Shown: positions 1 through 64,000 of the stretch, piece by piece
Position numbering within the stretch: position 1 is the stretch's first letter
Layout of the letters: each line of letters starts with the position of its first letter
Assembly: GCA_020621865.1 (NCBI GenBank)
Contig: JAHRYW010000001.1
Span: forward strand, 267,577 to 331,576
From: Betaproteobacteria bacterium
GTDB taxonomy: Bacteria; Pseudomonadota; Gammaproteobacteria; Burkholderiales; Rhodocyclaceae
Direction of reading: 5' to 3'
Length of the DNA stretch: 64,000 nucleotides
Notes under the pieces: generated by a model
Told to the model about the DNA's origin: nothing
Databases searched by the model: none
What the model saw: only the letters and a program-made list of their open reading frames with translations
Program-made: the position numbers and the translations under genes

Positions 1-15
1 AGGAGGAAAAACACA

Positions 16-3000
16 ATGAACATGAACAGGCGGCAGTTCTTCAAGGTCTGCTCCGCCGGGCTCAGTGGGTCATCCATCGCGTTGATGGGTTTCTCGCCGA
101 CCGCAGCCCAGGCGGAAGTACGCACCTTCAAGCTGGCCCGCGCCACCGAGACACGGAACATCTGTCCGTACTGCTCGGTGTCCTGCGGGGTGCTGATCTA
201 CTCGACCGGGGACAAGTCGAAAAATTCCCAGTCGGCCATCATCCATATCGAAGGCGACCCGGACAATCCGGTCAATCGCGGAACCTTGTGCCCGAAGGGC
301 GCCGGCCTGCGCGACATGATCCAGAGCGCCAATCGCTTGAAGTGGCCCGAGGTGCGCGAAGCCGGTACCAACGAATGGAAGCGGATTTCCTGGATGGAAG
401 CTTTCGAGCGCATCGCCAAGCACATGAAGGCCGACCGCGACGCCAATTTCATGGCCCAGAACAAGGACGGCGTGACCGTCAATCGCTGGACCACCACCGG
501 ATTCCTCGCATCATCCGCAGCACCGAATGAGGCTGGTTACCTGACCGTGAAGACGATTCGCGCGTTGGGCATGACCTCGATCGATACCCAGGCGCGCATT
601 TGACACGCTCCCACGGTGGCCAGTCTGGCTCCGAGTTTTGGGCGTGGTTCGATGACCAACCATTGGGTGGACATCAAGAACGCTGACTTGATTTTCGTGA
701 TGGGCGGCAACCCTGCCGAAGCGCACCCCTGCGGCTTCAAATGGGCAATCGAAGCCAAGAAGAACCGCAAGGCGAAGCTGGTGGTCGTGGACCCGCGCTT
801 CAACCGCACCGCTTCGGTGGCCGATTACTATGCGCCGATCCGTCCGGGCTCCGACATCGCCTTCCTCGGCGGCGTCATCAATTACCTGCTGACCAACGAC
901 AAGATCCATCACGACTACGTGAAGGCGTACACCAACGCGTCCTTCCTGATCGATGATGGCTTTGGCTTCGAGGACGGCATCTTCACCGGCTACAACGACG
1001 AGAAGCGCAGCTACGACAAGGCCACCTGGAAATACCAGCTGGGCGAGGACGGCTTCGCCAAGGTCGACGAAACGCTGCAGAACCCGCGTTGCGCCTTCCA
1101 GATGCTCAAGGCCCACTATTCCCGCTACACGCCGGAGATGGTGACCAAGGTCTGCGGCACGCCGAAGGACGCCTTCCTGAAGGTCTGCGAATACATCGCT
1201 TCGACGGCGGCGCCGGACAAGACGATGACCAACCTGTACGCGCTGGGCTGGACCGAGCATTCGGTCGGTTCGCAGAACATCCGCAGCATGGCCATCATCC
1301 AGTTGCTGCTCGGCAACATGGGCATGGCGGGTGGCGGCATCAACGCGCTGCGCGGCCATGCCAACGTCCAGGGCATCACCGACTTCGCGCTGTACGCCCA
1401 GAACCTGCCGGGCTACCTGGCGCCACCGACCGACGCCGAGCCGGACCTGACGACCTTCCTCGACAAGAAGACGCCGAAAATGCTGCGTCCGGGCCAGATG
1501 AACTACGGCCAGAACCTGTCGAAGTGGTATGTCAGCCTGCATAAGGCCTGGTGGGGCGACGCCGCCCACAAGGACAACGGCTTCGCCTACGACTTCATGC
1601 CCAAGCTCTCGGGCGCTTCCGACGTGCTGTCGATCTTCAATGCCATGTACGAAGGCAAGGTCAACGGCTTCCTCTGCCAGGGCTTCAACCCGCTGGCTTC
1701 CGTCGCCAACAAGAAGAAGGTGTCGGATGCGCTGAGCAAGCTGAAGTACATGGTGGTGATGGACCCGCTGGCGACCGATACCTCCGAGTTCTGGAAGCCA
1801 CACGGCGAGTTCAACGAGGTCGATCCGGCCAAGATTCCGACCGAGGTCTTCCGTCTGCCGACCACGCTGTTCGCCGAAACCTCCGGCAGTTTCACCAACT
1901 CCGGCCGCGTCATCCAGTGGCGATGGAAGGCTGCCGATGGTCCGGGCGACGCCAAGGACGATACCGAGATCATGGCGACGCTGTTCCTGAAGCTGAAGGA
2001 AATGTACGCCAAGGACGGTGGTGCCTATTCGGAGCCGATCCAGAAGCTGACCTGGGCCTATCGCATCCCGAACAAGCCGTCGCCGGAAGAGCTGATGATG
2101 GAGTTCAACGGCAAGGCATTGGCCGACGTGACCGATCCCAAGGATCCGACCAAGGTGCTGGTCAAGGCGGGCGATCAGTTGCCGAGCTTTGCGATGCTGC
2201 GCGACGACGGTTCGACCACCTGCGGCAACTGGATCTACTGCGGCGTGTGGTCGCCGGCCGGCAACCTGTCGGCGCGGCGTGACAACAGCGACCCGTCCGG
2301 CCTCGGCCAGACGTTGAACTGGGGCTTCGCCTGGCCGGTCAACCGGCGCATCCTGTACAACCGCGCCTCGGCCGATCTTTCCGGCAAGCCGTGGGATGCG
2401 AAGCGCACCATGCTCAAGTGGCTGGGCGACAAGTGGGGCGGCAACGACGTGCCCGACATGCGTCCGGATGCAGCGCCCGACCAGAACGTCATGCCTTTCA
2501 TCATGACCGGTGAAGGTGTCGGACGTCTGTTCAGCCTCGGCCTGATGAACGAAGGTCCTTTCCCCGAGCACTACGAGCCGTTCGAAACCCCGCTCGACAA
2601 CAATCCGATGCACCCGAAGAACCCTAAGGCGACCAGCAATCCGGCCGCCCGCGTGTACAAGGGCGACATGGAGGCGTTCGGCAAGGCCAAGGACTTCCCG
2701 TACGTGGCGACGACCTACCGCCTGACCGAGCATTTCCACTACTGGACCAAGCAGAGCAAGATCAACGCGATCATGCAGCCGGAACAGTTCGTCGAAATCG
2801 GCGAGGAACTGGCCAAGGAAAAGGGCATCGTGGCCGGCGACAAGGTCAAGGTGCGCTCCAACCGGGGCTTCATCAAGGCGGTGGCGGTGGTGACCAAGCG
2901 CATCAAGGCGCTCGATGTGGATGGCAAGAAGGTCCACACGGTCGGTATCCCGATCCACTACGGGTTCAAGGGGGCGACGAAGCCTGGCTTCATCACCAAC

Positions 3001-3081
3001 ACCCTGACCCCGTTCGTCGGTGACGCCAATACGCAGACGCCGGAGTACAAGGCGTTCCTGGTCAACATCGAGAAAGCGTAA
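16..3081 (+). CDS. fdnG: Selenocysteine formate dehydrogenase, catalytic alpha subunit
   Basis: Catalytic subunit of a membrane-bound respiratory formate dehydrogenase, oxidising formate on the periplasmic side with a bis-MGD molybdenum (or tungsten) cofactor and one [4Fe-4S]. The frame is open from 16 to 3081 except for one TGA at 601-603. That codon is residue 196, the position of selenocysteine in E. coli FdnG, and the flanking residues DTQARI-U-HAPTVASLAP match that family. The N-terminus carries a twin-arginine signal (NRRQFF) ending near AQA. Cysteines CPYCSVSCGV (about residues 51-60) and a later Cys bind the cluster. Total length is about 1021 residues, against 1015 in E. coli. A strong AGGAGG lies at the window start; a second ATG two codons in is possible. 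It heads fdnGHI. It could equally be called fdoG. Confidence 0.96.
601..645 (+). promoter_or_regulatory. SECIS element with in-frame UGA(Sec) codon
   Basis: UGA at 601-603 is followed 10 nt later by a hairpin at 614-633. Pairs are 614-616 with 631-633 and 618-621 with 627-630 (one G.U). The bulged U is at 617 and the loop AGUCU at 622-626. The bulged U and the GUCU-type loop are the features SelB recognises in E. coli fdnG/fdhF. SelB and tRNA-Sec are both encoded in this window. Confidence 0.93.
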
Positions 3082-3093
3082 AGGAGAGCTGAT

Positions 3094-3981
3094 ATGGCAC
3101 TGCAATCGCTAGACATCAAACAGCGCTCCGCGACCACGACGCCGTCCACGCAAGTGCGGCAGACGATCGAGATCGCCAAGCTCATCGACGTTTCCGCCTG
3201 CATCGGCTGCAAGGCTTGCCAAGTGGCGTGTTCGGAGTGGAACGACATCCGCGACGAAGTCGGCAACTGCCACGGGGTGTACGACAACCCGATGGACCTG
3301 TCGGCAAAGTCGTGGACGGTGATGCGCTTCACCGAGGTCGAGCAGAACAACAAGCTGGAGTGGCTGATCCGCAAGGACGGCTGCATGCACTGCGCCGACC
3401 CCGGCTGCCTGAAGGCCTGTCCGGCTCCCGGCGCGATCATCCAGTACAGCAACGGCATCGTGGATTTCCACCAGGAAAACTGCATCGGCTGCGGCTACTG
3501 CGTGACCGGCTGTCCGTTCAACGTCCCGCGCATCTCCAAGGAAGACAGCAAGGCCTACAAGTGCTCGCTGTGTTCCGACCGGGTGGCCGTCAACCAGGCC
3601 CCGGCCTGCGTCAAGGCCTGCCCGACCGGGGCGATCCAGTTCGGCGCCAAGGAGGACATGAAGGACTACGCGGCCAAGCGCGTCGCCGACCTCAAGGAAC
3701 GCGGCTACGACCAGGCGGGGCTGTACGACCCGCAAGGCGTCGGCGGTACGCACGTGATGTACGTGTTGCACCACGCCGACAAGCCCGATCTGTATGCCGG
3801 CCTGCCGGCCAATCCGTCGATCAGCCCGATGGTTGCGCTGTGGAAGGGCTTTGCCAAGCCGCTGGCGACGCTGGCCCTGGCCGGTGTCGCATTGGGCAGC
3901 CTGTTCCACTATGTGACCAAGGGTCCGAACGAGGTCTCGAAAGAGATCGAGGACGAGATTGAGAAGGAGGACGCACAATGA
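3094..3981 (+). CDS. fdnH: Formate dehydrogenase iron-sulfur beta subunit
   Basis: Electron-transfer subunit of the formate dehydrogenase, carrying electrons from the catalytic subunit to the membrane cytochrome b. It is 295 residues (E. coli FdnH 294). Four ferredoxin-type cysteine groups are visible: [11 protein letters not shown] near residue 36, [13 protein letters not shown] near 96, [11 protein letters not shown] near 130 and CSLC...CVKAC near 153-173, enough for four [4Fe-4S] clusters. One transmembrane helix near residues 250-272 anchors it. It begins 12 nt after fdnG with GGAG in the gap and overlaps fdnI by 4 nt (ATGA), implying translational coupling. There is no Tat signal of its own, as expected for a subunit exported with FdnG. 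Confidence 0.95.
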
Positions 3982-4598
3982 TCCGCGATCCGAAGGACCT
4001 CAAGCGTTACGAGCCGGCCGAACGGGCCAATCACTGGGTGGTGGGCATCAGCTTCATCCTGCTCGCCCTGTCCGGTCTGGCCTTCTTCCACCCGGCCTTC
4101 TTCCCGCTCACTCAGCTGTTCGGCGGGCCGACCTGGGCGCGCATCATCCACCCCTACCTCGGGGTGCTGATGGCGCTCTCCTTCCTGGCGCTCTTTTTCC
4201 GCTTCAAGCATCTGAACAAGATGACGCCGGCGGACAAGGAATGGCTGGGCAAAGTCGGTCAGATGGTGGACGGCGACGACCACAACATGCCGGAGCAGGG
4301 CAAGTACAACGGCGGCCAGAAATTGATGTTCTGGGCTTTGGCCGTGTGCATGCTGCTGATGACGGTGTCCGGCGTCTTCATCTGGCGGGCCTGGTTCGGC
4401 TTCGACATCACTGTCGTCCGGCTCGGGGCGGTCGTTCATGCCGCCGCCGCCGCGGTGATGATCGGTCTGATCATGGTCCATGTGTACGCCGCCATCTGGG
4501 TCAAGGGCACCATCCGCGCCATGTGGTACGGCACGGTGACCCGCGCCTGGGCCAAGCAACACCATCGCGGCTGGTACCGTCAGGTCACTGGCAAGTAG
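3978..4598 (+). CDS. fdnI: Formate dehydrogenase cytochrome b556 gamma subunit
   Basis: Membrane cytochrome b that takes electrons from FdnH and reduces quinone on the cytoplasmic side. It is 206 residues with four predicted transmembrane segments. Candidate haem ligands are His19 (ERANHWV), a His in the second segment (RIIHPYLG), and histidines in the last segment (VVHAAAA, MVHVYAA), the pattern of FdnI/FdoI. The start overlaps the fdnH stop. It ends the structural operon; structured RNA and a terminator follow before fdhE. Confidence 0.94.
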
Positions 4599-4625
4599 TC
4601 AGCGGCGGTGGATGAGGGTTTTGCA

Positions 4626-4679
4626 GACGTGGCGCCCCCCAGTCGTTCCGGCGAAAGGCCGGGGCGGCAAGGGGGCGTC
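4626..4679 (+). other. Unexplained structured intergenic RNA segment
   Basis: A GC-rich imperfect hairpin between fdnI and fdhE. GACG (4626-4629) and CCCCC (4635-4640) face GGGGGCGTC (4671-4679). An inner stem CCGGC (4648-4652)/GCCGG (4658-4662) closes a GAAAG loop. There is no U-run, so it is not a simple terminator. It could be an mRNA-processing or stability element, or a remnant of a small repeat; I do not recognise a riboswitch class. Confidence 0.4.
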
Positions 4680-4742
4680 ATGATCCTGCAGGCTTCTCCG
4701 CGTTGCCGATGAAGTTTCAGTTTTAGCTTTACCTTGCGTTTT

Positions 4743-4782
4743 GGGGGCTCTGCGGAGCATTGTTCCGCGTCCCCCGTTTTTT
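4743..4782 (+). terminator. Intrinsic terminator-like hairpin upstream of fdhE
   Basis: GGGGG (4743-4747) pairs with CCCCC (4771-4775), and GCGGA (4752-4756) with TCCGC (4764-4768), with a 7-nt loop and a following GTTTTTT. It ends 10 nt before the fdhE ATG, so it would limit read-through from fdnGHI into fdhE-selA unless there is a promoter nearby or antitermination. Confidence 0.75.
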
Positions 4783-4792
4783 CGAGTGTTCC

Positions 4793-5698
4793 ATGCACAG
4801 CCAAGCCATCGATTTTCATCCCCCCGCCGAAGAGGCCGCCGCCTTTCTGCTGCCGGTCACGACCACGCTGTTCGCCGACCGCGCCGAGCGTTTCGAGGCG
4901 CTGGCCAGCGAGCACAGCCTGAGCGACTGGCTGCGCTTCCTGGCCACCTTGAGCCGAGCCCAGCAGCAGGCGCTGAAAGCCTTGCCGCCGCTCGCCCTGC
5001 CGTCCGCCGACAGCCTGCGTCAGGCGCGTACCCACGGCATGCCGCCGCTCGACCCGTCTGTCCGGCCCGCAGCCTGGCGCGATGCCTTGCATCAGATCGC
5101 CAGTACCCTGCGTCTGGAAGCGCCTGAGGCAACCCGTACCGAACTGGATGCACTGCTCGTGGTCAGCGATGCCGCACTGGAAAAATTGGCCGACAGCCTG
5201 ATGAGCGGCGAGCCGGAGGCTACCGACATCGCCCGCCTGCCGTTCGTCGCCGCCGCGCTGCAGGTGGTGTTCACCCAACTCGCCAGCCAGCTTGATGCCG
5301 GCCAGCTGCAGGCACTCGACGCACACAACGTCTGCCCCTGCTGCGGCAGTCCGGCGGTGGCCAGCGTCGTCCGCCTCGGTGCCGCGATCAACAACTTGCG
5401 CTATCTGCACTGCAGCCTGTGCAATACCGAATGGAATGTCGCCCGGGCGGTATGCACGACCTGCAACAGCGACAAGGCAGTGGCCCTGCATGAGGTCGAG
5501 GGCAGCCAGGGCGCGGTGCGTGCCGAAACCTGCGACAGCTGCAAGGGTTACTTGAAAATCGCCTATCAGGAAAAAGACCCGCGCGTCGATCCGGTCGCCG
5601 ACGACCTGGCCACGCTGGCGCTCGACATGCTGGTCGACGAGGCCGGCTATCAGCGTTCCGGTCCCAATCTCCTGTTGATCGGTGCCTACAGCGGCTAG
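4793..5698 (+). CDS. fdhE: Formate dehydrogenase accessory protein FdhE
   Basis: FdhE is a cytoplasmic rubredoxin-like maturation factor needed for active Fdh-N/Fdh-O type enzymes before or during Tat export. From the ATG at 4793 it has 301 residues. The C-terminal half shows metal-binding cysteine pairs CPCCGS, CSLC, CTTC and CDSC, as in E. coli FdhE. An upstream in-frame TTG would lie inside the terminator hairpin, so the ATG is preferred. No strong Shine-Dalgarno is visible. The gene sits between the dehydrogenase and selA. Confidence 0.92.
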   Translation: MHSQAIDFHPPAEEAAAFLLPVTTTLFADRAERFEALASEHSLSDWLRFLATLSRAQQQALKALPPLALPSADSLRQARTHGMPPLDPSVRPAAWRDALHQIASTLRLEAPEATRTELDALLVVSDAALEKLADSLMSGEPEATDIARLPFVAAALQVVFTQLASQLDAGQLQALDAHNVCPCCGSPAVASVVRLGAAINNLRYLHCSLCNTEWNVARAVCTTCNSDKAVALHEVEGSQGAVRAETCDSCKGYLKIAYQEKDPRVDPVADDLATLALDMLVDEAGYQRSGPNLLLIGAYSG

Positions 5699-5740
5699 AT
5701 CATTTTTCCCTCAACTTTCTGCCCGGTCCGGGTGAGAGCC

Positions 5741-7138
5741 ATGAACGAATCCAAACGTCTTCCCGCGGTCGACCGGGTCCTGCAACAACTCCCCGATTTG
5801 ATCGAAGTCCACGGCCGGCAACTGGTCACCGGCTGTGTCCGGGCCGAGCTGGCCGCTGCTCGTGAAGGGCTGAAGCACGATCTGCCATTGCCCGACGAAG
5901 CCAGCCTGCTCGCCGCCATCCGTCGCCGCGCCGATGACGCCGGCCGGGCCAATCTGCGACCGGTCTTCAACCTGACCGGCACCGTGCTGCATACCAATCT
6001 CGGCCGCGCCCAACTGGCCGAAGAGGCCATCGCGCTGATGGTCGAGGCCGCCCGCTCGCCCTGCGCGCTGGAATACGACCTGGCCAGCGGCGGGCGAGGG
6101 GACCGCGACGATCTTGTGTCCGGCCTGCTTGCCGAGCTGGTCGCCGGCGGCTCGCCGGACATTGCCGCGACCATCGTCAACAACAACGCAGCCGCCGTGC
6201 TGCTGACGCTGAATGCACTGGCCCAGGGCAAGGAGGCGGTCGTGTCACGCGGCGAGCTGGTCGAGATCGGCGGCGCCTTCCGCATCCCCGACGTGATGCG
6301 CCGGGCACAGGTCAGGCTGCACGAAATCGGCACGACCAACCGCACGCATGCCAAGGACTACGCTGAGGCGATCGGCCCGAAAACGGCGCTGCTGATGAAG
6401 GTGCACACCAGTAATTACGCGGTCACCGGCTTCACGGCGACGGTGGATGAGCAGCAGGTGGCCAGCATCGCCCATGCCGCCGACCTGCCTTTTGTCGTCG
6501 ATCTGGGCAGCGGTACGCTGTGCGATTTCGCGGCCTACGGCCTGCCGCCGGAGCCGACGCCGCAGCAGGCGCTGGCGGCCGGGGCCGACATCGTCACCTT
6601 CTCCGGCGACAAGCTGCTCGGCGGCCCGCAGGCCGGGCTGATCGTCGGCCGCAAGGACCTGATCGCGAAGATCAAGAAAAACCCGCTCAAACGCGCCCTG
6701 CGCGTCGGCAAGACGACACTGGCGGCGCTCGAAGCGACGCTGCGCCTGTACCGCGATCCGGATCGCCTGGCTGAGCGCCTGCCGACCCTGCGCCTGTTGA
6801 CCCGGCCGGTTGCCGACATGGCAGCCCTTGGCGAACGTCTGTTGCCGGCGATGCAGCTGGCGCTGGACGGTTTTGCCACTGTCTCCGTCGAAGCCTGCGC
6901 CAGCCAGATCGGCAGTGGCGCCTTGCCGGTCGAGCGGCTGCCGTCGGCGGCGCTGGTTTGCCGGCCTGTTGCCAAGAAGCCGGGCAAGTCGCTACTGGCG
7001 CTGGAGCGCGCCTTCCGCAGCTTGCCCAAGCCGGTGATCGGCTACATTCGCGACGATGCGTATCATCTTGACCTGCGTGGTCTGGAAGCGAAGGACGAAG
7101 CCGTTTTTGCGGCCCAGTTGCCCGACCTGAAATTGTGA
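5741..7138 (+). CDS. selA: L-seryl-tRNA(Sec) selenium transferase
   Basis: PLP-dependent enzyme that converts Ser-tRNA(Sec) to Sec-tRNA(Sec) using selenophosphate. It is 465 residues from the ATG at 5741 (E. coli SelA 463), preceded by GGTGAGAG; a GTG nine bases upstream is less likely. The N-terminal domain begins [12 protein letters not shown]. The cofactor lysine lies in [14 protein letters not shown], and the family segment [18 protein letters not shown] is present. It lies 42 nt after fdhE. selD, needed for selenophosphate, is not in this window. Confidence 0.96.
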
Positions 7139-7255
7139 AAGCAGCCTCGATGGGTGGTCTGCGTACTGCCTGCTGCTCTCTGTCGTGTCCATCAGGGCAC
7201 ATCGTAAATCCGGGCATCTCCGTGTCCGGGTGGTTTATCGAATGGAGAAGAGAAG

Positions 7256-8590
7256 ATGAAGTTAAACCGCCGGCAGTTTCTCGCCGCGGGCGCAGCGCTG
7301 GGGGCCTCGGTGGCCGTTGCCCAGCCGACCAGCCCGCTGCCTTTCCTGATCAACATGCAGTCCGATCCCTTGTTGCCCAAGTCCAGCGGCAAACGGGTCG
7401 TCATTTGCGGCGGCGGCTGGGGCGGCATCACGGCCGCCAAGCACCTGAAAAAACTCGACCCGACGCTTGAAGTCGTCGTTCTGGAGCGGAACCCGGTCTT
7501 CTTCTCCTGCCCGATGAGCAACAAGTGGCTGGTCGATGTCGTCGACACCAATTTCCTGACCTTCAGCTATCTCGAAGTCGCCCAAAAATACGATTACCGC
7601 TTCATCCAGACCGAGGTGACGGCCTTCGAGCGGGAAAACAAGCGGGTCATTACCGCCCAGGGCTGGCTCGATTACGATTACCTGATCATCGGCGCCGGCA
7701 TCCGTTACAACTACGAAGCCTGGTTCGGCAACGACCGCAAGGCCGCCGAGTACACCCGGGCGATGTTCCCGGCCGCTTATATCCCCAATGCCGAGCATTT
7801 CCGCCTCAAGCAGAGCATCCAGAACTTCACGGGTGGCGATCTGGTAATGACCCTGCCGCCACCGCCGCATCGCTGCCCGCCGTCGCCGTACGAGCGCGCC
7901 TGCCTGATCGCCGGCTTGTTCAAGGAACGCAAGATCAAGGGGCGGATCACGATTCTCGATCCCAAGGACAGTCCGCGTCCGATTACCAGCGGCTTCCAGG
8001 AAGCCTTCGAGAATCTCTACAAGGACCAGATCACCTACGTGCCCAAGGCCGTGATCAAGGAGGTCGATCCCTTCAACAAGAAGATCAAGACCGCGGTCGG
8101 CGACTTCGCCTTCGATCATTCCATCCTGATGGCGCCGCACCAGGCCGGCGACATGGCGTGGAAGGCCGGGGTGATCGGCAAGAATGCCGAAGGCAAGCCG
8201 AGCGGCTGGGCCGGCGTCGATCCCTTCTTCCTGAATCTGAAGGACGATCCGGATACCTACGTGATCGGCGATTCGGTCGGCGTCGTCTCGCCGCTGTTCA
8301 ACTTCTACCCCAAGGCCGGGCACGTCGCCAACGCGCACGCCCGCATCGTCGCCCGCTACATCGCCGAACGGGTCAAGGGGCGCGATCCGAAGTATGCGCT
8401 GCCCGACAACCTGTGCTTCATGATGGTCAATACCCATCCGCGCGAGGATGTCGCCGTTCGCTTCAAGTACTGGGTCAACGACAAGGGGATCATCGTGCAG
8501 GATCAGGACGACGACAATCTGCGCCGGGACGATCTGGTGACCGAGGACTTCCAGTGGGCCGGCCGGATGTACGAGGACATGTTCGGCTAA
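7256..8590 (+). CDS. FCSD/SQR-family flavoprotein with Tat signal
   Basis: FAD-dependent oxidoreductase resembling the flavoprotein subunit of sulfide dehydrogenase (flavocytochrome c, FccB) and sulfide:quinone reductases. It is 444 residues. A Tat signal (NRRQFLAAGAALGAS) predicts periplasmic export. The FAD Rossmann motif is VVICGGGWGGITAAK. Cysteines occur in FFSCPMSNK, HRCPPSPYERAC and DNLCFMMV, positions typical of the FCSD fold, with an FAD-binding GDSVG near the C-terminus. SD GGAGAAGAGAAG precedes the ATG. No cytochrome c partner gene is adjacent. Its place between selA and selB is unusual and its substrate is unknown: sulfide, polysulfide or a reduced selenium species are possibilities by context only. 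Confidence 0.85.
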   Translation: MKLNRRQFLAAGAALGASVAVAQPTSPLPFLINMQSDPLLPKSSGKRVVICGGGWGGITAAKHLKKLDPTLEVVVLERNPVFFSCPMSNKWLVDVVDTNFLTFSYLEVAQKYDYRFIQTEVTAFERENKRVITAQGWLDYDYLIIGAGIRYNYEAWFGNDRKAAEYTRAMFPAAYIPNAEHFRLKQSIQNFTGGDLVMTLPPPPHRCPPSPYERACLIAGLFKERKIKGRITILDPKDSPRPITSGFQEAFENLYKDQITYVPKAVIKEVDPFNKKIKTAVGDFAFDHSILMAPHQAGDMAWKAGVIGKNAEGKPSGWAGVDPFFLNLKDDPDTYVIGDSVGVVSPLFNFYPKAGHVANAHARIVARYIAERVKGRDPKYALPDNLCFMMVNTHPREDVAVRFKYWVNDKGIIVQDQDDDNLRRDDLVTEDFQWAGRMYEDMFG

Positions 8591-8644
8591 TGCAACCGGC
8601 GGCCCGGCGACGGGCCGCCATTTTCAAGCAGGAGACGCTATTTC

Positions 8645-10519
8645 ATGATCATCGGCACCGCCGGCCACATCGACCACGGCAAGACCACGCTGGTCAAGGC
8701 GCTGACCGGCGTCGACTGCGACCGCCTGAAGGAAGAGAAGGCGCGCGGCATCACGCTCGACCTCGGCTACGCCTACACGCCAACGCTCGGGTTCATCGAC
8801 GTGCCGGGCCATGAGAAGCTGATCCACAACATGCTGGCCGGAGCGACCGGCATCGATTTCGCGTTGCTCGTGATTGCCGCCGACGACGGCCCCATGCCGC
8901 AGACCCGCGAGCATCTGGAGATCATCGAACTGCTCGGCATCCAGCGCGGCGCCGTGGCGCTGACCAAGATCGACAATGCTACGGTCAGCCGGAAAAATGA
9001 GGCAAAAACGGAAATTTCCGAACTGCTGGCCGGCACTGCGCTGACCGGGGCGCCGATCTTTCCGGTTGCGGCAACAACCGGCGAGGGCATAGCCGAACTG
9101 CGCACCCATCTCGAAGCAGCCGCGCTGGCATCTCCCGCGGCGGGGCAGGGCGGTGGCTTCCGGCTGGCCATCGACCGCTGCTTCACGTTGTCCGGTGCCG
9201 GCACGGTCGTTACCGGCACCGCCTTTGCCGGCGAGGTTCGGGTCGGCGATCAACTGCTGCTGTCACCACCCAACAAACCGGTCCGCGTGCGCAGCCTGCG
9301 CGTCCAGGATGCCGCGGCCGAATCCGGCCACGCCGGGCAACGCATTGCGCTGGCCCTGGCCGGCCTAGAGAAGGCTGAAGTCGAGCGCGGCATGTGGCTG
9401 CTCGCCCCGGCACTGCACGCGCCGGTCAGCCGCTTCGATGCAAAAATTCGCGTGCTGTCCGGCCAGCCGCCCCTGAAACATGGCGCCGTCGCCCACCTGC
9501 ACCTCGGCGCCGAGGACGTGCCGGCGCGCATTGCGCTGCTCGGTGCCGACGAGATTGCACCCGGCGGCGAACACTGGGCGCAAATCACCCTCGACCGCAG
9601 CATCGGCGCCCTGGCCGGTGACCGCTTCATCCTGCGCGATGCCTCGGCGCGCCACACCATCGGCGGCGGCCGGGTGCTCGACATCTTCCCGCCCAACCGC
9701 AAGAAACGCAGCCCCGAGCGCCTGGCCATGCTTGCCGCGCTGGCCGACGACAATCCGGCCACTGCGCTGCAACTGGCCGCCGAACAGCAACCCGCCGGCG
9801 TCGATCTCGGCGCCTATGCGCTGAACCGCAATCTCGACGCCGCAACGCTGCAGAGCATCGTCGTCGGCCAGAACCTGAAGCGCGTCGGCAATACCGTATT
9901 CTCGGCCGAGCGCTGGCAGGCCCTCGAAGCCCGGCTGCTCGAAGCGCTGGCCGCCGAACATCAGCGCGCCCCCGACATGCCCGGCGTCGAGCGTGACCGC
10001 CTGCGCCGCCTGACCCTGCCGACGCTCGCCCGGCCCGCCTTCGATGCCCTGCTGGCCGGGCCGCTGCAAGCCGGACAAATCGCCCAGACCCACGCCTGGC
10101 TGCACCTGCCCGACCACCGCGTCCAGATGGCGGCCAGCGATCGCGACCTCTGGCAGACGCTGAAGCCGCTGCTCGACGCCGAACCCTACAACCCGCCACG
10201 CGTCCGCGACGTAGCCAAAGCCACCGGCGTTGGCGAAGAGAGCGTGCGCTCACTGTTCAAGCGCGTCGCTCGCCTCGGCGAAGCCTACCCGGTCGCCCAT
10301 GACCACTATTTCACCGCCGCAGCGGTCGCCGACCTGGCCCGCCGCGTCGCCACCCTCAGCGAACGCGACGGCTGCGCCCGTGCCGCCACGCTGCGCGACG
10401 AGATTGGCGGTGGCCGCAAAGTGGCCATCCACATCCTCGAATTCTTCGACCGCATCGGCTACACTCGGCGCGTCAGAGACACCCACGTTTCACGTGGAAC
10501 CCCGGAGCAATTCGGTTGA
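8645..10519 (+). CDS. selB: Selenocysteine-specific elongation factor SelB
   Basis: GTPase that delivers Sec-tRNA(Sec) to the ribosome at UGA codons marked by SECIS. It is 624 residues. The G motifs are GHIDHGKT (G1), DVPGHE (G3) and TKID (G4). Translation-factor beta-barrels follow, and the C-terminal third has the winged-helix repeats that bind SECIS RNA. SD GGAG lies upstream. The stretch encoding NATVSRKN (about residues 111-118) is a copy of a dispersed DNA repeat also found in comM. tRNA-Sec begins 8 nt after the stop. Confidence 0.96.
8975..9009 (+). repeat. Dispersed 35-bp repeat, copy 1 (inside selB)
   Basis: Contains CTACGGTCAGCCGG followed by an A-rich stretch and a diverged GGCAAAAA right half. 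It reads in the coding direction of selB. Confidence 0.65.
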
Positions 10520-10527
10520 TGAACAAC

Positions 10528-10623
10528 GGAAGGAATCGTTCCCCGGTGGGACGGACGGTCTTCAAAACCGTCAGGGCCTGTCAAACAGGCTTGGGTAGGT
10601 TCGACTCCTGCTTCCTTCCGCCA
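10528..10623 (+). tRNA. selC: tRNA-Sec (anticodon TCA)
   Basis: The eight-base acceptor strand GGAAGGAA (10528-10535) pairs with TTCCTTCC (10612-10619), then discriminator G and encoded CCA (10621-10623). The anticodon arm is ACGGT-CTTCAAA-ACCGT, giving UCA. The variable arm is long (GCCTGT/ACAGGC), and the T arm has GGTTCGACTCC. The 8-bp acceptor stem and the UCA anticodon identify bacterial tRNA-Sec. It lies directly downstream of selB. Confidence 0.97.
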
Positions 10624-10728
10624 AATTTTGCTGGCTGTCCGCCCGTGCCTTTGTCGCTCTCGCCTCGCCGTGCAATAGTACTGTCTTCGGCTCGGCTTCG
10701 CGGCACGAACGAACAGCCAGCAAAATTT
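10623..10728. repeat. Inverted-repeat element abutting tRNA-Sec
   Basis: A perfect 16-bp inverted repeat, AAATTTTGCTGGCTGT (10623-10638) and its complement (10713-10728), with a second nested pair CGTGCC (10644-10649)/GGCACG (10702-10707). No coding capacity. The interior shares CTTTGTCGCTC and GCTTCG-type segments with the element at 12406-12644, suggesting a family of small non-autonomous elements. It could also act as the tRNA-Sec terminator. Confidence 0.7.
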
Positions 10729-10742
10729 TCCCGATAACCCCC

Positions 10743-11177
10743 ATGGCCCACACCCCCTTCACCGGCAGCATCCCCGACGACCGCCTCTATTGCCCCGCCC
10801 ACGACATGTGGGTGCAGGAAATCGGCAACGGCGAGTTCCGGGTCGGGGCGACGAGCTTCGGCATCTTTCTGGCTGGCGAGATCATTGCCTTCACAGCCAA
10901 GCCGAAAGGCGCCAGTGGCGAGCGCGGGCGCGGGCTGGGCACCGTCGAGTGTCGCAAGACCGTGCTCGCCGTCCATGCGCCGCTCGCCTTCGTGTTGCTC
11001 GAAGGCAACGAGGCCGCCGAGGAGCGGCCGCGGCTGATCAACACCGACCCCTACGGCGCCGGCTGGATGGCCCGGGTGCAAGCCAGCGACTGGATGAACG
11101 ATCGGGCGGCGCTGATCGATGCTGCCGCCTATCGCCAGCACGTGCTGAGAATCGAACCGGAGGCCAGCTTTGTCTGA
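10743..11177 (+). CDS. GcvH-like lipoyl-domain protein
   Basis: A 144-residue protein with the lipoyl-domain fold of the glycine cleavage H protein. The segment TVECRKTVLAVHAPLAFVLL aligns with the H-protein VESVKA lipoylation hairpin, with Lys as the candidate lipoylation site. ERPRLINTDPYGAGWMARV matches the H-protein LINxDPYGxGW motif. No gcvP or gcvT is nearby, so it is probably not a glycine-cleavage component. Lipoate-binding GcvH-like proteins are known partners in sulfur oxidation (sHdr) systems. Here it is coupled to a DsrE-like gene and mobA, whose operon it seems to start. Confidence 0.8.
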   Translation: MAHTPFTGSIPDDRLYCPAHDMWVQEIGNGEFRVGATSFGIFLAGEIIAFTAKPKGASGERGRGLGTVECRKTVLAVHAPLAFVLLEGNEAAEERPRLINTDPYGAGWMARVQASDWMNDRAALIDAAAYRQHVLRIEPEASFV

Positions 11178-11544
11178 TCGTCTGGCCATCCTGATTTGGT
11201 CGGCGACGCCCGAGCGTCCCGAACTGTGCGTGACGCCCTTGGTCCACGCGCTGGCCGCGCGGGCGCTCGACGCCGAGGTCGAAATCCATTTCGCCGGGCC
11301 GGCCGTCCGCTGGCTGGTCGAGGGCGTCGCCGACGGGCTCTACGCGACGGCGAGCCGTGAAAAATCGATCGGCAACTACCTGCATGAACTGCTGGCCGAA
11401 GATGTCCGCCTGCTGGCCTGCGGCATGGCGCGCGCGGCCTGGGTGGCCGATAGCGAGCGCCTGTTGCCCGTAGCCGGAGCGGCAGGCGCCACCGCCTTTG
11501 TCGCCCGCACACTCGACCCGGCGTGGCGGACGCTGGTCTTCTGA
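11170..11544 (+). CDS. DsrE/DsrF-like small protein
   Basis: A 124-residue alpha/beta protein of DsrE type. The N-terminus (RLAILIWSATPERP) and the segment DVRLLACGMAR fit the DsrE fold, with Cys in the position used for persulfide handling. The start is TTG at 11170, overlapping the preceding stop, with GGAGG 7 nt upstream. The stop overlaps the mobA ATG (TGATG). Its place beside a lipoyl protein, and close to tRNA-Sec, suggests chalcogen (sulfur or selenium) transfer; that is inference. Confidence 0.7.
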   Translation: MSDRLAILIWSATPERPELCVTPLVHALAARALDAEVEIHFAGPAVRWLVEGVADGLYATASREKSIGNYLHELLAEDVRLLACGMARAAWVADSERLLPVAGAAGATAFVARTLDPAWRTLVF

Positions 11545-12137
11545 TGGCGCACGAAGCCATTACCGGCGTCATCCTTGCTGGCGGCCTGGGCCGGCGCATG
11601 GGCGGCGTGGACAAAGGCCTGCAGTTGCTGGCCGGCCGGCCGCTGGTGCGCCATGTCGTCGACCGGCTGGCGCCGCAGGTCGACGCAGTGCTGATCAATG
11701 CCAACCGCAGCCAGGCCGAGTATGGCGCCCTCGGCTACCCGGTCCTCGCCGATGAGATTCCCGATTTCGCCGGGCCGCTGGCCGGGCTGCATGCGGCCCT
11801 GAGCGCCGCCCGCACCCCGCTGGTCCTGACGGTTCCCTGCGATTCGCCCTATCTGCCGCCGGATCTTGTGGTCCGCCTGTATGCCGGTCTCGTCGCTGCA
11901 GGTGCCGATCTGGCCATCGTTCGCGCCGACGGTCGGCTGCATCCGGTCTTCTGCCTGGCCCGGATGCATCTGCGGGGGCCGCTTGCCGCCTACCTGGAAC
12001 AGGGGGGGCGGCGTGTTGCCGGCTGGTGCAGCGAGATGGGGGCCTGCGAGGTCGATTTCGACGACCAGCCGCTGGCCTTCCGCAATTTCAACACCCTTGA
12101 TGACTTATCAATAAACGCCGACGGAACAAACGCTTAA
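11544..12137 (+). CDS. mobA: Molybdenum cofactor guanylyltransferase
   Basis: Adds GMP to Mo-molybdopterin to form the MGD cofactor of DMSO-reductase-family enzymes, including the formate dehydrogenase encoded upstream. It is 197 residues. The nucleotide-binding motif GVILAGGLGRRMGGVDKGL is near the N-terminus, with VLADEIPDFAGPLAGL and VPCDSPYLP following, all typical of MobA. The ATG overlaps the previous stop codon. No mobB is visible. Confidence 0.93.
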   Translation: MAHEAITGVILAGGLGRRMGGVDKGLQLLAGRPLVRHVVDRLAPQVDAVLINANRSQAEYGALGYPVLADEIPDFAGPLAGLHAALSAARTPLVLTVPCDSPYLPPDLVVRLYAGLVAAGADLAIVRADGRLHPVFCLARMHLRGPLAAYLEQGGRRVAGWCSEMGACEVDFDDQPLAFRNFNTLDDLSINADGTNA

Positions 12138-12223
12138 CCTGTGGAAAACCCGTATTGCGCAAGGCTGGAATTGGCCTAGACTGCGCGCGCAGGAATCAAC
12201 AAACACATAAAAGGTTAACAGCA

Positions 12224-12406
12224 ATGAACGTCAAGGTGCATTTCCGCATCACCCAGGATCGGGCCGGCTTGCCGCTCGATTTCGCTGCCGCCCGCCGCTT
12301 TGTTCTCGGCGAGAACCAGTCCGTCGAGGATCTGGCGCGCACGCAACTGGCGGCCGATTATCAGGTTCCGGCTGCCGCTATCGAGATCTGTCGTGTCGAG
12401 CAGTAA
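12224..12406 (+). CDS. Small conserved-looking hypothetical protein
   Basis: A 60-residue soluble protein of unknown function. The ATG at 12224 has AAGG 10 nt upstream. A plausible sigma70 promoter is TTGCGC-16 nt-TAGACT at about 12154-12181. The composition matches neighbouring genes, which supports it as real. Its stop codon is the outer edge of the inverted-repeat element that follows, so the element inserted exactly at the gene end. Confidence 0.6.
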   Translation: MNVKVHFRITQDRAGLPLDFAAARRFVLGENQSVEDLARTQLAADYQVPAAAIEICRVEQ

Positions 12407-12644
12407 TCCTTAAAACCTCAGTTGACCGCTTACCCAGCCTCGATCAGCCGCATGGATTCTTACGGTGGCGCCTTCGAGATGATTCACCCGTTGGGTGGTA
12501 GCGCTACGCGGCTGCTGGCACGTCTGGTCGGGCGTCCGGCTTTGTCGCTCCTCCTTGCAGGCGCGAGCCTGCAGCGTCGTCGCTTCGTGCCGGTCATCCC
12601 GCCCAAACGCGCCATCAGCCGCGCCCAACTGAGGTTTCAAGGAT
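12406..12644. mobile_element. MITE-like element with 19-bp terminal inverted repeats
   Basis: ATCCTTAAAACCTCAGTTG (12406-12424) and its complement with one mismatch (12626-12644) bound 239 bp without a convincing gene. The interior includes the palindromic GCAGGCGCGAGCCTGC and the CTTTGTCGCTC segment shared with the element after tRNA-Sec. The size and terminal repeats fit a non-autonomous transposable element. No target-site duplication could be confirmed. Confidence 0.75.
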
Positions 12645-12782
12645 AATCCGGGGCGCCAACAAACTCCCCGGCGTCGTCTCCCGACCGGGGCCATTCCACT
12701 TTTTGTTGGCGCCTCCGGGTGTGCTTGGGCCGCCATCGGCTAAACTCGTCTTTCTGCCTTTTCCGCCGCTCAAAGACCTGTC

Positions 12783-13154
12783 ATGCCGCCGTCGCCAAAA
12801 ACCCAGAACAAACGGGATTTCCCGGGTCGTCGCTGGCTGAGCATCGCCTTGCGCTCGCTGCATCTGGTCGGTGTCGTGCTGGTCGGTGCCGCCTTGCTCG
12901 GCGGTGGCGAGCGGACCGCTCCCGGTCTGCTGATGTTGCTGACCGGCGTCGGCCTCTACGGCATCGAGCTGTGGTGCAATCCCAAGCATCTGGGCGAACT
13001 GGCCGGCGTCTTCATTCCCGTCAAACTGCTGTTGGTCGTCGCCATGCTGCTGGTGCCGGGCGCCGCCGCCCTGCTGTTCTGGGGCCTGCTCATTGCCTCG
13101 TCGGCCGTGTCGCACGCGCCGGGCAATGTCCGGCACATCCGCATCTTCAACTAG
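12783..13154 (+). CDS. Small integral membrane protein
   Basis: A 123-residue protein with a basic N-terminus and about four transmembrane segments (LHLVGVVLVGAALL, LLMLLTGVGLYGI, VKLLLVVAMLLV, LLFWGLLIASSAV). No catalytic motif. It may be a small inner-membrane protein of unknown function. It converges on the DUF364 gene with a 4-nt overlap. Confidence 0.75.
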   Translation: MPPSPKTQNKRDFPGRRWLSIALRSLHLVGVVLVGAALLGGGERTAPGLLMLLTGVGLYGIELWCNPKHLGELAGVFIPVKLLLVVAMLLVPGAAALLFWGLLIASSAVSHAPGNVRHIRIFN

Positions 13155-13984
13155 ATTTTTGCCAGCAGCGCTTCAAAGCCGGGATAGTTGTCGGCGTTCA
13201 GCGCGTACTTGCTGGCGCTGTTGCTGCGCGATTCGCCGCTCAACAGGGCGGCAATGAACATTTCCCGGTCGTCGATCCAGCTGCCACCGAGGAAGGTCAC
13301 GCCGCGCGCGAACAATCCATCGGGCAGGCAGCCGGCGCTCGGCCCGATCATCGCGAACCAGCGGGCGTCCTGGCAGTTGGCCAGCATGCGGTCGAGGGTG
13401 TCATTGAGGAGCAGGGTGCTGGTCGAGATCACCTTGGTGCACCCGGCCAGTTCGCCGGCATCGAGGGTGACGCGATAGCCTTCGCGTTCGCCGGCCAGTT
13501 CCGGCCGCAACTCGACCACGGTCAATTGTGCGCCCGATTCCAGAATGCGCCCGAGCAGCGGCATGAACAGCCCGATCATGCCGATCCGTTCGCCGGCCGC
13601 CGGTTGCAGTTGGCCGATCGAGTCGGCGCTGTTGTCCGGGCGGAATCCGGCGCGGTCGTAGAAGCAGCGGGTCAGCGCATTGGCTGCGGCGAAGCCGATG
13701 GTTTTCTGGATGCCGCTGCCCTGGGCGTAGTGCCGGGCGATTTCCAGCGCATCGGCGCCGGCTAGTCCGCCGGTTTTGGCTTCGCCGCGCAGGCGTTCCA
13801 GCGTGTCGTCGAGCAGCACGTAGGTCAGGCCCAGCGAACCGTCTTCGAGTTCCAGCGCACAGAATTCGCCCTTGCCTTGGCTGTCCGGCCTGGCCGGCGG
13901 CAGGTGCAGGGCGCGGATGCAAGGCAGCGACGCGCGTTCGGCGAAGCGTTCAAGCTGGGCAATATAGGCGCTGGCAAAGCTCAT
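13151..13984 (-). CDS. DUF364/DUF4213-type Rossmann-like protein
   Basis: A 277-residue cytoplasmic protein. The C-terminal half (IGMIGLFMPLLGRI, CTKVISTSTLLLNDTLDRML, MIGPSAGCLPDGLFARGVTFLGGSW) matches the DUF364 putative heavy-metal-chelating Rossmann-like domain, with an N-terminal DUF4213-like part. It is the last gene of the AOR operon, 49 nt after the VWA gene. Related domains are found near metal-cofactor genes, so a role in supplying or sensing the W/Mo cofactor is plausible but unproven. Confidence 0.75.
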   Translation of the reverse strand: MSFASAYIAQLERFAERASLPCIRALHLPPARPDSQGKGEFCALELEDGSLGLTYVLLDDTLERLRGEAKTGGLAGADALEIARHYAQGSGIQKTIGFAAANALTRCFYDRAGFRPDNSADSIGQLQPAAGERIGMIGLFMPLLGRILESGAQLTVVELRPELAGEREGYRVTLDAGELAGCTKVISTSTLLLNDTLDRMLANCQDARWFAMIGPSAGCLPDGLFARGVTFLGGSWIDDREMFIAALLSGESRSNSASKYALNADNYPGFEALLAKI

Positions 13985-14033
13985 GCGGGAAAACTCCTCA
14001 AAATCAGAATGAATCGGGCGATTGTCGGGCGGC

Positions 14034-15614
14034 TCACGACTTGTCCCGCTCCGGCACATATTCGCCCCGGTGCAGCCCGGCCCGGACGGCGACCGTCGCC
14101 GTTTCGCCGGAAACCGTGCCCTGCTTGTTCTCCTGCGAGCGCAGGGCGCCGGGGAAGTACAGGGCGGTGATGCTCTGCGACTGCATCGGCGATTCGACCT
14201 GGGAATTGCCGAAGCGGCGCCAGTCGCGCACCCAGTAAATGTCGTCGGAAACCTCCAGCAGGCCGATGGTTTCGCGGTCGCCGATCAGGATGCCCTGAAC
14301 GCGCAGGCCGCATTCAGCCTTGACCTTGTCGAGGCGGTCAGCAAGTTCCGGTGTGGCGCCGAATTCGCCGTCGGAGGCGACCAGCAGGTCGGCCAGTTGC
14401 CAGCGCTCGTCTTCGAGCTTGGCGATGGCCTTGTCGAGCGGGCCGCAGATGTCGGTGCCGCCGCGGAAAGCCTGGCCGAGAAAGCGCATCAGGCGTTCGA
14501 TGCCGTCGGCGTCGACGCCCAGTTCCATCTCGACGACCTCGTCCGGTCCGCCGAAGGCGAAGACATGGCAGGGCCGCTTCTGGGCGTGGGCGGTGCGCAC
14601 CGCTTCGAGCACCGTCGCCTTGGCTACCGCCTCGGCGCCGCCCTGCATCGAGCCGGAGGTGTCGACGCAAACCATGATCGGCCCCATTTCCAGGCGCTTG
14701 TCCGGCTTCGGTTCGGGGTTGGGGCGCCAGACGACCGATTCGTGCAGGTGGATTTCCTGCATCCGGTCGTCGTCCTCGTAGCTGAGCAGCGTCCGTTCGG
14801 CCCGCCGGGCATGCCAGACCAGGCGCAGGCGGGGATGGCCTAGGAGCATGGCTTCGGCCGGCAACATCCGGGCGATGCGGTCGGAGCGCTTGATGCCCCG
14901 GGTCTCGCCGGGCAGGTCGGGAACGTGGACGGTACGCCCCTCGGGCTGCTGGGCGACGGCCTGCTCCATGACCGGGACGGTATGACGGCTCGCTTCGTCG
15001 AAGTCGTCGCTCTGCTGCGCCCGACCCAGGCCGCGGATCAGGCTGGCCAGTTCGGGCAGGCCTTCGAGCAGGCGGCGGATGCGCACCACGTCCTGCCAGC
15101 CCTCGCTGCGCAGCAGACCGCGGATCATGTCCCAGTGGGTATTCTTGCCGTCTTCTGGCAGCAGGCCGAAGACGTCGAGCAATTCGTCCATCTGGCCGCA
15201 ACGTTCGGCCCAGTCGGCGGCGAAGGCGTCGAGCGCCATTTGTGTCGCTGCCGCCTCGCTGGCGCCACGGTCGCGGTAATCGACGATGAAATCGAGGTGA
15301 AAGAGGATGCTCATCAGCACCGTGTCGACCAGGTCGGTCTGTTTGGCGCAGTAGCCGGCGAGGCCGAGTTTGTCCATGGTCGCCGCCAAGGCACTAGCCA
15401 GCTCGGGCGGCGGCCAGGTCCATGTGTCGGCCGGTGGCAGCTGCCCGGCGAGGAGTCCGCCGCGCAAGGCGACCAGCGCCTGCAATCGCGGTTCGAGTAC
15501 GCCCTGCGCATTGGTCATGCCGCCCAGCCAGAGGCTGCGTGACAGGCTGTCGAGGGCAGCCAGGCGTTGCTCCCTGGCTTCGAACAGCAGGGGGCAGACC
15601 GAATCAGCTTTCAC
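14034..15614 (-). CDS. ViaA-like VWA-domain protein
   Basis: A 526-residue protein with a helical N-terminal region and a C-terminal von Willebrand A domain whose MIDAS motif is CVDTSGSMQ, with a later RGGTD. The layout (a central LPELASLIRGLGRA and LLSYE before the VWA domain) is that of ViaA, the partner of RavA. The GTG at 15614 overlaps the stop of the RavA-like gene (GTGA), indicating coupling. Such pairs act as chaperones for metalloproteins. Here it lies in an aldehyde oxidoreductase operon, like CoxD/CoxE in CO dehydrogenase operons. Confidence 0.85.
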   Translation of the reverse strand: MKADSVCPLLFEAREQRLAALDSLSRSLWLGGMTNAQGVLEPRLQALVALRGGLLAGQLPPADTWTWPPPELASALAATMDKLGLAGYCAKQTDLVDTVLMSILFHLDFIVDYRDRGASEAAATQMALDAFAADWAERCGQMDELLDVFGLLPEDGKNTHWDMIRGLLRSEGWQDVVRIRRLLEGLPELASLIRGLGRAQQSDDFDEASRHTVPVMEQAVAQQPEGRTVHVPDLPGETRGIKRSDRIARMLPAEAMLLGHPRLRLVWHARRAERTLLSYEDDDRMQEIHLHESVVWRPNPEPKPDKRLEMGPIMVCVDTSGSMQGGAEAVAKATVLEAVRTAHAQKRPCHVFAFGGPDEVVEMELGVDADGIERLMRFLGQAFRGGTDICGPLDKAIAKLEDERWQLADLLVASDGEFGATPELADRLDKVKAECGLRVQGILIGDRETIGLLEVSDDIYWVRDWRRFGNSQVESPMQSQSITALYFPGALRSQENKQGTVSGETATVAVRAGLHRGEYVPERDKS

Positions 15615-17029
15615 GCTTCGCTTAGCGCGTCGTGTTCCACCGGCAGCGGTACATCGCCATTGTCCTCGGGCAGGCGCGGCAGATTCAGGAATCCCTCGCG
15701 CGCCTTGGCGGTGCGTTGGCGCAGGTTGGCCACTGCCTCGACGGTGGCGGCGAGGTTGGCCGAAACCTGGCGGGTCAGTTCGCCATCCAGCCACAGGCTG
15801 GCGGCGCAATAGGCATTCAAGCTATTGAACTGGCCTGCCAGTTCATCGGCGTAGGTGTCGATGCGGGCCAGCAGGTCGTCGATCTGTCCGGTCCGGGCGG
15901 TGATATGCAGCTCACCGTAGCGACGCTGACGGCTGTAGGTCATGCGCAGGGCGCTGGCGCCGCCCTTGGCATCGCCGATATCCTCGGCCAGTTCACCGGC
16001 GGAAAAACGCAGGCGGCCGGATTCGTCGTAGTCGAGGTCGTTGGCTTTGAGCTCGGCATCGAGCTGGGCTTCGAAGGCTTCGACGATACGGGTCAGGCGG
16101 GGGGGCGAGAATGCCGCCCGCACCCCGAGCCGGGCTTGCAGCCAATCGCTGACGGCCTTCTGGCGCGGGGCATCGGGAGCGGTGCACCAGGGCAGCAGCA
16201 GCAGATCCCAGAGCTGCACCGCTGGCCGTCCCTCGCTGGCTGCCGCCATGCGCAACAGGCGGACGATCTTGACCCAGCGTCGGTCGGACACATAGATCTG
16301 CTCGGCGGCGAACTGGTTTCGCAACTGGCCGAGAATGGCGGTGACTTCCGTGGGCAGCGTGACCTGACTGGCGGCATCGGTCAGCGTGGCGATATCGCCG
16401 GTGTCTAGACTGATCGCCTCAGCGGGCGGCGTCCACGCGGTATTGCCGTCCAGTTCGAGCAGGCTGTCGAAGGCGGCGGCGGACACGGGTTCCACTGGCA
16501 CGCGGACCAGGAAGCGGTCGAAGAAGGCTTCCGCCACTTCGTCTTCCGGTACCTCGTTGGTGGCGCCGATGGCGGTGATCAGCGGGCAGCGCTGGCGACC
16601 GGAGCCGTTGTCGAATTCCCGTTCGTTGAGCAGGGTGAGCAGGGCGTTGAGGATCGCGCTGTTGGCCTTGAAGACCTCATCGATGAAAGCGACCGAGGCG
16701 TCGGGCAGGAAGCCTGCCGTGTGGCGCTCGTAACGGTCTTCTTCCAGCGCCTTGATGGACAGCGGGCCGAACAGTTCTTCCGGTACCGAAAAGCGGGTCA
16801 GCAGGCGTTCGAAATAACGGGCGTTGCGAAAGACTGCGTGCAGGCGGCGGGCCAGTTCGCTCTTGGCAGTGCCCGGCGGGCCGATTAGCAGGCTGTGTTC
16901 GCCGGCCAGCGCGGCCAGCAGGCAAAGACGGACGATGCGTCGACGCTCAACCAAGCCTGCTTCGAGGGCCTCAAGCAGATTAGGCAGACGGTCACGAAGT
17001 TGCGTCATGGGGAGAGTAGATTGATCCAT
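15611..17029 (-). CDS. RavA-like MoxR-family AAA+ ATPase
   Basis: A 472-residue AAA+ ATPase. Walker A is GPPGTAKSELARRL and Walker B VAFIDEVFKAN. The surrounding segments ARYFERLLTRFSVPEELFGPLSIKAL, RYERHTAGFLP and YVSDRRWVKIVRLL are characteristic of RavA. It presumably works with the downstream ViaA-like VWA protein to remodel or load a client metalloenzyme. In E. coli RavA-ViaA interacts with Fe-S respiratory enzymes; here the operon context points to the AOR. Confidence 0.88.
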   Translation of the reverse strand: MDQSTLPMTQLRDRLPNLLEALEAGLVERRRIVRLCLLAALAGEHSLLIGPPGTAKSELARRLHAVFRNARYFERLLTRFSVPEELFGPLSIKALEEDRYERHTAGFLPDASVAFIDEVFKANSAILNALLTLLNEREFDNGSGRQRCPLITAIGATNEVPEDEVAEAFFDRFLVRVPVEPVSAAAFDSLLELDGNTAWTPPAEAISLDTGDIATLTDAASQVTLPTEVTAILGQLRNQFAAEQIYVSDRRWVKIVRLLRMAAASEGRPAVQLWDLLLLPWCTAPDAPRQKAVSDWLQARLGVRAAFSPPRLTRIVEAFEAQLDAELKANDLDYDESGRLRFSAGELAEDIGDAKGGASALRMTYSRQRRYGELHITARTGQIDDLLARIDTYADELAGQFNSLNAYCAASLWLDGELTRQVSANLAATVEAVANLRQRTAKAREGFLNLPRLPEDNGDVPLPVEHDALSEA

Positions 17030-17092
17030 CTCGGCATCCTAGCAGCCGGTCAAAATGGGGGCTTTGATCGACCCCAAAAACCTATCGGGACG

Positions 17093-17353
17093 TCAGCCGC
17101 CGCCCCGTTGCGTTGCTCTGTCCACCCGCTCGATCAGCGCTTCGACGGCCTCCTGAGCACCGTCCAGAACGGTGATGCCGACCAGCAGGCTGGGCAACTG
17201 AAGGCTGCCGATTCGCCAGGACGGCGCCACCTGATAATCGAAACGCACACGCGCAGTGCCGTGGGAGACGATAAGCGCGTTCGGCGCAGTTTCCAGCGCC
17301 GCCGGAAAAGCGGCCGTCAGGCTGCCGGCGAACTCTTCCGGGGTGGACGTCAT
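17093..17353 (-). CDS. Small hypothetical protein in AOR operon
   Basis: An 86-residue soluble protein from the ATG at 17353; an upstream in-frame TTG at 17389 would add 12 residues. No motif recognised. It lies between the MoaD-like gene and the RavA-like gene in the same direction, so it probably belongs to the same transcript and may be a maturation factor. Confidence 0.6.
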   Translation of the reverse strand: MTSTPEEFAGSLTAAFPAALETAPNALIVSHGTARVRFDYQVAPSWRIGSLQLPSLLVGITVLDGAQEAVEALIERVDRATQRGGG

Positions 17354-17398
17354 CGTCCGCTGGCGCTGATCGCTCCACGGAAAGGCCAAGGAGAGCCC

Positions 17399-17650
17399 TC
17401 AGCCGCCGGCGATCGGCGGCCAGACGGCGAGGACTTCACCGTCCTTCAGCGGCCGGACGTTGCGGTCTTCCGGGGCGATGAAGGTGCCGTCTACCAGGAC
17501 CAGGTGGGTCAGCTTCGGGGGCAACCCGAAGGGGGCGAGCGCCCCCTCCACGGTGCATCCCTCCGGCAAGTCGACGTCCACCTTGTTACCGACGGCATGA
17601 CCCGGCAGGTAATCGGTCAGGGTGGCGTAGAGCTTGATGGTGATGCGCAT
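17399..17650 (-). CDS. aorD: MoaD/ThiS-like sulfur carrier of AOR operon
   Basis: An 83-residue beta-grasp protein ending in a diglycine (PPIAGG), the signature of MoaD/ThiS carriers that are thiocarboxylated for molybdopterin or related synthesis. The ATG at 17650 has GGAGA upstream, 13 nt after the FAD subunit. MoaD-like genes are commonly found with tungsten AOR genes, where the carrier is thought to help make the tungstopterin. The symbol follows the aorABCDE naming of the Aromatoleum operon from memory. Confidence 0.82.
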   Translation of the reverse strand: MRITIKLYATLTDYLPGHAVGNKVDVDLPEGCTVEGALAPFGLPPKLTHLVLVDGTFIAPEDRNVRPLKDGEVLAVWPPIAGG

Positions 17651-17663
17651 TGCTTTCTCCAGA

Positions 17664-18926
17664 TCAGGCGAGATGCGCACTGGCGCTTTGCTGGCAGCCC
17701 AGGTAGGCCTCCGGGAAGCGGGTCGGGTTTTCCATCAGGAAATCCTTCCAGCGACCGAGTGGCGTACGGGTCTGGATCAGGCCGCGCAGCACGCCGACGT
17801 GCTGGGTCATGCCGACCGAGGTGGCACCGATCAGCACATCGTCCTTGAACTGCAGGCTGACGTAGCGCGAGCGCTCGGTATCCACGTGTTCGACGTTGTC
17901 GCCACCTTCCATGCCCCACCATTGACCAAAGGAGGTCGAGATCAGGCCGAGGGTAGCCAGCACGTTGACCGGCAGGACGCCCGGCAACAAGGCGTCGCCG
18001 CCCGCCATGTTGACGGCGGCGACCCGCGCCTGATCGGCGGCGTTCGGCTGGATGGCGGAGACCAGCGGTTCGCCGGTGAAGAAGTCGCAGCCTTCGGCAA
18101 CGTCGCCGGCGGCATAGACGCCCTCGACCGAGGTTCGCATGCCGTTATCGACGCGGATGCCGCGGCCCATGGTGATCGGGGTGCCGGCCAGGAAATCGAG
18201 GTTGGGCGCGACGCCGGCGGCGACGATGACGACGTCGCAGGGCAGGACTTCGCCGGTGGACAGGGTCACCTTCAGCGGCGCGTCGGCATCGCCGTCGTCA
18301 ATACTCTTGACGCCGGCCGAGGTACGGACGCGGATACCCTTTTCCTCGACCCATTTCTTGATCATGCCGCCGGCCTTTTCGGTCATCATGCGCGGCACCA
18401 TGCGGTCACCCATTTCGACGATGGTCAGGTCGACGCCGCGGGCGGCCAGCGCTTCCATGATGATGCAGCCGATGAAACCAGCGCCGAGCTGCAGCACACG
18501 GCTGCCGGGCTTGGTCAGCTCGGCGATGGCGCGGGCATCGGTCATCGTCCAGCAGTTCTGGACCTGCGGCCGGTCGAGGCCGGGAATCGGCGGGTTGACC
18601 GGGCGCGAGCCGGTGGCAATCAGCAGCTTGTCGTAGCTTTCGCTCGTGCCGTCGGCGTAGCGAACCACGCGGGCAGCAGTGTCGAGACCAACGGCGCGGC
18701 CATTGCGCTCGGTGATGCGCAGTTGGGCAAAATGATCGGCGGTCTTGCGCAGGTACATGCCCGGTTCCCCGATGTTGCCTTCGAGGAAGTAGGGGATGGC
18801 CATGCGCGAATAGGGAGGCAGGCCTTCGCTGCCGACCATGACGATTTCGCCGACCGGGTCATTGCGGCGCAGTGTTTCGGCGGCGACGACGCCCGCCGGC
18901 CCGTTGCCAAGAATGAGATATTTCAT
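17664..18926 (-). CDS. aorC: FAD-dependent NAD(P)H oxidoreductase subunit of AOR
   Basis: A 420-residue flavoprotein of the pyridine nucleotide-disulfide oxidoreductase family. The FAD motif is YLILGNGPAGVVAAETLRR at the N-terminus. The NAD-binding motif is RVLQLGAGFIGCIIMEAL near residue 150, and the second FAD motif is VYAAGDVAEG. The ATG at 18926 has GAGGA 11 nt upstream; longer upstream starts lack this. In the Aromatoleum-type AOR the FAD subunit lets the complex use NAD+ as electron acceptor. It follows the catalytic gene after a hairpin-containing gap. Confidence 0.87.
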   Translation of the reverse strand: MKYLILGNGPAGVVAAETLRRNDPVGEIVMVGSEGLPPYSRMAIPYFLEGNIGEPGMYLRKTADHFAQLRITERNGRAVGLDTAARVVRYADGTSESYDKLLIATGSRPVNPPIPGLDRPQVQNCWTMTDARAIAELTKPGSRVLQLGAGFIGCIIMEALAARGVDLTIVEMGDRMVPRMMTEKAGGMIKKWVEEKGIRVRTSAGVKSIDDGDADAPLKVTLSTGEVLPCDVVIVAAGVAPNLDFLAGTPITMGRGIRVDNGMRTSVEGVYAAGDVAEGCDFFTGEPLVSAIQPNAADQARVAAVNMAGGDALLPGVLPVNVLATLGLISTSFGQWWGMEGGDNVEHVDTERSRYVSLQFKDDVLIGATSVGMTQHVGVLRGLIQTRTPLGRWKDFLMENPTRFPEAYLGCQQSASAHLA

Positions 18927-18958
18927 CGAATAGTCCTCGCTGAACTCCAAGACGCAGA

Positions 18959-18978
18959 CGCCCGCCAATAGGCGGGCG
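18959..18978 (-). other. Intergenic hairpin between aorB and aorC
   Basis: A perfect 8-bp stem CGCCCGCC/GGCGGGCG with an AATA/TATT loop. There is no U-run on either side, so it looks like an mRNA-stability or partial-attenuation hairpin separating AorAB from AorC and the helpers. Confidence 0.5.
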
Positions 18979-19046
18979 CCGATTTCGCCTGTTCCGTTGA
19001 CACTTTCATTGCCGCAAAGTGCCTTCGGAGCAGGCGATCAGACCGA

Positions 19047-20894
19047 TTACAGGCCGAGTCGGGCCAGGGTCTCGGCGGTCGGTACGCCTTCCGGCGTCCA
19101 GCCGCGCACTTCGTAGTACTCCGGCAACATCTTGCCCAGTTCGTTGACCCTGCCCTTGGCCGGACCGGTCTTGGCCGGTTCGGTAGTCAGGCGCGGCGGC
19201 AGGTTGTCGTCCTTGGCGGTGAAACCGGCGGCCAGGTTGAACTGGCGCTCCATGTTCCAGATCCGCTCGCCGACGATGGCCATCTTTTCCATCGACCAGT
19301 CGCCTTCGCAAGCGGCCTGGACTTGCGGCTGCACGTCGGCAACCGACCAGGCGAAGGAGGTGAACAGGCAGACACCGGCCGAGTCGAAAATCGTCGTCGC
19401 GTCCTGGAAGGCCTTGACCAGACCCGGTTTTCCTTCGGTGGCCAGCGGATCGGTCTTGACCGGGATGCCGAGCACTTCGGAAGCGACGGTGTAGCCGCGA
19501 ACGTGGCAAGCGCCACGGTTGGAGGTGGCGTAGTTGAGGCCGATGCCCTGGATGCCGCGACCGTCGTAGGCCGGGAATTCCAGGCCCTTGACGCTCATCG
19601 ACAGGTCCGGACGGCCGTACTTGGCGGTCAGGCGCTTCGAGCCGAGGCCGACTTCCTTGCCGAAACCGATGCCTTGGGCGGTGATTTCAGCCAGGTAGGC
19701 GAGGGCCTTGGCCGAGCCGAACGGGGCTTCGATGCCGATCTGTTCCTTGGTCAGGATGCCCAGTTCGTACAGTTCCATGACGGCGGAAACGGTGGCGCCG
19801 AAGGTGATCGGGTCGAAGCCGTCTTCGTTGCACAGCATGTTGGCGTACTGCAGGGCTTCCAGATCGCCGACGCCGTTCGAGGCGCCGAGCGACCAGGCGC
19901 TTTCGTATTCCAGGCCGCCCGAGGCGCCCCAGTATTCCGGCTTGTTCTGGACCGTGAAGTGGCCCTTGTCGAGCTGGGAGATACGGCCGCAGGCGATGGT
20001 GCAACCGAAGCAGGCGGCGTTGGTGATCAGGTGGGCCTTGCCGTCGGTCGGGCGCTTTTCGTGCATGGCTTCGGCCGAGATCTTGCCGGCTTCCTCGAAC
20101 TGCACGTCGCGGTGGTTACGGGTGGGCAGGGCGCCGACTTCGTTGATCACGTTCATCAGCACCTGGGTGCCGTACTTCGGCAGGCCCTGGCCGGTGACGG
20201 CGTTGTCCTTGAGCACTTGCTTGGCAGCATTGGCGGCCTTGAGGAAGGCCGGGAAGTCCTTGACGCCGGAAACGCCCTGGGTGCCGCGCAGGGCAACCGC
20301 CTTGAGGTTTTTCGAGCCCATCACGGCGCCGACGCCGGAACGGCCAGCGGCACGGTGCAGGTCATTGACGATGCAGGAGAAGAGCACCTGGTTTTCACCC
20401 GAGCGACCGATCGAGGAAACGCGGACTAGCGGGTCCTGCAGTTCGGCCTTGATGGTTTCCTCGGTGTGCCAGCAGGTCGTGCCCCACAGGTGGGCGGCGT
20501 CGCGCAGTTCGGCCTTTTCGTTTTCGACGTAGAGATAGACCGGCTTCGGGGACTTGCCTTCGAAGATGATCATGTCCCAGCCGGCGAACTTCATTTCGGC
20601 GCCGAAGAAGCCGCCGGAGTTCGAGCAGGCGATGGCGCCGGTCAGCGGACCCTTGGTGATCACCGTGTAACGGCCGCCAGTGGAGGCCATGGTGCCGGTC
20701 AGCGGGCCGGTGGCCATGATCATCTTGTTTTCGGGCGACAGCGGGTCGACCTTGGGGTCAATTTCCTCGGTCAGGTACTTGGTGCCGAGGCCGCGCGAGC
20801 CTAGGTAGTCGTTGGCCCACTCCATGTTCAGTGGTTCGGGGGTGCAGGTACCGGCAGTCAGGTTGACCCGCAGAATTTTTCTGTTCCAGCTCAT
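19047..20894 (-). CDS. aorB: Aldehyde oxidoreductase, tungstopterin catalytic subunit
   Basis: A 615-residue member of the aldehyde:ferredoxin oxidoreductase family, oxidising aldehydes to acids at a tungsten bis-pyranopterin. The N-terminal domain shows the family start NRKILRVNLTAGTC and the cofactor segments MATGPLTGTMASTGGRY and HRAAGRSGVGAVMGSKNLKA. The [4Fe-4S] ligands are CFGCTIAC plus the later Cys in DSAGVCLF, the conserved DxxGxC. No signal peptide, so cytoplasmic. It is preceded immediately by the Fe-S subunit. The Fe-S/FAD partners and MoaD-like gene favour the multi-subunit bacterial AOR subfamily over simple archaeal AOR. Confidence 0.93.
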   Translation of the reverse strand: MSWNRKILRVNLTAGTCTPEPLNMEWANDYLGSRGLGTKYLTEEIDPKVDPLSPENKMIMATGPLTGTMASTGGRYTVITKGPLTGAIACSNSGGFFGAEMKFAGWDMIIFEGKSPKPVYLYVENEKAELRDAAHLWGTTCWHTEETIKAELQDPLVRVSSIGRSGENQVLFSCIVNDLHRAAGRSGVGAVMGSKNLKAVALRGTQGVSGVKDFPAFLKAANAAKQVLKDNAVTGQGLPKYGTQVLMNVINEVGALPTRNHRDVQFEEAGKISAEAMHEKRPTDGKAHLITNAACFGCTIACGRISQLDKGHFTVQNKPEYWGASGGLEYESAWSLGASNGVGDLEALQYANMLCNEDGFDPITFGATVSAVMELYELGILTKEQIGIEAPFGSAKALAYLAEITAQGIGFGKEVGLGSKRLTAKYGRPDLSMSVKGLEFPAYDGRGIQGIGLNYATSNRGACHVRGYTVASEVLGIPVKTDPLATEGKPGLVKAFQDATTIFDSAGVCLFTSFAWSVADVQPQVQAACEGDWSMEKMAIVGERIWNMERQFNLAAGFTAKDDNLPPRLTTEPAKTGPAKGRVNELGKMLPEYYEVRGWTPEGVPTAETLARLGL

Positions 20895-20906
20895 GTTTCT
20901 TTCTCC

Positions 20907-21380
20907 TTAGGCTGCGGCGGCAGTGTTGGCCTTGGCGGCCCAGGCGCGCATGCGGTCCAGTCCGGTCCAGCTGGCGTCGATGTAGGTGATGGCGCCGGTC
21001 GGGCAGGCCTTGGCGCATTCGGGGTCGCCGCCGCAGAGGTCGCACTTCTGGACCTTGCCGACGTCGGCCATGTAATTGATCGTGCCGAACGGGCAGGAAA
21101 TGGTGCACACCTTGCAGCCGACGCAGGTTGCTTCCTTGACCACCTTGGCCCCGGTGGCAGGGTCGAGGACGATGGCGTCTACCGGGCAGGATTGCATGCA
21201 CCAGGCTTCGCTGCACTGGGTGCAGGTGTAGGGGACCTTGCGCCCTTCGTGCTCAAAGTCGAAAACCTTGATGCGGGATTTGGACGGGTTGATGACGCCG
21301 GTGTGCTCGTAGGAGCAGGCCATCTCGCACTGCAGGCACCCGGTGCATTTGCCCGGATCGATGTGAAGTGACTTCTGCAC
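20907..21380 (-). CDS. aorA: AOR iron-sulfur electron-transfer subunit
   Basis: A 157-residue polyferredoxin-like protein with four cysteine groups: CTGCLQCEMAC, CTQCSEAWCMQSCP, CVGCKVCTISCP and CDLCGGDPECAKACP, enough for four [4Fe-4S] clusters. It is the first gene of the operon, 12 nt ahead of the catalytic gene, and should carry electrons from AorB to AorC. GGAGG lies upstream of the ATG at 21380. Confidence 0.9.
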   Translation of the reverse strand: MQKSLHIDPGKCTGCLQCEMACSYEHTGVINPSKSRIKVFDFEHEGRKVPYTCTQCSEAWCMQSCPVDAIVLDPATGAKVVKEATCVGCKVCTISCPFGTINYMADVGKVQKCDLCGGDPECAKACPTGAITYIDASWTGLDRMRAWAAKANTAAAA

Positions 21381-21770
21381 GATACTTCCTCCAATGAATG
21401 TTTTTTACTGTTGCAAGGGCTGCGACTCGGGGTCGCTGCTCCTCCTTTGCCAGATACGGGAATAGCGAGAACCGTACCTGCCCCGTTCAATACGCTCAAA
21501 GGCCCGTAATTTCGCAATTGTCTGCAAAAAAATAAGCAATTTTGTGCTGCCCGTGTGTGTTTATAAAACGAACAGATGCTCCATTTTGTGACATGTTCGG
21601 CGTTGAATTTCGTGCCGTCGGCGCTTGTCATGCCCTGAAAACGGCGCGTTTACGTGCAAAAGGCAGCCACACCCATGCCGCAGACAGGCGGCAGTCATCA
21701 AACCGATCTTCGTCAGGATATGACCTGCCGATTCACGGGTGGTTCTGATGATTTTTCGCGGGACTGCGGA
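21381..21770. other. Non-coding region upstream of the AOR operon
   Basis: 390 bp without a convincing gene, AT-richer than its surroundings. It should hold the AOR promoter on the minus strand. A TGGCA-N8-AGC-like match at about 21440-21460 has the GG-N10-GC spacing of sigma54 promoters but a poor -12 half, so I do not assign it. Confidence 0.4.
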
Positions 21771-22265
21771 TCAGCTTCTTTGCTGGATCCGCTTCGAGGT
21801 TTTTTTGACGGCGCCGTGGCTGGTGTCGAAATGCACCATGAAATAGGTCTCGTCGAGCGGCGGTGTGCCTTCGATGCGCCATTCCCAGATTTCCTCGCCC
21901 AAGTTGTCGAAGACGACCCTGGATCCCGGTGCGCCGAGCAGCCGGTGCACCTCGTCCTTGCTCATGCCCTCGCGGACCTTGGCGTAGCTGGCGTCGTTGA
22001 GCACCTGTTCGAGCCTGGTGACGACGTGGTCCTGTCCGAAGCTGATCATGTAGCAGTTGGTGCCGCTGGGTTGACGGGAATATTCCCAGGTCGCGGTGCC
22101 GTCGTCGTTCCAGTGGATGAAACCGGGTTCGCCCATACGGGCCCGGACTTCGGCCTGGGTCGTCAGGCCGGGTTTGATTTCCGGCAGATTGACGGCATCG
22201 CAGGCCGGCAGCGCGGCGGCGATGAGGGCGGTGGCGGCGGTAGTGATCCAGGCGGGCAGCTTCAT
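21771..22265 (-). CDS. SmpA/OmlA (BamE)-like lipoprotein
   Basis: A 164-residue lipoprotein. A signal peptide ends with the lipobox LPAC near residue 22. The mature part has LPEIKPGLTTQAEVRARMGEP and later KVREGMSKDEVHRLLGAPG, two SmpA/OmlA-type repeats, so probably a tandem or divergent BamE-like fold in the outer membrane. It is not bamE itself, which has one domain. The ATG at 22265 is preferred over longer upstream frames because it starts the signal peptide. Confidence 0.75.
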   Translation of the reverse strand: MKLPAWITTAATALIAAALPACDAVNLPEIKPGLTTQAEVRARMGEPGFIHWNDDGTATWEYSRQPSGTNCYMISFGQDHVVTRLEQVLNDASYAKVREGMSKDEVHRLLGAPGSRVVFDNLGEEIWEWRIEGTPPLDETYFMVHFDTSHGAVKKTSKRIQQRS

Positions 22266-22349
22266 CGGGGTTTCCGTGCGGAGAGGACAGCCCAGTTTAC
22301 GCTTTTCGCGCCTTGCTTCCATAATATTGGCCTCTGCTAATTTTCGGAT

Positions 22350-22748
22350 ATGCCGATGGACCACCTCGACCCCGTTGCCGCCTATGCTTTTCTGCAGCGG
22401 GAGCCGCGCGCCCTGCTGGTCGATTGCCGTACCGAGGTCGAGCACATGTACGTCGGCCATCCGGTCGGCGCCGAGCATGTGGCCTGGCAGGAGGCGCCGG
22501 ACTGGGAGATCGATCCGGCCTTTGCCGACAATGTGAAACGGCTGGTCAGCGGCGATCTGGAGCGGCCGGTGCTGCTTATCTGCCGCAGCGGCCATCGGTC
22601 CCTATATGCCGGCGAGGCGCTGGAAGCGGCGGGTTTCTCGCGGGTGATCAATGTTCTCGAAGGATTCGAGGGGCCGCTCGACGACGACTATCATCGCGGC
22701 ACCAAAGGCGGCTGGCGTTTCCGCGGCTTACCGTGGCAGCAGAGCTGA
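22350..22748 (+). CDS. Rhodanese-like sulfurtransferase
   Basis: A 132-residue single rhodanese domain. The active-site loop is CRSGHR following VLLI, with upstream LLVDCRTEVEHMYVGHPVGAEHV and the C-terminal GWRFRGLPW. It would transfer sulfane sulfur to cyanide or a protein acceptor; the physiological partner is unknown. Its 3' end overlaps the convergent MFS gene by 21 bp. Confidence 0.87.
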   Translation: MPMDHLDPVAAYAFLQREPRALLVDCRTEVEHMYVGHPVGAEHVAWQEAPDWEIDPAFADNVKRLVSGDLERPVLLICRSGHRSLYAGEALEAAGFSRVINVLEGFEGPLDDDYHRGTKGGWRFRGLPWQQS

Positions 22749-23930
22749 GCGGCGCTGCAGGAAGCTAGCCAGGGCGCCGAGGCTGACGAAGGTGGTCATC
22801 GCCAGGGCCAGGGTCAGGGTTGAACCCCAGACCAGGGGGGCGACGACAGCAGCGACAAAGCCGTTGAAACCGGCCTGCAGGAAGGTCTGGCAGGAGGCAG
22901 CAAGGCCGCGCTGGGCGGGGAAGTTGTCGAGGGCGAACAGGGTCAGGCTGGGCGTCGTCAGCGCCATGCCGAAGTTGTAGATGAAAATCGGGATGACGTT
23001 CCACGGCACGCCCGGCGGCAGGGTCAGGTTGATCAGCACATTGAGCAGGGCGGCACTGCCCATGACGATATAGCCGTAGGTGACGGCGGCTTCTGGCGTG
23101 CGCTTGCCGGCGATCCGGCTGGTTACCCACGAGCCGCTCATCAGGCCGCACATCGAGGGGCCGAACAGCCACAGAAAGGCGGTTTCCGGCAGGCCGAGGT
23201 GGTTCATCAGGAAGACCGGCGCCGACAGTACGTAGACGAAGAAGCCGCAGAAATTGGTGGCCAGTCCGCCGCAGGCGTAGAGAAACGAGGGCGTGGTCAG
23301 CACCTTGCGGTAGGTGTCGATCAGGTAGCGCGGCTTGAACGGCTGGCGTTTTTCCGGCGGCAGGGTTTCCGGCAGCAGTTTCCAGCAGGCCAGCCACAAT
23401 GCCAGGGTGGCCACGACCAGGAAGGCAAAAACGGCGCGCCAGCCCAGCCAGTCCTGCAATTGTCCGCCGACCAGCGGGGCGATGGCCGGAGCCAGCGCGA
23501 ACATCATGGTGATCTGGGCCATCAGGCGCTGGGCTGCGGCGCCGTCGAACAGGTCGCGGACGATGGCCCGGCTGACGACGATGCCGGCGCCGGCGGTGAC
23601 GCCCTGCATGGCCCGCCAGAACCATAGCTGGCCGATGCTGGCCGATAGCGCGCAGCCGGCCGAGGCGGCGGCGAACAGGGACAAGGCGACGAGGATCACG
23701 CGACGCCGGCCGAAACGGTCGGAAATCGCGCCGTGCCACAGGGTCATCGCGGCAAATGCCAGCAGGTAGGCGGACAGGGTTTGCTGAACCTCGACCGGCG
23801 TGGCGTTCAACTGCCTGCCGATTTCGTGGAAGGAAGGCAGGTAGGTGTCGATGGCAAACGGGCCGAGCGACGACAGCGCTGCCAGTAGCAGCGCAATGCC
23901 CCGGGTGCTGCGCGGGCTTTCTTCAGCCAC
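22728..23930 (-). CDS. Bcr/CflA-family MFS drug exporter
   Basis: An inner-membrane major facilitator of about 400 residues with 12 hydrophobic segments. The Bcr/CflA N-terminal motif ALSSLGPFAIDTYLPSFHEI and motif A SDRFGRRRV are clear, with RAMQGVTAGAGIVVSRAIVRDLF as motif C-like. The GTG at 23930 overlaps the comM stop; a GTG at 23975 would add 15 residues. It probably exports drugs or small molecules; substrate unknown. Confidence 0.85.
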   Translation of the reverse strand: MAEESPRSTRGIALLLAALSSLGPFAIDTYLPSFHEIGRQLNATPVEVQQTLSAYLLAFAAMTLWHGAISDRFGRRRVILVALSLFAAASAGCALSASIGQLWFWRAMQGVTAGAGIVVSRAIVRDLFDGAAAQRLMAQITMMFALAPAIAPLVGGQLQDWLGWRAVFAFLVVATLALWLACWKLLPETLPPEKRQPFKPRYLIDTYRKVLTTPSFLYACGGLATNFCGFFVYVLSAPVFLMNHLGLPETAFLWLFGPSMCGLMSGSWVTSRIAGKRTPEAAVTYGYIVMGSAALLNVLINLTLPPGVPWNVIPIFIYNFGMALTTPSLTLFALDNFPAQRGLAASCQTFLQAGFNGFVAAVVAPLVWGSTLTLALAMTTFVSLGALASFLQRRSALLPR

Positions 23931-25419
23931 GGGCGAAGCGCCGGTACTGGATGGCTTCGGCAACGTGAGCGGCACCGATGCGTTCGCTGCCGGCTAGGTC
24001 GGCGATGGTCCGGGCGACTTTCAGGATGCGGTGCCAGGCGCGGGCCGAGAGGTCGAGCTGCGCGGTGGCCTGGTGCAGCAATTTGCCACCGGCTTCGTCC
24101 GGCTGGCAGCTGGCGTCGACTTCCTTGGTGTTCAGGCGGGCGTTTGGTTTTTGCTGGCGGGTTTGTTGCAGGGCCTGGGCGGCCTCGACCCGGGTACGGA
24201 CGGCGGCCGAGGTTTCGCCGTCGGCCTGGCCGGCCAGCGCCTCGGATGGCAGCGCGGGGACTTCGATGATCAGGTCGATGCGGTCGAGGAAGGGGCCGGA
24301 CAGCTTGCTGCGGTAGCGGGCAATCTGGTCGGGCGTGCAGCGGCATTTGTGGTTGCCGTGGCCGTGAAAACCGCAAGGGCAGGGATTCATTGCGGCGATT
24401 AATTGAAATTCCGCCGGGAATTCCGCGTGACGGGCGGCGCGGGCGATGTGGATGCGCCCGCTCTCGAGCGGCTCGCGCAGGGTTTCCAGTACGTTGCGGT
24501 CGAATTCGGGCAGTTCGTCGAGGAACAATATTCCCTGATGGGCCAAGCTGATTTCGCCGGGGCGCGGCGGATTGCCGCCGCCGACCAAGGCGACTGCCGA
24601 GGCAGTGTGGTGGGGTTGGCGGTAGGGGCGGACGCCGAAGGCTTCCGGGACGAATTGGCCGACCAGCGACAGTACGGCGGCCGAGGCCTTGGCCGCCTCG
24701 CCGAGCAGGGCCGGCATGATGCCCGGCAGGCGGGCGGCAAGCATTGATTTGCCCGAGCCGGGCGGGCCGACCATCAGCAGCGAGTGTTGACCGGCTGCGG
24801 CGATTTCCAGCGCCCGTTTGGCCTGGCTCTGGCCGCGAACCTCGGCGAAATCTGCGGAATTTGGCCAATTTTTCCGGCTGACCGTAGCATTTGCCGTCGG
24901 TAGCGCCTGGCGATCAGCCAGGTGGGCGCAGACGTCGAGCAACGAGCGGGCGGCCAGGATGTGCGTCGAACCGGTCAGCGCCGCTTCCGTCGCGCTTTCC
25001 TCGGGCAGGATGAAGGCCTTGCCGGTGTCGCCGGTTTGCAGCGCCATGGCCAGCGCGCCGCGGATCGGGCGGAGCTCTCCGGACAGCGAAAGCTCGCCGG
25101 CGAATTCGTAATCGGCCAGCGGCGGTGTCGGAATCTGGCCGCTGGCAGCGAGGATGCCGAGCGCGATCGGCAGGTCGAAGCGACCGGATTCCTTGGGTAG
25201 GTCGGCCGGCGCCAGGTTGACGGTGATTCGCTTGCTGGGGAAGTCAAAGCCGGAATTGACGATGGCGGCGCGGACGCGGTCGCGCGCTTCCTTGACTTCG
25301 GTATCCGGCAGGCCGACCAGCGTGAAGCTGGGCAGGCCACTGGCGAGATGAGCCTCGACGATGACCGGCGGCGCGTTGAGGCCATCCAGCCCGCGGCTGT
25401 GTGCGATGGCCAGCGCCAT
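23923..25419 (-). CDS. comM: ComM/YifB AAA+ branch-migration helicase
   Basis: A 498-residue Mg-chelatase-like AAA+ protein that promotes branch migration during natural transformation. The N-terminal S16-like domain is IVEAHLASGLPSFTLVGLPD. Walker A is MVGPPGSGKSMLAARL and Walker B FLDELPEF, followed by NPCPCGFHGH with zinc-like cysteines and a C-terminal YifB domain. The linker between domains, about residues 171-184, holds [11 protein letters not shown], encoded by a copy of the dispersed repeat. The gene is intact. Confidence 0.93.
   Translation of the reverse strand: MALAIAHSRGLDGLNAPPVIVEAHLASGLPSFTLVGLPDTEVKEARDRVRAAIVNSGFDFPSKRITVNLAPADLPKESGRFDLPIALGILAASGQIPTPPLADYEFAGELSLSGELRPIRGALAMALQTGDTGKAFILPEESATEAALTGSTHILAARSLLDVCAHLADRQALPTANATVSRKNWPNSADFAEVRGQSQAKRALEIAAAGQHSLLMVGPPGSGKSMLAARLPGIMPALLGEAAKASAAVLSLVGQFVPEAFGVRPYRQPHHTASAVALVGGGNPPRPGEISLAHQGILFLDELPEFDRNVLETLREPLESGRIHIARAARHAEFPAEFQLIAAMNPCPCGFHGHGNHKCRCTPDQIARYRSKLSGPFLDRIDLIIEVPALPSEALAGQADGETSAAVRTRVEAAQALQQTRQQKPNARLNTKEVDASCQPDEAGGKLLHQATAQLDLSARAWHRILKVARTIADLAGSERIGAAHVAEAIQYRRFARG
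24858..24891 (-). repeat. Dispersed 35-bp repeat, copy 2 (inside comM)
   Basis: On the minus strand it reads CTACGGTCAGCCGG, AAAAA, then TTGGCCAAATT. It encodes the same peptide NATVSRKN in the same frame as the selB copy, though the proteins are unrelated. Confidence 0.75.
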
Positions 25420-25431
25420 GATTGCCGGCGC

Positions 25432-25674
25432 TTATTGGCCCGCGCGGGCCTTTTCCCGCGCGTCGCCGCGCGCTTCGAGCGCTTGCAGTTTCTCGCGGGT
25501 CCGGGCCAGGACCTGGGCCTGGATGTCGAACTCCTCGCGGGTGACCAGATCGAATTTGGCGAACACACCGCTCATCATGGCCTTGGCATTTTTTTCGATG
25601 TCCTTGGCTGGCGAGTTGGCAAGCAGGACGCTCATCTTGGCGCCGAATTCTTCAAGAATCTTGGGATCGAGCAT
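25432..25674 (-). CDS. ubiK: UbiK-type ubiquinone biosynthesis accessory factor
   Basis: An 80-residue helical, charged protein of the BMFP/YqiC family. The C-terminal coiled coil contains KFDLVTREEFDIQAQVLART, the conserved family segment. UbiK helps assemble the soluble ubiquinone biosynthesis complex. The ATG at 25674 gives the expected length. Confidence 0.85.
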   Translation of the reverse strand: MLDPKILEEFGAKMSVLLANSPAKDIEKNAKAMMSGVFAKFDLVTREEFDIQAQVLARTREKLQALEARGDAREKARAGQ

Positions 25675-25767
25675 GGGGGTTTCCTCCGTGGCCGGGCAGT
25701 TTAGCACAGCACTATTTCAATGCTTTTTCGGGCCTTGCCCGTCTATGGTGCGTGACGATCTGTAACG

Positions 25768-25782
25768 GCACCATGGTGGTGC
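25768..25782. promoter_or_regulatory. NtrC-binding site upstream of torF-glnK-amtB
   Basis: A perfect GCACC-N5-GGTGC dyad, the core of the NtrC consensus (TGCACC-N5-GGTGCA), 65 nt upstream of the sigma54 promoter. A half-site TGGTGC lies at 25746-25751. Confidence 0.75.
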
Positions 25783-25846
25783 GCAAAATTGCGGGATTAC
25801 CTTTGGCGTAGCTCGTAAATCTTTGATTGGTATCAATAAAATCGAC

Positions 25847-25861
25847 TGGCACGGGTTCTGC
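25847..25861 (+). promoter_or_regulatory. Sigma54 promoter of torF-glnK-amtB
   Basis: TGGCACGGGTTCTGC has the invariant GG-N10-GC spacing and a perfect -24 TGGCAC. It lies 59 nt before the torF ATG and downstream of an NtrC dyad, so nitrogen-limitation control is predicted. Confidence 0.8.
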
Positions 25862-25919
25862 TATTGCTGTGCTGCACAAATTTCTTTTTTTATTCGAAAC
25901 CATCGTAGGAGAGAAAACC

Positions 25920-26741
25920 ATGAAGAAGTCCTTGATCGCCCTGGCCCTCGTCGGTGCCTTTGCCGCCCCGGCATTCGCTGAAGAAGCCGCTGCCCCGGCC
26001 AGCGAACACACCATCACCGGCAACCTCGGCCTGTTCTCCAGCTACCGTTTCCGCGGTATCGACCAGACCTTCGGCAAGCCGGCCCTGCAGGGTGGCTTTG
26101 ATTACTCGCACGCCAGCGGCTTCTATGTCGGCAACTGGAACTCCAATGTGAATGGCGATAGCGCCGGTATGCCGCAAGCCAATCTCGAGATGGACTTCTA
26201 TGGTGGCTACAAGACGACCTTTGGCGATGTCGGCATCGACGTCGGGGCAATCTATTACTACTACCCGGGTAGCCAGAAGGCGCTGATCGCTGCGAATCCG
26301 AGGACTGGCGAAACCAATGGTGTTGGCCACGTCCGCAACGGTGAAGTGTACATCGGTGCTTCCTGGAAATTCCTCTCGGCGAAGTACTTCCATGCTGTGA
26401 CGGATTACTTCTCGCAGCCTGGCACTAATGGGTCCGGCTATCTCGACATCGCCGCTAACTACGATCTCGGCGATGGCTGGGGTGTCAATGGCCACGTCGG
26501 TCACCTGTGGCTCAAGGACTATCACACCGGTTCCGATGCTTCCCAAGGTAACTACACCGACTGGAAGCTGGGCGTGACGAAGGACATCAACGGCTTCGTC
26601 TTCGGTCTTGCCTACGTCGACACCAATGCCAAGGGTAGCTGCAGCGCCGGCAATCCTGGTTGGTATGGCATTTCCTACGGTGGCAAGTGCAAGGACCTGG
26701 GCCGCGCCACCGCCGTGCTGTCCGTTTCCAAGACCTTCTAA
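25920..26741 (+). CDS. TorF-family outer membrane protein
   Basis: A 273-residue secreted beta-barrel candidate. A signal peptide ends AFA. The mature N-terminus TITGNLGLFSSYRFRGIDQTFGKPALQGGFDYSH matches the TorF/gcw_chp family, with alternating strand pattern and a terminal aromatic (SKTF). It is the first gene of the nitrogen-regulated operon with glnK and amtB, so a role in uptake of a nitrogen compound across the outer membrane is likely. The ATG at 25920 has AGGAGAG upstream. Confidence 0.85.
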   Translation: MKKSLIALALVGAFAAPAFAEEAAAPASEHTITGNLGLFSSYRFRGIDQTFGKPALQGGFDYSHASGFYVGNWNSNVNGDSAGMPQANLEMDFYGGYKTTFGDVGIDVGAIYYYYPGSQKALIAANPRTGETNGVGHVRNGEVYIGASWKFLSAKYFHAVTDYFSQPGTNGSGYLDIAANYDLGDGWGVNGHVGHLWLKDYHTGSDASQGNYTDWKLGVTKDINGFVFGLAYVDTNAKGSCSAGNPGWYGISYGGKCKDLGRATAVLSVSKTF

Positions 26742-26744
26742 TAA

Positions 26745-27164
<420 letters not shown>

Positions 27165-27174
27165 GGAGCGACTC

Positions 27175-28671
27175 ATGAAACGCTTATTCGCATTGCTAGC
27201 CCTGGTGGGTGCCGTCGCTTTCGGCGCCCCGGCCTGGGCTGAGGAAAAGGCTGCGGCGCCTGAAGCCGTCACCGCGCCGGCCGCTGCGCCGGCGGCGGCT
27301 GCCGCTCCCGCCGCCGCGCCGGCCGCGACCGAGGCTGCCCCGGCTGCTGCCGCACCGGCACCCGTCGTCAACAAGGGCGACAACGCCTGGGTGATGGTCT
27401 GTGCCGCCCTGGTCATCCTGATGTCTATCCCCGGTCTGGCCCTGTTCTACGGCGGCCTGGTCCGCACCAAGAACATGCTGTCGGTGCTGATGCAGGTCTT
27501 CGTGACCTTCTCGCTGATCACCGTGCTCTGGGTAATCTACGGCTACTCCGCCGCTTTCACCGAAGGCAACGAGTTCTTCGGTGTGCTCGACAAGCTCTTC
27601 CTGAAGGGCGTCACCGTCGAATCCGTCGGTGCCACTTTCTCCAAGGGCGTGGTCATCTCCGAACTGGCCTTCGTGGTCTTCCAGGGCGCCTTCGCGGCGA
27701 TTACCTGCGGCCTGATCGTCGGCGCCTTCGCCGAGCGTGCCAAGTTCGCCGCCATCCTGGTCTTCATGGTCATCTGGTTCACGCTGTCCTACATCCCGAT
27801 GGCGCACATGGTCTGGTACTGGGCGGGTCCGGATGCCTACATCGACGCTGCTGCCGCTGAGGCTGCTGGCAAGACTGCCGGCTTCCTGTTCCAGAAGGGT
27901 GCGCTCGATTTCGCCGGCGGTACCGTCGTGCATATCAATGCCGCGATCGCTGGTCTGGTCGGTGCCTACATGGTTGGCAAGCGTACTGGCCTGGGCAATG
28001 TCTCGATGGCTCCGCACTCCCTGACCTTCACGATGATCGGTGCTTCCCTGCTGTGGTTCGGCTGGTTCGGCTTCAACGCCGGCTCCGCCCTCGAAGCCTC
28101 CGGCGGTGCCGCCCTGGCCATGCTCAACACCTGGGTTGCCACGGCTTGCGCAGCGCTGTCCTGGATGTTCGCCGAATGGATCCTGAAGGGTAAGCCTTCC
28201 ATGCTGGGTGCTGCTTCCGGTGCTGTTGCCGGCCTGGTGGCGATCACCCCGGCCGCTGGCTTCGTCGGTGTCATGGGCGCCATCGTCATCGGCCTGCTGG
28301 CTGGCGTCGTCTGCCTGTGGGGCGTCAATGGTCTGAAGAAGATGCTCGGTGCTGATGACTCCCTCGACGTCTTCGGCGTCCATGGCGTCGGCGGCATCCT
28401 TGGCGCCATCCTGACTGGCGTCTTCGTCGATCCGGCCCTTGGCGGCACGGGTGTCTACGACTACGTCGCCAACGCCGTCGCCCCGTTCGATATGACCACC
28501 CAGGTCATCGCCCAACTGTGGGGTGTCGGCACTGTGGTCGTCTGGTCCGGCGTCGTCTCCCTGGTGGCCTACAAGCTGGTCGATATCGTCATCGGTCTGC
28601 GGGTGCCGGAAGAAGAAGAGCGTGAAGGCCTGGACCTCACCTCGCACGGCGAAACCGCCTACCACCACTAA
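27175..28671 (+). CDS. amtB: Ammonium transporter AmtB
   Basis: A 498-residue ammonium channel. A signal peptide (MKRLFALLALVGAVAFGAPAWA) is followed by an unusual Ala/Pro-rich low-complexity linker (about residues 22-60), then 11 transmembrane segments. Family motifs include FYGGLVRTKNML, DFAGGTVVHINAAIAGLVGA and DDSLDVFGVHGVGGILGAI with the pore histidine pair. The start is 10 nt after the glnK stop. A terminator follows. Confidence 0.95.
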   Translation: MKRLFALLALVGAVAFGAPAWAEEKAAAPEAVTAPAAAPAAAAAPAAAPAATEAAPAAAAPAPVVNKGDNAWVMVCAALVILMSIPGLALFYGGLVRTKNMLSVLMQVFVTFSLITVLWVIYGYSAAFTEGNEFFGVLDKLFLKGVTVESVGATFSKGVVISELAFVVFQGAFAAITCGLIVGAFAERAKFAAILVFMVIWFTLSYIPMAHMVWYWAGPDAYIDAAAAEAAGKTAGFLFQKGALDFAGGTVVHINAAIAGLVGAYMVGKRTGLGNVSMAPHSLTFTMIGASLLWFGWFGFNAGSALEASGGAALAMLNTWVATACAALSWMFAEWILKGKPSMLGAASGAVAGLVAITPAAGFVGVMGAIVIGLLAGVVCLWGVNGLKKMLGADDSLDVFGVHGVGGILGAILTGVFVDPALGGTGVYDYVANAVAPFDMTTQVIAQLWGVGTVVVWSGVVSLVAYKLVDIVIGLRVPEEEEREGLDLTSHGETAYHH

Positions 28672-28696
28672 GCAGTTTTGTAGTCTCTCTCCCTTC

Positions 28697-28723
28697 GGGC
28701 ACCTTCGGGTGCCCGTTTTTTTT
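28697..28723 (+). terminator. Intrinsic terminator after amtB
   Basis: GGGCACC-TTC-GGGTGCCC stem-loop followed by eight T residues, 25 nt after the amtB stop. Confidence 0.92.
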
Positions 28724-28737
28724 GCTAGGCTGGGAAC

Positions 28738-29538
28738 ATGAGAGTCGTTCAGTTATCCGACCTGCACCTGCGTGACGGGTTGCTCTACAGCGGCATCGAT
28801 CCCTGGCGGGCGCTCGCCCTGGCGCTGGTGCGCATCGACCGTCTGCGGCCGCGGGCCGATGTGCTGTTGCTGAGCGGTGATCTGGCCGACGACGGCAACG
28901 CCGAGACCTACCGGCGACTGGCCGAATTGCTGGCCCGGGGCTCGCGGATTCCGGCTCTGCTCCCCGGCAATCATGATGACCGGGCCGGCCTGTGGGCGGC
29001 CTTTCCGAATCAGGCGTGGCGCTCCGAGGACTTTCTCTGCCAGCGGATAGATCGCGGCGAGGTGACGCTGCTGTTGCTCGATACCTCGATGCCGGGGCGC
29101 GAGGACGGGCGCTTCACCGCCGAGTATGTTGCCTGGCTGGACGCCGTTTGCCCGCACGATCGTCGTGTCTTGCTCGCCATGCATCATCCGCCGTGCGCCG
29201 TGGGCATTGCGGGGATGGATTTGATGGGTTGCGCGGGTGCCGATCTACTGGCGCAATGGCTGACCCTCCAGCCCCAGTGTGACGTCGTCGAGGCGGTGCT
29301 GTGCGGCCATGTCCATCGTCATGTGACGCAGATCTTCGCCGGTCATCTGACCATGACCTGTCCTTCGACTGTGCACCAGATCGCCTTGCAGGACGGTCCG
29401 CTGGCATGGACGCCCGAGGCGCCAGGCCTGCTCGTCCATGATCTGCTGCCGGGCCAGGCCCTGCGCACGCACGCGCTACCGCTGGCCATGGCCGAAGTGC
29501 ACGGCTACGACGAAGCAGGATATCTGGCGGATTATTAG
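28738..29538 (+). CDS. Metallophosphoesterase, CpdA-like cyclic nucleotide phosphodiesterase
   Basis: A 266-residue calcineurin-like phosphoesterase. The metal ligands are in SDLHLRDG, SGDLADDG, PGNHDD, AMHHPP and CGHVHRH, the full class III cyclic-nucleotide phosphodiesterase set. It probably hydrolyses cAMP or another phosphodiester. The start is 15 nt after the amtB terminator, so it has its own promoter or read-through. It overlaps the convergent isochorismatase gene by 4 nt. Confidence 0.85.
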   Translation: MRVVQLSDLHLRDGLLYSGIDPWRALALALVRIDRLRPRADVLLLSGDLADDGNAETYRRLAELLARGSRIPALLPGNHDDRAGLWAAFPNQAWRSEDFLCQRIDRGEVTLLLLDTSMPGREDGRFTAEYVAWLDAVCPHDRRVLLAMHHPPCAVGIAGMDLMGCAGADLLAQWLTLQPQCDVVEAVLCGHVHRHVTQIFAGHLTMTCPSTVHQIALQDGPLAWTPEAPGLLVHDLLPGQALRTHALPLAMAEVHGYDEAGYLADY

Positions 29539-30104
29539 CGGACTAAGGGCAGCAGGGCGCGGAATTCGTCAGTCGCCGCCCTATGCAGCCATTCGAAGAT
29601 CACCATCTCGGTGCCGGCCACATGGATGCCGCCGGCGCGCATGCGCTCCACCCCGGCCTGATGGTTTTCCGGGGTGCGCGACGACGTGGCGTCGGCGGCG
29701 AGAAAGACGTCGAAGCCGGCCTCTTGCAGGCCGAAGGCGGTCTGCAGTACGCAGACATGGCATTCCGTGCCGACCAGGACGATCTGCTGGCGGCCGGTGG
29801 CGCGCAACAAATCCAGGACGCCGGGTTCGGCGGCGCAGGAAAAATGGGTTTTGGCAAAAAAAATCGGGCTGACCGTAGGGTCAGCCGCTGTTTCTATGGT
29901 CGTAGCATTCCGGATTTCCGGGACGGCGGGTCCGATGCTGGAGGCGCAATGCTCGGCGATAAAGGAAGGTACGCCCAGTTGCTGCGCTCCCTGCAACAGG
30001 CGAACGCTGTTGCGGATAACCCGCTCGCCCTCAAAAATTGCCGGCAGCAATTTTTCCTGGAGGTCGACAACGAGCAACAGTGAAGCATCGCGCCGGATCA
30101 GCAT
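29535..30104 (-). CDS. Isochorismatase-family cysteine hydrolase
   Basis: A 189-residue hydrolase of the YcaC/nicotinamidase-like group. The catalytic triad is Asp14 (VVDLQEKL), the Lys in FFAKTHFSC and the nucleophile Cys in GTECHVCVLQT. It hydrolyses an amide or ester; substrate not predictable. The region encoding PTVSPIFFAK coincides with a copy of the dispersed repeat next to the catalytic lysine. Confidence 0.85.
   Translation of the reverse strand: MLIRRDASLLLVVDLQEKLLPAIFEGERVIRNSVRLLQGAQQLGVPSFIAEHCASSIGPAVPEIRNATTIETAADPTVSPIFFAKTHFSCAAEPGVLDLLRATGRQQIVLVGTECHVCVLQTAFGLQEAGFDVFLAADATSSRTPENHQAGVERMRAGGIHVAGTEMVIFEWLHRAATDEFRALLPLVR
29846..29880 (-). repeat. Dispersed 35-bp repeat, copy 3 (in isochorismatase gene)
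   Basis: The minus strand reads CCTACGGTCAGCCCG, a T-run, then TTGCCAAAAC: a diverged copy in coding orientation. Confidence 0.55.
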
Positions 30105-30190
30105 GGCTCACGATTTCCTTGGCAAATGGTGAAAAATGACAACGGGCCGTTTCCAGGGAGCATTATGCACCGCTCGGAAGGTCGCGTTAA

Positions 30191-31054
<864 letters not shown>

Positions 31055-31064
31055 GGTTCTGAAC

Positions 31065-31676
31065 TTAGGCAGCCTTGGCAAAAGCCTTGTCGATTTCGGT
31101 ACGCAGGTCGTCGTAGTTGAGGACGACCGGATACTGCGGGAATTCGCGAATGACGTTTTCCGGCGGGTGGAACAGGATGCCGCCGTGGGCTTCGCCGAGC
31201 ATGGCCGTGTCGTTGTACGAATCGCCGGCAGCGACGATCTTGAAGTTCAGTTCCTTGAAGCGCTTGACCGCCTCGCGCTTCTGGTCCGGCATGCGCAGGT
31301 GGTAGGCGACCAGCATGCCGTCGGCGTCGTCTTCCAGCGAATGGCAGAACAGCGTCGGCCAGCCGAGTTGGCGCATCAGCGGATGGGCGAACTCGTAGAA
31401 GGTGTCGGACAGGATGACGACCTGGTAATCCTCGCGCAGCTTGTCGAGGAAGGCGCGGGCGCCGGGCATCGGGCCCATTTCGCCGATCACCTTCTGGATG
31501 TCCGGCAGGCCGAGCTTGTGCTGGCGCAGGATGTCCAGGCGGTAATTCATCAGCTTGTCGTAGTCCGGCTCGTCGCGGGTCGTCCGCATCAGCTCGGGAA
31601 TGCCCGTGCGCTTGGAGAATTCGATCCAGATTTCGGGGACGAGGACCCCTTCGAGGTCAAGGCAGACGATTTGCAC
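31065..31676 (-). CDS. thrH: ThrH: phosphoserine phosphatase / homoserine phosphotransferase
   Basis: A 203-residue HAD phosphatase. Motif I is CLDLEGVLVPE, motif II ILSDTFYEF and motif IV AAGDSYNDTAML, the set seen in ThrH of Pseudomonas, which makes serine from phosphoserine and can phosphorylate homoserine. The start is GTG at 31676, giving a direct HAD start; upstream in-frame sequence is a dispersed repeat, not protein. Confidence 0.88.
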   Translation of the reverse strand: MQIVCLDLEGVLVPEIWIEFSKRTGIPELMRTTRDEPDYDKLMNYRLDILRQHKLGLPDIQKVIGEMGPMPGARAFLDKLREDYQVVILSDTFYEFAHPLMRQLGWPTLFCHSLEDDADGMLVAYHLRMPDQKREAVKRFKELNFKIVAAGDSYNDTAMLGEAHGGILFHPPENVIREFPQYPVVLNYDDLRTEIDKAFAKAA

Positions 31677-31728
31677 GGTTTGGCTCCAGCGGCGGATTCG
31701 GAAAAACCGCAATTTTACCTGATGAGTT

Positions 31729-31765
31729 TTTGATTTCGGCCGCTTTTGGCTGCCGACCGTAGGCT
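31729..31765 (-). repeat. Dispersed 35-bp repeat, copy 4 (intergenic)
   Basis: The minus strand reads CCTACGGTCGGCAGCC, AAAAG, then CGGCCGAAAT, 53 nt upstream of the thrH start. Confidence 0.5.
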
Positions 31766-31872
31766 TTGTCATCAGAAGATGCCATTGCCGGCAATTTGCA
31801 GATAGCATGGCGGTCCGTTATGCCACCCGCAATCCGGCGGAGGCTTGAGATCAGCATTTTTCGGGGGTTGAA

Positions 31873-32997
31873 TTGCTGCGTATTGATTTGTGTGTGTTGG
31901 GGCTGCTTCTGGCGCTTGGCGGGGGCCACGCCCAGGCGGCCGATATCGTGGTCGGGCAGGCGGCGCCGCTGACCGGGACGCTGGCCAGTACCGGCAAGGA
32001 AATGGTGCTCGGGGCAAAAATCTATTTCGATTCAATCAATGCCCAGGGCGGCATCGGCGGGCGGCACATCAAGCATGTCGTCAAGGACGACGGCTACAAG
32101 ACCGAGGAAACCGTTCGCCTGACCAAGGAGCTGATCGAGAAGGACAAGGCCGTCGGGCTGATCGGCTACGCCGGCACCGGCAATATCGCCGAACTGCTTA
32201 AGCAGGGCGTGCTGGCCGCTGGCAACGTGCCCCTGGTGGCGCCTTATACCGGTGGCGAGCCGCTGCGCAAGCCGTACAACCCGTTCATCTTCCACATCCG
32301 TGCCGGCTATGCCGACGAAGCCGAACGGATGGTCGACCAGTTCACCAGCGTCGGCCTGAACCGCGTTGCCGTGTTCTACCAGAATGACGCCTTCGGACTG
32401 GCCGGCCTGGCCGGCGTCGAAGCCGCACTGGCCAGGCGCAACCTGAAGCTGGCGGCGCAGGGCAGCTACGAAAAGGGCAGCGAAGATGTGACCAAGGCGG
32501 TGGCCAGCATCAATCAGGGGGCGCCGCAGGCCATCGTGATGATTGCGGTGATGCGCCCGGCTGCCGCCTTCGTCCGGGAATACCGCCGGCAGGACAGCGG
32601 GGCGCAGATTTTCAGCATTTCGGTGATCAACGGGCCGGACTTGTTCACGCTGGCTGGCGGCACCGTCGCCCGCGGCGTCGGGATCACCCAGGTCGTGCCG
32701 TCGCCGGTGCGCGGCACGCAGAAGGTGGTGGTCGAATACCGCGAGGCGCTGCGCAAGTACGCCCCGCAGGCACAGCCCAGCTACACCAGTTTCGAGGAAT
32801 TCCTGGGCGCCAAGGTGCTGGTCGAGGGGCTGAAGCGGATCAGGGGTGAGGTGACTTCCGAGGCGCTGCTCAAGGCGCTGGAGACCGTCGATACCGATCT
32901 TGGTGGCTTCAAGGTGCGTTTTTCGCCCAACAGCCGGATCGGTTCGAGCTACATCGACGTGACCCTGTTGCGTGGCGACGGACAGCTGAGCAACTGA
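31873..32997 (+). CDS. Periplasmic substrate-binding protein, branched-chain amino acid type
   Basis: A 374-residue type I periplasmic binding protein of the Leu/Ile/Val (HAAT) family. From the TTG start there is a signal peptide ending AQAA; the mature protein starts DIVVGQAAPLTGTLASTGKEMVLGAKIYFD, the family hallmark. No permease or ATPase genes are adjacent, so it is an orphan binding protein, either for uptake or for a sensor. GGGGG precedes the TTG. Confidence 0.85.
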   Translation: MLRIDLCVLGLLLALGGGHAQAADIVVGQAAPLTGTLASTGKEMVLGAKIYFDSINAQGGIGGRHIKHVVKDDGYKTEETVRLTKELIEKDKAVGLIGYAGTGNIAELLKQGVLAAGNVPLVAPYTGGEPLRKPYNPFIFHIRAGYADEAERMVDQFTSVGLNRVAVFYQNDAFGLAGLAGVEAALARRNLKLAAQGSYEKGSEDVTKAVASINQGAPQAIVMIAVMRPAAAFVREYRRQDSGAQIFSISVINGPDLFTLAGGTVARGVGITQVVPSPVRGTQKVVVEYREALRKYAPQAQPSYTSFEEFLGAKVLVEGLKRIRGEVTSEALLKALETVDTDLGGFKVRFSPNSRIGSSYIDVTLLRGDGQLSN

Positions 32998-33045
32998 TCG
33001 TTGCGGCATCACCCGGCCAGCGGCCGGGTGACTGCGCTACCGGCT

Positions 33046-34953
<1,908 letters not shown>

Positions 34954-35011
34954 GAGGGGGTGAATTATAGCGGCCGGTCTGGTCAGCCGGAGAAAATGAC
35001 GGCTGGCCGGC

Positions 35012-35050
35012 CAAATGCTACGGTCGGCTGGAAATATTGGCCAAAATCAC
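35012..35050 (+). repeat. Dispersed 35-bp repeat, copy 6 (intergenic)
   Basis: Reads GCTACGGTCGGCTGG, AAATA, then TTGGCCAAAATC, between the divergent ABC-F and HD-GYP genes. A partial second left half, GGTCAGCCGGAGAAAAT, lies at 34981-34997. Confidence 0.65.
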
Positions 35051-35123
35051 AATTTTTACAAACGTTTAGCGGTGCTTGTTGGGAAATTGGCTACGCTTCG
35101 AAAACGCCTGCTAGAATTCCCCA

Positions 35124-36329
35124 ATGATCAAGCAAATCCGCTCCGAACTGCTCAAGCCGGGTATGTTCATCCACGACCTCAATTGTGGCTGGCTCGACCA
35201 TCCCTTCGTGTCCAATACTTTTGCCGTGCGCGACCAGGCAACCGTGGACAAGATTATCAGTCTCGGCATCCGCGAGCTTTACATCGACACCCTCAAGGGA
35301 GCGGATGTCTGGGAAGCCAAGCCGCAGTCCGAAGTCAATGCCGAACTCGAAAAGCGCCTGGAGGAAATCGCCCAGAAACGGCCCGAAAAGCCGGTCGTCA
35401 CCGAACTTAAGGACGAAGCGGCGCGGGCCCGCCGCCTGCACGTCGAGGCAAACAGAACCGCTCGACTGCTTCTCGACGATATCCGCCTTGGTCAGAAAAT
35501 CCAGATAGCGCGCGTCGAGCCGCTGGTCGACAGCATGGTCGAGTCGGTCTTCCGCCATCAGGACGCCTTGCTGCCAATAGCCCGGCTGAAAAATATCGAC
35601 GACTACACCTTCGAGCATTCGGTCGGCGTTGCGGCGCTGCTGATCGCCTTCGGCCGCACCCTCAAACTGCCCAAGGAAAAGATCCGCGAAATAGCCCTCG
35701 GCGGCCTGCTCCACGACATTGGTAAGGCGCATGTACCGGAAGCCATTCTCAACAAGCCGGGCAAACTGACCGACGACGAGTTCGCCAAAATGAAATCGCA
35801 CGTCAATGCCAGCCTGCATCTGCTGCATGGCGTGCCGGGTATCGGCAGCGCGACCCGCCAGGTCGTCGCCGAGCACCACGAACGCGTAGACGGCAGTGGC
35901 TACCCGAACCGCCTGGCCGGCAAGGCTATTTCGCAGTACGGCCAGATGGCGGCCATCGTCGACGTCTACGACGCGATCACCTCGAACAAGGTCTACTGCC
36001 GCGGCATGCCGCCGACCCAGGCGCTGAAGAAACTGCTCGAATGGAGCAAGCACCACTTCGACCCGCAACTGGTCCAGACTTTCATCCGCGCCATCGGCAT
36101 CTACCCGACCGGCACGCTGGTCCGCCTGGAAAGCAACCGCATGGGCGTCGTGGTCGAACAAAACGAGAATAACCTGCTCGAACCCGTGGTCCGCATTTTT
36201 TATCATGCCGGCAAGCAGCACTACATTCCACCGGAACTCGTCGATCTGTCCAAGGTGCAGGACCGTGTCGCCAGTTGCGAGAATTACGACAAATGGAAAA
36301 TCGACCCCTATCAGTGGTTGCACTCCTGA
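35124..36329 (+). CDS. HD-GYP domain cyclic-di-GMP phosphodiesterase
   Basis: A 401-residue protein: an N-terminal DUF3391-like region (LLKPGMFIHDLNCGWLDHPF), then an HD-GYP domain. Catalytic residues are intact: the His in EHSVG (165), HD in LLHDIGK (197-198), the HH pair at 251-252 and GSGYP at 257-261. It should hydrolyse c-di-GMP in the cytoplasm; no transmembrane segments. Its stop lies inside the start of the next gene. Confidence 0.92.
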   Translation: MIKQIRSELLKPGMFIHDLNCGWLDHPFVSNTFAVRDQATVDKIISLGIRELYIDTLKGADVWEAKPQSEVNAELEKRLEEIAQKRPEKPVVTELKDEAARARRLHVEANRTARLLLDDIRLGQKIQIARVEPLVDSMVESVFRHQDALLPIARLKNIDDYTFEHSVGVAALLIAFGRTLKLPKEKIREIALGGLLHDIGKAHVPEAILNKPGKLTDDEFAKMKSHVNASLHLLHGVPGIGSATRQVVAEHHERVDGSGYPNRLAGKAISQYGQMAAIVDVYDAITSNKVYCRGMPPTQALKKLLEWSKHHFDPQLVQTFIRAIGIYPTGTLVRLESNRMGVVVEQNENNLLEPVVRIFYHAGKQHYIPPELVDLSKVQDRVASCENYDKWKIDPYQWLHS

Positions 36330-36925
36330 GCCTGCTGCTCGCCCAGCCTTTTGCAGCCCTGGCCGCCGATGCCGGACGCGAGGCCGGGTGGCAGGAGCGT
36401 CTGGGCCGGGCGACGGCGATGCGGGAAGAGAGCCGGAGCATGCACAGTGCGGCGAGCAAGTTGCTCGAGCAGAAAAACCTCGAATGCACCAAGCAGTTCC
36501 TGGTCAACGCCTGCCGCAACGAGGCCTACCAGTCCTACCTGAAGAGCAGCCGCGAGGCCAGTCGCCTCGACAATGACGGCAAGGCCCTCGAACGCGAGGT
36601 GAGGAAGGAACAGGCGGCGGACCGCCGCCAGCGCGTTGCCGACGAGGCGCCGCAACGCGAAGCGGAGCGGCGCGAGCGCGAGGCAGAAACCGCGGCAGCC
36701 CGCCAGGCCAGCGAACGCGCGGCGGAAAGGATGCGCGCCGAGAAGGCGCACCAGGCAGTCAATGGCGAGCGCCGAAAAGCCCGTGAAGCCGAAAAACTCC
36801 GTCGCAAACAGGCCGAACACGAAGCCCGTGCCGCCGACATGAAGCGTAAGGCGGAGCGCAAGGCCGAAAGCGAAGCCAGGCGCCGGGCAGAGCGCGAAGC
36901 GGCCAAGGCTGCGGCAAACCGCTAG
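36293..36925 (+). CDS. Secreted Arg/Glu/Ala-rich coiled-coil protein
   Basis: A 210-residue protein. The ATG at 36293 starts a signal peptide (LSVVALLSLLLAQPFAALA), overlapping the HD-GYP gene by 37 nt. A conserved-looking region with two Cys (NLECTKQFLVNACRNEAYQSYL) is followed by about 110 residues of highly charged, heptad-like E/R/K/A sequence predicted to be a long coiled coil. Function unknown. Its place between two HD-GYP genes suggests a role in envelope or surface processes controlled by c-di-GMP. Confidence 0.8.
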   Translation: MENRPLSVVALLSLLLAQPFAALAADAGREAGWQERLGRATAMREESRSMHSAASKLLEQKNLECTKQFLVNACRNEAYQSYLKSSREASRLDNDGKALEREVRKEQAADRRQRVADEAPQREAERREREAETAAARQASERAAERMRAEKAHQAVNGERRKAREAEKLRRKQAEHEARAADMKRKAERKAESEARRRAEREAAKAAANR

Positions 36926-36938
36926 CAGATAGCCGGCC

Positions 36939-38153
36939 ATGATCCGCAAGCTCACCATCGACCAGTTGCTGCCTGGCATGTATGTTGTGGACCTGCACAA
37001 GCGCTGGCTCGACCATTCGCTGTGGATCAAGCGCTTCGCCGTTAGTGACGAGGCGCACATCTGGAAACTGAAAGAAGAAGGCATCACCGAAGTCAGCATC
37101 GACACCGCCAAGGGTATCGACCTGCCGCCGTCGCCGATCGCCCGCATCAACGAGGTCGAGCGGCGGATCAAGTCGCTGGCCGAGATCAAGGCCGAAGCGC
37201 CGCGCCAGGTCTCGCTCGGCGAAGAGCGCCGGCGTGCCACCCGCCTGCTCGGTGAAGCCAGCGGCACGGTCAGCCAGCTGATGCTCGTCGCCCGGGCTGG
37301 CCAGCACGTCGATGCCGCCTACCTTGAACCGATCATCGGCAAGATGATGGAATCGGTGATCCGCAATCCCGATGCCCTGGTTCCGCTGGCCCGTCTCAAG
37401 CGGCAGGAAGCCTATGCCAGCGAACACGCCGTGGCGACTGCGGCGCTGATTATCGCTTTCGGCCGCCAGCAGGGTATGCCCGAGCCGGAAATCGAAAAAC
37501 TGGCACTGGGCACCATGGTCAAGGACATTGGCCAGTCGGCCCTCGATTCCCGGCTGATCACCAAGCCCGGCATGCTCTCCAAGGCCGAATACTCCATTGT
37601 CCAGAGCCACGTCGAAGAAGGCCTGGCCGTACTCGAAGCCACCTCGCGGTTGGCCGAGACCTCGGTCGCCGTCGTCCTCGAGCACCACGAACGCTACAAC
37701 GGTTGCGGCTACCCGTACCGGATGGCCGGCGACGAAATCTCGGTGGCCGGACGCATGGCCGCCATCGTCGACACCTACGACGCGATGACCTCGGCGCGCC
37801 CCTACCGTGCCGCAATGGCGCCGTCGCACGCGCTGCGCCAGCTCTACGACGAGGGTGGTACCCAATACGACCCGACGCTGGTCGCCGCCTTCATCAAGAC
37901 TGTCGGCATCTACCCGGTCGGTACGCTGGTCCTGCTCGAAAGCGGCCATCTCGCCGTCGTCGAACAACTCCATCCCGACAACATGTTGACCCCCATCGTC
38001 CGCGTCATCTACCACACCGGGCGCCGCCAATACCTTACCGAGCCAGCCGAAGTCGACCTGGCGCGCAAGATCGGCAACCACTATGGACTGATCGTTCGCG
38101 CCGAAAACTACGAAACCTGGGGTATCAGCCCCCTGCGCTGGCAACCTGCCTGA
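36939..38153 (+). CDS. Degenerate HD-GYP domain protein
   Basis: A 404-residue paralogue of the HD-GYP protein upstream, with the same DUF3391-like N-terminus (QLLPGMYVVDLHKRWLDH). The signature HD is replaced: MVKDIGQ (195-199) instead of LHDIGK, and GSGYP is GCGYP. The HH pair at 249-250 is kept. Loss of the metal-binding His of the HD pair predicts no phosphodiesterase activity, so it may bind c-di-GMP as a receptor or regulate its active neighbour. It overlaps mutY by 29 bp, convergently. Confidence 0.88.
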   Translation: MIRKLTIDQLLPGMYVVDLHKRWLDHSLWIKRFAVSDEAHIWKLKEEGITEVSIDTAKGIDLPPSPIARINEVERRIKSLAEIKAEAPRQVSLGEERRRATRLLGEASGTVSQLMLVARAGQHVDAAYLEPIIGKMMESVIRNPDALVPLARLKRQEAYASEHAVATAALIIAFGRQQGMPEPEIEKLALGTMVKDIGQSALDSRLITKPGMLSKAEYSIVQSHVEEGLAVLEATSRLAETSVAVVLEHHERYNGCGYPYRMAGDEISVAGRMAAIVDTYDAMTSARPYRAAMAPSHALRQLYDEGGTQYDPTLVAAFIKTVGIYPVGTLVLLESGHLAVVEQLHPDNMLTPIVRVIYHTGRRQYLTEPAEVDLARKIGNHYGLIVRAENYETWGISPLRWQPA

Positions 38154-39162
38154 TCAGCTTCCGGATCGGCGTCGGCACGCCGGCCCCGACCGCCCGGACT
38201 ATCTCCACCCATTCGCAACCTCTTTCGGCTACCCCGGACTGCGCTGTGACCCGGCACAGCATCGGTACCAGCGTCAGCCGGAAATGTGTGAAAGCATGTT
38301 TTAACGGCGGCAGCGGTTGAATTTCGCCGATTTCCAGGCCCAGCCGGGCGGCCACCTCGGCCGGTTCGCCCTCAGGCGGTACCAGCAGGCCGCCCCACAG
38401 CCCGCTTGGCGGGCGGCGTTCGAACAGCAGGCGCTGGCCGTCGGTGAACAACACGAAAGTCGCCTGGCGCTCCGGCACCCTGGTGCGCGGCTTGGCCGTC
38501 GGCAACTCCGCCTGCCGCCCCTCGCGCCGGGCGACGCAGGCGCCGGCCACCGGGCAATCGGCGCAGCGCGGCCGGCTGCGCGTGCATAAGGTCGCCCCGA
38601 GGTCCATCAGGCCCTGCGTGTAGACCTCGATGTTGTCATCCGGCAGCAGCGATTCGGCCAGCGCCCAAAGCCGACGGTCGATCGCCGTCGAGCCGGGAAA
38701 GCCGTCAATGCCGAACTGCCGGCACAACACCCGCTTGACGTTGCCATCAAGAATCGCCGCCCGGCGCCCGAAGGCGAAGGCCGCGATGGCGGCCGCCGTG
38801 GATCGCCCGATGCCGGGCAGGGCGGCCAGCTCCTCGGCTGAATCGGGGAATTTGCCGCCATGTACGGCGACGACCTGCTGCGCGCAGCGATGCAGGTTGC
38901 GCGCCCTGGCGTAATAACCGAGTCCGGCCCAATGCTCGATCACCGCCTCGATCGGCGCCGCCGCCAGGGCCCGCACATCGGGAAAGCTCTCCAGGAAACG
39001 CGCGTAATAAGGGATCACCGTGCTGACCTGGGTCTGCTGCAACATGATCTCGGACAGCCAGATGCGGTAAGCGTCGCGCGTCTTCTGCCAGGGCAGGTCA
39101 TGGCGCCCGGCCACCTTCTGCCAGGCAATCAGTTGTTCGGTAAAAGGGTTGATGGCGGTCAA
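38125..39162 (-). CDS. mutY: Adenine DNA glycosylase MutY
   Basis: Removes A mispaired with 8-oxoG. About 345 residues from a TTG at 39162; longer upstream frames do not look like protein. The catalytic Glu is in WLSEIMLQQTQV, the helix-hairpin-helix ALPGIGRSTAAAIAAFAFG, the catalytic Asp in AILDGNVKRVLCR, and the [4Fe-4S] cysteines CTRSRPRCADCPVAGAC. The C-terminal NUDIX-like 8-oxoG-recognition domain is present. Confidence 0.94.
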   Translation of the reverse strand: MTAINPFTEQLIAWQKVAGRHDLPWQKTRDAYRIWLSEIMLQQTQVSTVIPYYARFLESFPDVRALAAAPIEAVIEHWAGLGYYARARNLHRCAQQVVAVHGGKFPDSAEELAALPGIGRSTAAAIAAFAFGRRAAILDGNVKRVLCRQFGIDGFPGSTAIDRRLWALAESLLPDDNIEVYTQGLMDLGATLCTRSRPRCADCPVAGACVARREGRQAELPTAKPRTRVPERQATFVLFTDGQRLLFERRPPSGLWGGLLVPPEGEPAEVAARLGLEIGEIQPLPPLKHAFTHFRLTLVPMLCRVTAQSGVAERGCEWVEIVRAVGAGVPTPIRKLIRQVASAGG

Positions 39163-39232
39163 ATTCTGTCTCGACGCAAGGTGCGGGAGCACGGATAATA
39201 CGGCCTCTTTTCCTCCCGGCCTACGCCCCCCG

Positions 39233-39733
39233 ATGACCCAGCCGCAACACGACAGCCGCGCCCTGCGCAATGCCCTCGGACGCTTCGCCACCGGCGTCGC
39301 CGTCGTCACGGCCATCGACCCGGACGGCCACCCCATCGGTCTGACCGTCAATTCCTTCTCGGCAGTCTCGCTCGACCCGGCGCTCGTCCTCTGGTGCCTG
39401 GACAACAACTCGCACAACCTCGAAGCCTTCCGCCGCGCTAGCCACCACGCCATCAACATCCTGGCCGCCGACCAGAAGGACCTCTCCAATCGCTTCGCCA
39501 CCTGGCCCGCCGACCGCTTCGCCGGCCTGCCCTGGCACCCCGGCGCCGGCGGTGCGCCGCTCTTCCCGGGTTGCTGCGCCACCTTCGAAGTCGCCAACGA
39601 AACCGCCCACGCCGGCGGTGACCACACCATTTTCGTCGGCCGTGTCGAACGCTTTGGCGAACGCGTCGACCTCGCCCCGCTGCTCTACCATGCCGGCCGC
39701 TACGCCTTCCTGGCCGACGCGCAGGACGATTGA
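39233..39733 (+). CDS. Flavin reductase-like FMN-binding protein
   Basis: A 166-residue protein of the flavin reductase domain family. The N-terminal ALRNALGRFATGVAVVTAIDPDGHPIGLTVNSFSAVSLDP, then FRRASHHAINILAADQ and GDHTIFVGRVERF, are family motifs. It probably reduces free FMN/FAD with NAD(P)H, or supplies a two-component monooxygenase; no partner oxygenase is adjacent. Confidence 0.88.
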   Translation: MTQPQHDSRALRNALGRFATGVAVVTAIDPDGHPIGLTVNSFSAVSLDPALVLWCLDNNSHNLEAFRRASHHAINILAADQKDLSNRFATWPADRFAGLPWHPGAGGAPLFPGCCATFEVANETAHAGGDHTIFVGRVERFGERVDLAPLLYHAGRYAFLADAQDD

Positions 39734-39775
39734 ACCGGGCGCCGTCTGCGCTTAGAATGCACCCTCTTGCCCAGA

Positions 39776-39849
39776 GCGGGCGTCGTATAATGGTAATACC
39801 CTAGCTTCCCAAGCTAGAGCCGTGGGTTCGATTCCCATCGCCCGCTCCA
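39776..39849 (+). tRNA. tRNA-Gly (anticodon CCC)
   Basis: The acceptor GCGGGCG (39776-39782) pairs with CGCCCGC (39839-39845); CCA is encoded at 39847-39849. The anticodon arm is CTAGC-TTCCCAA-GCTAG, giving CCC. The T loop is GGGTTCGATTCCC. It marks the switch from core genes to accessory DNA, a common integration position. Confidence 0.95.
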
Positions 39850-39893
39850 CATCGAATTCAGGCAGGTCGTTGATTGAGACTGGCACCATAATT

Positions 39894-39941
39894 TTGCAGT
39901 GACTGCAAAGATATCGTTCCTGTACAAAGTGCAACGATATC
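39894..39941. promoter_or_regulatory. Two adjacent palindromes downstream of tRNA-Gly
   Basis: TTGCAG-TGA-CTGCAA (39894-39908), then GATATCGTT (39910-39918) with AACGATATC (39933-39941). They look like operator sites for dimeric regulators, or remnants of them; no adjacent gene explains them. Confidence 0.45.
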
Positions 39942-39962
39942 GTTACCAAGCCAAATCAAACA

Positions 39963-39989
39963 AAGCCCACCAAAATTTGGTGGGCTTTT
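39963..39989 (+). terminator. Bidirectional intrinsic terminator
   Basis: AAGCCCACCAAA/TTTGGTGGGCTT stem with T-rich sequence after it, and an A-rich sequence before it on the opposite strand. It probably ends the tRNA-Gly transcript. Confidence 0.75.
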
Positions 39990-40390
39990 CCTTTTCACTG
40001 ACCGTTCTTCGGCCAGAGCGGACATTTGGCTTCTGTTCGGCGTCGGGCAGCTCTAGGCCGGTAAGCGTTCTTTCCGCCGCTGATGGCCTCGAATGTAGCC
40101 ACTGACAAATCTCTAGCTGGGGATAGGCGGCAACGTGTTGGCGTCAGAACTTAATCCCTAAAGTCGTCAGCCCCGTTTTTGATTGCCTGGGCCGCCATTG
40201 GAATATCGGCGTGTCAGGACAACATCAGGATGGGGGGGCGCATTCACGCTTTGCATGCTCTAGTTGGAGTTCTAAGCTTCACCCGAAAGCTGGCACCAAT
40301 GATAGGCCCGGTAGTGTGAGTTCAATCTGATCCCAGTGAGCTGTTGCAGCACCCACCCCAGTGTGTTGTTAACATAAGTCGAAGGACAGG
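39990..40390. other. Non-coding accessory stretch
   Basis: About 400 bp with no gene I can support. A segment with repeated GATCCCAGTG/CACCCCAGTG words at about 40330-40365 may be a degraded insertion-sequence end, but no transposase remains. Confidence 0.35.
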
Positions 40391-40395
40391 TATTT

Positions 40396-40440
40396 ACTTC
40401 CGGTTTTTAAACCTCAACATGTGGTAGGATAACCGGAAGT
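40396..40440 (+). promoter_or_regulatory. Palindromic operator/promoter of the ImmA cassette
   Basis: Perfect inverted arms ACTTCCGGTT (40396-40405) and AACCGGAAGT (40431-40440), 25 bp apart, bracket a candidate promoter (-10 TAGGAT at about 40425). The TTG start of the first gene follows 21 nt later with GGAGAAG. Autorepression by the encoded XRE-domain protein is likely. Confidence 0.65.
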
Positions 40441-40461
40441 TAAATTCACTGGAGAAGCACC

Positions 40462-41151
40462 TTGCATTTGCAACCTTCTAATGTTTCCACTGCCCGCGTC
40501 GTTCTTGAACCGAACGACGTGATTTCTCGCCTTGCTGGCATTCACCCCTCGCTTGACGAGCAAATGCTATTGGAGGCCAATGCACGTGGATACGAAGCGC
40601 GCCTTGAAGCTACTCCGGCCCACGCCCCGACTGCGGCAGGCACATTGCATTGGCACGCGTTTGTAGCGGCGCTGCGAACTGAACTGACTCACCGCAATTG
40701 GACTATCAAGAACCATAAGAATTGCCCCTTCATTGTCTCCCCCGATAAGGCAATCATGCTGCTGGTTATGACTGGCGACGTGGATACGGGTAAGCAATTC
40801 GGCAATCCGACGAATCAGGCTGACAAGGGAACGGTTCTGGGTGAAGCAGTTGAACATAATCAGCAGTATGATTTGTTTGAAAATTCCGCAGTTACCGCTC
40901 TTGAGCGCGGAAATTCAGGTACGCAGCTATGGGTGCTTCTCTACCACGTTGAACGCGGCGGCTTGAATGACAAGGAGATTCGAACTGAACTGTCGTTGCC
41001 ATCTAAGTTTGGAAAGAAGAAAATCTTGGATTGGTCTGAGCGAATCATTCTTAGTTCGATCCCCCTTGGCCCGCAGGTCGATGTAAATGACCCCATGCCC
41101 TTTATGCCGACAGAACCAATTGACGTCCCTGTTGAGCGTAAAAATGCATAG
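40462..41151 (+). CDS. Hypothetical protein upstream of ImmA-type peptidase
   Basis: A 229-residue soluble protein from a TTG start, SD GGAGAAG. No domain recognised. The middle (TIKNHKNCPFIVSPDKAIMLLVMTGD) looks globular. It is co-directional with the XRE/ImmA gene 17 nt downstream and shares its operator, so it is probably its partner or substrate. Confidence 0.75.
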   Translation: MHLQPSNVSTARVVLEPNDVISRLAGIHPSLDEQMLLEANARGYEARLEATPAHAPTAAGTLHWHAFVAALRTELTHRNWTIKNHKNCPFIVSPDKAIMLLVMTGDVDTGKQFGNPTNQADKGTVLGEAVEHNQQYDLFENSAVTALERGNSGTQLWVLLYHVERGGLNDKEIRTELSLPSKFGKKKILDWSERIILSSIPLGPQVDVNDPMPFMPTEPIDVPVERKNA

Positions 41152-41168
41152 CAACCGCAGTTTTTGAG

Positions 41169-42278
41169 ATGATTAATCCAACTAGACTTGAATTTGCGCG
41201 AACACGTAGAGGCTGGACCAAAACACGCCTAGCGAAAGAGCTTGGTGTTCAGTCTCGTTCAATTCAGGGTTATGAGTCTGGTGAATATGCGCCCGAAGAA
41301 GAGAAACTGGAGCGTATCGCCGAGTTGCTGCGTTTCCCGATGCAGTTTTTCGATGGCAAAGATCTTCCGATCATTGCTGAGCACACTGCAAGTTTTCGGT
41401 CGATGTCCAAAATGTCTGCCGCGCTACGCAATTCTGCATTAGGCGCCGGCACTGTTGCTTTTTTACTAAATGATTGGATCGAGGAACGTTTTACTTTGCC
41501 GCAAGCTGACCTGCCAGATCTCAGTGATCTGTCGCCGGAAGATGCCGCCGCAACTCTCCGACGCATGTGGGGGCAAGGCGAAGCACCGATCAGCAACCTG
41601 ACTCATCTTCTAGAATCACGTGGCATTCGTGTTTATTCCCTGGCGATTGAAGCAAAGGAAGTGGACGCCTTTAGCGTTTGGTATAACTCGAAGCCCTTTG
41701 TGTTCCTGAACACATTCAAGTCTGCAGAACACAGTCGATTTGATGCCGCTCACGAACTCGGGCATCTGGTGCGTGACCGCCACAGCATGCTACATGGTGA
41801 GACCCATAGCCCAGAGATGGAACGCGAAGCGAATGCATTTGCGTCTGCATTCCTTATGCCTCGTGATAGCGTCGTTGCACACAAGCCACGCTTCCCTTCG
41901 TTAGGTCAGTTAATTGAGTTGAAGCGTATCTGGGGTGTTTCCCTTGCTGCGCTGGCGTACCGTATGAATCAGCTAACGCTGCTAACTGAATGGACCTACC
42001 GAAACCTGTGCATCCAGATTGCCAAGCACGGATATCGCACATCTGAACCTAACCCGATTCGGCCGGAAGCCTCCCAAATGCTCGCAAAGGTTTTCGACGC
42101 TTTGCGTTCGGAGGGTGTTCAACGTTCCGATATCGCAAAGGAACTGGCCGTGCACCCGGACGACCTGGATAACCTCACGTTCCGCCTGGCAATTTCTGCC
42201 GTATCTGCTCAAGCAGCAAATACAATCTCAGCAGATGAGCCTCGTCTTCCCACCCAACCACTCAAACTCGTGAAGTAG
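41169..42278 (+). CDS. XRE-HTH / ImmA-IrrE family zinc metallopeptidase
   Basis: A 369-residue protein with an N-terminal Cro/C1-type HTH (LEFARTRRGWTKTRLAKELGVQSRSIQGYESGEYAPEEE, residues about 5-43) fused to a DUF955 peptidase domain with HELGH (DAAHELGHLVRDRH), the HExxH zinc motif. Such proteins cleave repressors to derepress mobile elements or stress genes. Here HTH and peptidase are in one chain, so it may bind the palindromic operator itself. Confidence 0.88.
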   Translation: MINPTRLEFARTRRGWTKTRLAKELGVQSRSIQGYESGEYAPEEEKLERIAELLRFPMQFFDGKDLPIIAEHTASFRSMSKMSAALRNSALGAGTVAFLLNDWIEERFTLPQADLPDLSDLSPEDAAATLRRMWGQGEAPISNLTHLLESRGIRVYSLAIEAKEVDAFSVWYNSKPFVFLNTFKSAEHSRFDAAHELGHLVRDRHSMLHGETHSPEMEREANAFASAFLMPRDSVVAHKPRFPSLGQLIELKRIWGVSLAALAYRMNQLTLLTEWTYRNLCIQIAKHGYRTSEPNPIRPEASQMLAKVFDALRSEGVQRSDIAKELAVHPDDLDNLTFRLAISAVSAQAANTISADEPRLPTQPLKLVK

Positions 42279-42394
42279 CCTGCTTGGGAAAGCGGACTCC
42301 CAGGAACGTGAATTTGAGTGGCGCGCCCATCAATCAGTTCTATAGGGGAAAGCGATATGATAATGGTAATGCTCCGTTTGGCTGTTGAGTTTAA

Positions 42395-42691
42395 ATGCCC
42401 GAACAACTTGCCTCTCTAATCGCTACCCTTCTCGAAGGACACTTCCAACCCACACGGCGCGACGTTACTTGGAAAGCGACAGTAGCGAAGTTGCGCCAAG
42501 AAATTCGCCATCAGTTGGCACTGAGCCCCAGTTTGGGCGCTATGTTTTATGATCCTGACTGGCTGACAGAGATTTGGTCTGATGCATTAGCTCAGGCGGC
42601 TGATGAAACGGGATGCGGAACGCTTCCTGTTAGCTGTCCCTGGAGCATCGAAGAGGTACTTGCCAACAATGGCCTCCAATCACCGGTATAG
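42395..42691 (+). CDS. Small hypothetical protein (DUF29-like)
   Basis: A 98-residue soluble helical protein; RDVTWKATVAKLRQEIRHQLALSPSL resembles DUF29-type proteins but the match is weak. It may be the last gene of the ImmA cassette after a 116-nt gap. The 206 bp after it up to the convergent phosphoribosyltransferase gene contain nothing I recognise. Confidence 0.55.
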   Translation: MPEQLASLIATLLEGHFQPTRRDVTWKATVAKLRQEIRHQLALSPSLGAMFYDPDWLTEIWSDALAQAADETGCGTLPVSCPWSIEEVLANNGLQSPV

Positions 42692-42897
42692 CGAATTCGA
42701 AGCTATCTCCAACCTGCACCGTTGCTCACCATTTTCATAATCTCTGGATTGATCCTGCTAATCTCCCTAGCGCATGCTGGCGATCCACGACAGAGATTGG
42801 ACGCATCTGGGAACGACGACTTCGCCCGGTCCTATCAAATTGTTACACCTATGGTTGGCCTATAACCGGAACGAAGCTAGTAGGTTCACGCCAGCGA

Positions 42898-44034
42898 TTA
42901 GGGTAGCAATGTGCTAAGCACCGTCTGACTCACGGAGTTCGTCTGCCCCTGCCATCCAGTATTCATCGCGACCTGAAAGCCATTTGCGGCAACTGGTGCA
43001 AATGGGTCCCCTAGAATGTTAATGTCGTAGTATCGCAGCGAATTTCCAAACTTACCGAGAGCAATACCTGTAACCGAGGCCGCACCGGCCTTGTTCAAAA
43101 AAGCTGCTGCCACACCGAACGACACGCCGTACGTGGTGCAGTCGTCCACCACAATGACATGCCTTCCCGAAATATTTTTCCTGTACGCGGGATTCAAGTG
43201 GAGACTGACGATCTGCCCGCTCGGATCCGTGCGGTCGACAGAGCCTCCAGCACGTGATCGCTTGATAGATGGCATGTGTCGGATAAAAAGAGGGGCGTTG
43301 CGTTTCGCATACTGCACGCGAGAGACGGTAGTTCGCAGCCTATGGCTAAAGTCACACAGCACATCACTATCGTCGTTCGTGCTATTCGACGAGGGATAGA
43401 CGCCCCAGATCAGATCCTTGACCTGATCCGTACCGTCGATAAGCAATGACCTCGCCGTCAGCGTCAACAAGGCATTCAGGCGGCTGCCCCCGTTCTTGAC
43501 AGTGGCCGTAAGTCGTTGGGCGAAGGCCTGCTGATCGACAGTCTTCCCATACCCGGAGAGGTCCGACAGTGCTTTCACGTTGTATCGCTGCCCATGACCA
43601 TTGAACCACCACTGGCCGGACCAGCCGGCAGTCAGGTTCAAAATCTCCTGGAGCTCGGCGGCGTTAGCTACCTGAATCCCGAGACCGGCTACTTGGCGAT
43701 CCTTCGCCCAACCTCCCGCGACCAATAGCGCTCGGCCATTCTTGCCCATTTGTACGTCATCGGGCTTGGTCGCCAAAACAACGATGTCGTAGGGTTGGAT
43801 TTTAAGGTGCGCCGCATTCTCGCTGACTATCCCGCCTCTCTGACGTCCTGGCGCGTGCAAGTATTGAACACCGCTACCGTCAAACAGTCCATCGAACCAA
43901 GCCGGCTTGCCATGATTGGAAACCAGCCCGACCGGATTACCGGCGGCTCTTCCTGCTTTCAGAACGGCAACGAGTTGCTGATCAGGAATGCCCTGCCGTA
44001 GGAGGGCATCAGGTGACGTAAGTAGCGCAAGCAT
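42898..44034 (-). CDS. Phosphoribosyltransferase-domain protein with HAD-like N-terminus
   Basis: A 378-residue protein. The C-terminal part has the PRPP-binding loop VIVVDDCTTYG (293-303), typical of type I phosphoribosyltransferases such as ComF/Apt. The N-terminal part (PVGLVSNHGKPAWFDGLF; PDDVQMGKNGRALLVAGG) resembles the later HAD motifs but lacks the DxD nucleophile, so it may be a degenerate HAD. Its ATG overlaps the DprA-like stop (TAATG), so the two are translationally coupled. Confidence 0.75.
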   Translation of the reverse strand: MLALLTSPDALLRQGIPDQQLVAVLKAGRAAGNPVGLVSNHGKPAWFDGLFDGSGVQYLHAPGRQRGGIVSENAAHLKIQPYDIVVLATKPDDVQMGKNGRALLVAGGWAKDRQVAGLGIQVANAAELQEILNLTAGWSGQWWFNGHGQRYNVKALSDLSGYGKTVDQQAFAQRLTATVKNGGSRLNALLTLTARSLLIDGTDQVKDLIWGVYPSSNSTNDDSDVLCDFSHRLRTTVSRVQYAKRNAPLFIRHMPSIKRSRAGGSVDRTDPSGQIVSLHLNPAYRKNISGRHVIVVDDCTTYGVSFGVAAAFLNKAGAASVTGIALGKFGNSLRYYDINILGDPFAPVAANGFQVAMNTGWQGQTNSVSQTVLSTLLP

Positions 44035-45716
44035 TAGGGACTATCCTCAAGTTGCTCGTTGGGGACGGACAGAGAAGCGTTGAACCAATTTACAAGGTCA
44101 TCAAAGTCGACTTCCCGGATTGGGGAAGAGTGGCGCAAGATGTTCGATGACCTGTTTTCAACGACCACAGCCGCGAGGTCCGCGCGCAACAAGCTAAAGA
44201 TTTCTTCCGTGCTCTTTTGGGGCGTAGTTTCCGCCGCGAGTTGGAAGAAACTCAACTGACTTTCTGTGGAACGGGCAATCGCGTTTCTAGCACTGATCCA
44301 AGTCTTGAAGTACGAATGTGCGGCCGAGTCGGCCACGGTCCTCATTTGCCACCAGGCGTTCTCGACTGTGAACTGCAGGAACATTGACTTCTCTTCGGAC
44401 ACACTGCCGCCCGATCGCAGCTTGGAGATCTCCTCAAGCTCCTTCTGTAGAAATCTCAGCCGGTATGCAAGATCAATCGCCAATTCAGCGTCGGTGCTGG
44501 ATGCTGTGCTCTTGAAATTTTCGATGGTTGCAAGCACATCGGAAACTGACAGGGCCTTTTGATTTTTCCAGCGGATGTGCAACATTACGTTGCTCTCAAC
44601 GCGTTTCCTCACCGAGGAGATGTGCGATGCCTTCATTATGGAATCTGGCTTGTAAGCATCATCATCCGGTTCGATACGCTGGGGAGCTAGCATTGAATCC
44701 AGCTTTGGAGGGCCTTGGACGAAGGTTTCTTCGTCATTTCCCAGCACGCTCTCCACTGAGGCGGTACTGGCCGGATCGGCTTCAAGAAGTTGCTGGTAGT
44801 CTTCCTTGCTGCGCAGCACCACGATGCGAGACAAAGCAAACTCATCACACCGCAATAGGTCTGTTTTGGGCCCTGGTTTTCCGTCAGCGATCAGCAAATT
44901 CGCCTGAATCTTGGGTTCATCGTTAGCCCGATCACGATCCGTCGGATACGGGACGGCCAGCCATCGGTCGTACTCCAGAGTGGCGCGGGAAGCATGAAGA
45001 CTGCCCCCCTTCAGGTCAGACTGAATCATGACGACGCCGTCAGCCAGGCCTGCTTGGGTTTTATCTCGTTTGACGAACTGTTGGGCTTGGGCCGACTGGC
45101 CGAAAGGGTACTCGCTAACGAGCGCGCCGCCAGACTCAAGAATCCGCTCGGCCAACTCTTTATGCTTCGATGGCGAAATGGTTTGAAGTCCGTGCGCCAG
45201 AACGGCGACCGTGTGACCCCCACATTGAAGTACCGTCTCGTGCGCGATAGCGTCACAGCCCAGCGCGAGACCGCTGATAATACTGGAGCCCTTCTCAGCG
45301 AAGAACTTGGAGACACGTTGCGCAATTTGAATGCCATGCGTGGTCGGCTGCCGCGTACCGATAATCGCGACAGAATGGTTGCCATCCGGGGCCAGCTTGC
45401 CTTTGATGTACAGGATGAAGGGATCGTCCTTCGTTGCCGCCAGCCGGCGAGGGTATTCCGGATCGGCCGCAGAAATAATTCTGGCCCGGGCCATTTCTGC
45501 CGCCTCGATTTGGCGTTCGGCCTTTTCGCAGGCCAGGTACCAAGCATCCGCGACCTCGAGCGACCGCGCAATCTGAGACACTTGGCGCCCCAAAGTAGCC
45601 GGCTTTTCTCCCAAAAAGTTGGGGATCGCCGCCACTTTTCTGAGCGAAGCCGGACCCACGCCCTTCAGCATTGAAAGCGTGAGCAAAAACCTTGTGGCGG
45701 GAGAAATTACGCCCAT
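44034..45716 (-). CDS. DprA/Smf (SLOG)-family protein with C-terminal extension
   Basis: A 560-residue protein. N-terminal SAM/HhH-like region, then a DprA Rossmann domain: YIKGKL, VAIIGTRQPTTHG (about 116-128), GSSIISGLALGCDAIAHE (143-160), VLAHGL and ALVSEYPFGQ. About 330 C-terminal residues are not DprA-like and include long helical segments. Chromosomal DprA is about 370 residues and lacks this part. It sits between two phosphoribosyltransferase genes, with starts and stops touching, which argues for one complex or pathway rather than ordinary transformation DprA. Confidence 0.82.
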   Translation of the reverse strand: MGVISPATRFLLTLSMLKGVGPASLRKVAAIPNFLGEKPATLGRQVSQIARSLEVADAWYLACEKAERQIEAAEMARARIISAADPEYPRRLAATKDDPFILYIKGKLAPDGNHSVAIIGTRQPTTHGIQIAQRVSKFFAEKGSSIISGLALGCDAIAHETVLQCGGHTVAVLAHGLQTISPSKHKELAERILESGGALVSEYPFGQSAQAQQFVKRDKTQAGLADGVVMIQSDLKGGSLHASRATLEYDRWLAVPYPTDRDRANDEPKIQANLLIADGKPGPKTDLLRCDEFALSRIVVLRSKEDYQQLLEADPASTASVESVLGNDEETFVQGPPKLDSMLAPQRIEPDDDAYKPDSIMKASHISSVRKRVESNVMLHIRWKNQKALSVSDVLATIENFKSTASSTDAELAIDLAYRLRFLQKELEEISKLRSGGSVSEEKSMFLQFTVENAWWQMRTVADSAAHSYFKTWISARNAIARSTESQLSFFQLAAETTPQKSTEEIFSLLRADLAAVVVENRSSNILRHSSPIREVDFDDLVNWFNASLSVPNEQLEDSP

Positions 45717-46976
45717 TTATTCCTTCGGCAATATTTCAGAGACATTCTTTGCGAATGCCAAGCGTTTCACTTGGTTGGCACCGCTGTCCTTCAAATACTT
45801 TGCAGCGTAAATCAAAGATGCGCCCGTAGTGACGACATCGTCGATTACGATATAGATGGCGTCGGCTACGATTGTTTTTGGTTGGGCGACAAACAGGTGA
45901 TCGCGGACGTTTTCAAATCGCTCTTTGGCGCCTAAATGCTCGCCATGATTCGATTTTACGCCCTCTTTGTAGGCTAGCAAGCCTGGCGCAGTCGTGACGC
46001 TAATTCGCTTGATGGGATCATCCTTGAAATGCGCATCAAGCTCTGCCAGAAGCGTTTCCAAGCGAGGCTTGCGGCCAGGCCGGTGTGGAATGACGGTAAT
46101 GATAACCTTGGCTTTCTTGAACAGCGATAGCACTTCCAGTTCGCTCTCAATGAAGTGCCGAACCGCGACGATCCAAGCTTCGGGGAAGGAATCGGCCTCC
46201 TTGTTCTCGCCAATGGATTCGGTCAGTTCGTGCCACTTTTGCCGAAACTTCAGCGACTTGTAATTGGCAAATGATCGGCCGCATGCGTAGATGGGATAGG
46301 AAGTGGTGTCGCCGCCTACATCCCTCGGAATGAAATGACCGATTTTGTCGAAGCGATACCCAATATCAAATGGCTTATCGCCCTCCACTAGGAGGCGTTC
46401 CAGCTCAGGAAGGAACCGTTCATGGGAATTGAGCACATCGACGAGAAGTTCCGGCTTAGTGATGATCGCGTCAGGCATCCGCTCCAAAGCTCGCCAATGC
46501 TCAGTTTTTAGCCTGCCTGGCCAGTCGCTCTTGTCGAGCGCCACCAAGCAGCCGCAATGATAGGCGGACCGGATATCCACATCATTGTCTCCGACCACAA
46601 TGACTTCGTTGAGGTACTCGAGCTCGAATTCCGCCATCGCATGATCAATCCCATCTCCGTAGGGCTTGGTCCGTTTTGCATCGTCGTACGAAACAAGAAT
46701 GTCCCATTCGAAGTCAGGATAGGCCCACTCGAGCACGGTTTCGGCGTACCGCCTGGGCGCCCTCGTGAAGACGCCTAACATCAATTCGGGGAAATCGGCC
46801 CTGATTTTCTCCAGCAACTCGCGTGAATAGATCACGCGATCCTCGTCTGCTTCCAATGCCCTAGTGATTTGCCTCAACAACACTTCGGTTGGCTTTTTGC
46901 TCGCTAACCGAAGTTCTTCCAGATCGTCCGTGGAGACCAGCGTGTTGTCGAGATCGAATAGGCACAGACGGAACAT
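45717..46976 (-). CDS. HAD hydrolase fused to phosphoribosyltransferase
   Basis: A 419-residue protein. An N-terminal HAD domain with nucleophile motif LFDLDNTLVST (residues 6-16), motif II FTRAPRRYAE and motif IV VVGDNDVDIRSA is followed by a C-terminal phosphoribosyltransferase with the PRPP loop YIVIDDVVTTGASL. It is the first gene of the operon; the DprA-like ATG follows its stop directly. It is likely to act on nucleotide or PRPP-derived metabolites. Confidence 0.82.
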   Translation of the reverse strand: MFRLCLFDLDNTLVSTDDLEELRLASKKPTEVLLRQITRALEADEDRVIYSRELLEKIRADFPELMLGVFTRAPRRYAETVLEWAYPDFEWDILVSYDDAKRTKPYGDGIDHAMAEFELEYLNEVIVVGDNDVDIRSAYHCGCLVALDKSDWPGRLKTEHWRALERMPDAIITKPELLVDVLNSHERFLPELERLLVEGDKPFDIGYRFDKIGHFIPRDVGGDTTSYPIYACGRSFANYKSLKFRQKWHELTESIGENKEADSFPEAWIVAVRHFIESELEVLSLFKKAKVIITVIPHRPGRKPRLETLLAELDAHFKDDPIKRISVTTAPGLLAYKEGVKSNHGEHLGAKERFENVRDHLFVAQPKTIVADAIYIVIDDVVTTGASLIYAAKYLKDSGANQVKRLAFAKNVSEILPKE

Positions 46977-47422
46977 TCACCTTCTCCCTTTCTACCCTGC
47001 CAACTGATAGTGATGGCTTATATGGGCGGAAGGATCTCAAATCCTTCAATCAGCAGTATAAAGTTTTGTATGACAAACGAGCGAAAATTCTCCATGGCGC
47101 TAGCGGATCAAATACGCCGTACGCTGGCCACCCAGCCACGGAATCTACCTGCCCACACTACTTTCGGCTTCGGACCTAGGGGCGAAAACTGACGTAGGTA
47201 GATAGTTCTCCTGCTTGAAACATAAATATCCGGTCTGTAATAAGAACCGGCCAATTTTCATTGGGTAGATGATCGGCGGCTTTGGCCGAAATCAAGACGC
47301 TTGGAATAAGTCAGCATTGTCGGGGAGCCTCAAAATGTGACTTGGAGATACAAGAGCAGGATATTTTGCTCAGCACAAATCCTTCAAGGCCGAGCAATGC
47401 GAATCTGGATATTTAAAAGCAA
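46977..47422. other. Non-coding stretch upstream of the HAD-PRTase operon
   Basis: About 450 bp, relatively AT-rich. It should contain the operon promoter on the minus strand. I see no gene, and no distinct operator. Confidence 0.4.
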
Positions 47423-47451
47423 GAAGCCCCAGCATTTCAGGCGGGGGCTTC
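47423..47451. terminator. Hairpin, probable terminator
   Basis: GAAGCCCC (47423-47430) pairs with GGGGCTTC (47444-47451). The minus strand continues TTGCTTTTAAA, so it more likely ends minus-strand transcription coming from the HNH gene side. Confidence 0.55.
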
Positions 47452-47695
47452 GTCAATCTCTGGCCTCGTAAAATTGATCGAGGCATTCGGCGTTAACCGT
47501 TTGGGTACTAAGCAATCATCTCGTGCTGCGGCGGATTTGCGCTCATCGTGCCTCCAAACTCGTTGTTGCTCGTGATCCCGACCGCTCCAACCAGCCGAGA
47601 CTCAATTTCACGATACGCCTTCTGTCCGGAAAGTCCACTATCCATTCCAGCGGCGCATGGTCTCTGATGCTGTGCTGTTTCAAATAGCGTCCGTG

Positions 47696-48004
47696 TTACC
47701 GACGGATACTGCACATCTGCCTTTCCTCACGGTCTTTCCGCTTGGCGTCCTCGACCGTTTGCCACTGCATGTTCATTTTGTGATCCATTCCCCCAGCACA
47801 CAGTGGAACGATATGGTCGATCACGTAGCCTGGGCAGGGGAGTTTGGCACGTCCCGTTGCCGGACATGGCTGAGTTTTCACAAACGCATGACGAGCTGCT
47901 GCACTGCGGGCTTGTTTGCCCTCGGCTGGCAAGCTGGCTACGCCGACAATTATCGCAACAGCTATCGCCAAAAGCCTTTGCTGCCTAAACGTTAAGCAAT
48001 CCAT
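47696..48004 (-). CDS. Small HNH-endonuclease-like protein with signal/anchor
   Basis: A 102-residue protein: hydrophobic N-terminus (LLAIAVAIIVGVASLPAEG), then an HNH-type domain (RHAFVKTQPCPATG, GYVIDHIVPLCAGGMDHKMNMQWQTVEDAKRKDR) with the conserved DHIVPL and NMQWQT. This exported or anchored HNH family is common in proteobacteria; substrate unknown. The ATG at 48004 begins the hydrophobic segment. Confidence 0.78.
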   Translation of the reverse strand: MDCLTFRQQRLLAIAVAIIVGVASLPAEGKQARSAAARHAFVKTQPCPATGRAKLPCPGYVIDHIVPLCAGGMDHKMNMQWQTVEDAKRKDREERQMCSIRR

Positions 48005-48094
48005 CAAAACCCCTATCGGCTCAGTCCTTTGCCTGACCTGCCCATACCCAACCCACAAGCTTATCCACAGATTCCGGGGATAAAACCGTCTGAC

Positions 48095-48757
48095 TTATAA
48101 AAGCCCGAGTTGCGGTTGTTCCGCCACCAACCGCTCAGCCGGAAATGGTCTCAAGAATTCCCGGCTGTCTGACGCTGGAGCGGACAACCAGGCATCGTAA
48201 GCCGATGCATCGAGAATCACCACCATCCGCTTCTCATCCTCCGGCTTATGGAAGTTGCGCATCACCGGGTGGTCATCGGCATTGATCGTCAGCATCGTAA
48301 AGCTATGAATCCGCGCTCCCTTTGGGTTGCGCCATTCACTCCACAGTCCGGCAATGCCCATCGGCTGGCCATCAACCCGGGCAATACGGGTTGAAATGGA
48401 TTTGCCACTGCGCCAATCCGGTTCATAGATCGCTTCCACCGGGATGATGCAGTGTTTGGCTTGCCGCCAGGCATCCCGGTAACTCGGTTTCTCATGCACC
48501 GTTTCCGAACGGGCGTTATACGTCCGCCGGGCAATCAGATCGTCCTTGGACCAATGCGGAATCAAGCCAAAGGAACCCACCAAGCCTTCCCGCAAGGGAA
48601 CAGCCTCATCGCCAACCTCGGCAAACTCATGGCGGCGGACAAAGGGCGCAAAGTAACCCGGCCATATGCTGGGTCTCAAATCGAGGGGCAGATCATCCAC
48701 CCCAAAAAAAGTGCTGAGCCGCTGGGGCTGGATAACTGGATCAAAATGCGCACACAT
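48095..48757 (-). CDS. SRAP-domain protein (YedK/HMCES family)
   Basis: A 220-residue protein that crosslinks to abasic sites in single-stranded DNA. The catalytic Cys2 (MCAHF) follows Met1. ARSETVHEKPSYRDAW, CIIPVEAIYEPDW and the conserved His in DDHPVMRNFHKPEDEKRM are the SRAP signatures. It lies in a DNA-repair neighbourhood with umuDC. Confidence 0.92.
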   Translation of the reverse strand: MCAHFDPVIQPQRLSTFFGVDDLPLDLRPSIWPGYFAPFVRRHEFAEVGDEAVPLREGLVGSFGLIPHWSKDDLIARRTYNARSETVHEKPSYRDAWRQAKHCIIPVEAIYEPDWRSGKSISTRIARVDGQPMGIAGLWSEWRNPKGARIHSFTMLTINADDHPVMRNFHKPEDEKRMVVILDASAYDAWLSAPASDSREFLRPFPAERLVAEQPQLGLL

Positions 48758-48773
48758 CCAGCCAGAATAACAA

Positions 48774-48802
48774 AACCCTCCGGCTTTGGAGACCGGAGGG
48801 TT
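48774..48802 (-). terminator. Intrinsic terminator of the Ala/Pro/Lys-rich gene
   Basis: AACCCTCCGG/CCGGAGGGTT 10-bp perfect stem with a 9-nt loop; the minus strand continues TTTGTT. It lies between the secreted-protein gene and the SRAP gene. Confidence 0.85.
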
Positions 48803-48822
48803 CTGCGTTACTGCCAGGAGAC

Positions 48823-49152
48823 TTACTTGCTGGCCGGGGCAGCTGCTATGACCGGGGCCGGGGCCGAGCCTTCGGCCTTGGCTGCATGATGCTCAACCTT
48901 CTTCGCCTTGTGCGTATGCGTCGTCTTGGCCGGCTTGGCGGCCTCGGTCTTGGCTTCCGCCTTAACGTCTGCCTTGGCCGGTTCAGCCGCCTTCGGCGCC
49001 TCGACCTTCTTCTCGGCAGTTGCCGGTGCCGGTGCGCTCACCTTGGCAGCCGGTGCCGACGGGGTGGTCGGGGCAGCAACACCTTGAGCGAAAGAAGCGG
49101 AAGCAAAACCAGCAGCAACGGTCAGGGCAACGATGATTTTAGAAACTTGCAT
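48823..49152 (-). CDS. Secreted Ala/Pro/Lys-rich low-complexity protein
   Basis: A 109-residue protein with a signal peptide (KIIVALTVAAGFASASFA) and a mature part made almost only of A, P, K, E, T and H, ending with a His/Lys patch (THTHKAKKVEHHAAK). Probably periplasmic and unstructured; similar small proteins are annotated only as hypothetical or acid-shock-like. The ATG at 49152 is chosen for the signal peptide. Its terminator follows. Confidence 0.75.
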   Translation of the reverse strand: MQVSKIIVALTVAAGFASASFAQGVAAPTTPSAPAAKVSAPAPATAEKKVEAPKAAEPAKADVKAEAKTEAAKPAKTTHTHKAKKVEHHAAKAEGSAPAPVIAAAPASK

Positions 49153-49375
49153 TTTGAATCTCCTGGATAGGTAGGTTGTTCGTTTAGTTTCAGGTGCTGA
49201 CAACCATTTGCAGCGCCATGTGCCGAATAACGCGCCCCTTATCCGAACGGATGTCAGCAGAAACGTAATGCTGTGTATCTGCATGTAACGCAGGCGTTGC
49301 AAGGCGTTTCCCGGTTCCAGTAGAAACCCATACTGCATACAGTATTGCAGCCCCAACTTGCGGATCGGATAATGG

Positions 49376-49391
49376 CTGTATATAACAACAG
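49376..49391 (+). promoter_or_regulatory. LexA (SOS) box
   Basis: CTGTATATAACAACAG fits CTGT-N8-ACAG, the LexA consensus, 25 nt before the zinc-ribbon ATG that leads the umuDC operon. SOS control of the whole operon is predicted. Confidence 0.85.
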
Positions 49392-49416
49392 TATCGCTAG
49401 TTCATAGGAGCGAACC

Positions 49417-49605
49417 ATGATCCGCATCGTCTGCCCGCACTGCCACGCCTCCTTATCCAGCCTGGACCTGGAGCATGCCACCCTCGATGGCTGTTCCTGT
49501 CTGCTCTGTCCAGAATGTTCCAGTGTGCTGGTCAGTGACTCGCCGGAACCCGAAAGCCACGGGATCGCCGAGCACTACCCCGACGAATACCTTGCCCATG
49601 CCTGA
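49417..49605 (+). CDS. Small zinc-ribbon protein leading the umuDC operon
   Basis: A 62-residue protein with two Cys pairs, CPHCH near the start and CLLCPEC in the middle, forming a zinc-ribbon-like knuckle. SD TAGGAG lies upstream. It lies between the LexA box and umuD and overlaps umuD by 8 nt, so it is SOS-induced and coupled. Function unknown. Confidence 0.7.
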   Translation: MIRIVCPHCHASLSSLDLEHATLDGCSCLLCPECSSVLVSDSPEPESHGIAEHYPDEYLAHA

Positions 49606-50050
49606 AGTGGCGGTCATTGAAGGACCGGGTATCTTCATCCCGTTTCCGGACGCGCCCAAGCGGCCGCTACCGTTGGATGAGGTCCGCATCTCGGCAGGTT
49701 TCCCCAGCCCGGCGGCGGACTACGAAGACAATCGTCTCGATATCAATGACTATCTGGTGCGCAATCCAGTCAGTACCTTCTTCTTCTCGGTCGAAGGCGA
49801 TTCGATGCAGGGCGCAGAAATCTTTGCGGGAGACATCCTGGTCGTCGATAAGAGCATCCGGCCGTGTCACGGCCAGATCGTCGTGGCTTTCGTCGATGGC
49901 CAGCGCCTGGTCAAACGGCTGTACCGCCGCAATGGCCGGGTTGCGTTACTGGCCGAGAATCCGCTCTATCTGCCATTGGAAATCCGTGAGGATCAGGAGC
50001 TGTTGGTCTGGGGCGTCGTCATCGGCAAGTTCAAGCGCTTTGGTGCCTGA
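49598..50050 (+). CDS. umuD: DNA polymerase V subunit UmuD
   Basis: A 150-residue LexA-like self-cleaving protein that, once trimmed, activates UmuC. The cleavage site is the AG in RISAGFPSPA; the catalytic Ser is in VEGDSMQGA and the Lys in GQRLVKRLYRR. The ATG at 49598 gives the usual length. Confidence 0.93.
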   Translation: MPEVAVIEGPGIFIPFPDAPKRPLPLDEVRISAGFPSPAADYEDNRLDINDYLVRNPVSTFFFSVEGDSMQGAEIFAGDILVVDKSIRPCHGQIVVAFVDGQRLVKRLYRRNGRVALLAENPLYLPLEIREDQELLVWGVVIGKFKRFGA

Positions 50051-50056
50051 GATGCG

Positions 50057-51343
50057 ATGACCGTTTTTGCCCTGGTCGATTGCAATAACTTCTACGCCTC
50101 CTGCGAGAAGCTGTTCAATCCCGAACTCAAAGATAAACCCGTGGTGGTGCTTTCCAACAACGATGGCTGCGTCGTGGCCCGGTCGGCTGAAGTCAAAGCC
50201 TTGGGCATCCCGATGGGCGTGCCCTGGTTCAAGATACAGCGTGAGGCGAAGCACTATGGGATTGTGGCCTACAGTTCCAACTACGCGCTCTATGCCGACA
50301 TGAGCAATCGGGTGGTGGAGATCTTGTCTGGGTTCTCCCCGAACATCGAGGTCTATTCCATCGATGAAAGCTTCCTGGACCTCTCGGGTTTCGAACGACA
50401 AGGCTATGCTGAATACGGGATGGAAATTCGACAACGGATAGCCGACTGGTTAGGTCTGGCAGTTTGTGTCGGGATCGGCCCGACCAAGACATTGGCTAAG
50501 CTGGCCAACCATTGCGCCAAGAAGCAACTGGCCGGGGAAAACGGCGTCTGTGATTTCACACGTCTGACAACCGCTGATCTCACCTGCCTATTCGAACGCA
50601 TCCCGATCAACGAGATCTGGGGGGTTGGCCGGCAACTCACGGCCAAACTGGAAGCGATGGGTATCAAAACTGTCCGGCAACTACGCGATGCCGATTCCCG
50701 AATGATCCGTGACCGCTTCTCGGTCGTGCTGGAGCGCACGATTCAGGAACTGCGTGGCATCAGCTGTATGGACCTGGAAGAGGTGACTCCGGATCGCCAG
50801 CAGATCATCAGCAGCCGTTCATTCGGAACCTTGATCTACGACCTGGCAGACTTGGAGGAAGCGGTGGCCAGTTACACCGCCCGGGCAGCAGAAAAGCTTC
50901 GCCAGCAGGATTCGTTGGCCGGCGCGGTGCAGGTGATGATCCGGACCAACGTCTTCAAACCAGAAGTGCCGCAGTATCAAAAGGCAGTGACGGTGCCACT
51001 ACCTGAAGCGACTGCCGATACCCGGATGCTTTCTTGCTGGACGCGCCGGGTACTGAAGCGCATATATCGAGCAGGCTACGGCTATCACAAGGCCGGGATA
51101 GCCTTGCTTGATATCCGGCCCAGGGCCAACCAGCAGTTCGGCCTGTTTGTGGCGGATGACCACGCTCGGAGCCGCAACGATCGGCTGATGGGCACCCTGG
51201 ATGCCATCAATGGCCGCTACGGCCGAGGGGCACTCCGGCTAGCGGCAGAGGGTGTTGAGAAACCCTGGCAGATGCGTCGGGGAAATCTATCGCCGCGGTA
51301 TACGACGGAGTGGGATGGGGTGGCCAAGGTTCGTGCAGGCTGA
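50057..51343 (+). CDS. umuC: Translesion DNA polymerase V subunit UmuC
   Basis: A 428-residue Y-family polymerase. The N-terminus FALVDCNNFYASCEKLFNPEL holds the first metal Asp; SIDESFLDLSG holds the catalytic DE pair; VGIGPTKTLAKLANHCAKK follows, and the C-terminal DUF4113 segment includes NDRLMGTLDAINGRYGRGAL. The start is 6 nt after umuD. Complete. Confidence 0.95.
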   Translation: MTVFALVDCNNFYASCEKLFNPELKDKPVVVLSNNDGCVVARSAEVKALGIPMGVPWFKIQREAKHYGIVAYSSNYALYADMSNRVVEILSGFSPNIEVYSIDESFLDLSGFERQGYAEYGMEIRQRIADWLGLAVCVGIGPTKTLAKLANHCAKKQLAGENGVCDFTRLTTADLTCLFERIPINEIWGVGRQLTAKLEAMGIKTVRQLRDADSRMIRDRFSVVLERTIQELRGISCMDLEEVTPDRQQIISSRSFGTLIYDLADLEEAVASYTARAAEKLRQQDSLAGAVQVMIRTNVFKPEVPQYQKAVTVPLPEATADTRMLSCWTRRVLKRIYRAGYGYHKAGIALLDIRPRANQQFGLFVADDHARSRNDRLMGTLDAINGRYGRGALRLAAEGVEKPWQMRRGNLSPRYTTEWDGVAKVRAG

Positions 51344-51469
51344 TACTCGTTGCTTGTTTAAGCAGCCATCATCCATGACAGCCATTGTTGCGTTGAGTGC
51401 TGCTGTGCGGCGGCAAGTTTATTCTTCGCGAGACTGATAAAAGAATCCTCGCTTTACGCCGAGTGATTA

Positions 51470-51497
51470 CAGCGGGCAAAAGCAAGTTCGCCCGCTG
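51470..51497. terminator. Hairpin between umuC and yggL
   Basis: CAGCGGGC (51470-51477)/GCCCGCTG (51490-51497), 12-nt loop. It lies between convergent genes and may terminate both; no clear U-run. Confidence 0.55.
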
Positions 51498-51509
51498 CCA
51501 AATCGTTTA

Positions 51510-51845
51510 TTAATTGGTCAGACTGGCATACCAGGCATCGGAGAGCTCTCGAACGGTCACAGAGCTAAACTCGGAACGACCTTCTAGCCATTGCTTCACT
51601 GCACTGCGATCTTCTTCCGTCGCTGAACCGCCACCGGCCTTGCAGACATAACCACAATCAACGCTACCGCCATAGATAAGGCCACGCTGCTCGATTACGC
51701 CTTCAATGAACGCAATCAACAGTTCTTCCTCGGCGTCGCCTACCAGAGGCGCCTTGAGTTCAGTTTCGACATCGAAGCCCAGTTCCTGGAACTCGTCGAG
51801 GTGAAGTTTTTTGCGCAGACGGCGGGAGCGAGGGTACTTGGCCAT
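51510..51845 (-). CDS. yggL: YggL (DUF469) family ribosome-associated protein
   Basis: A 111-residue protein. The N-terminus RSRRLRKKLHLDEFQELGFDVE and the segment GLIYGGSVDCGYVC match the YggL family, which binds the 50S subunit. The start MAKYPRSRRLRKK is typical. Confidence 0.88.
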   Translation of the reverse strand: MAKYPRSRRLRKKLHLDEFQELGFDVETELKAPLVGDAEEELLIAFIEGVIEQRGLIYGGSVDCGYVCKAGGGSATEEDRSAVKQWLEGRSEFSSVTVRELSDAWYASLTN

Positions 51846-52115
51846 TGGCGTTGCTCGTAGAAATTAAGGAGGCCGGAAGGTATCACATCATGGCCACAAT
51901 CAGCTTTGGCGAAACCTTCCGGAGATCAGGGGGCATCAAGGAGCTTCTTTTTTTGGCAGGACTATTTCGCTGAGAGTCCTTATGAACGTTCCCCGGGTTG
52001 TGTCCAGGTAAGCGCGCATGCGCGCGCGGCGAAGTTCGGCTTCGGGAGACGAAGAAAACACTCTTTTGGGTAATTTCTTGGCGCGCTTCATCAAGAGTTC
52101 GTTCTTTCTGAGCGA
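51846..52115. other. Intergenic region without a supported gene
   Basis: 270 bp. It holds a GC-rich palindrome (GCGCGCATGCGCGC at about 52012-52026) and a poly-T tract, but no frame with protein-like composition. Confidence 0.4.
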
Positions 52116-52379
52116 TCACATCATTCGGGGGGGGCTAGTCTCACCTGGCAGCCCAAAGGCCTCGCGGTGGATGGCGAATAGAACTTTTACGTTGAGCGCC
52201 TCCCCTGGCGCTACGGGAACAAGTGCATCAAGGCCGCAGTACGGGCAAAGCGCAGTTTCTCCGTCGTCGGTCCAAGCGTCGACGAGCCGGGCCGGAAAAA
52301 CCCGCAGGCAGCTTGCGCACCCGCAGATCTCAGCGGCCTTGATGGCTTCGCGATTACTAAAAACCGACGGGCCGGTCAT
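52116..52379 (-). CDS. Small zinc-ribbon cytoplasmic protein
   Basis: An 87-residue protein with CGCASC near residue 19 and CPYCG near 45, a treble-clef or zinc-ribbon pattern, and the segment IKAAEICGCASCLRVFPA. Related small proteins are annotated as hypothetical or cytoplasmic. Its 5' end overlaps the upstream DUF4926 gene by 23 bp, so the two probably form an operon. Confidence 0.75.
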   Translation of the reverse strand: MTGPSVFSNREAIKAAEICGCASCLRVFPARLVDAWTDDGETALCPYCGLDALVPVAPGEALNVKVLFAIHREAFGLPGETSPPRMM

Positions 52380-52566
52380 GGTGGGCTCTCAATAGATCAA
52401 GCGATCTCAACGGCAAGGTGGCGATTGTTTCGCCATTCTCGTCAGCAAATTCGACCAGGAAAACGTCTGGCTCCAGTATCTCCACGACGGTTCCAATCTG
52501 GCCTCGCCGGATGGGCGGGTGATCCGATAACGCGGCGACAGTCTCCAGTAACTGTAGGTTTTCCAT
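52357..52566 (-). CDS. DUF4926-family small protein
   Basis: A 69-residue protein: LLETVAALSDHPPIRRGQIGTVVEILEPDVFLVEFADENGE is the SH3-like core of DUF4926. These genes often pair with toxin- or mobile-element-associated partners. It lies just outside the Tn7-like module. Confidence 0.75.
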   Translation of the reverse strand: MENLQLLETVAALSDHPPIRRGQIGTVVEILEPDVFLVEFADENGETIATLPLRSLDLLRAHHDRPVGF

Positions 52567-52689
52567 TTCCCTCGTTGGCACCCTATTTGTGTCGATTACC
52601 CGGCAAGCGCCGTGAAGCAATCATGTGGCAACTAGCGGGTCACAGTCGACTGATGGCATCTTGCTCAACAAGATATCGGCCATTGGTAG

Positions 52690-54093
52690 TTACGATGGTT
52701 CGGGCATTTCTTTCTGGCTGTGGTTATCGTATGTGAGCGCATCTTTGTATTTGTCCAAAACTTCAAGGGCAGCTCTCCTAATCTCTGCATCTGCAAACGG
52801 TAGCCCCTGTTTTTCCAAGGCTTTTCCGATCTTTCTTCGGCTGATTGGCCGCGGTTCAGACAGCATATTTTCAGTAATCTCTTTTGTTTTCTTGATTTTT
52901 TCGGCTCGCTTGTGCGCTGTATTAATTGAGATCACTTGGCGGCGTCGTTTTGCCGCCTGCCGACAGAGGTCGGGGAAGTGATATAGCAAAAAGCGAAGCT
53001 TGATGCCAAGTGCCTCAGAAATCTCCGGTTGCGAAAGGGGGGGATCGGATTCTAAAAGACCTATTAAACGCTCTCTCAGAGTTCTAAGTTCTTCGTGGCT
53101 CAGTTTAACTTTGGGTTTGCTTGTTGTTTTGTTCAAATATTTGTTGATATGAGTAACTTCCGACGAAATTTCTTCTGTAAGCAGCTGAAGAGGCATTTTT
53201 TGTAATCGGAAACACAATTCCAAAAACGTTTCCATGCGGGGCCGGATCATTTTGTTTTTCCAGTTAGCGATCATGTGCCGGCTGAATCCTAAATCCTTCT
53301 CAAAGAAAGACATTTTGCCGTCACTTAGAACTTCGCAATATTGATCTACACGGGCGACCAAGAGTTCACGGGAAGCAATTTGTTCAGCCCTTGAGTTATT
53401 GGCAACAATTTGTTCAATGGCGGCAGTCATGAATTTATCTCGAATAGATATTTCCTTGGTTTGCTTAGTGCTGGTATTGCTTATGGCAGGGGTTCCCAAC
53501 CAAGCTCCGCAGTGGGTGCAATAGCCGAGCATTGCATGTGGTGCTACAAAGGCCTGGCATTTGCCGCATGCTGAACAGGTATCTTCTAGATGGCACTGAT
53601 GGCTGCTGCATATTCGCGTCGCTCGGAGATACCAAAGCAACGGGTAGTAAATTTCAGAGCCGGCTTGGTCAAATTCGTCCAGGCACATTGGACAAATTCC
53701 TACGTGATCACGAAGCAGTCCCGATCCTTTGGGGTCAAGGAGATCTCGCCAAGGAAGGAGTGTGAGATTTTTAAGATTTGCTCGCTGAGTTAACTTCTCA
53801 AGCGCGTTGCTAAATCGAGCGGCATAGTTGACGTATGAATTAATAGTCCGCGAATACCCATAGCTGAAGCTACTTAACGATGTTTCGAAACTAAGGTCAG
53901 TCATTGGCACTATGATTGATTTAACCAGGATATGAGGCCTTACTACATGCTTATATGCAAGTCGGGTCATGTAAGAAATCAAGGCTTCACATTTCGGCGT
54001 ATCGATCCCTTTGGGTTCGAGGGAAACCAGCCTGGAGCGAGTAGGAATTTCGACTGAAGGGATTTCGAATGATTCAAGAAGCTCAAGCTGCAT
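52690..54093 (-). CDS. TniQ/TnsD-family target-selection protein
   Basis: A 467-residue transposition protein from the ATG at 54093 (SD GGGGGAG; overlaps tnsC by 11 nt). A longer frame from 54189 would overlap tnsC by 107 nt. Zinc-finger cysteines CPMCLDEF, CSSHQCHLEDTCSACGKCQ and CTHCGAWLG define the TniQ domain. The C-terminal region has HTH-like segments (FFEKDLGFSRHMIANWKNKM), as in TnsD, which binds a fixed attachment site. The target here is unknown. Confidence 0.85.
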   Translation of the reverse strand: MQLELLESFEIPSVEIPTRSRLVSLEPKGIDTPKCEALISYMTRLAYKHVVRPHILVKSIIVPMTDLSFETSLSSFSYGYSRTINSYVNYAARFSNALEKLTQRANLKNLTLLPWRDLLDPKGSGLLRDHVGICPMCLDEFDQAGSEIYYPLLWYLRATRICSSHQCHLEDTCSACGKCQAFVAPHAMLGYCTHCGAWLGTPAISNTSTKQTKEISIRDKFMTAAIEQIVANNSRAEQIASRELLVARVDQYCEVLSDGKMSFFEKDLGFSRHMIANWKNKMIRPRMETFLELCFRLQKMPLQLLTEEISSEVTHINKYLNKTTSKPKVKLSHEELRTLRERLIGLLESDPPLSQPEISEALGIKLRFLLYHFPDLCRQAAKRRRQVISINTAHKRAEKIKKTKEITENMLSEPRPISRRKIGKALEKQGLPFADAEIRRAALEVLDKYKDALTYDNHSQKEMPEPS

Positions 54094-55261
54094 GTGGCAC
54101 TCCCCCCACAGGATCTCTACTGGGGCCACGTGTCCCAGGACGTTTTTGACCTCTATTCGACTTTTTTGCGGCAGTTCCCTCTTGATCATCAGCAGAATGG
54201 AAATTTTTTGTGATTACATCGAGCGACGGTGTTATCTTCAGCCCTAATTCACGAGCAATTTCGTCGTCTGCTATATCTTCTAATTGAGCTTCCCCTTTCT
54301 TCGTTTCCGTAATCATTAACTTTAACGATTTATTGCTCCATCGAGTGGATTCAAGTATTTCTCTAGTCAAAATACGTTGCTCGGACATCAAGGCCTTCCA
54401 CAATGCACGTTTGAACCATTTTTTTAGTAGCCCAATCGTGCCGAGAGAGTTTTGAAAAAAATAATCAATGTGCTCAATCAGATCATCTTCTTTCTGGATT
54501 GGCATTCCCTCCAGAAGGCTAAAGACACAATTTATAAATGCCATCCCATAGGGGTTTTTCGGATCAGAAAACTCTCTTGTCGAATAGCTCGAAAAATGAA
54601 TTACCTCAGTGCGCCGCGTTAACTGTCCGTTCAGTTCAAGTATGCGCAGCAGGGTGTAGTCTCCCGCTAAAATTATTGGTATGTGAAGCTCTTGAGCAAT
54701 GCTTTTGATGATTTCAAACTGGACTCTTGCTGGGATAGAGGTTTTTGTAATTAGCATATGTCCTGCTTCGTCAAGCAGGAGATATTTTGTGTTCCTATGG
54801 ACGAAGGCATTCCGAACAGCTCGGCGTAATTCTTCGCGAACCAGAAATCTGATTGTAGATATGATTTCCCCATTCAGAAGAGCTTCCGGATGAAGGATGA
54901 CTTTTCTCTTTATGAGAACATCATTGAATTTTTCGAGTAACCGGGAAAAAAAATCTTTCCAGTTGAAATTACCATCCTGAGGGGACGCCAGCTGCACGTA
55001 GATGACCGGAATCATCCCCGGATCTTTGTCCATTTCGACCTTATAGCGATTGAAGATATCTGCCTCAAGACGTCTTAATAATGTCGATTTACCGCACCCG
55101 GATGGACCGACCAGCAAATATAATTCTTCGACATTTTCTGGCTCTTGATTGATGACCCATACGAGGCTGTCGTAGGCTTCCTTGAGTTTTAGATGCGCCA
55201 CTTGCTTGCTGTGGTACTTGCGAATAATTGCGACGGGATCTAGGGATATATCGGTGCTCAT
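54083..55261 (-). CDS. tnsC: TnsC-like AAA+ transposition regulator
   Basis: A 392-residue AAA+ ATPase. Walker A is LLVGPSGCGKSTLLRRL and Walker B KYLLLDEAGHML; sensor residues lie in IILAGDYTLLRIL. It connects TniQ to the transposase and checks target sites. The gene lies between TnsAB and TniQ in the usual order, and its ATG is directly after the TnsAB stop. Confidence 0.88.
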   Translation of the reverse strand: MSTDISLDPVAIIRKYHSKQVAHLKLKEAYDSLVWVINQEPENVEELYLLVGPSGCGKSTLLRRLEADIFNRYKVEMDKDPGMIPVIYVQLASPQDGNFNWKDFFSRLLEKFNDVLIKRKVILHPEALLNGEIISTIRFLVREELRRAVRNAFVHRNTKYLLLDEAGHMLITKTSIPARVQFEIIKSIAQELHIPIILAGDYTLLRILELNGQLTRRTEVIHFSSYSTREFSDPKNPYGMAFINCVFSLLEGMPIQKEDDLIEHIDYFFQNSLGTIGLLKKWFKRALWKALMSEQRILTREILESTRWSNKSLKLMITETKKGEAQLEDIADDEIARELGLKITPSLDVITKNFHSADDQEGTAAKKSNRGQKRPGTRGPSRDPVGGVPHAA

Positions 55262-55264
55262 GAG

Positions 55265-57931
55265 TTAGAAGTCCTCAAGCAGTTTTGGGGCGGCGAAGGT
55301 GGGCAATAACTTTGGACTAACTGCATTCGCAACCGAGACCTTGCCCTCCTTTGGAGTATTGATTGCCGTATTGGCACTCGAACTTTCGCTATCCATTTGT
55401 CGTTGTAAATCGAGTACTTCGTTAGCTTCCGCACTTATCAGAAAACTCGCCAAATTTTGCGCGTTTATCGTGATGTGCAGCCCCAACAACTTGGCTTTCA
55501 ATCGCAGATGATTTGTTGAGATGCGAATCTGCTTTTCGGTGTAGTCTTTAAATATTGCGTAATACTCGGAGTAACAGATCTCCCAAGCTCTGTTAATAAA
55601 TACATATGCAATCCCGAAATTTGCAGGGTCGTAACGCACATCAAGACGAGTACCCCTCACCCCTGGAAGGTCCATCTCTGTACATCGGTAGTAGAGGTAA
55701 TTAATTTTGACCCCTTTGGCCGTGACCTTGGCTGTTCCCTTCGATGTTGATGGGCAGGTCAAAATAATTAGCGTTTGTGTATAGCTAAAAAATGAATGGC
55801 TTCTCTCTCCAAACGTTTGAATGCCCTGTACAAGTGCAGTTTTTGGACTATGTCCCAAGGTGCTGTGAGTATTTGTGTGGTAGACATTCGACAGGTATTC
55901 CTGAAGCCTTACCAATAGTCGCTCGTAGGTCCATACCGCCTTAAGCGAAGGGTCGACATCTCGCCCGATTTGCCGTGGGTTCATGTCGTTGGTCGCACCA
56001 AGCAGATTCGATATGAACTGATCTATCGTCGTTTGAAAGATGCGCTCGACCACTGAGCCAAATTTTGGTTTGCCTTTGGGGCGGTCCTTTTTGTGGCTTT
56101 CTAGACGGCTAATCAGTGTCTCAAAGTAGATTGATTGAAAATCGGGGCCGTTATCGACAACAATCCAATGGGGAATACGCCCATGACAACGGATGCACTC
56201 GCGAATCACCATCATGCAGCTGCGATAGGATGGTGGGTCAAAGCTTAAATATATAGCCAAGACATAACGGCTAAAGGCGTCAATCAATAGTGTGAGCCAG
56301 ATTGTCTGTAGCGTGTGTTTTCCCGAGTTGGAGCGGGTTTTTATTGGAAGCGGTGTGTGATCAATATGCCCAATGTGGAATGGTCGGTTGCCGTGGCGAG
56401 GTGTGGTGTATTCGAGGACTAAGTAGGGTGGTTCTTCGTTGTAGGCAGCCTTTTCGCCAACACGTCCTTTGGTCTGTTCGTGTGACTGGTGCTTTTTGAT
56501 CATTTTTCCAAATGATCTGAGACTTAGCGGCGTTACGGCTTGCTCTTCACATACATTCAAATAGATGCCATGACAAAGCGTGGCAGATCTTTGAGCATCA
56601 GTATTCCAGTATTTGGTATAGACATTGATGGCGAGCTCGTAGGCTTGAGGGTCACATTTTTGTTTGTGGTTTCCCTGCGTTCCGTGCCGATCGGGTATCA
56701 GTCCGACGAATCCAATGCCAAATTCGATTTGGGCAGCGCGATAGCTTGCCAACCAGTACGCAATTGATCTGCTCTGGTTTTTTGTCAGTGGGTTGTCTTG
56801 ATCAGGGGTTCCGAACAATATTTGATAGCGCCAGTTGGCGGTCTGGAGCTGGGCGGTTGTAGTGCTTCGGAAAAATTTATCTGCAAGCTTTGCTCGAGGA
56901 TCTTCTCCCTCCGCAAACGGAACGATTTTTCCATTTCGGGCAAGCGCGTGAAGATGCTCGTATTTCAATTCAATGATTGGTAGCTCCTCCCGGTTGAGAG
57001 GTATGGCGCTAATGCCATTTACTCCTGCGTTGACGATTTGCCAAGATCTACCATCCCACTCAAATCGCCGGCCCGGAGAAGGATCGAAGGAAGCGATGCT
57101 AGGCGTCTTAAGACCAACGCTGGTGTACGCAATGGTCTGATATGCCGTTGCACTGACCCCATCTCGGAACAATAGAGCTTGATCAGGGTTCGAAATGCGG
57201 TTGGTTTGAAAGTCAAAATAGACTTTCTTGGTTACGATTAGTCCATAAAGACTGTCTGAGTCGACCGGTTCAGGACCAAAAATCAGATCGTTTACAGTCA
57301 GCCAACTCGACTCCGATAGCCGCCCTTCGATAATCCTGAGCGCATCTGGTGAAATTTTCAGCTCGGATGGAGGTACCTTCAAATAATCGCAAAAGAACTC
57401 GTAGTTCTCGAGCGCGATCCAGTTATTGTCTTTAGACGATCTGACGATAAATTTGCAGCCAAGCTTTTGGGCAGCAATTTCGGCGGGGGGGCTCCGCCAG
57501 TTTCCGTGCTCATCAACTGTAAAGCGATTGGGCTGAGCCTGAGCGAGCTGCAGCAGATCCGCTTCAGTTTTGCACTCCACAAAAAAGAGAGAGTCCTGGC
57601 CGATGGCAAAAATATCTGGGGTGATTTCAGGATGGACGGGCTTGCCATTGGGATTGATGTAATCAATTCGCAGCCGGCAGGGCTGACTATAGAATTCATA
57701 AATTAAGTCGTCGTTTTCAAATTCTTCAAAAGCGGCATATTCGGTATTGAAGGCTTCTGCCTCGAGCACGAACCCCATTTTTATAGAACTAAATCTGCAC
57801 GGGGTATTTTTTGTGCCGCCTCCGACCGAACGGATTGGCGCATTTTTTCGGATCCAGCGGATTTTATGGCGTGCCTCTGTAGCGGTACCTAGGCGATCAA
57901 ACAGGTTTTCAAGTGCAATATCTTCCAGCAT
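55265..57931 (-). CDS. TnsA-TnsB fusion transposase (Tn7-like)
   Basis: An 888-residue fused transposase. The N-terminal 200 residues form a TnsA-like restriction-endonuclease fold: EYAAFEEFENDDLIYEFYSQP, then the metal motif TPDIFAIGQDSLFFVECK. A helical DNA-binding region follows, then an rve/DDE domain with Asp in LLIDAFSRYVLA, Asp in WIVVDNGPDFQS and Glu in SVVERIFQTT, and a Mu-type C-terminal barrel. The fusion cuts both strands (TnsA 5' and TnsB 3'), giving cut-and-paste movement. The ATG at 57931 has GGAGGAG 5 nt upstream. Codon use is AT-rich relative to the core genes. Confidence 0.9.
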   Translation of the reverse strand: MLEDIALENLFDRLGTATEARHKIRWIRKNAPIRSVGGGTKNTPCRFSSIKMGFVLEAEAFNTEYAAFEEFENDDLIYEFYSQPCRLRIDYINPNGKPVHPEITPDIFAIGQDSLFFVECKTEADLLQLAQAQPNRFTVDEHGNWRSPPAEIAAQKLGCKFIVRSSKDNNWIALENYEFFCDYLKVPPSELKISPDALRIIEGRLSESSWLTVNDLIFGPEPVDSDSLYGLIVTKKVYFDFQTNRISNPDQALLFRDGVSATAYQTIAYTSVGLKTPSIASFDPSPGRRFEWDGRSWQIVNAGVNGISAIPLNREELPIIELKYEHLHALARNGKIVPFAEGEDPRAKLADKFFRSTTTAQLQTANWRYQILFGTPDQDNPLTKNQSRSIAYWLASYRAAQIEFGIGFVGLIPDRHGTQGNHKQKCDPQAYELAINVYTKYWNTDAQRSATLCHGIYLNVCEEQAVTPLSLRSFGKMIKKHQSHEQTKGRVGEKAAYNEEPPYLVLEYTTPRHGNRPFHIGHIDHTPLPIKTRSNSGKHTLQTIWLTLLIDAFSRYVLAIYLSFDPPSYRSCMMVIRECIRCHGRIPHWIVVDNGPDFQSIYFETLISRLESHKKDRPKGKPKFGSVVERIFQTTIDQFISNLLGATNDMNPRQIGRDVDPSLKAVWTYERLLVRLQEYLSNVYHTNTHSTLGHSPKTALVQGIQTFGERSHSFFSYTQTLIILTCPSTSKGTAKVTAKGVKINYLYYRCTEMDLPGVRGTRLDVRYDPANFGIAYVFINRAWEICYSEYYAIFKDYTEKQIRISTNHLRLKAKLLGLHITINAQNLASFLISAEANEVLDLQRQMDSESSSANTAINTPKEGKVSVANAVSPKLLPTFAAPKLLEDF

Positions 57932-58291
57932 CAGCTCCTCCAAAGAGCGGGTTGGGGCACTAACCTCAAGGACGTCAGTGCAACATGAACAAATGGAGTG
58001 GCGATCAGGCGTGATTCGGCCTAATTTCGTCGGGCTGATGGCTTCTAATGAATGTGCGAGAGGGAGGGCATGGTTGGCTCCTTGAACAAACTAACGCTTG
58101 AGGGCCAGAGAGGTGCGCACTAGGACAAACTACGAGCGTACCTGCGCGATTGCCCCCCTTGACGATAGGGGGCAACTGCGTAAAATGAAGCCAGTCCCGA
58201 GTCCAATCGGATGACTTCAACGGCCCGAGCGTTCCCGCGCTTTTTGGGCCGTTTTTCTTTTCTCTGATTGTTGTTTAGCTATCTTTTGAGG
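57932..58291. other. Non-coding region upstream of TnsAB with repeats and hairpin
   Basis: 360 bp. It contains three direct GRACAAAY words (57988-57995, 58084-58091, 58123-58130), candidate TnsB-binding sites of a transposon end. A hairpin TTGCCCCC/GGGGGCAA lies at 58150-58175. I could not identify a definite TGT/ACA terminus. Confidence 0.45.
58219..58260 (+). terminator. Intrinsic terminator on plus strand
   Basis: AACGGCCC (58219-58226) pairs with GGGCCGTT (58246-58253), followed by TTTTCTTTT. No upstream plus-strand gene is visible, so the terminated transcript may be a small RNA or the end of a gene interrupted by the transposon. Confidence 0.65.
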
Positions 58292-58558
58292 CTATTCCAC
58301 GTCAGCTCCCTTGCATTTGTTGCGCTGCGATGCCAGCCAGCGTGCCAAGTCTTGAACCAAGGCAAATTTTCCTCGCCGTAATGGAATTGAAAATACTGCT
58401 ATCGGTACTGTCTTGCGAGATAAAGCTTGCCGAAAAGCCTCCATAGTGGAGTAGCCGAGGGCGGCCCTGAGGTGTTCACCGGTAATCATCGGTCCATGCA
58501 GACGTAGCAGTCGATCTTCAATTTCTGTCTGTAACGATGTTGAATCCTTAGAGTTCAC
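58292..58558 (-). CDS. Small putative DNA-binding protein of the transposon region
   Basis: An 88-residue protein with helical N-terminus and a segment (MITGEHLRAALGYSTMEAFRQALSRKTVPIAVFSIPLRRGKFALVQDLARWL) resembling an AlpA/excisionase-type winged helix. No certain family. It is co-directional with the transposition genes and may regulate them. Confidence 0.65.
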   Translation of the reverse strand: MNSKDSTSLQTEIEDRLLRLHGPMITGEHLRAALGYSTMEAFRQALSRKTVPIAVFSIPLRRGKFALVQDLARWLASQRNKCKGADVE

Positions 58559-58796
58559 AGAGGCTGGTCACGGCTAGTTATATTGGGCATTGATCGTATT
58601 GCCACAAAGACCGACCGTCGAGTCGCAAAAATGCTACCAAAATCAGGCAGAATCTCGCTATGTTGGTGATAGAACTTTTACTCTAGTAGTCATTAGAAAA
58701 TCGGACAATTTGTCTGTATATGCCGTATTTTTCTAAATTCACAATTTATCTGGCTGTTGCTGGTGTGGTAGATGATTTTGCTTCCTGAGCGCCCCC

Positions 58797-59744
58797 TTGA
58801 AACTCAAAGATCCCATTGTTGAAGTCCCCCAAACGATTTGCTGGTATGAGGGGTTACGTGTCGCGCTCGGACAAAAAAAGCCGTATGGCATTGAAAAAAT
58901 GGTTGAACCAGAGGCATTTCGTCAGCGTAGTAGCGGTTTTTCGCATAACAACAAATGGAGCCGATACAAAGTTGGACTGCATCTTCCTCAGAGGAGTGTG
59001 AGGGAAAAGGGGGAGCGTGTATGTCCAGGTTCCAGCGCTGTACTGCTTCATCCTCTCTGGAAAATAGCAAGCCTAAGGCCCGAAAAATGCATCGCTGAAT
59101 TTGCCGATGAATGGCTTCGCGATCTAGGCCAGGAGATTCGCCCTTGGTTTTTTCGACATGCTTCAGTTGGTGCCCAGGAGGTTCGAAGAGGCATTTCGGA
59201 ACGGAAGCTCCTTCTTCTGAGGCAACGTGCTGATCTTGATGCGTTGGCAGCTTTGTCGATTCTGCTTAGAGAGGCTGCAGAAAATCATCGTTACAAACTT
59301 TCAATGGCGATTGGAGATGCCCTTTTCAGAACTTTGCTTCAATGTTCTGTTTGTGCTGCAGAGCCTCTAAAGGTGGCATTGCCGAAGATTTTCGAGATGC
59401 TGGTTGAGCGTGTTTTTCCTCTCGCTTGCGATCGACATCATGCGATTTGTTTTGAGGGGTTGGATATCGCCACGTTCTGTTCGCTCTTTCAGCGTGCAAT
59501 TCATCAACTACGAATTGCTTGTGGTAAGCCACCGGGAACTATTGGCACAAATGAAGTGGATAGAGTGGTGGACTTGGGTTTTAAGATGAAGCCTTTCCCA
59601 TGGCTTTGTTTCTCTAAGCCAATACGGCCATTAGATAGGCACAAGGACTATGTACGCTCAGAGGAGCGTTTTTGCGAATTCATTCATGCTTGGCAAAGGG
59701 TGGGTGAGCAGATGCAAAATCTAGAATCTTTAGCTGCTTACTGA
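58797..59744 (+). CDS. Hypothetical protein next to Tn7-like module
   Basis: A 315-residue soluble protein from a TTG start with no recognised domain. Cys and His residues are scattered (CSVCAAEP; CDRHHAICFEG) but form no clear zinc motif. It is divergent from the transposition genes and could be cargo or a transposition accessory. The 305 bp between it and hsdR contain nothing I can name. Confidence 0.6.
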   Translation: MKLKDPIVEVPQTICWYEGLRVALGQKKPYGIEKMVEPEAFRQRSSGFSHNNKWSRYKVGLHLPQRSVREKGERVCPGSSAVLLHPLWKIASLRPEKCIAEFADEWLRDLGQEIRPWFFRHASVGAQEVRRGISERKLLLLRQRADLDALAALSILLREAAENHRYKLSMAIGDALFRTLLQCSVCAAEPLKVALPKIFEMLVERVFPLACDRHHAICFEGLDIATFCSLFQRAIHQLRIACGKPPGTIGTNEVDRVVDLGFKMKPFPWLCFSKPIRPLDRHKDYVRSEERFCEFIHAWQRVGEQMQNLESLAAY

Positions 59745-60049
59745 AGCTGCTACTGCTTGCGAGAGCACAATTAACCTCTGCCTTCCTAATCTCAAGGCCG
59801 TTTGGGGTTCTCCATTTCTTGCTACCGTCTTACCAGATTGCTTTGGGCAGCAAATTTTCAAAGGCTCAAGAACATTTCCAGGCGCTCATGAGTAAGTGGC
59901 AAGCAGCAATTTGCGTCACGGAAAAATCACCGGAAGCATCTCAGCAAGAGGGAAATTAGCCGTTTTCACTACGAAACGATAAAACGTGTCCTATTGGCGG
60001 CATAATCCAACGCATTCGTCATTTCAATGTGCGAGAGCGCACATTCTTC

Positions 60050-62398
60050 ATGGACAAAAAAACGCTTTCCGAGCGGGACATCTGTACCAAGTTCATCACT
60101 CCGGCCCTTGAGGCATGCGGTTGGGACAGAAACTCGCAATTTCTTGAGGAAGTGAACCTCACGAGTGGTCGGGTCGTTGTCCGGGGCAACAAGGCCAAAC
60201 GCGACGAAAAGACCATCCGCCGCGCCGATTATGTTCTCTATTACAAACCCGGCATTCCCATCGCCGTGGTCGAGGCCAAGGACAACAAGCACTCAGTTCG
60301 TGATGGCATTCAGCAAGGCCTAGCCTACGCCGAGATGCTCGATGTGCCATTTGCCTTTTCCAGTAACGGGGACGGTTTCCTGTGGCATGACAAGACCGCC
60401 AGCGGCGGTTTAATCGAATGCGAGATTGCGTTGGATGAATTCCCCTCGCCGGATCTGCTCTGGCAGCGCTATCTGGCATGGAAAGGCATTACTGCGGCTG
60501 CAGAACCTGTTTTTGCACAGGATTACTACACGACCGGCAAATTACCGCGCTACTACCAGTTGAACGCGGTCAATCGGGCTGTTGAGGCCATTGCCAAAGG
60601 GCAGGATCGCGTCCTTCTGGTCATGGCTACGGGCACCGGCAAAACTTTCACTGCCTTTCAGATCATATGGCGCCTCTGGAAAGCACGGGCAGCGAAGCGC
60701 ATCTTATTTCTGGCCGACCGCAACATCCTCGTCGACCAGACCAAGACCAACGACTTCAAGCCTTTCGCCGGGGCGATGACCAAGATCGAGAAGCGCCAGG
60801 TCGACAAATCCTACGAAATCTACCTGTCGCTGTATCAGGCCGTCACCGGCAGCGAAGAAGAGCAGAACATCTACAAGCAGTTCAGCCCTGACTTTTTCGA
60901 TCTCATCGTAATCGACGAATGCCATCGCGGCAGCGCTGCCGAAGACTCCGCCTGGCGGCTAATTCTCGATTACTTCAGTTCTGCCGTACACCTTGGCCTG
61001 ACCGCCACGCCCAAGGAAACAGAAGAAATCTCGAACATCACCTATTTTGGCGAACCGGTTTATACATACTCGCTGAAGCAAGGGATCGAGGATGGTTTCC
61101 TGGCCCCCTATAAGGTGATCCGCGTCGACATGGACAAGGATCTCGGCTGGCGCCCCACGCAAGGCAAGGTGGACAGCAAGGGACAAGTCGTCGAGGACCG
61201 TATCTACAATGCCTCCGACATGAACAAGACGCTGGTGCTCACCCAGCGGGATCAGGCGGTGGCCAAACGAATCTCCGAATTCCTCAAGGCAACAGACCGC
61301 ATGTCGAAGACGATTGTTTTCTGCGAAGACATCGACCATGCCGCCCGGATGCGCCAGGCGTTGATCAATGCCAACCCGGATCTGGCTAGCCTGAATCCGA
61401 AATACGTGATGCAGATCACTGGCGACAACGACGAAGGTAAGCTAGAACTCGACAACTTCATCAACCCGCGCAAAGCCTACCCGGTCATTGCCTGTACCTC
61501 GCGGTTGATGACGACCGGTGTCGATGCCAAGACCTGCAAGCTGGTCGTCCTTGATCGAACGATCAACTCGATGACCGAGTTCAAACAGATCATCGGTCGC
61601 GGCACACGGATTGACGAAGACTACGGCAAGCTCTGGTTCACGATTCTCGATTTTAAGCGCGCCACCGAATTATTTGCGGATGAAGCCTTCGATGGCGAGC
61701 CGGTGGTGATTTACGAGCCGCAGTCAGAAGATCCCGTTGTCCCCCCCGAAGAGGTCGACCTGACGGGCGGAGATGAACCTGGTATCACTACGGCCGGCCC
61801 CGGCGAAGGCGGAATGATTGGAGATCCGCCAGGTGGCGGGCGTATCAAATACGTCATTGACGACGTTTCGGTTTACGTCGTCAATGAGCGTGTCCAGTAT
61901 TACGGCAACGACGGCAAGCTGATCACCGAATCGCTCAAGGACTTCACGCGCATTCAGATCAACAAGCGCTTCACCTCGCTGGATAACTTCCTGCAGACTT
62001 GGAACGATGCCGACAAGAAGGCAGCAATCATTGCCGAACTGGAAGAGCAGGGCATCTTCTTTGATGAGCTGGCCAAGGAAACCGGAAAGGAGATCGATCC
62101 ATTCGATCTGATCTGCCACGTTGCCTTCGGGCAAAAGCCACTCACCCGGCGCGAACGCGCCAACCAGGTCAAAAAACGTGACTACTTCGCCAAATACGGA
62201 GGCACGGCCCGCAAGGTGCTGGAGCTCCTGCTCGACAAATATGCTGACGAAGGCATCGGCAATATCGAACAAATGGAGGTGCTACGCGTGGCGCCACTGG
62301 ACCAGTTCGGTTCGCCTGTAGAAATCATTCAGGCCTTTGGTGGCAAGCCCCAGTACCAGGCAGCTATCCGGGATCTCGAACAGCAGCTTTATCACTAA
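60050..62398 (+). CDS. hsdR: Type I restriction enzyme R subunit
   Basis: A 782-residue translocase/nuclease. The N-terminal nuclease domain ([23 protein letters not shown]) has the PD-ExK-type D...EAK. SF2 helicase motifs follow: [16 protein letters not shown] (I), [10 protein letters not shown] (II) and [12 protein letters not shown] (III), with a C-terminal motif VI region [14 protein letters not shown]. An ATG at 60050 or an upstream GTG at 60029 could start it; a GTGCG/CGCAC hairpin lies between them. It heads a plus-strand hsd operon. Confidence 0.93.
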
Positions 62399-62403
62399 CT
62401 CAC

Positions 62404-62916
62404 ATGCCTATTGATCAGTGCCCCCATACCTTCCAACAACTGGCGTCCCTAAGATTGCCGGAGTTGATGGCGCAGATGCGACGCAGCATGACTCAAGCGC
62501 AGCCAATGGAAATCTTTGCCAGAGCGGGTTTAGGCGAGAAATCAGTGGCAAAGGAACTCGGTATTTCTGGAGATTTTCCCGGCTGCTATGTCTTGATTGA
62601 AAATAATATGCCGCTGTATGTAGGCATTTCTCGTGGGGTTCTCAAGCGTCTTCGCCAGCATGTCCTTGGTAAAACGCATTTCGATGCCTCACTCGCTTAC
62701 CGAATGGCCAGTCATGCCATTGGACATGAACTAACCCGCTCGGAGGCCATGCAGCATCCAGAGGTCAAGGCTGAGTTTGATGCAGCCCAAACCCGCTTGC
62801 GGGCGATGCACGTAGCTTTTATCAAGATCCAGAACGATCTGGAAATCTACCTGTTCGAGGCATACTGCGCGATGGAACTCGACACCTCGGTTTGGAATAC
62901 TTTCCGTACTCACTAA
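62404..62916 (+). CDS. GIY-YIG domain protein within the hsd operon
   Basis: A 170-residue protein 5 nt after hsdR. A GIY-YIG-type core is visible: GCYVLIENNMPLYVGISRGVLKRLRQH, with the Tyr and Arg positions kept. The catalytic Glu may be in IYLFEAYCAMEL. A nuclease sitting between hsdR and hsdM is not a standard subunit; it could be an added effector. Confidence 0.8.
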   Translation: MPIDQCPHTFQQLASLRLPELMAQMRRSMTQAQPMEIFARAGLGEKSVAKELGISGDFPGCYVLIENNMPLYVGISRGVLKRLRQHVLGKTHFDASLAYRMASHAIGHELTRSEAMQHPEVKAEFDAAQTRLRAMHVAFIKIQNDLEIYLFEAYCAMELDTSVWNTFRTH

Positions 62917-62954
62917 ACCGGCAGCACAACTCAAGAATAAGAAAGCAGCACCGT

Positions 62955-64000
62955 ATGACCATCAGCACCACCTTCATCAAATCCATCCAGGACATCATGC
63001 GCCAGGATGCCGGCGTTGATGGCGACGCGCAGCGGATTTCGCAGCTTTCCTGGCTGCTCTTCCTGAAAATCTTCGACGATCAGGAAACGGAACTGGAGTT
63101 GTTGCGCGACAGCTACAAGTCACCCATCCCGGAGCACCTCCGTTGGCGCCACTGGGCGGCCAATACTGAGGGGATGACCGGTGAAGAACTGCAAGACTTC
63201 ATCAACAACACGCTCTTCCCCAAGCTCAAGGGCTTGAATGCCGACCCGGTGCGCAATCCACGCGGTTATGTCGTCCAGCAGGTGTTTGAAGACGCCTTCA
63301 ACTACATGAAGTCCGGCCAGTTGCTGCGTCAGGTGGTGAACAAGATCAACGAGATTGACTTCAACAATCGCAGCGACCGCCATCTCTTCAACGATCTCTA
63401 CGAAAAAATCCTCAAGGATCTGCAAAGCGCTGGGAATGCGGGTGAGTTCTATACGCCGCGTGCTGTCACCCAGTTCATGGTCGATCAGGTCAATCCTCGC
63501 CTTGGTGAAAAGATTCTCGACCCGGCCTGTGGCACCGGCGGCTTTCTCGCCTGCACGCTGGAACACCTGAAAGCCCAGCGCAAGAGTGTCGAAGATGACG
63601 CCCTGCTTCAAGCCGCTATCCACGGTGTGGAAAAGAAGCAAATGCCGCATCTGCTGTGCACCACCAACATGCTGCTGCACGGCATTGAAGTGCCCAGCCA
63701 GATTCGTCACGACAACACCCTGTCTCGCCCGCTGATCGACTATGGCCCGCGTGATCAGGTCGATGTCATCCTGACCAATCCGCCCTTCGGCGGTACAGAG
63801 GAACCTGGCACCGAAGCCAACTTCCCGGCCGACGTTCGCACCAAGGAAACCGCCGACCTCTTCCTCGTACTGATCATCGAACTGCTCCGCCACAACGGCC
63901 GCGCCGCCGTCGTCTTGCCCGATGGCACACTGTTCGGAGAGGGCGTCAAAACGCGCATCAAGGAAAAGCTTCTCAGCGAATGCAATCTGCACACCATCGT
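62955..64000 (+). CDS. hsdM: Type I restriction-modification DNA methyltransferase (partial)
   Basis: N6-adenine methyltransferase subunit, open to the right edge of the window (about 348 residues seen). The N-terminal HsdM domain is QRISQLSWLLFLKIFDDQETELE. The AdoMet motif I is ILDPACGTGGFLACT and motif IV ILTNPPFGG. The ATG at 62955 is the first in frame. The specificity subunit hsdS is expected beyond the window. Confidence 0.93.
   Translation, partial: MTISTTFIKSIQDIMRQDAGVDGDAQRISQLSWLLFLKIFDDQETELELLRDSYKSPIPEHLRWRHWAANTEGMTGEELQDFINNTLFPKLKGLNADPVRNPRGYVVQQVFEDAFNYMKSGQLLRQVVNKINEIDFNNRSDRHLFNDLYEKILKDLQSAGNAGEFYTPRAVTQFMVDQVNPRLGEKILDPACGTGGFLACTLEHLKAQRKSVEDDALLQAAIHGVEKKQMPHLLCTTNMLLHGIEVPSQIRHDNTLSRPLIDYGPRDQVDVILTNPPFGGTEEPGTEANFPADVRTKETADLFLVLIIELLRHNGRAAVVLPDGTLFGEGVKTRIKEKLLSECNLHTI

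What the first reader, a model, noticed from the sequence alone, without database searches (positions are those of the whole stretch)
42898..46976. Coupled HAD-PRTase / DprA-like / PRTase operon: candidate new conflict system
Three minus-strand genes with touching or overlapping stops and starts encode a HAD-phosphoribosyltransferase fusion, a 560-residue DprA/SLOG protein with a large non-DprA C-terminus, and a second phosphoribosyltransferase with a HAD-like N-terminus. SLOG and PRTase domains handle nucleotides and have been predicted in nucleotide-based immunity. The locus is in accessory DNA near restriction-modification, SOS and transposition genes. A route in which PRPP- or nucleotide-derived metabolites are made, sensed and dephosphorylated is conceivable.
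Basis: partly seen in the sequence, partly recalled or inferred. Interest (0 to 1): 0.75.

Follow-up and report, generated by a model that had tools for sequence, protein, structure and literature searches.

The report
Three-gene ShosTA-type phage-defence module
The three linked genes are a rare three-gene version of ShosTA, an already known bacterial toxin-antitoxin that protects against phages, here with two different toxin-like enzymes around one DNA-linked antitoxin-like protein.

Summary
In detail: three minus-strand genes, touching or overlapping by one base, encode an HAD-phosphoribosyltransferase (PRTase, 419 aa), a DprA-like protein (560 aa) and a second HAD-like PRTase (378 aa). "New conflict system" does not hold: the 378-aa and 560-aa proteins match PADLOC ShosT and ShosA (5.6e-44, 1.4e-89), and the best solved match of the 378-aa model is ShosT. 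ShosTA is a published phage-defence toxin-antitoxin. The unusual part is the extra gene. PRTases of both types usually pair alone with DprA (20 of 21 viral loci). Where an HAD is present, type I mostly keeps its active site and type II (ShosT proper) has lost it. The window joins type I, one DprA and type II; the same order occurs at three other loci, each incomplete in the held record. Its DprA belongs with type I partners. The locus lies in a defence-rich island at a tRNA-Gly hotspot. Best reading: a two-effector ShosTA acting by PRPP/purine poisoning. Defence, toxicity and control of both PRTases by one DprA are inferred, not shown.

The parts
45717..46976 (-). First gene: type I HAD-PRTase, 419 aa; intact HAD motifs (DLDNT, T, K, GDxxxD) and PRPP motif (DDVVTTG)
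   Evidence: only a distant ShosT match in PADLOC (1e-7)
44781..45716 (-). Second gene, residues 1-312: DprA-like core (ShosA-like)
   Evidence: Pfam DNA_processg_A 1.6e-54; PADLOC ShosA 1.4e-89; block pLDDT 81-97 over residues 1-310; PDB 3maj and 8zva ShosA
44034..44780 (-). Second gene, residues 313-560: low-confidence linker then low-confidence helices; no known family
   Evidence: long C-termini also in two-gene relatives L005 (577 aa), L049 (494 aa), L050 (432 aa), so not specific to the three-gene form
42898..44034 (-). Third gene: type II PRTase = ShosT proper, 378 aa; pseudo-HAD N-terminus (motifs I and IV lost), PRPP acidic pair kept (DDCTTYG)
   Evidence: PADLOC ShosT 5.6e-44; Foldseek 8zvd ShosT 2.5e-18; phmmer 8zvb 2.3e-7; residue table
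39776..39849 (+). tRNA-Gly(ccc), left border of the island; its 3' end plus 25 bp recurs 43.6 kb downstream (window-scale coordinate 83466-83512, beyond the window)
   Evidence: same repeat in same-genus genomes
40462..42278 (+). Neighbouring RmrT/RmrA toxin-antitoxin pair (not part of the operon; opposite strand)
   Evidence: PADLOC RmrT 1.5e-58, RmrA 4.8e-155; same subfamily models next to a type I locus in L050

Best explanation
It is a three-gene, two-effector variant of the ShosTA toxin-antitoxin phage-defence system, carried in a defence island. The DprA-like protein is the antitoxin and DNA-linked sensor. The two PRTases are effectors that act on PRPP and so on purine nucleotides. In uninfected cells the DprA-like protein restrains or offsets them; when a phage disturbs replication or transcription the balance is lost, nucleotide pools are poisoned, the chromosome is damaged and the infected cell stops or dies. 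Shown here: gene order and co-occurrence; family membership of the 560-aa and 378-aa proteins; PRPP acidic pair kept in both PRTases; intact HAD motifs in one and lost HAD motifs in the other; DprA of type I descent. Taken from published ShosTA/RqlHI work, seen as passages: PRTase toxicity, antitoxin role of the DprA-like protein, phage triggers. Inferred: that both PRTases are effectors and that one DprA controls both.
For: PADLOC ShosT 5.6e-44 and ShosA 1.4e-89. The 378-aa model's three best PDB matches are solved ShosT 8zvd/8zvc/8zvb (best E 2.5e-18); sequence alone finds ShosT (2.3e-7). The DprA protein finds ShosA 8zva (2.7e-25; fold 1.2e-14). In viral contigs fetched with PRTase queries, 20 of 21 loci have a DprA gene overlapping or within 50 bp (several are near copies; six of the 21 are short PRTases without HAD that match the type I profile only weakly). 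In plasmids the HAD-PRTase hits 3 records: two have DprA beside it (in L006 with a broken frame) and the third is an HAD-DprA fusion without PRTase; of 25 records hit by the 378-aa protein I opened 5, and 5 of 5 have DprA next to it. PRPP acidic pair kept in 17 of 17 type I and 10 of 10 type II rows. Published, passages only: a DprA-PRTase pair protects against T7 and lambda (PMC9122126); in RqlHI toxicity needs the PRTase domain and the DprA-like protein limits it (PMC4670107); ShosT disturbs purine metabolism with DNA duplications and filamentation (PMC12593503). The island holds RmrTA, type I R and S genes, AbiD and others; the same tRNA-Gly site in congeners holds DarTG, DRT1a and type I R-M genes.
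Against: The 419-aa HAD-PRTase is only a distant ShosT relative (PADLOC 1e-7) and finds no ShosT in the PDB by sequence. None of the three other three-gene loci is intact in the held record: L003's third gene stops matching after residue 44, L004's after residue 282 some 100 bp from the contig end, L006's DprA is frame-broken. [quoted passage not shown] Close relatives are very rare: only the window's own genome in 398 phylum, 369 class (type II query A2) and 399 order genomes (type I query A1); no congener carries it among the five searched. No toxicity or defence data exist for this locus.
Confidence: 0.66

Rival explanations
1. Only one PRTase is the effector. The other is a partner or regulator, for example in a mixed complex, so the three genes make one toxin complex and one antitoxin rather than two toxins.
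For: The two PRTases differ in HAD chemistry: motifs complete in 15 of 17 type I rows, DxDxT in 0 of 10 type II rows. Only one DprA is kept and it is of type I descent, so the type II protein arrived without its usual partner.
Against: Both keep the PRPP acidic pair, and relatives of each stand as the only PRTase beside a DprA.
Confidence: 0.18
2. One reading: a PRPP- or nucleotide-derived messenger is made by one PRTase, sensed by the SLOG fold of DprA and removed by the HAD phosphatase.
For: The type I HAD motifs are intact. SLOG domains respond to nucleotide signals in Thoeris ThsA (PMC11204291, start of abstract seen in the listing).
Against: For the closest studied relatives the summaries seen speak of nucleotide-pool poisoning and DNA damage (PMC12593503; PMC4670107). 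The second HAD looks dead.
Confidence: 0.1
3. A DNA-uptake or recombination accessory locus (DprA plus ComF-like PRTases) rather than defence.
For: The PRTases weakly match the ComF model (1.8e-4 and 8.9e-7); DprA and ComFC act in natural transformation (PMC9005727, start of abstract in the listing; DprA role recalled and).
Against: A second DprA-family gene with a stronger Pfam match lies elsewhere in the genome (269 against 188 bits). The window protein scores 172 bits, below the 191-bit cut-off for DprA. Known neighbours are defence and mobile-element genes.
Confidence: 0.03
4. A decaying or chance assembly: a type I ShosTA-like pair beside a stranded type II gene with no joint function.
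For: The three-gene form is rare and every other example is incomplete in the held record.
Against: Same order at four loci in different hosts; the third gene is full length in the window and in L006 and conserved at 65-66%; junctions are tight in the window.
Confidence: 0.1

Closest known systems
ShosTA (ShosT PRTase + ShosA DprA-like; PDB 8zva-8zvd, 9vzo, 9w2p/q; Pu et al. 2025, Nat Commun 16:3141, not held, seen only as a reference entry)
   Same: ShosA-like DprA protein and a ShosT protein with the same fold; in the one alignment seen solved ShosT also lacks the GD of HAD motif IV
   Different: One extra gene, a type I HAD-PRTase with intact HAD motifs; DprA of another subfamily with a long C-terminus (560 aa against 318-331 aa in the solved entries)
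Two-gene HAD-PRTase + DprA pairs such as Pf phage PfAC02a ShosT/ShosA (OR790968, L040)
   Same: Type I HAD-PRTase followed by a DprA; DprA in the same supported clade
   Different: No type II gene; the Pf PRTase carries C-terminal zinc ribbons and its DprA is short
DprA-PRTase defence system of P2-like phages (PMC9122126)
   Same: DprA with a PRTase, reported there to protect against T7 and lambda (passage)
   Different: Two genes; not compared at sequence level here
RqlHI / PsyrTA
   Same: DprA-like antitoxin with a PRTase-bearing toxin (PMC4670107, passages)
   Different: RqlH is a RecQ-like helicase with a C-terminal PRTase; no helicase here

Membership tests
ShosTA | DprA-family ShosA next to a PRTase-bearing ShosT | tested here: met
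ShosTA | 560-aa protein homologous to ShosA | tested here: met
   PADLOC 1.4e-89; PDB ShosA 8zva 2.7e-25 over residues 79-256
ShosTA | 378-aa protein homologous to ShosT, pseudo-HAD plus PRTase | tested here: met
   PADLOC 5.6e-44; Foldseek 8zvd 2.5e-18, model pLDDT only 66; phmmer 2.3e-7; residues
ShosTA | 419-aa HAD-PRTase is a ShosT | tested here: inconclusive
   PADLOC only 1e-7, no ShosT in PDB search; but its Pf relative is annotated ShosT
ShosTA | two genes only | tested here: not met
   three genes; order seen at four loci; filed as a variant, not as standard ShosTA
ShosTA | toxicity of ShosT relieved by ShosA; protection against phage | not testable with these tools
   needs bench work
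RqlHI / PsyrTA | RecQ-like helicase fused to the PRTase | tested here: not met
   no helicase in Pfam or NCBIfam scans
Canonical competence DprA | meets the DprA equivalog cut-off and is the genome's best DprA | tested here: not met
   172 bits against cut-off 191; a stronger DprA-family match lies at C3:220204-220809

The most novel reading that the evidence does not exclude
One DprA-like protein guards two chemically different PRTase effectors at once: a live-HAD PRTase and a dead-HAD PRTase (ShosT). The HAD of the first may process the product of the second, or the two may form one mixed enzyme. This would be a composite toxin-antitoxin built by merging two ShosTA lineages, widening the trigger or target range and resisting phage escape.
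Probability: 0.3. Interest if true: 0.58.

Novelty: new variant of a known kind. Interest (0 to 1): 0.38.

Why it matters
ShosTA has solved structures, but in the text I could read the role of its HAD part is not explained. A natural operon holding a live-HAD and a dead-HAD PRTase around one DprA makes that testable in one strain: which domain kills, which one the DprA protein recognises, and whether the HAD phosphatase changes the outcome. It also suggests that ShosTA-type modules can merge and share an antitoxin.

Tried and rejected
Rejected: competence locus (second DprA-family gene elsewhere; below-cut-off score). Rejected: helicase-PRTase (PsyrTA/RqlHI) membership. Rejected: a C-terminal domain specific to the three-gene form, because two-gene relatives also have long C-termini.

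Led nowhere: viral scan with the DprA alignment A3 (no relatives); phage search with the 378-aa protein (no match); class search with the whole DprA protein, where every match outside the window's own gene is at most 132 bits and covers the DprA core only. PADLOC ShosT search of 398 phylum genomes: 52 match at 1e-10; three are strong (2.7e-53, 8.3e-48 and the window's own 1.9e-43); the other 49 range from 3e-16 to 9e-11 and were not inspected. The two other strong ones are a type II PRTase with DprA (L051) and a short PRTase with DprA (L052); the narrow A2 query had missed L051 in the same sample, so my rarity figures are for close relatives only. Promoter and terminator scan gave no more than shuffles within one sd.

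Rows dropped: the residue table used 17 type I and 10 type II rows; left out were near copies L090 and L092, the short PRTases L052 and L097-L102, the split L042, and the incomplete third genes of L003 and L004. The DprA tree has long branches; L095 falls outside the type I group and four type II DprAs outside the main type II group. L006's DprA was left out of the tree because its frame is broken. The tree's 'canonical_dprA' row is a 242-aa piece cut by my script from L001 and may not be the right frame; I do not use it. An earlier count said the HAD nucleophile is lost in 10 of 10 type II rows; the table shows that L044 keeps the first Asp, so the correct statement is that 0 of 10 has DxDxT.
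Full report
What is there. Stop and start touch at the first junction and share one base at the second.

What the proteins are. PADLOC names the 560-aa protein ShosA (1.4e-89) and the 378-aa protein ShosT (5.6e-44); the 419-aa protein reaches ShosT only at 1e-7. The predicted model of the 378-aa protein is of moderate quality (mean pLDDT 66), yet its three best PDB matches are the three solved ShosT entries (best E 2.5e-18), followed by HAD phosphatases; sequence alone also finds ShosT (2.3e-7). The DprA protein finds DprA 3maj and ShosA 8zva. Residues 1-310 have block pLDDT of 81-97, 314-390 are under 50 and the rest are low-confidence helices. The 419-aa protein has no ShosT match in the PDB by sequence.

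Two PRTase types. I aligned 17 type I rows (like the 419-aa protein) and 10 type II rows (like the 378-aa protein); rows left out are listed under Tried and rejected. In type I the HAD motifs (DxDxT, Lys, GDxxxD) are complete in 15 of 17; of the other two, L094 begins at a contig end and L095 lacks motif I. In type II none of 10 has DxDxT (L044 keeps the first Asp) and none has the GD of motif IV, so the HAD is read as a dead fold. In the alignment solved ShosT also lacks that GD. The PRPP acidic pair is kept in 17 of 17 and 10 of 10.

Co-occurrence. Scans of viral contigs with PRTase queries gave 21 distinct contigs, 17 by type I and 4 by type II queries; in 20 of 21 a DprA gene lies beside the PRTase, overlapping or within 50 bp (the exception is L102). 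Six of the 17 (L097-L102) are short PRTases (170-208 aa) without HAD that match the type I profile at only 40-52 bits. Some loci are near copies, and two rows of the broader type I query (L005, L009) had first been found by DprA, so the set is not fully independent. Within the fetched stretches (up to 5-6 kb on each side) none of the 21 carries both types. The commonest type I order is PRTase then DprA and the commonest type II order DprA then PRTase, with exceptions both ways. The window joins both around one DprA. The same three-gene order occurs in a proteobacterial MAG (L003), Bordetella petrii (L004) and a Rhizobium beringeri plasmid (L006), but L003 matches only the first 44 residues of the third gene, L004 the first 282 up to about 100 bp from the contig end, and L006 has a broken DprA frame in that record. 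L005 (Pseudomonas sichuanensis) has only type I plus DprA.

Origin. In a tree of 31 rows the DprA of the three three-gene loci with an unbroken DprA (window, L003, L004) falls in a supported group with 12 of the 13 type I DprAs and two rows of no group (96/87); five of nine type II DprAs, those of the closest type II PRTases among them, form a separate group (100/100). Long branches make the other type II rows uncertain. So the composite looks like a type I pair that gained a type II ShosT without its DprA. Whether it arose once is not settled: the three rows need 1-2 changes over the bootstrap trees.

Rarity. With narrow queries, type II was found in 1 of 398 phylum and 1 of 369 class genomes, type I in 1 of 399 order genomes, the five same-genus genomes listed having none; each single hit is the window's own genome. 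The broader PADLOC ShosT profile found two further strong ShosT genes in the 398 phylum genomes, both two-gene pairs with DprA: L051 (type II) and L052 (short PRTase). tblastn at 1e-5: type I query in 3 and type II query in 25 of 72,556 plasmid records, and in 1 and 0 of 50,697 phage records; one of the 3 plasmid hits is an HAD-DprA fusion without PRTase.

Surroundings. G+C falls from 65% to 51% at the tRNA-Gly. The last bases of that tRNA plus 25 bp recur as a 47-bp, 85% direct repeat 43.6 kb downstream (E 1.4e-9). In same-genus genomes G1078, G1026 and G943 the same repeat recurs about 29, 14 and 15 kb from the tRNA; in G1053 it is on another contig; in G842 the match runs straight through and the downstream flank lies 4.3 kb on, which I read as a nearly empty site. 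Of ten proteins chosen from the insertions of G943, G1026 and G1078, nine match PADLOC: DarT, DarG and type I M, S and R (G943), DRT1a, a type I R and a partial HEC-05 match (G1026), SngA (G1078). The window's island holds RmrTA and a type I R gene, SRAP and UmuC, a peptidase S24 (UmuD-like) protein and a TniQ/TniB/transposase set and, further right, a type I specificity gene, AbiD and an Mrr-like protein and a DUF3644 protein. I read this as a defence island.

Mechanism. [quoted passage not shown] A DprA-PRTase pair protects against T7 and lambda (PMC9122126, passages). Phage SSB is named as an activator of ShosTA in PMC10732053 (passages). A review says ShosT is a phosphoribosyl transferase and pyrophosphatase that disturbs purine metabolism and causes DNA duplications and filamentation, that ShosA binds DNA and likely promotes recombination, and that T7 Gp0.7 is a trigger (PMC12593503, passages). 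The primary paper (Pu et al. 2025) is not held; I saw only its reference entry and the PDB titles. I apply this to the window by homology: a DprA-like antitoxin and two PRPP-acting effectors. That both PRTases are effectors, and that one DprA serves both, is inference.

Novelty. Ten paper searches, most with ShosTA, DprA, PRTase or HAD terms, listed nothing whose title or abstract start describes a three-gene ShosTA; the listings were capped, I read passages of eight papers only, and subscription papers and most preprints were not covered. I rate it a new variant of a known kind.

Noticed in passing
window 40462-42278 and L050 8675-10556: RmrTA with the same best PADLOC models (RmrA PDLC03949, RmrT PDLC03935) sits next to a type I HAD-PRTase/DprA locus in both the window and a viral contig; two cases only.
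   Followed up: partly
window 39875-39910 and window-scale 68927-68962 (L081 5004-5039): A 36-bp, 81% inverted repeat (E 0.001) begins 25 bp after the tRNA-Gly and ends near a second TniQ/TniB set, with TGAT on the outer side of both; possible ends of a Tn7-like transposon (genes at 52690-57943) inside the island.
   Followed up: partly
tRNA-Gly hotspot in G943, G1026, G1078 (L118, L119, L121, L122): The same tRNA site holds different defence cargo in congeners: DarTG with type I R-M, DRT1a, SngA; an integrase-like ORF lies right after the tRNA in G943 (named from its sequence by eye, not scanned).
   Followed up: partly
window-scale coordinates 74703-75765 and 83668-84731 (in L081 and L081/L082): A 1.06-kb, 89% identical direct repeat holding a 224-aa membrane-protein-like gene lies on both sides of the second repeat of the tRNA end, which suggests a duplication or tandem elements.
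   Followed up: no
L008 4389-5807: In Deinococcus wulumuqiensis plasmid pDrdI an HAD domain is fused directly to a DprA domain, with no PRTase domain found in that protein by Pfam.
   Followed up: no
L004 3394-6713: In Bordetella petrii a SIR2-type short Argonaute pair lies directly upstream of the three-gene locus.
   Followed up: yes
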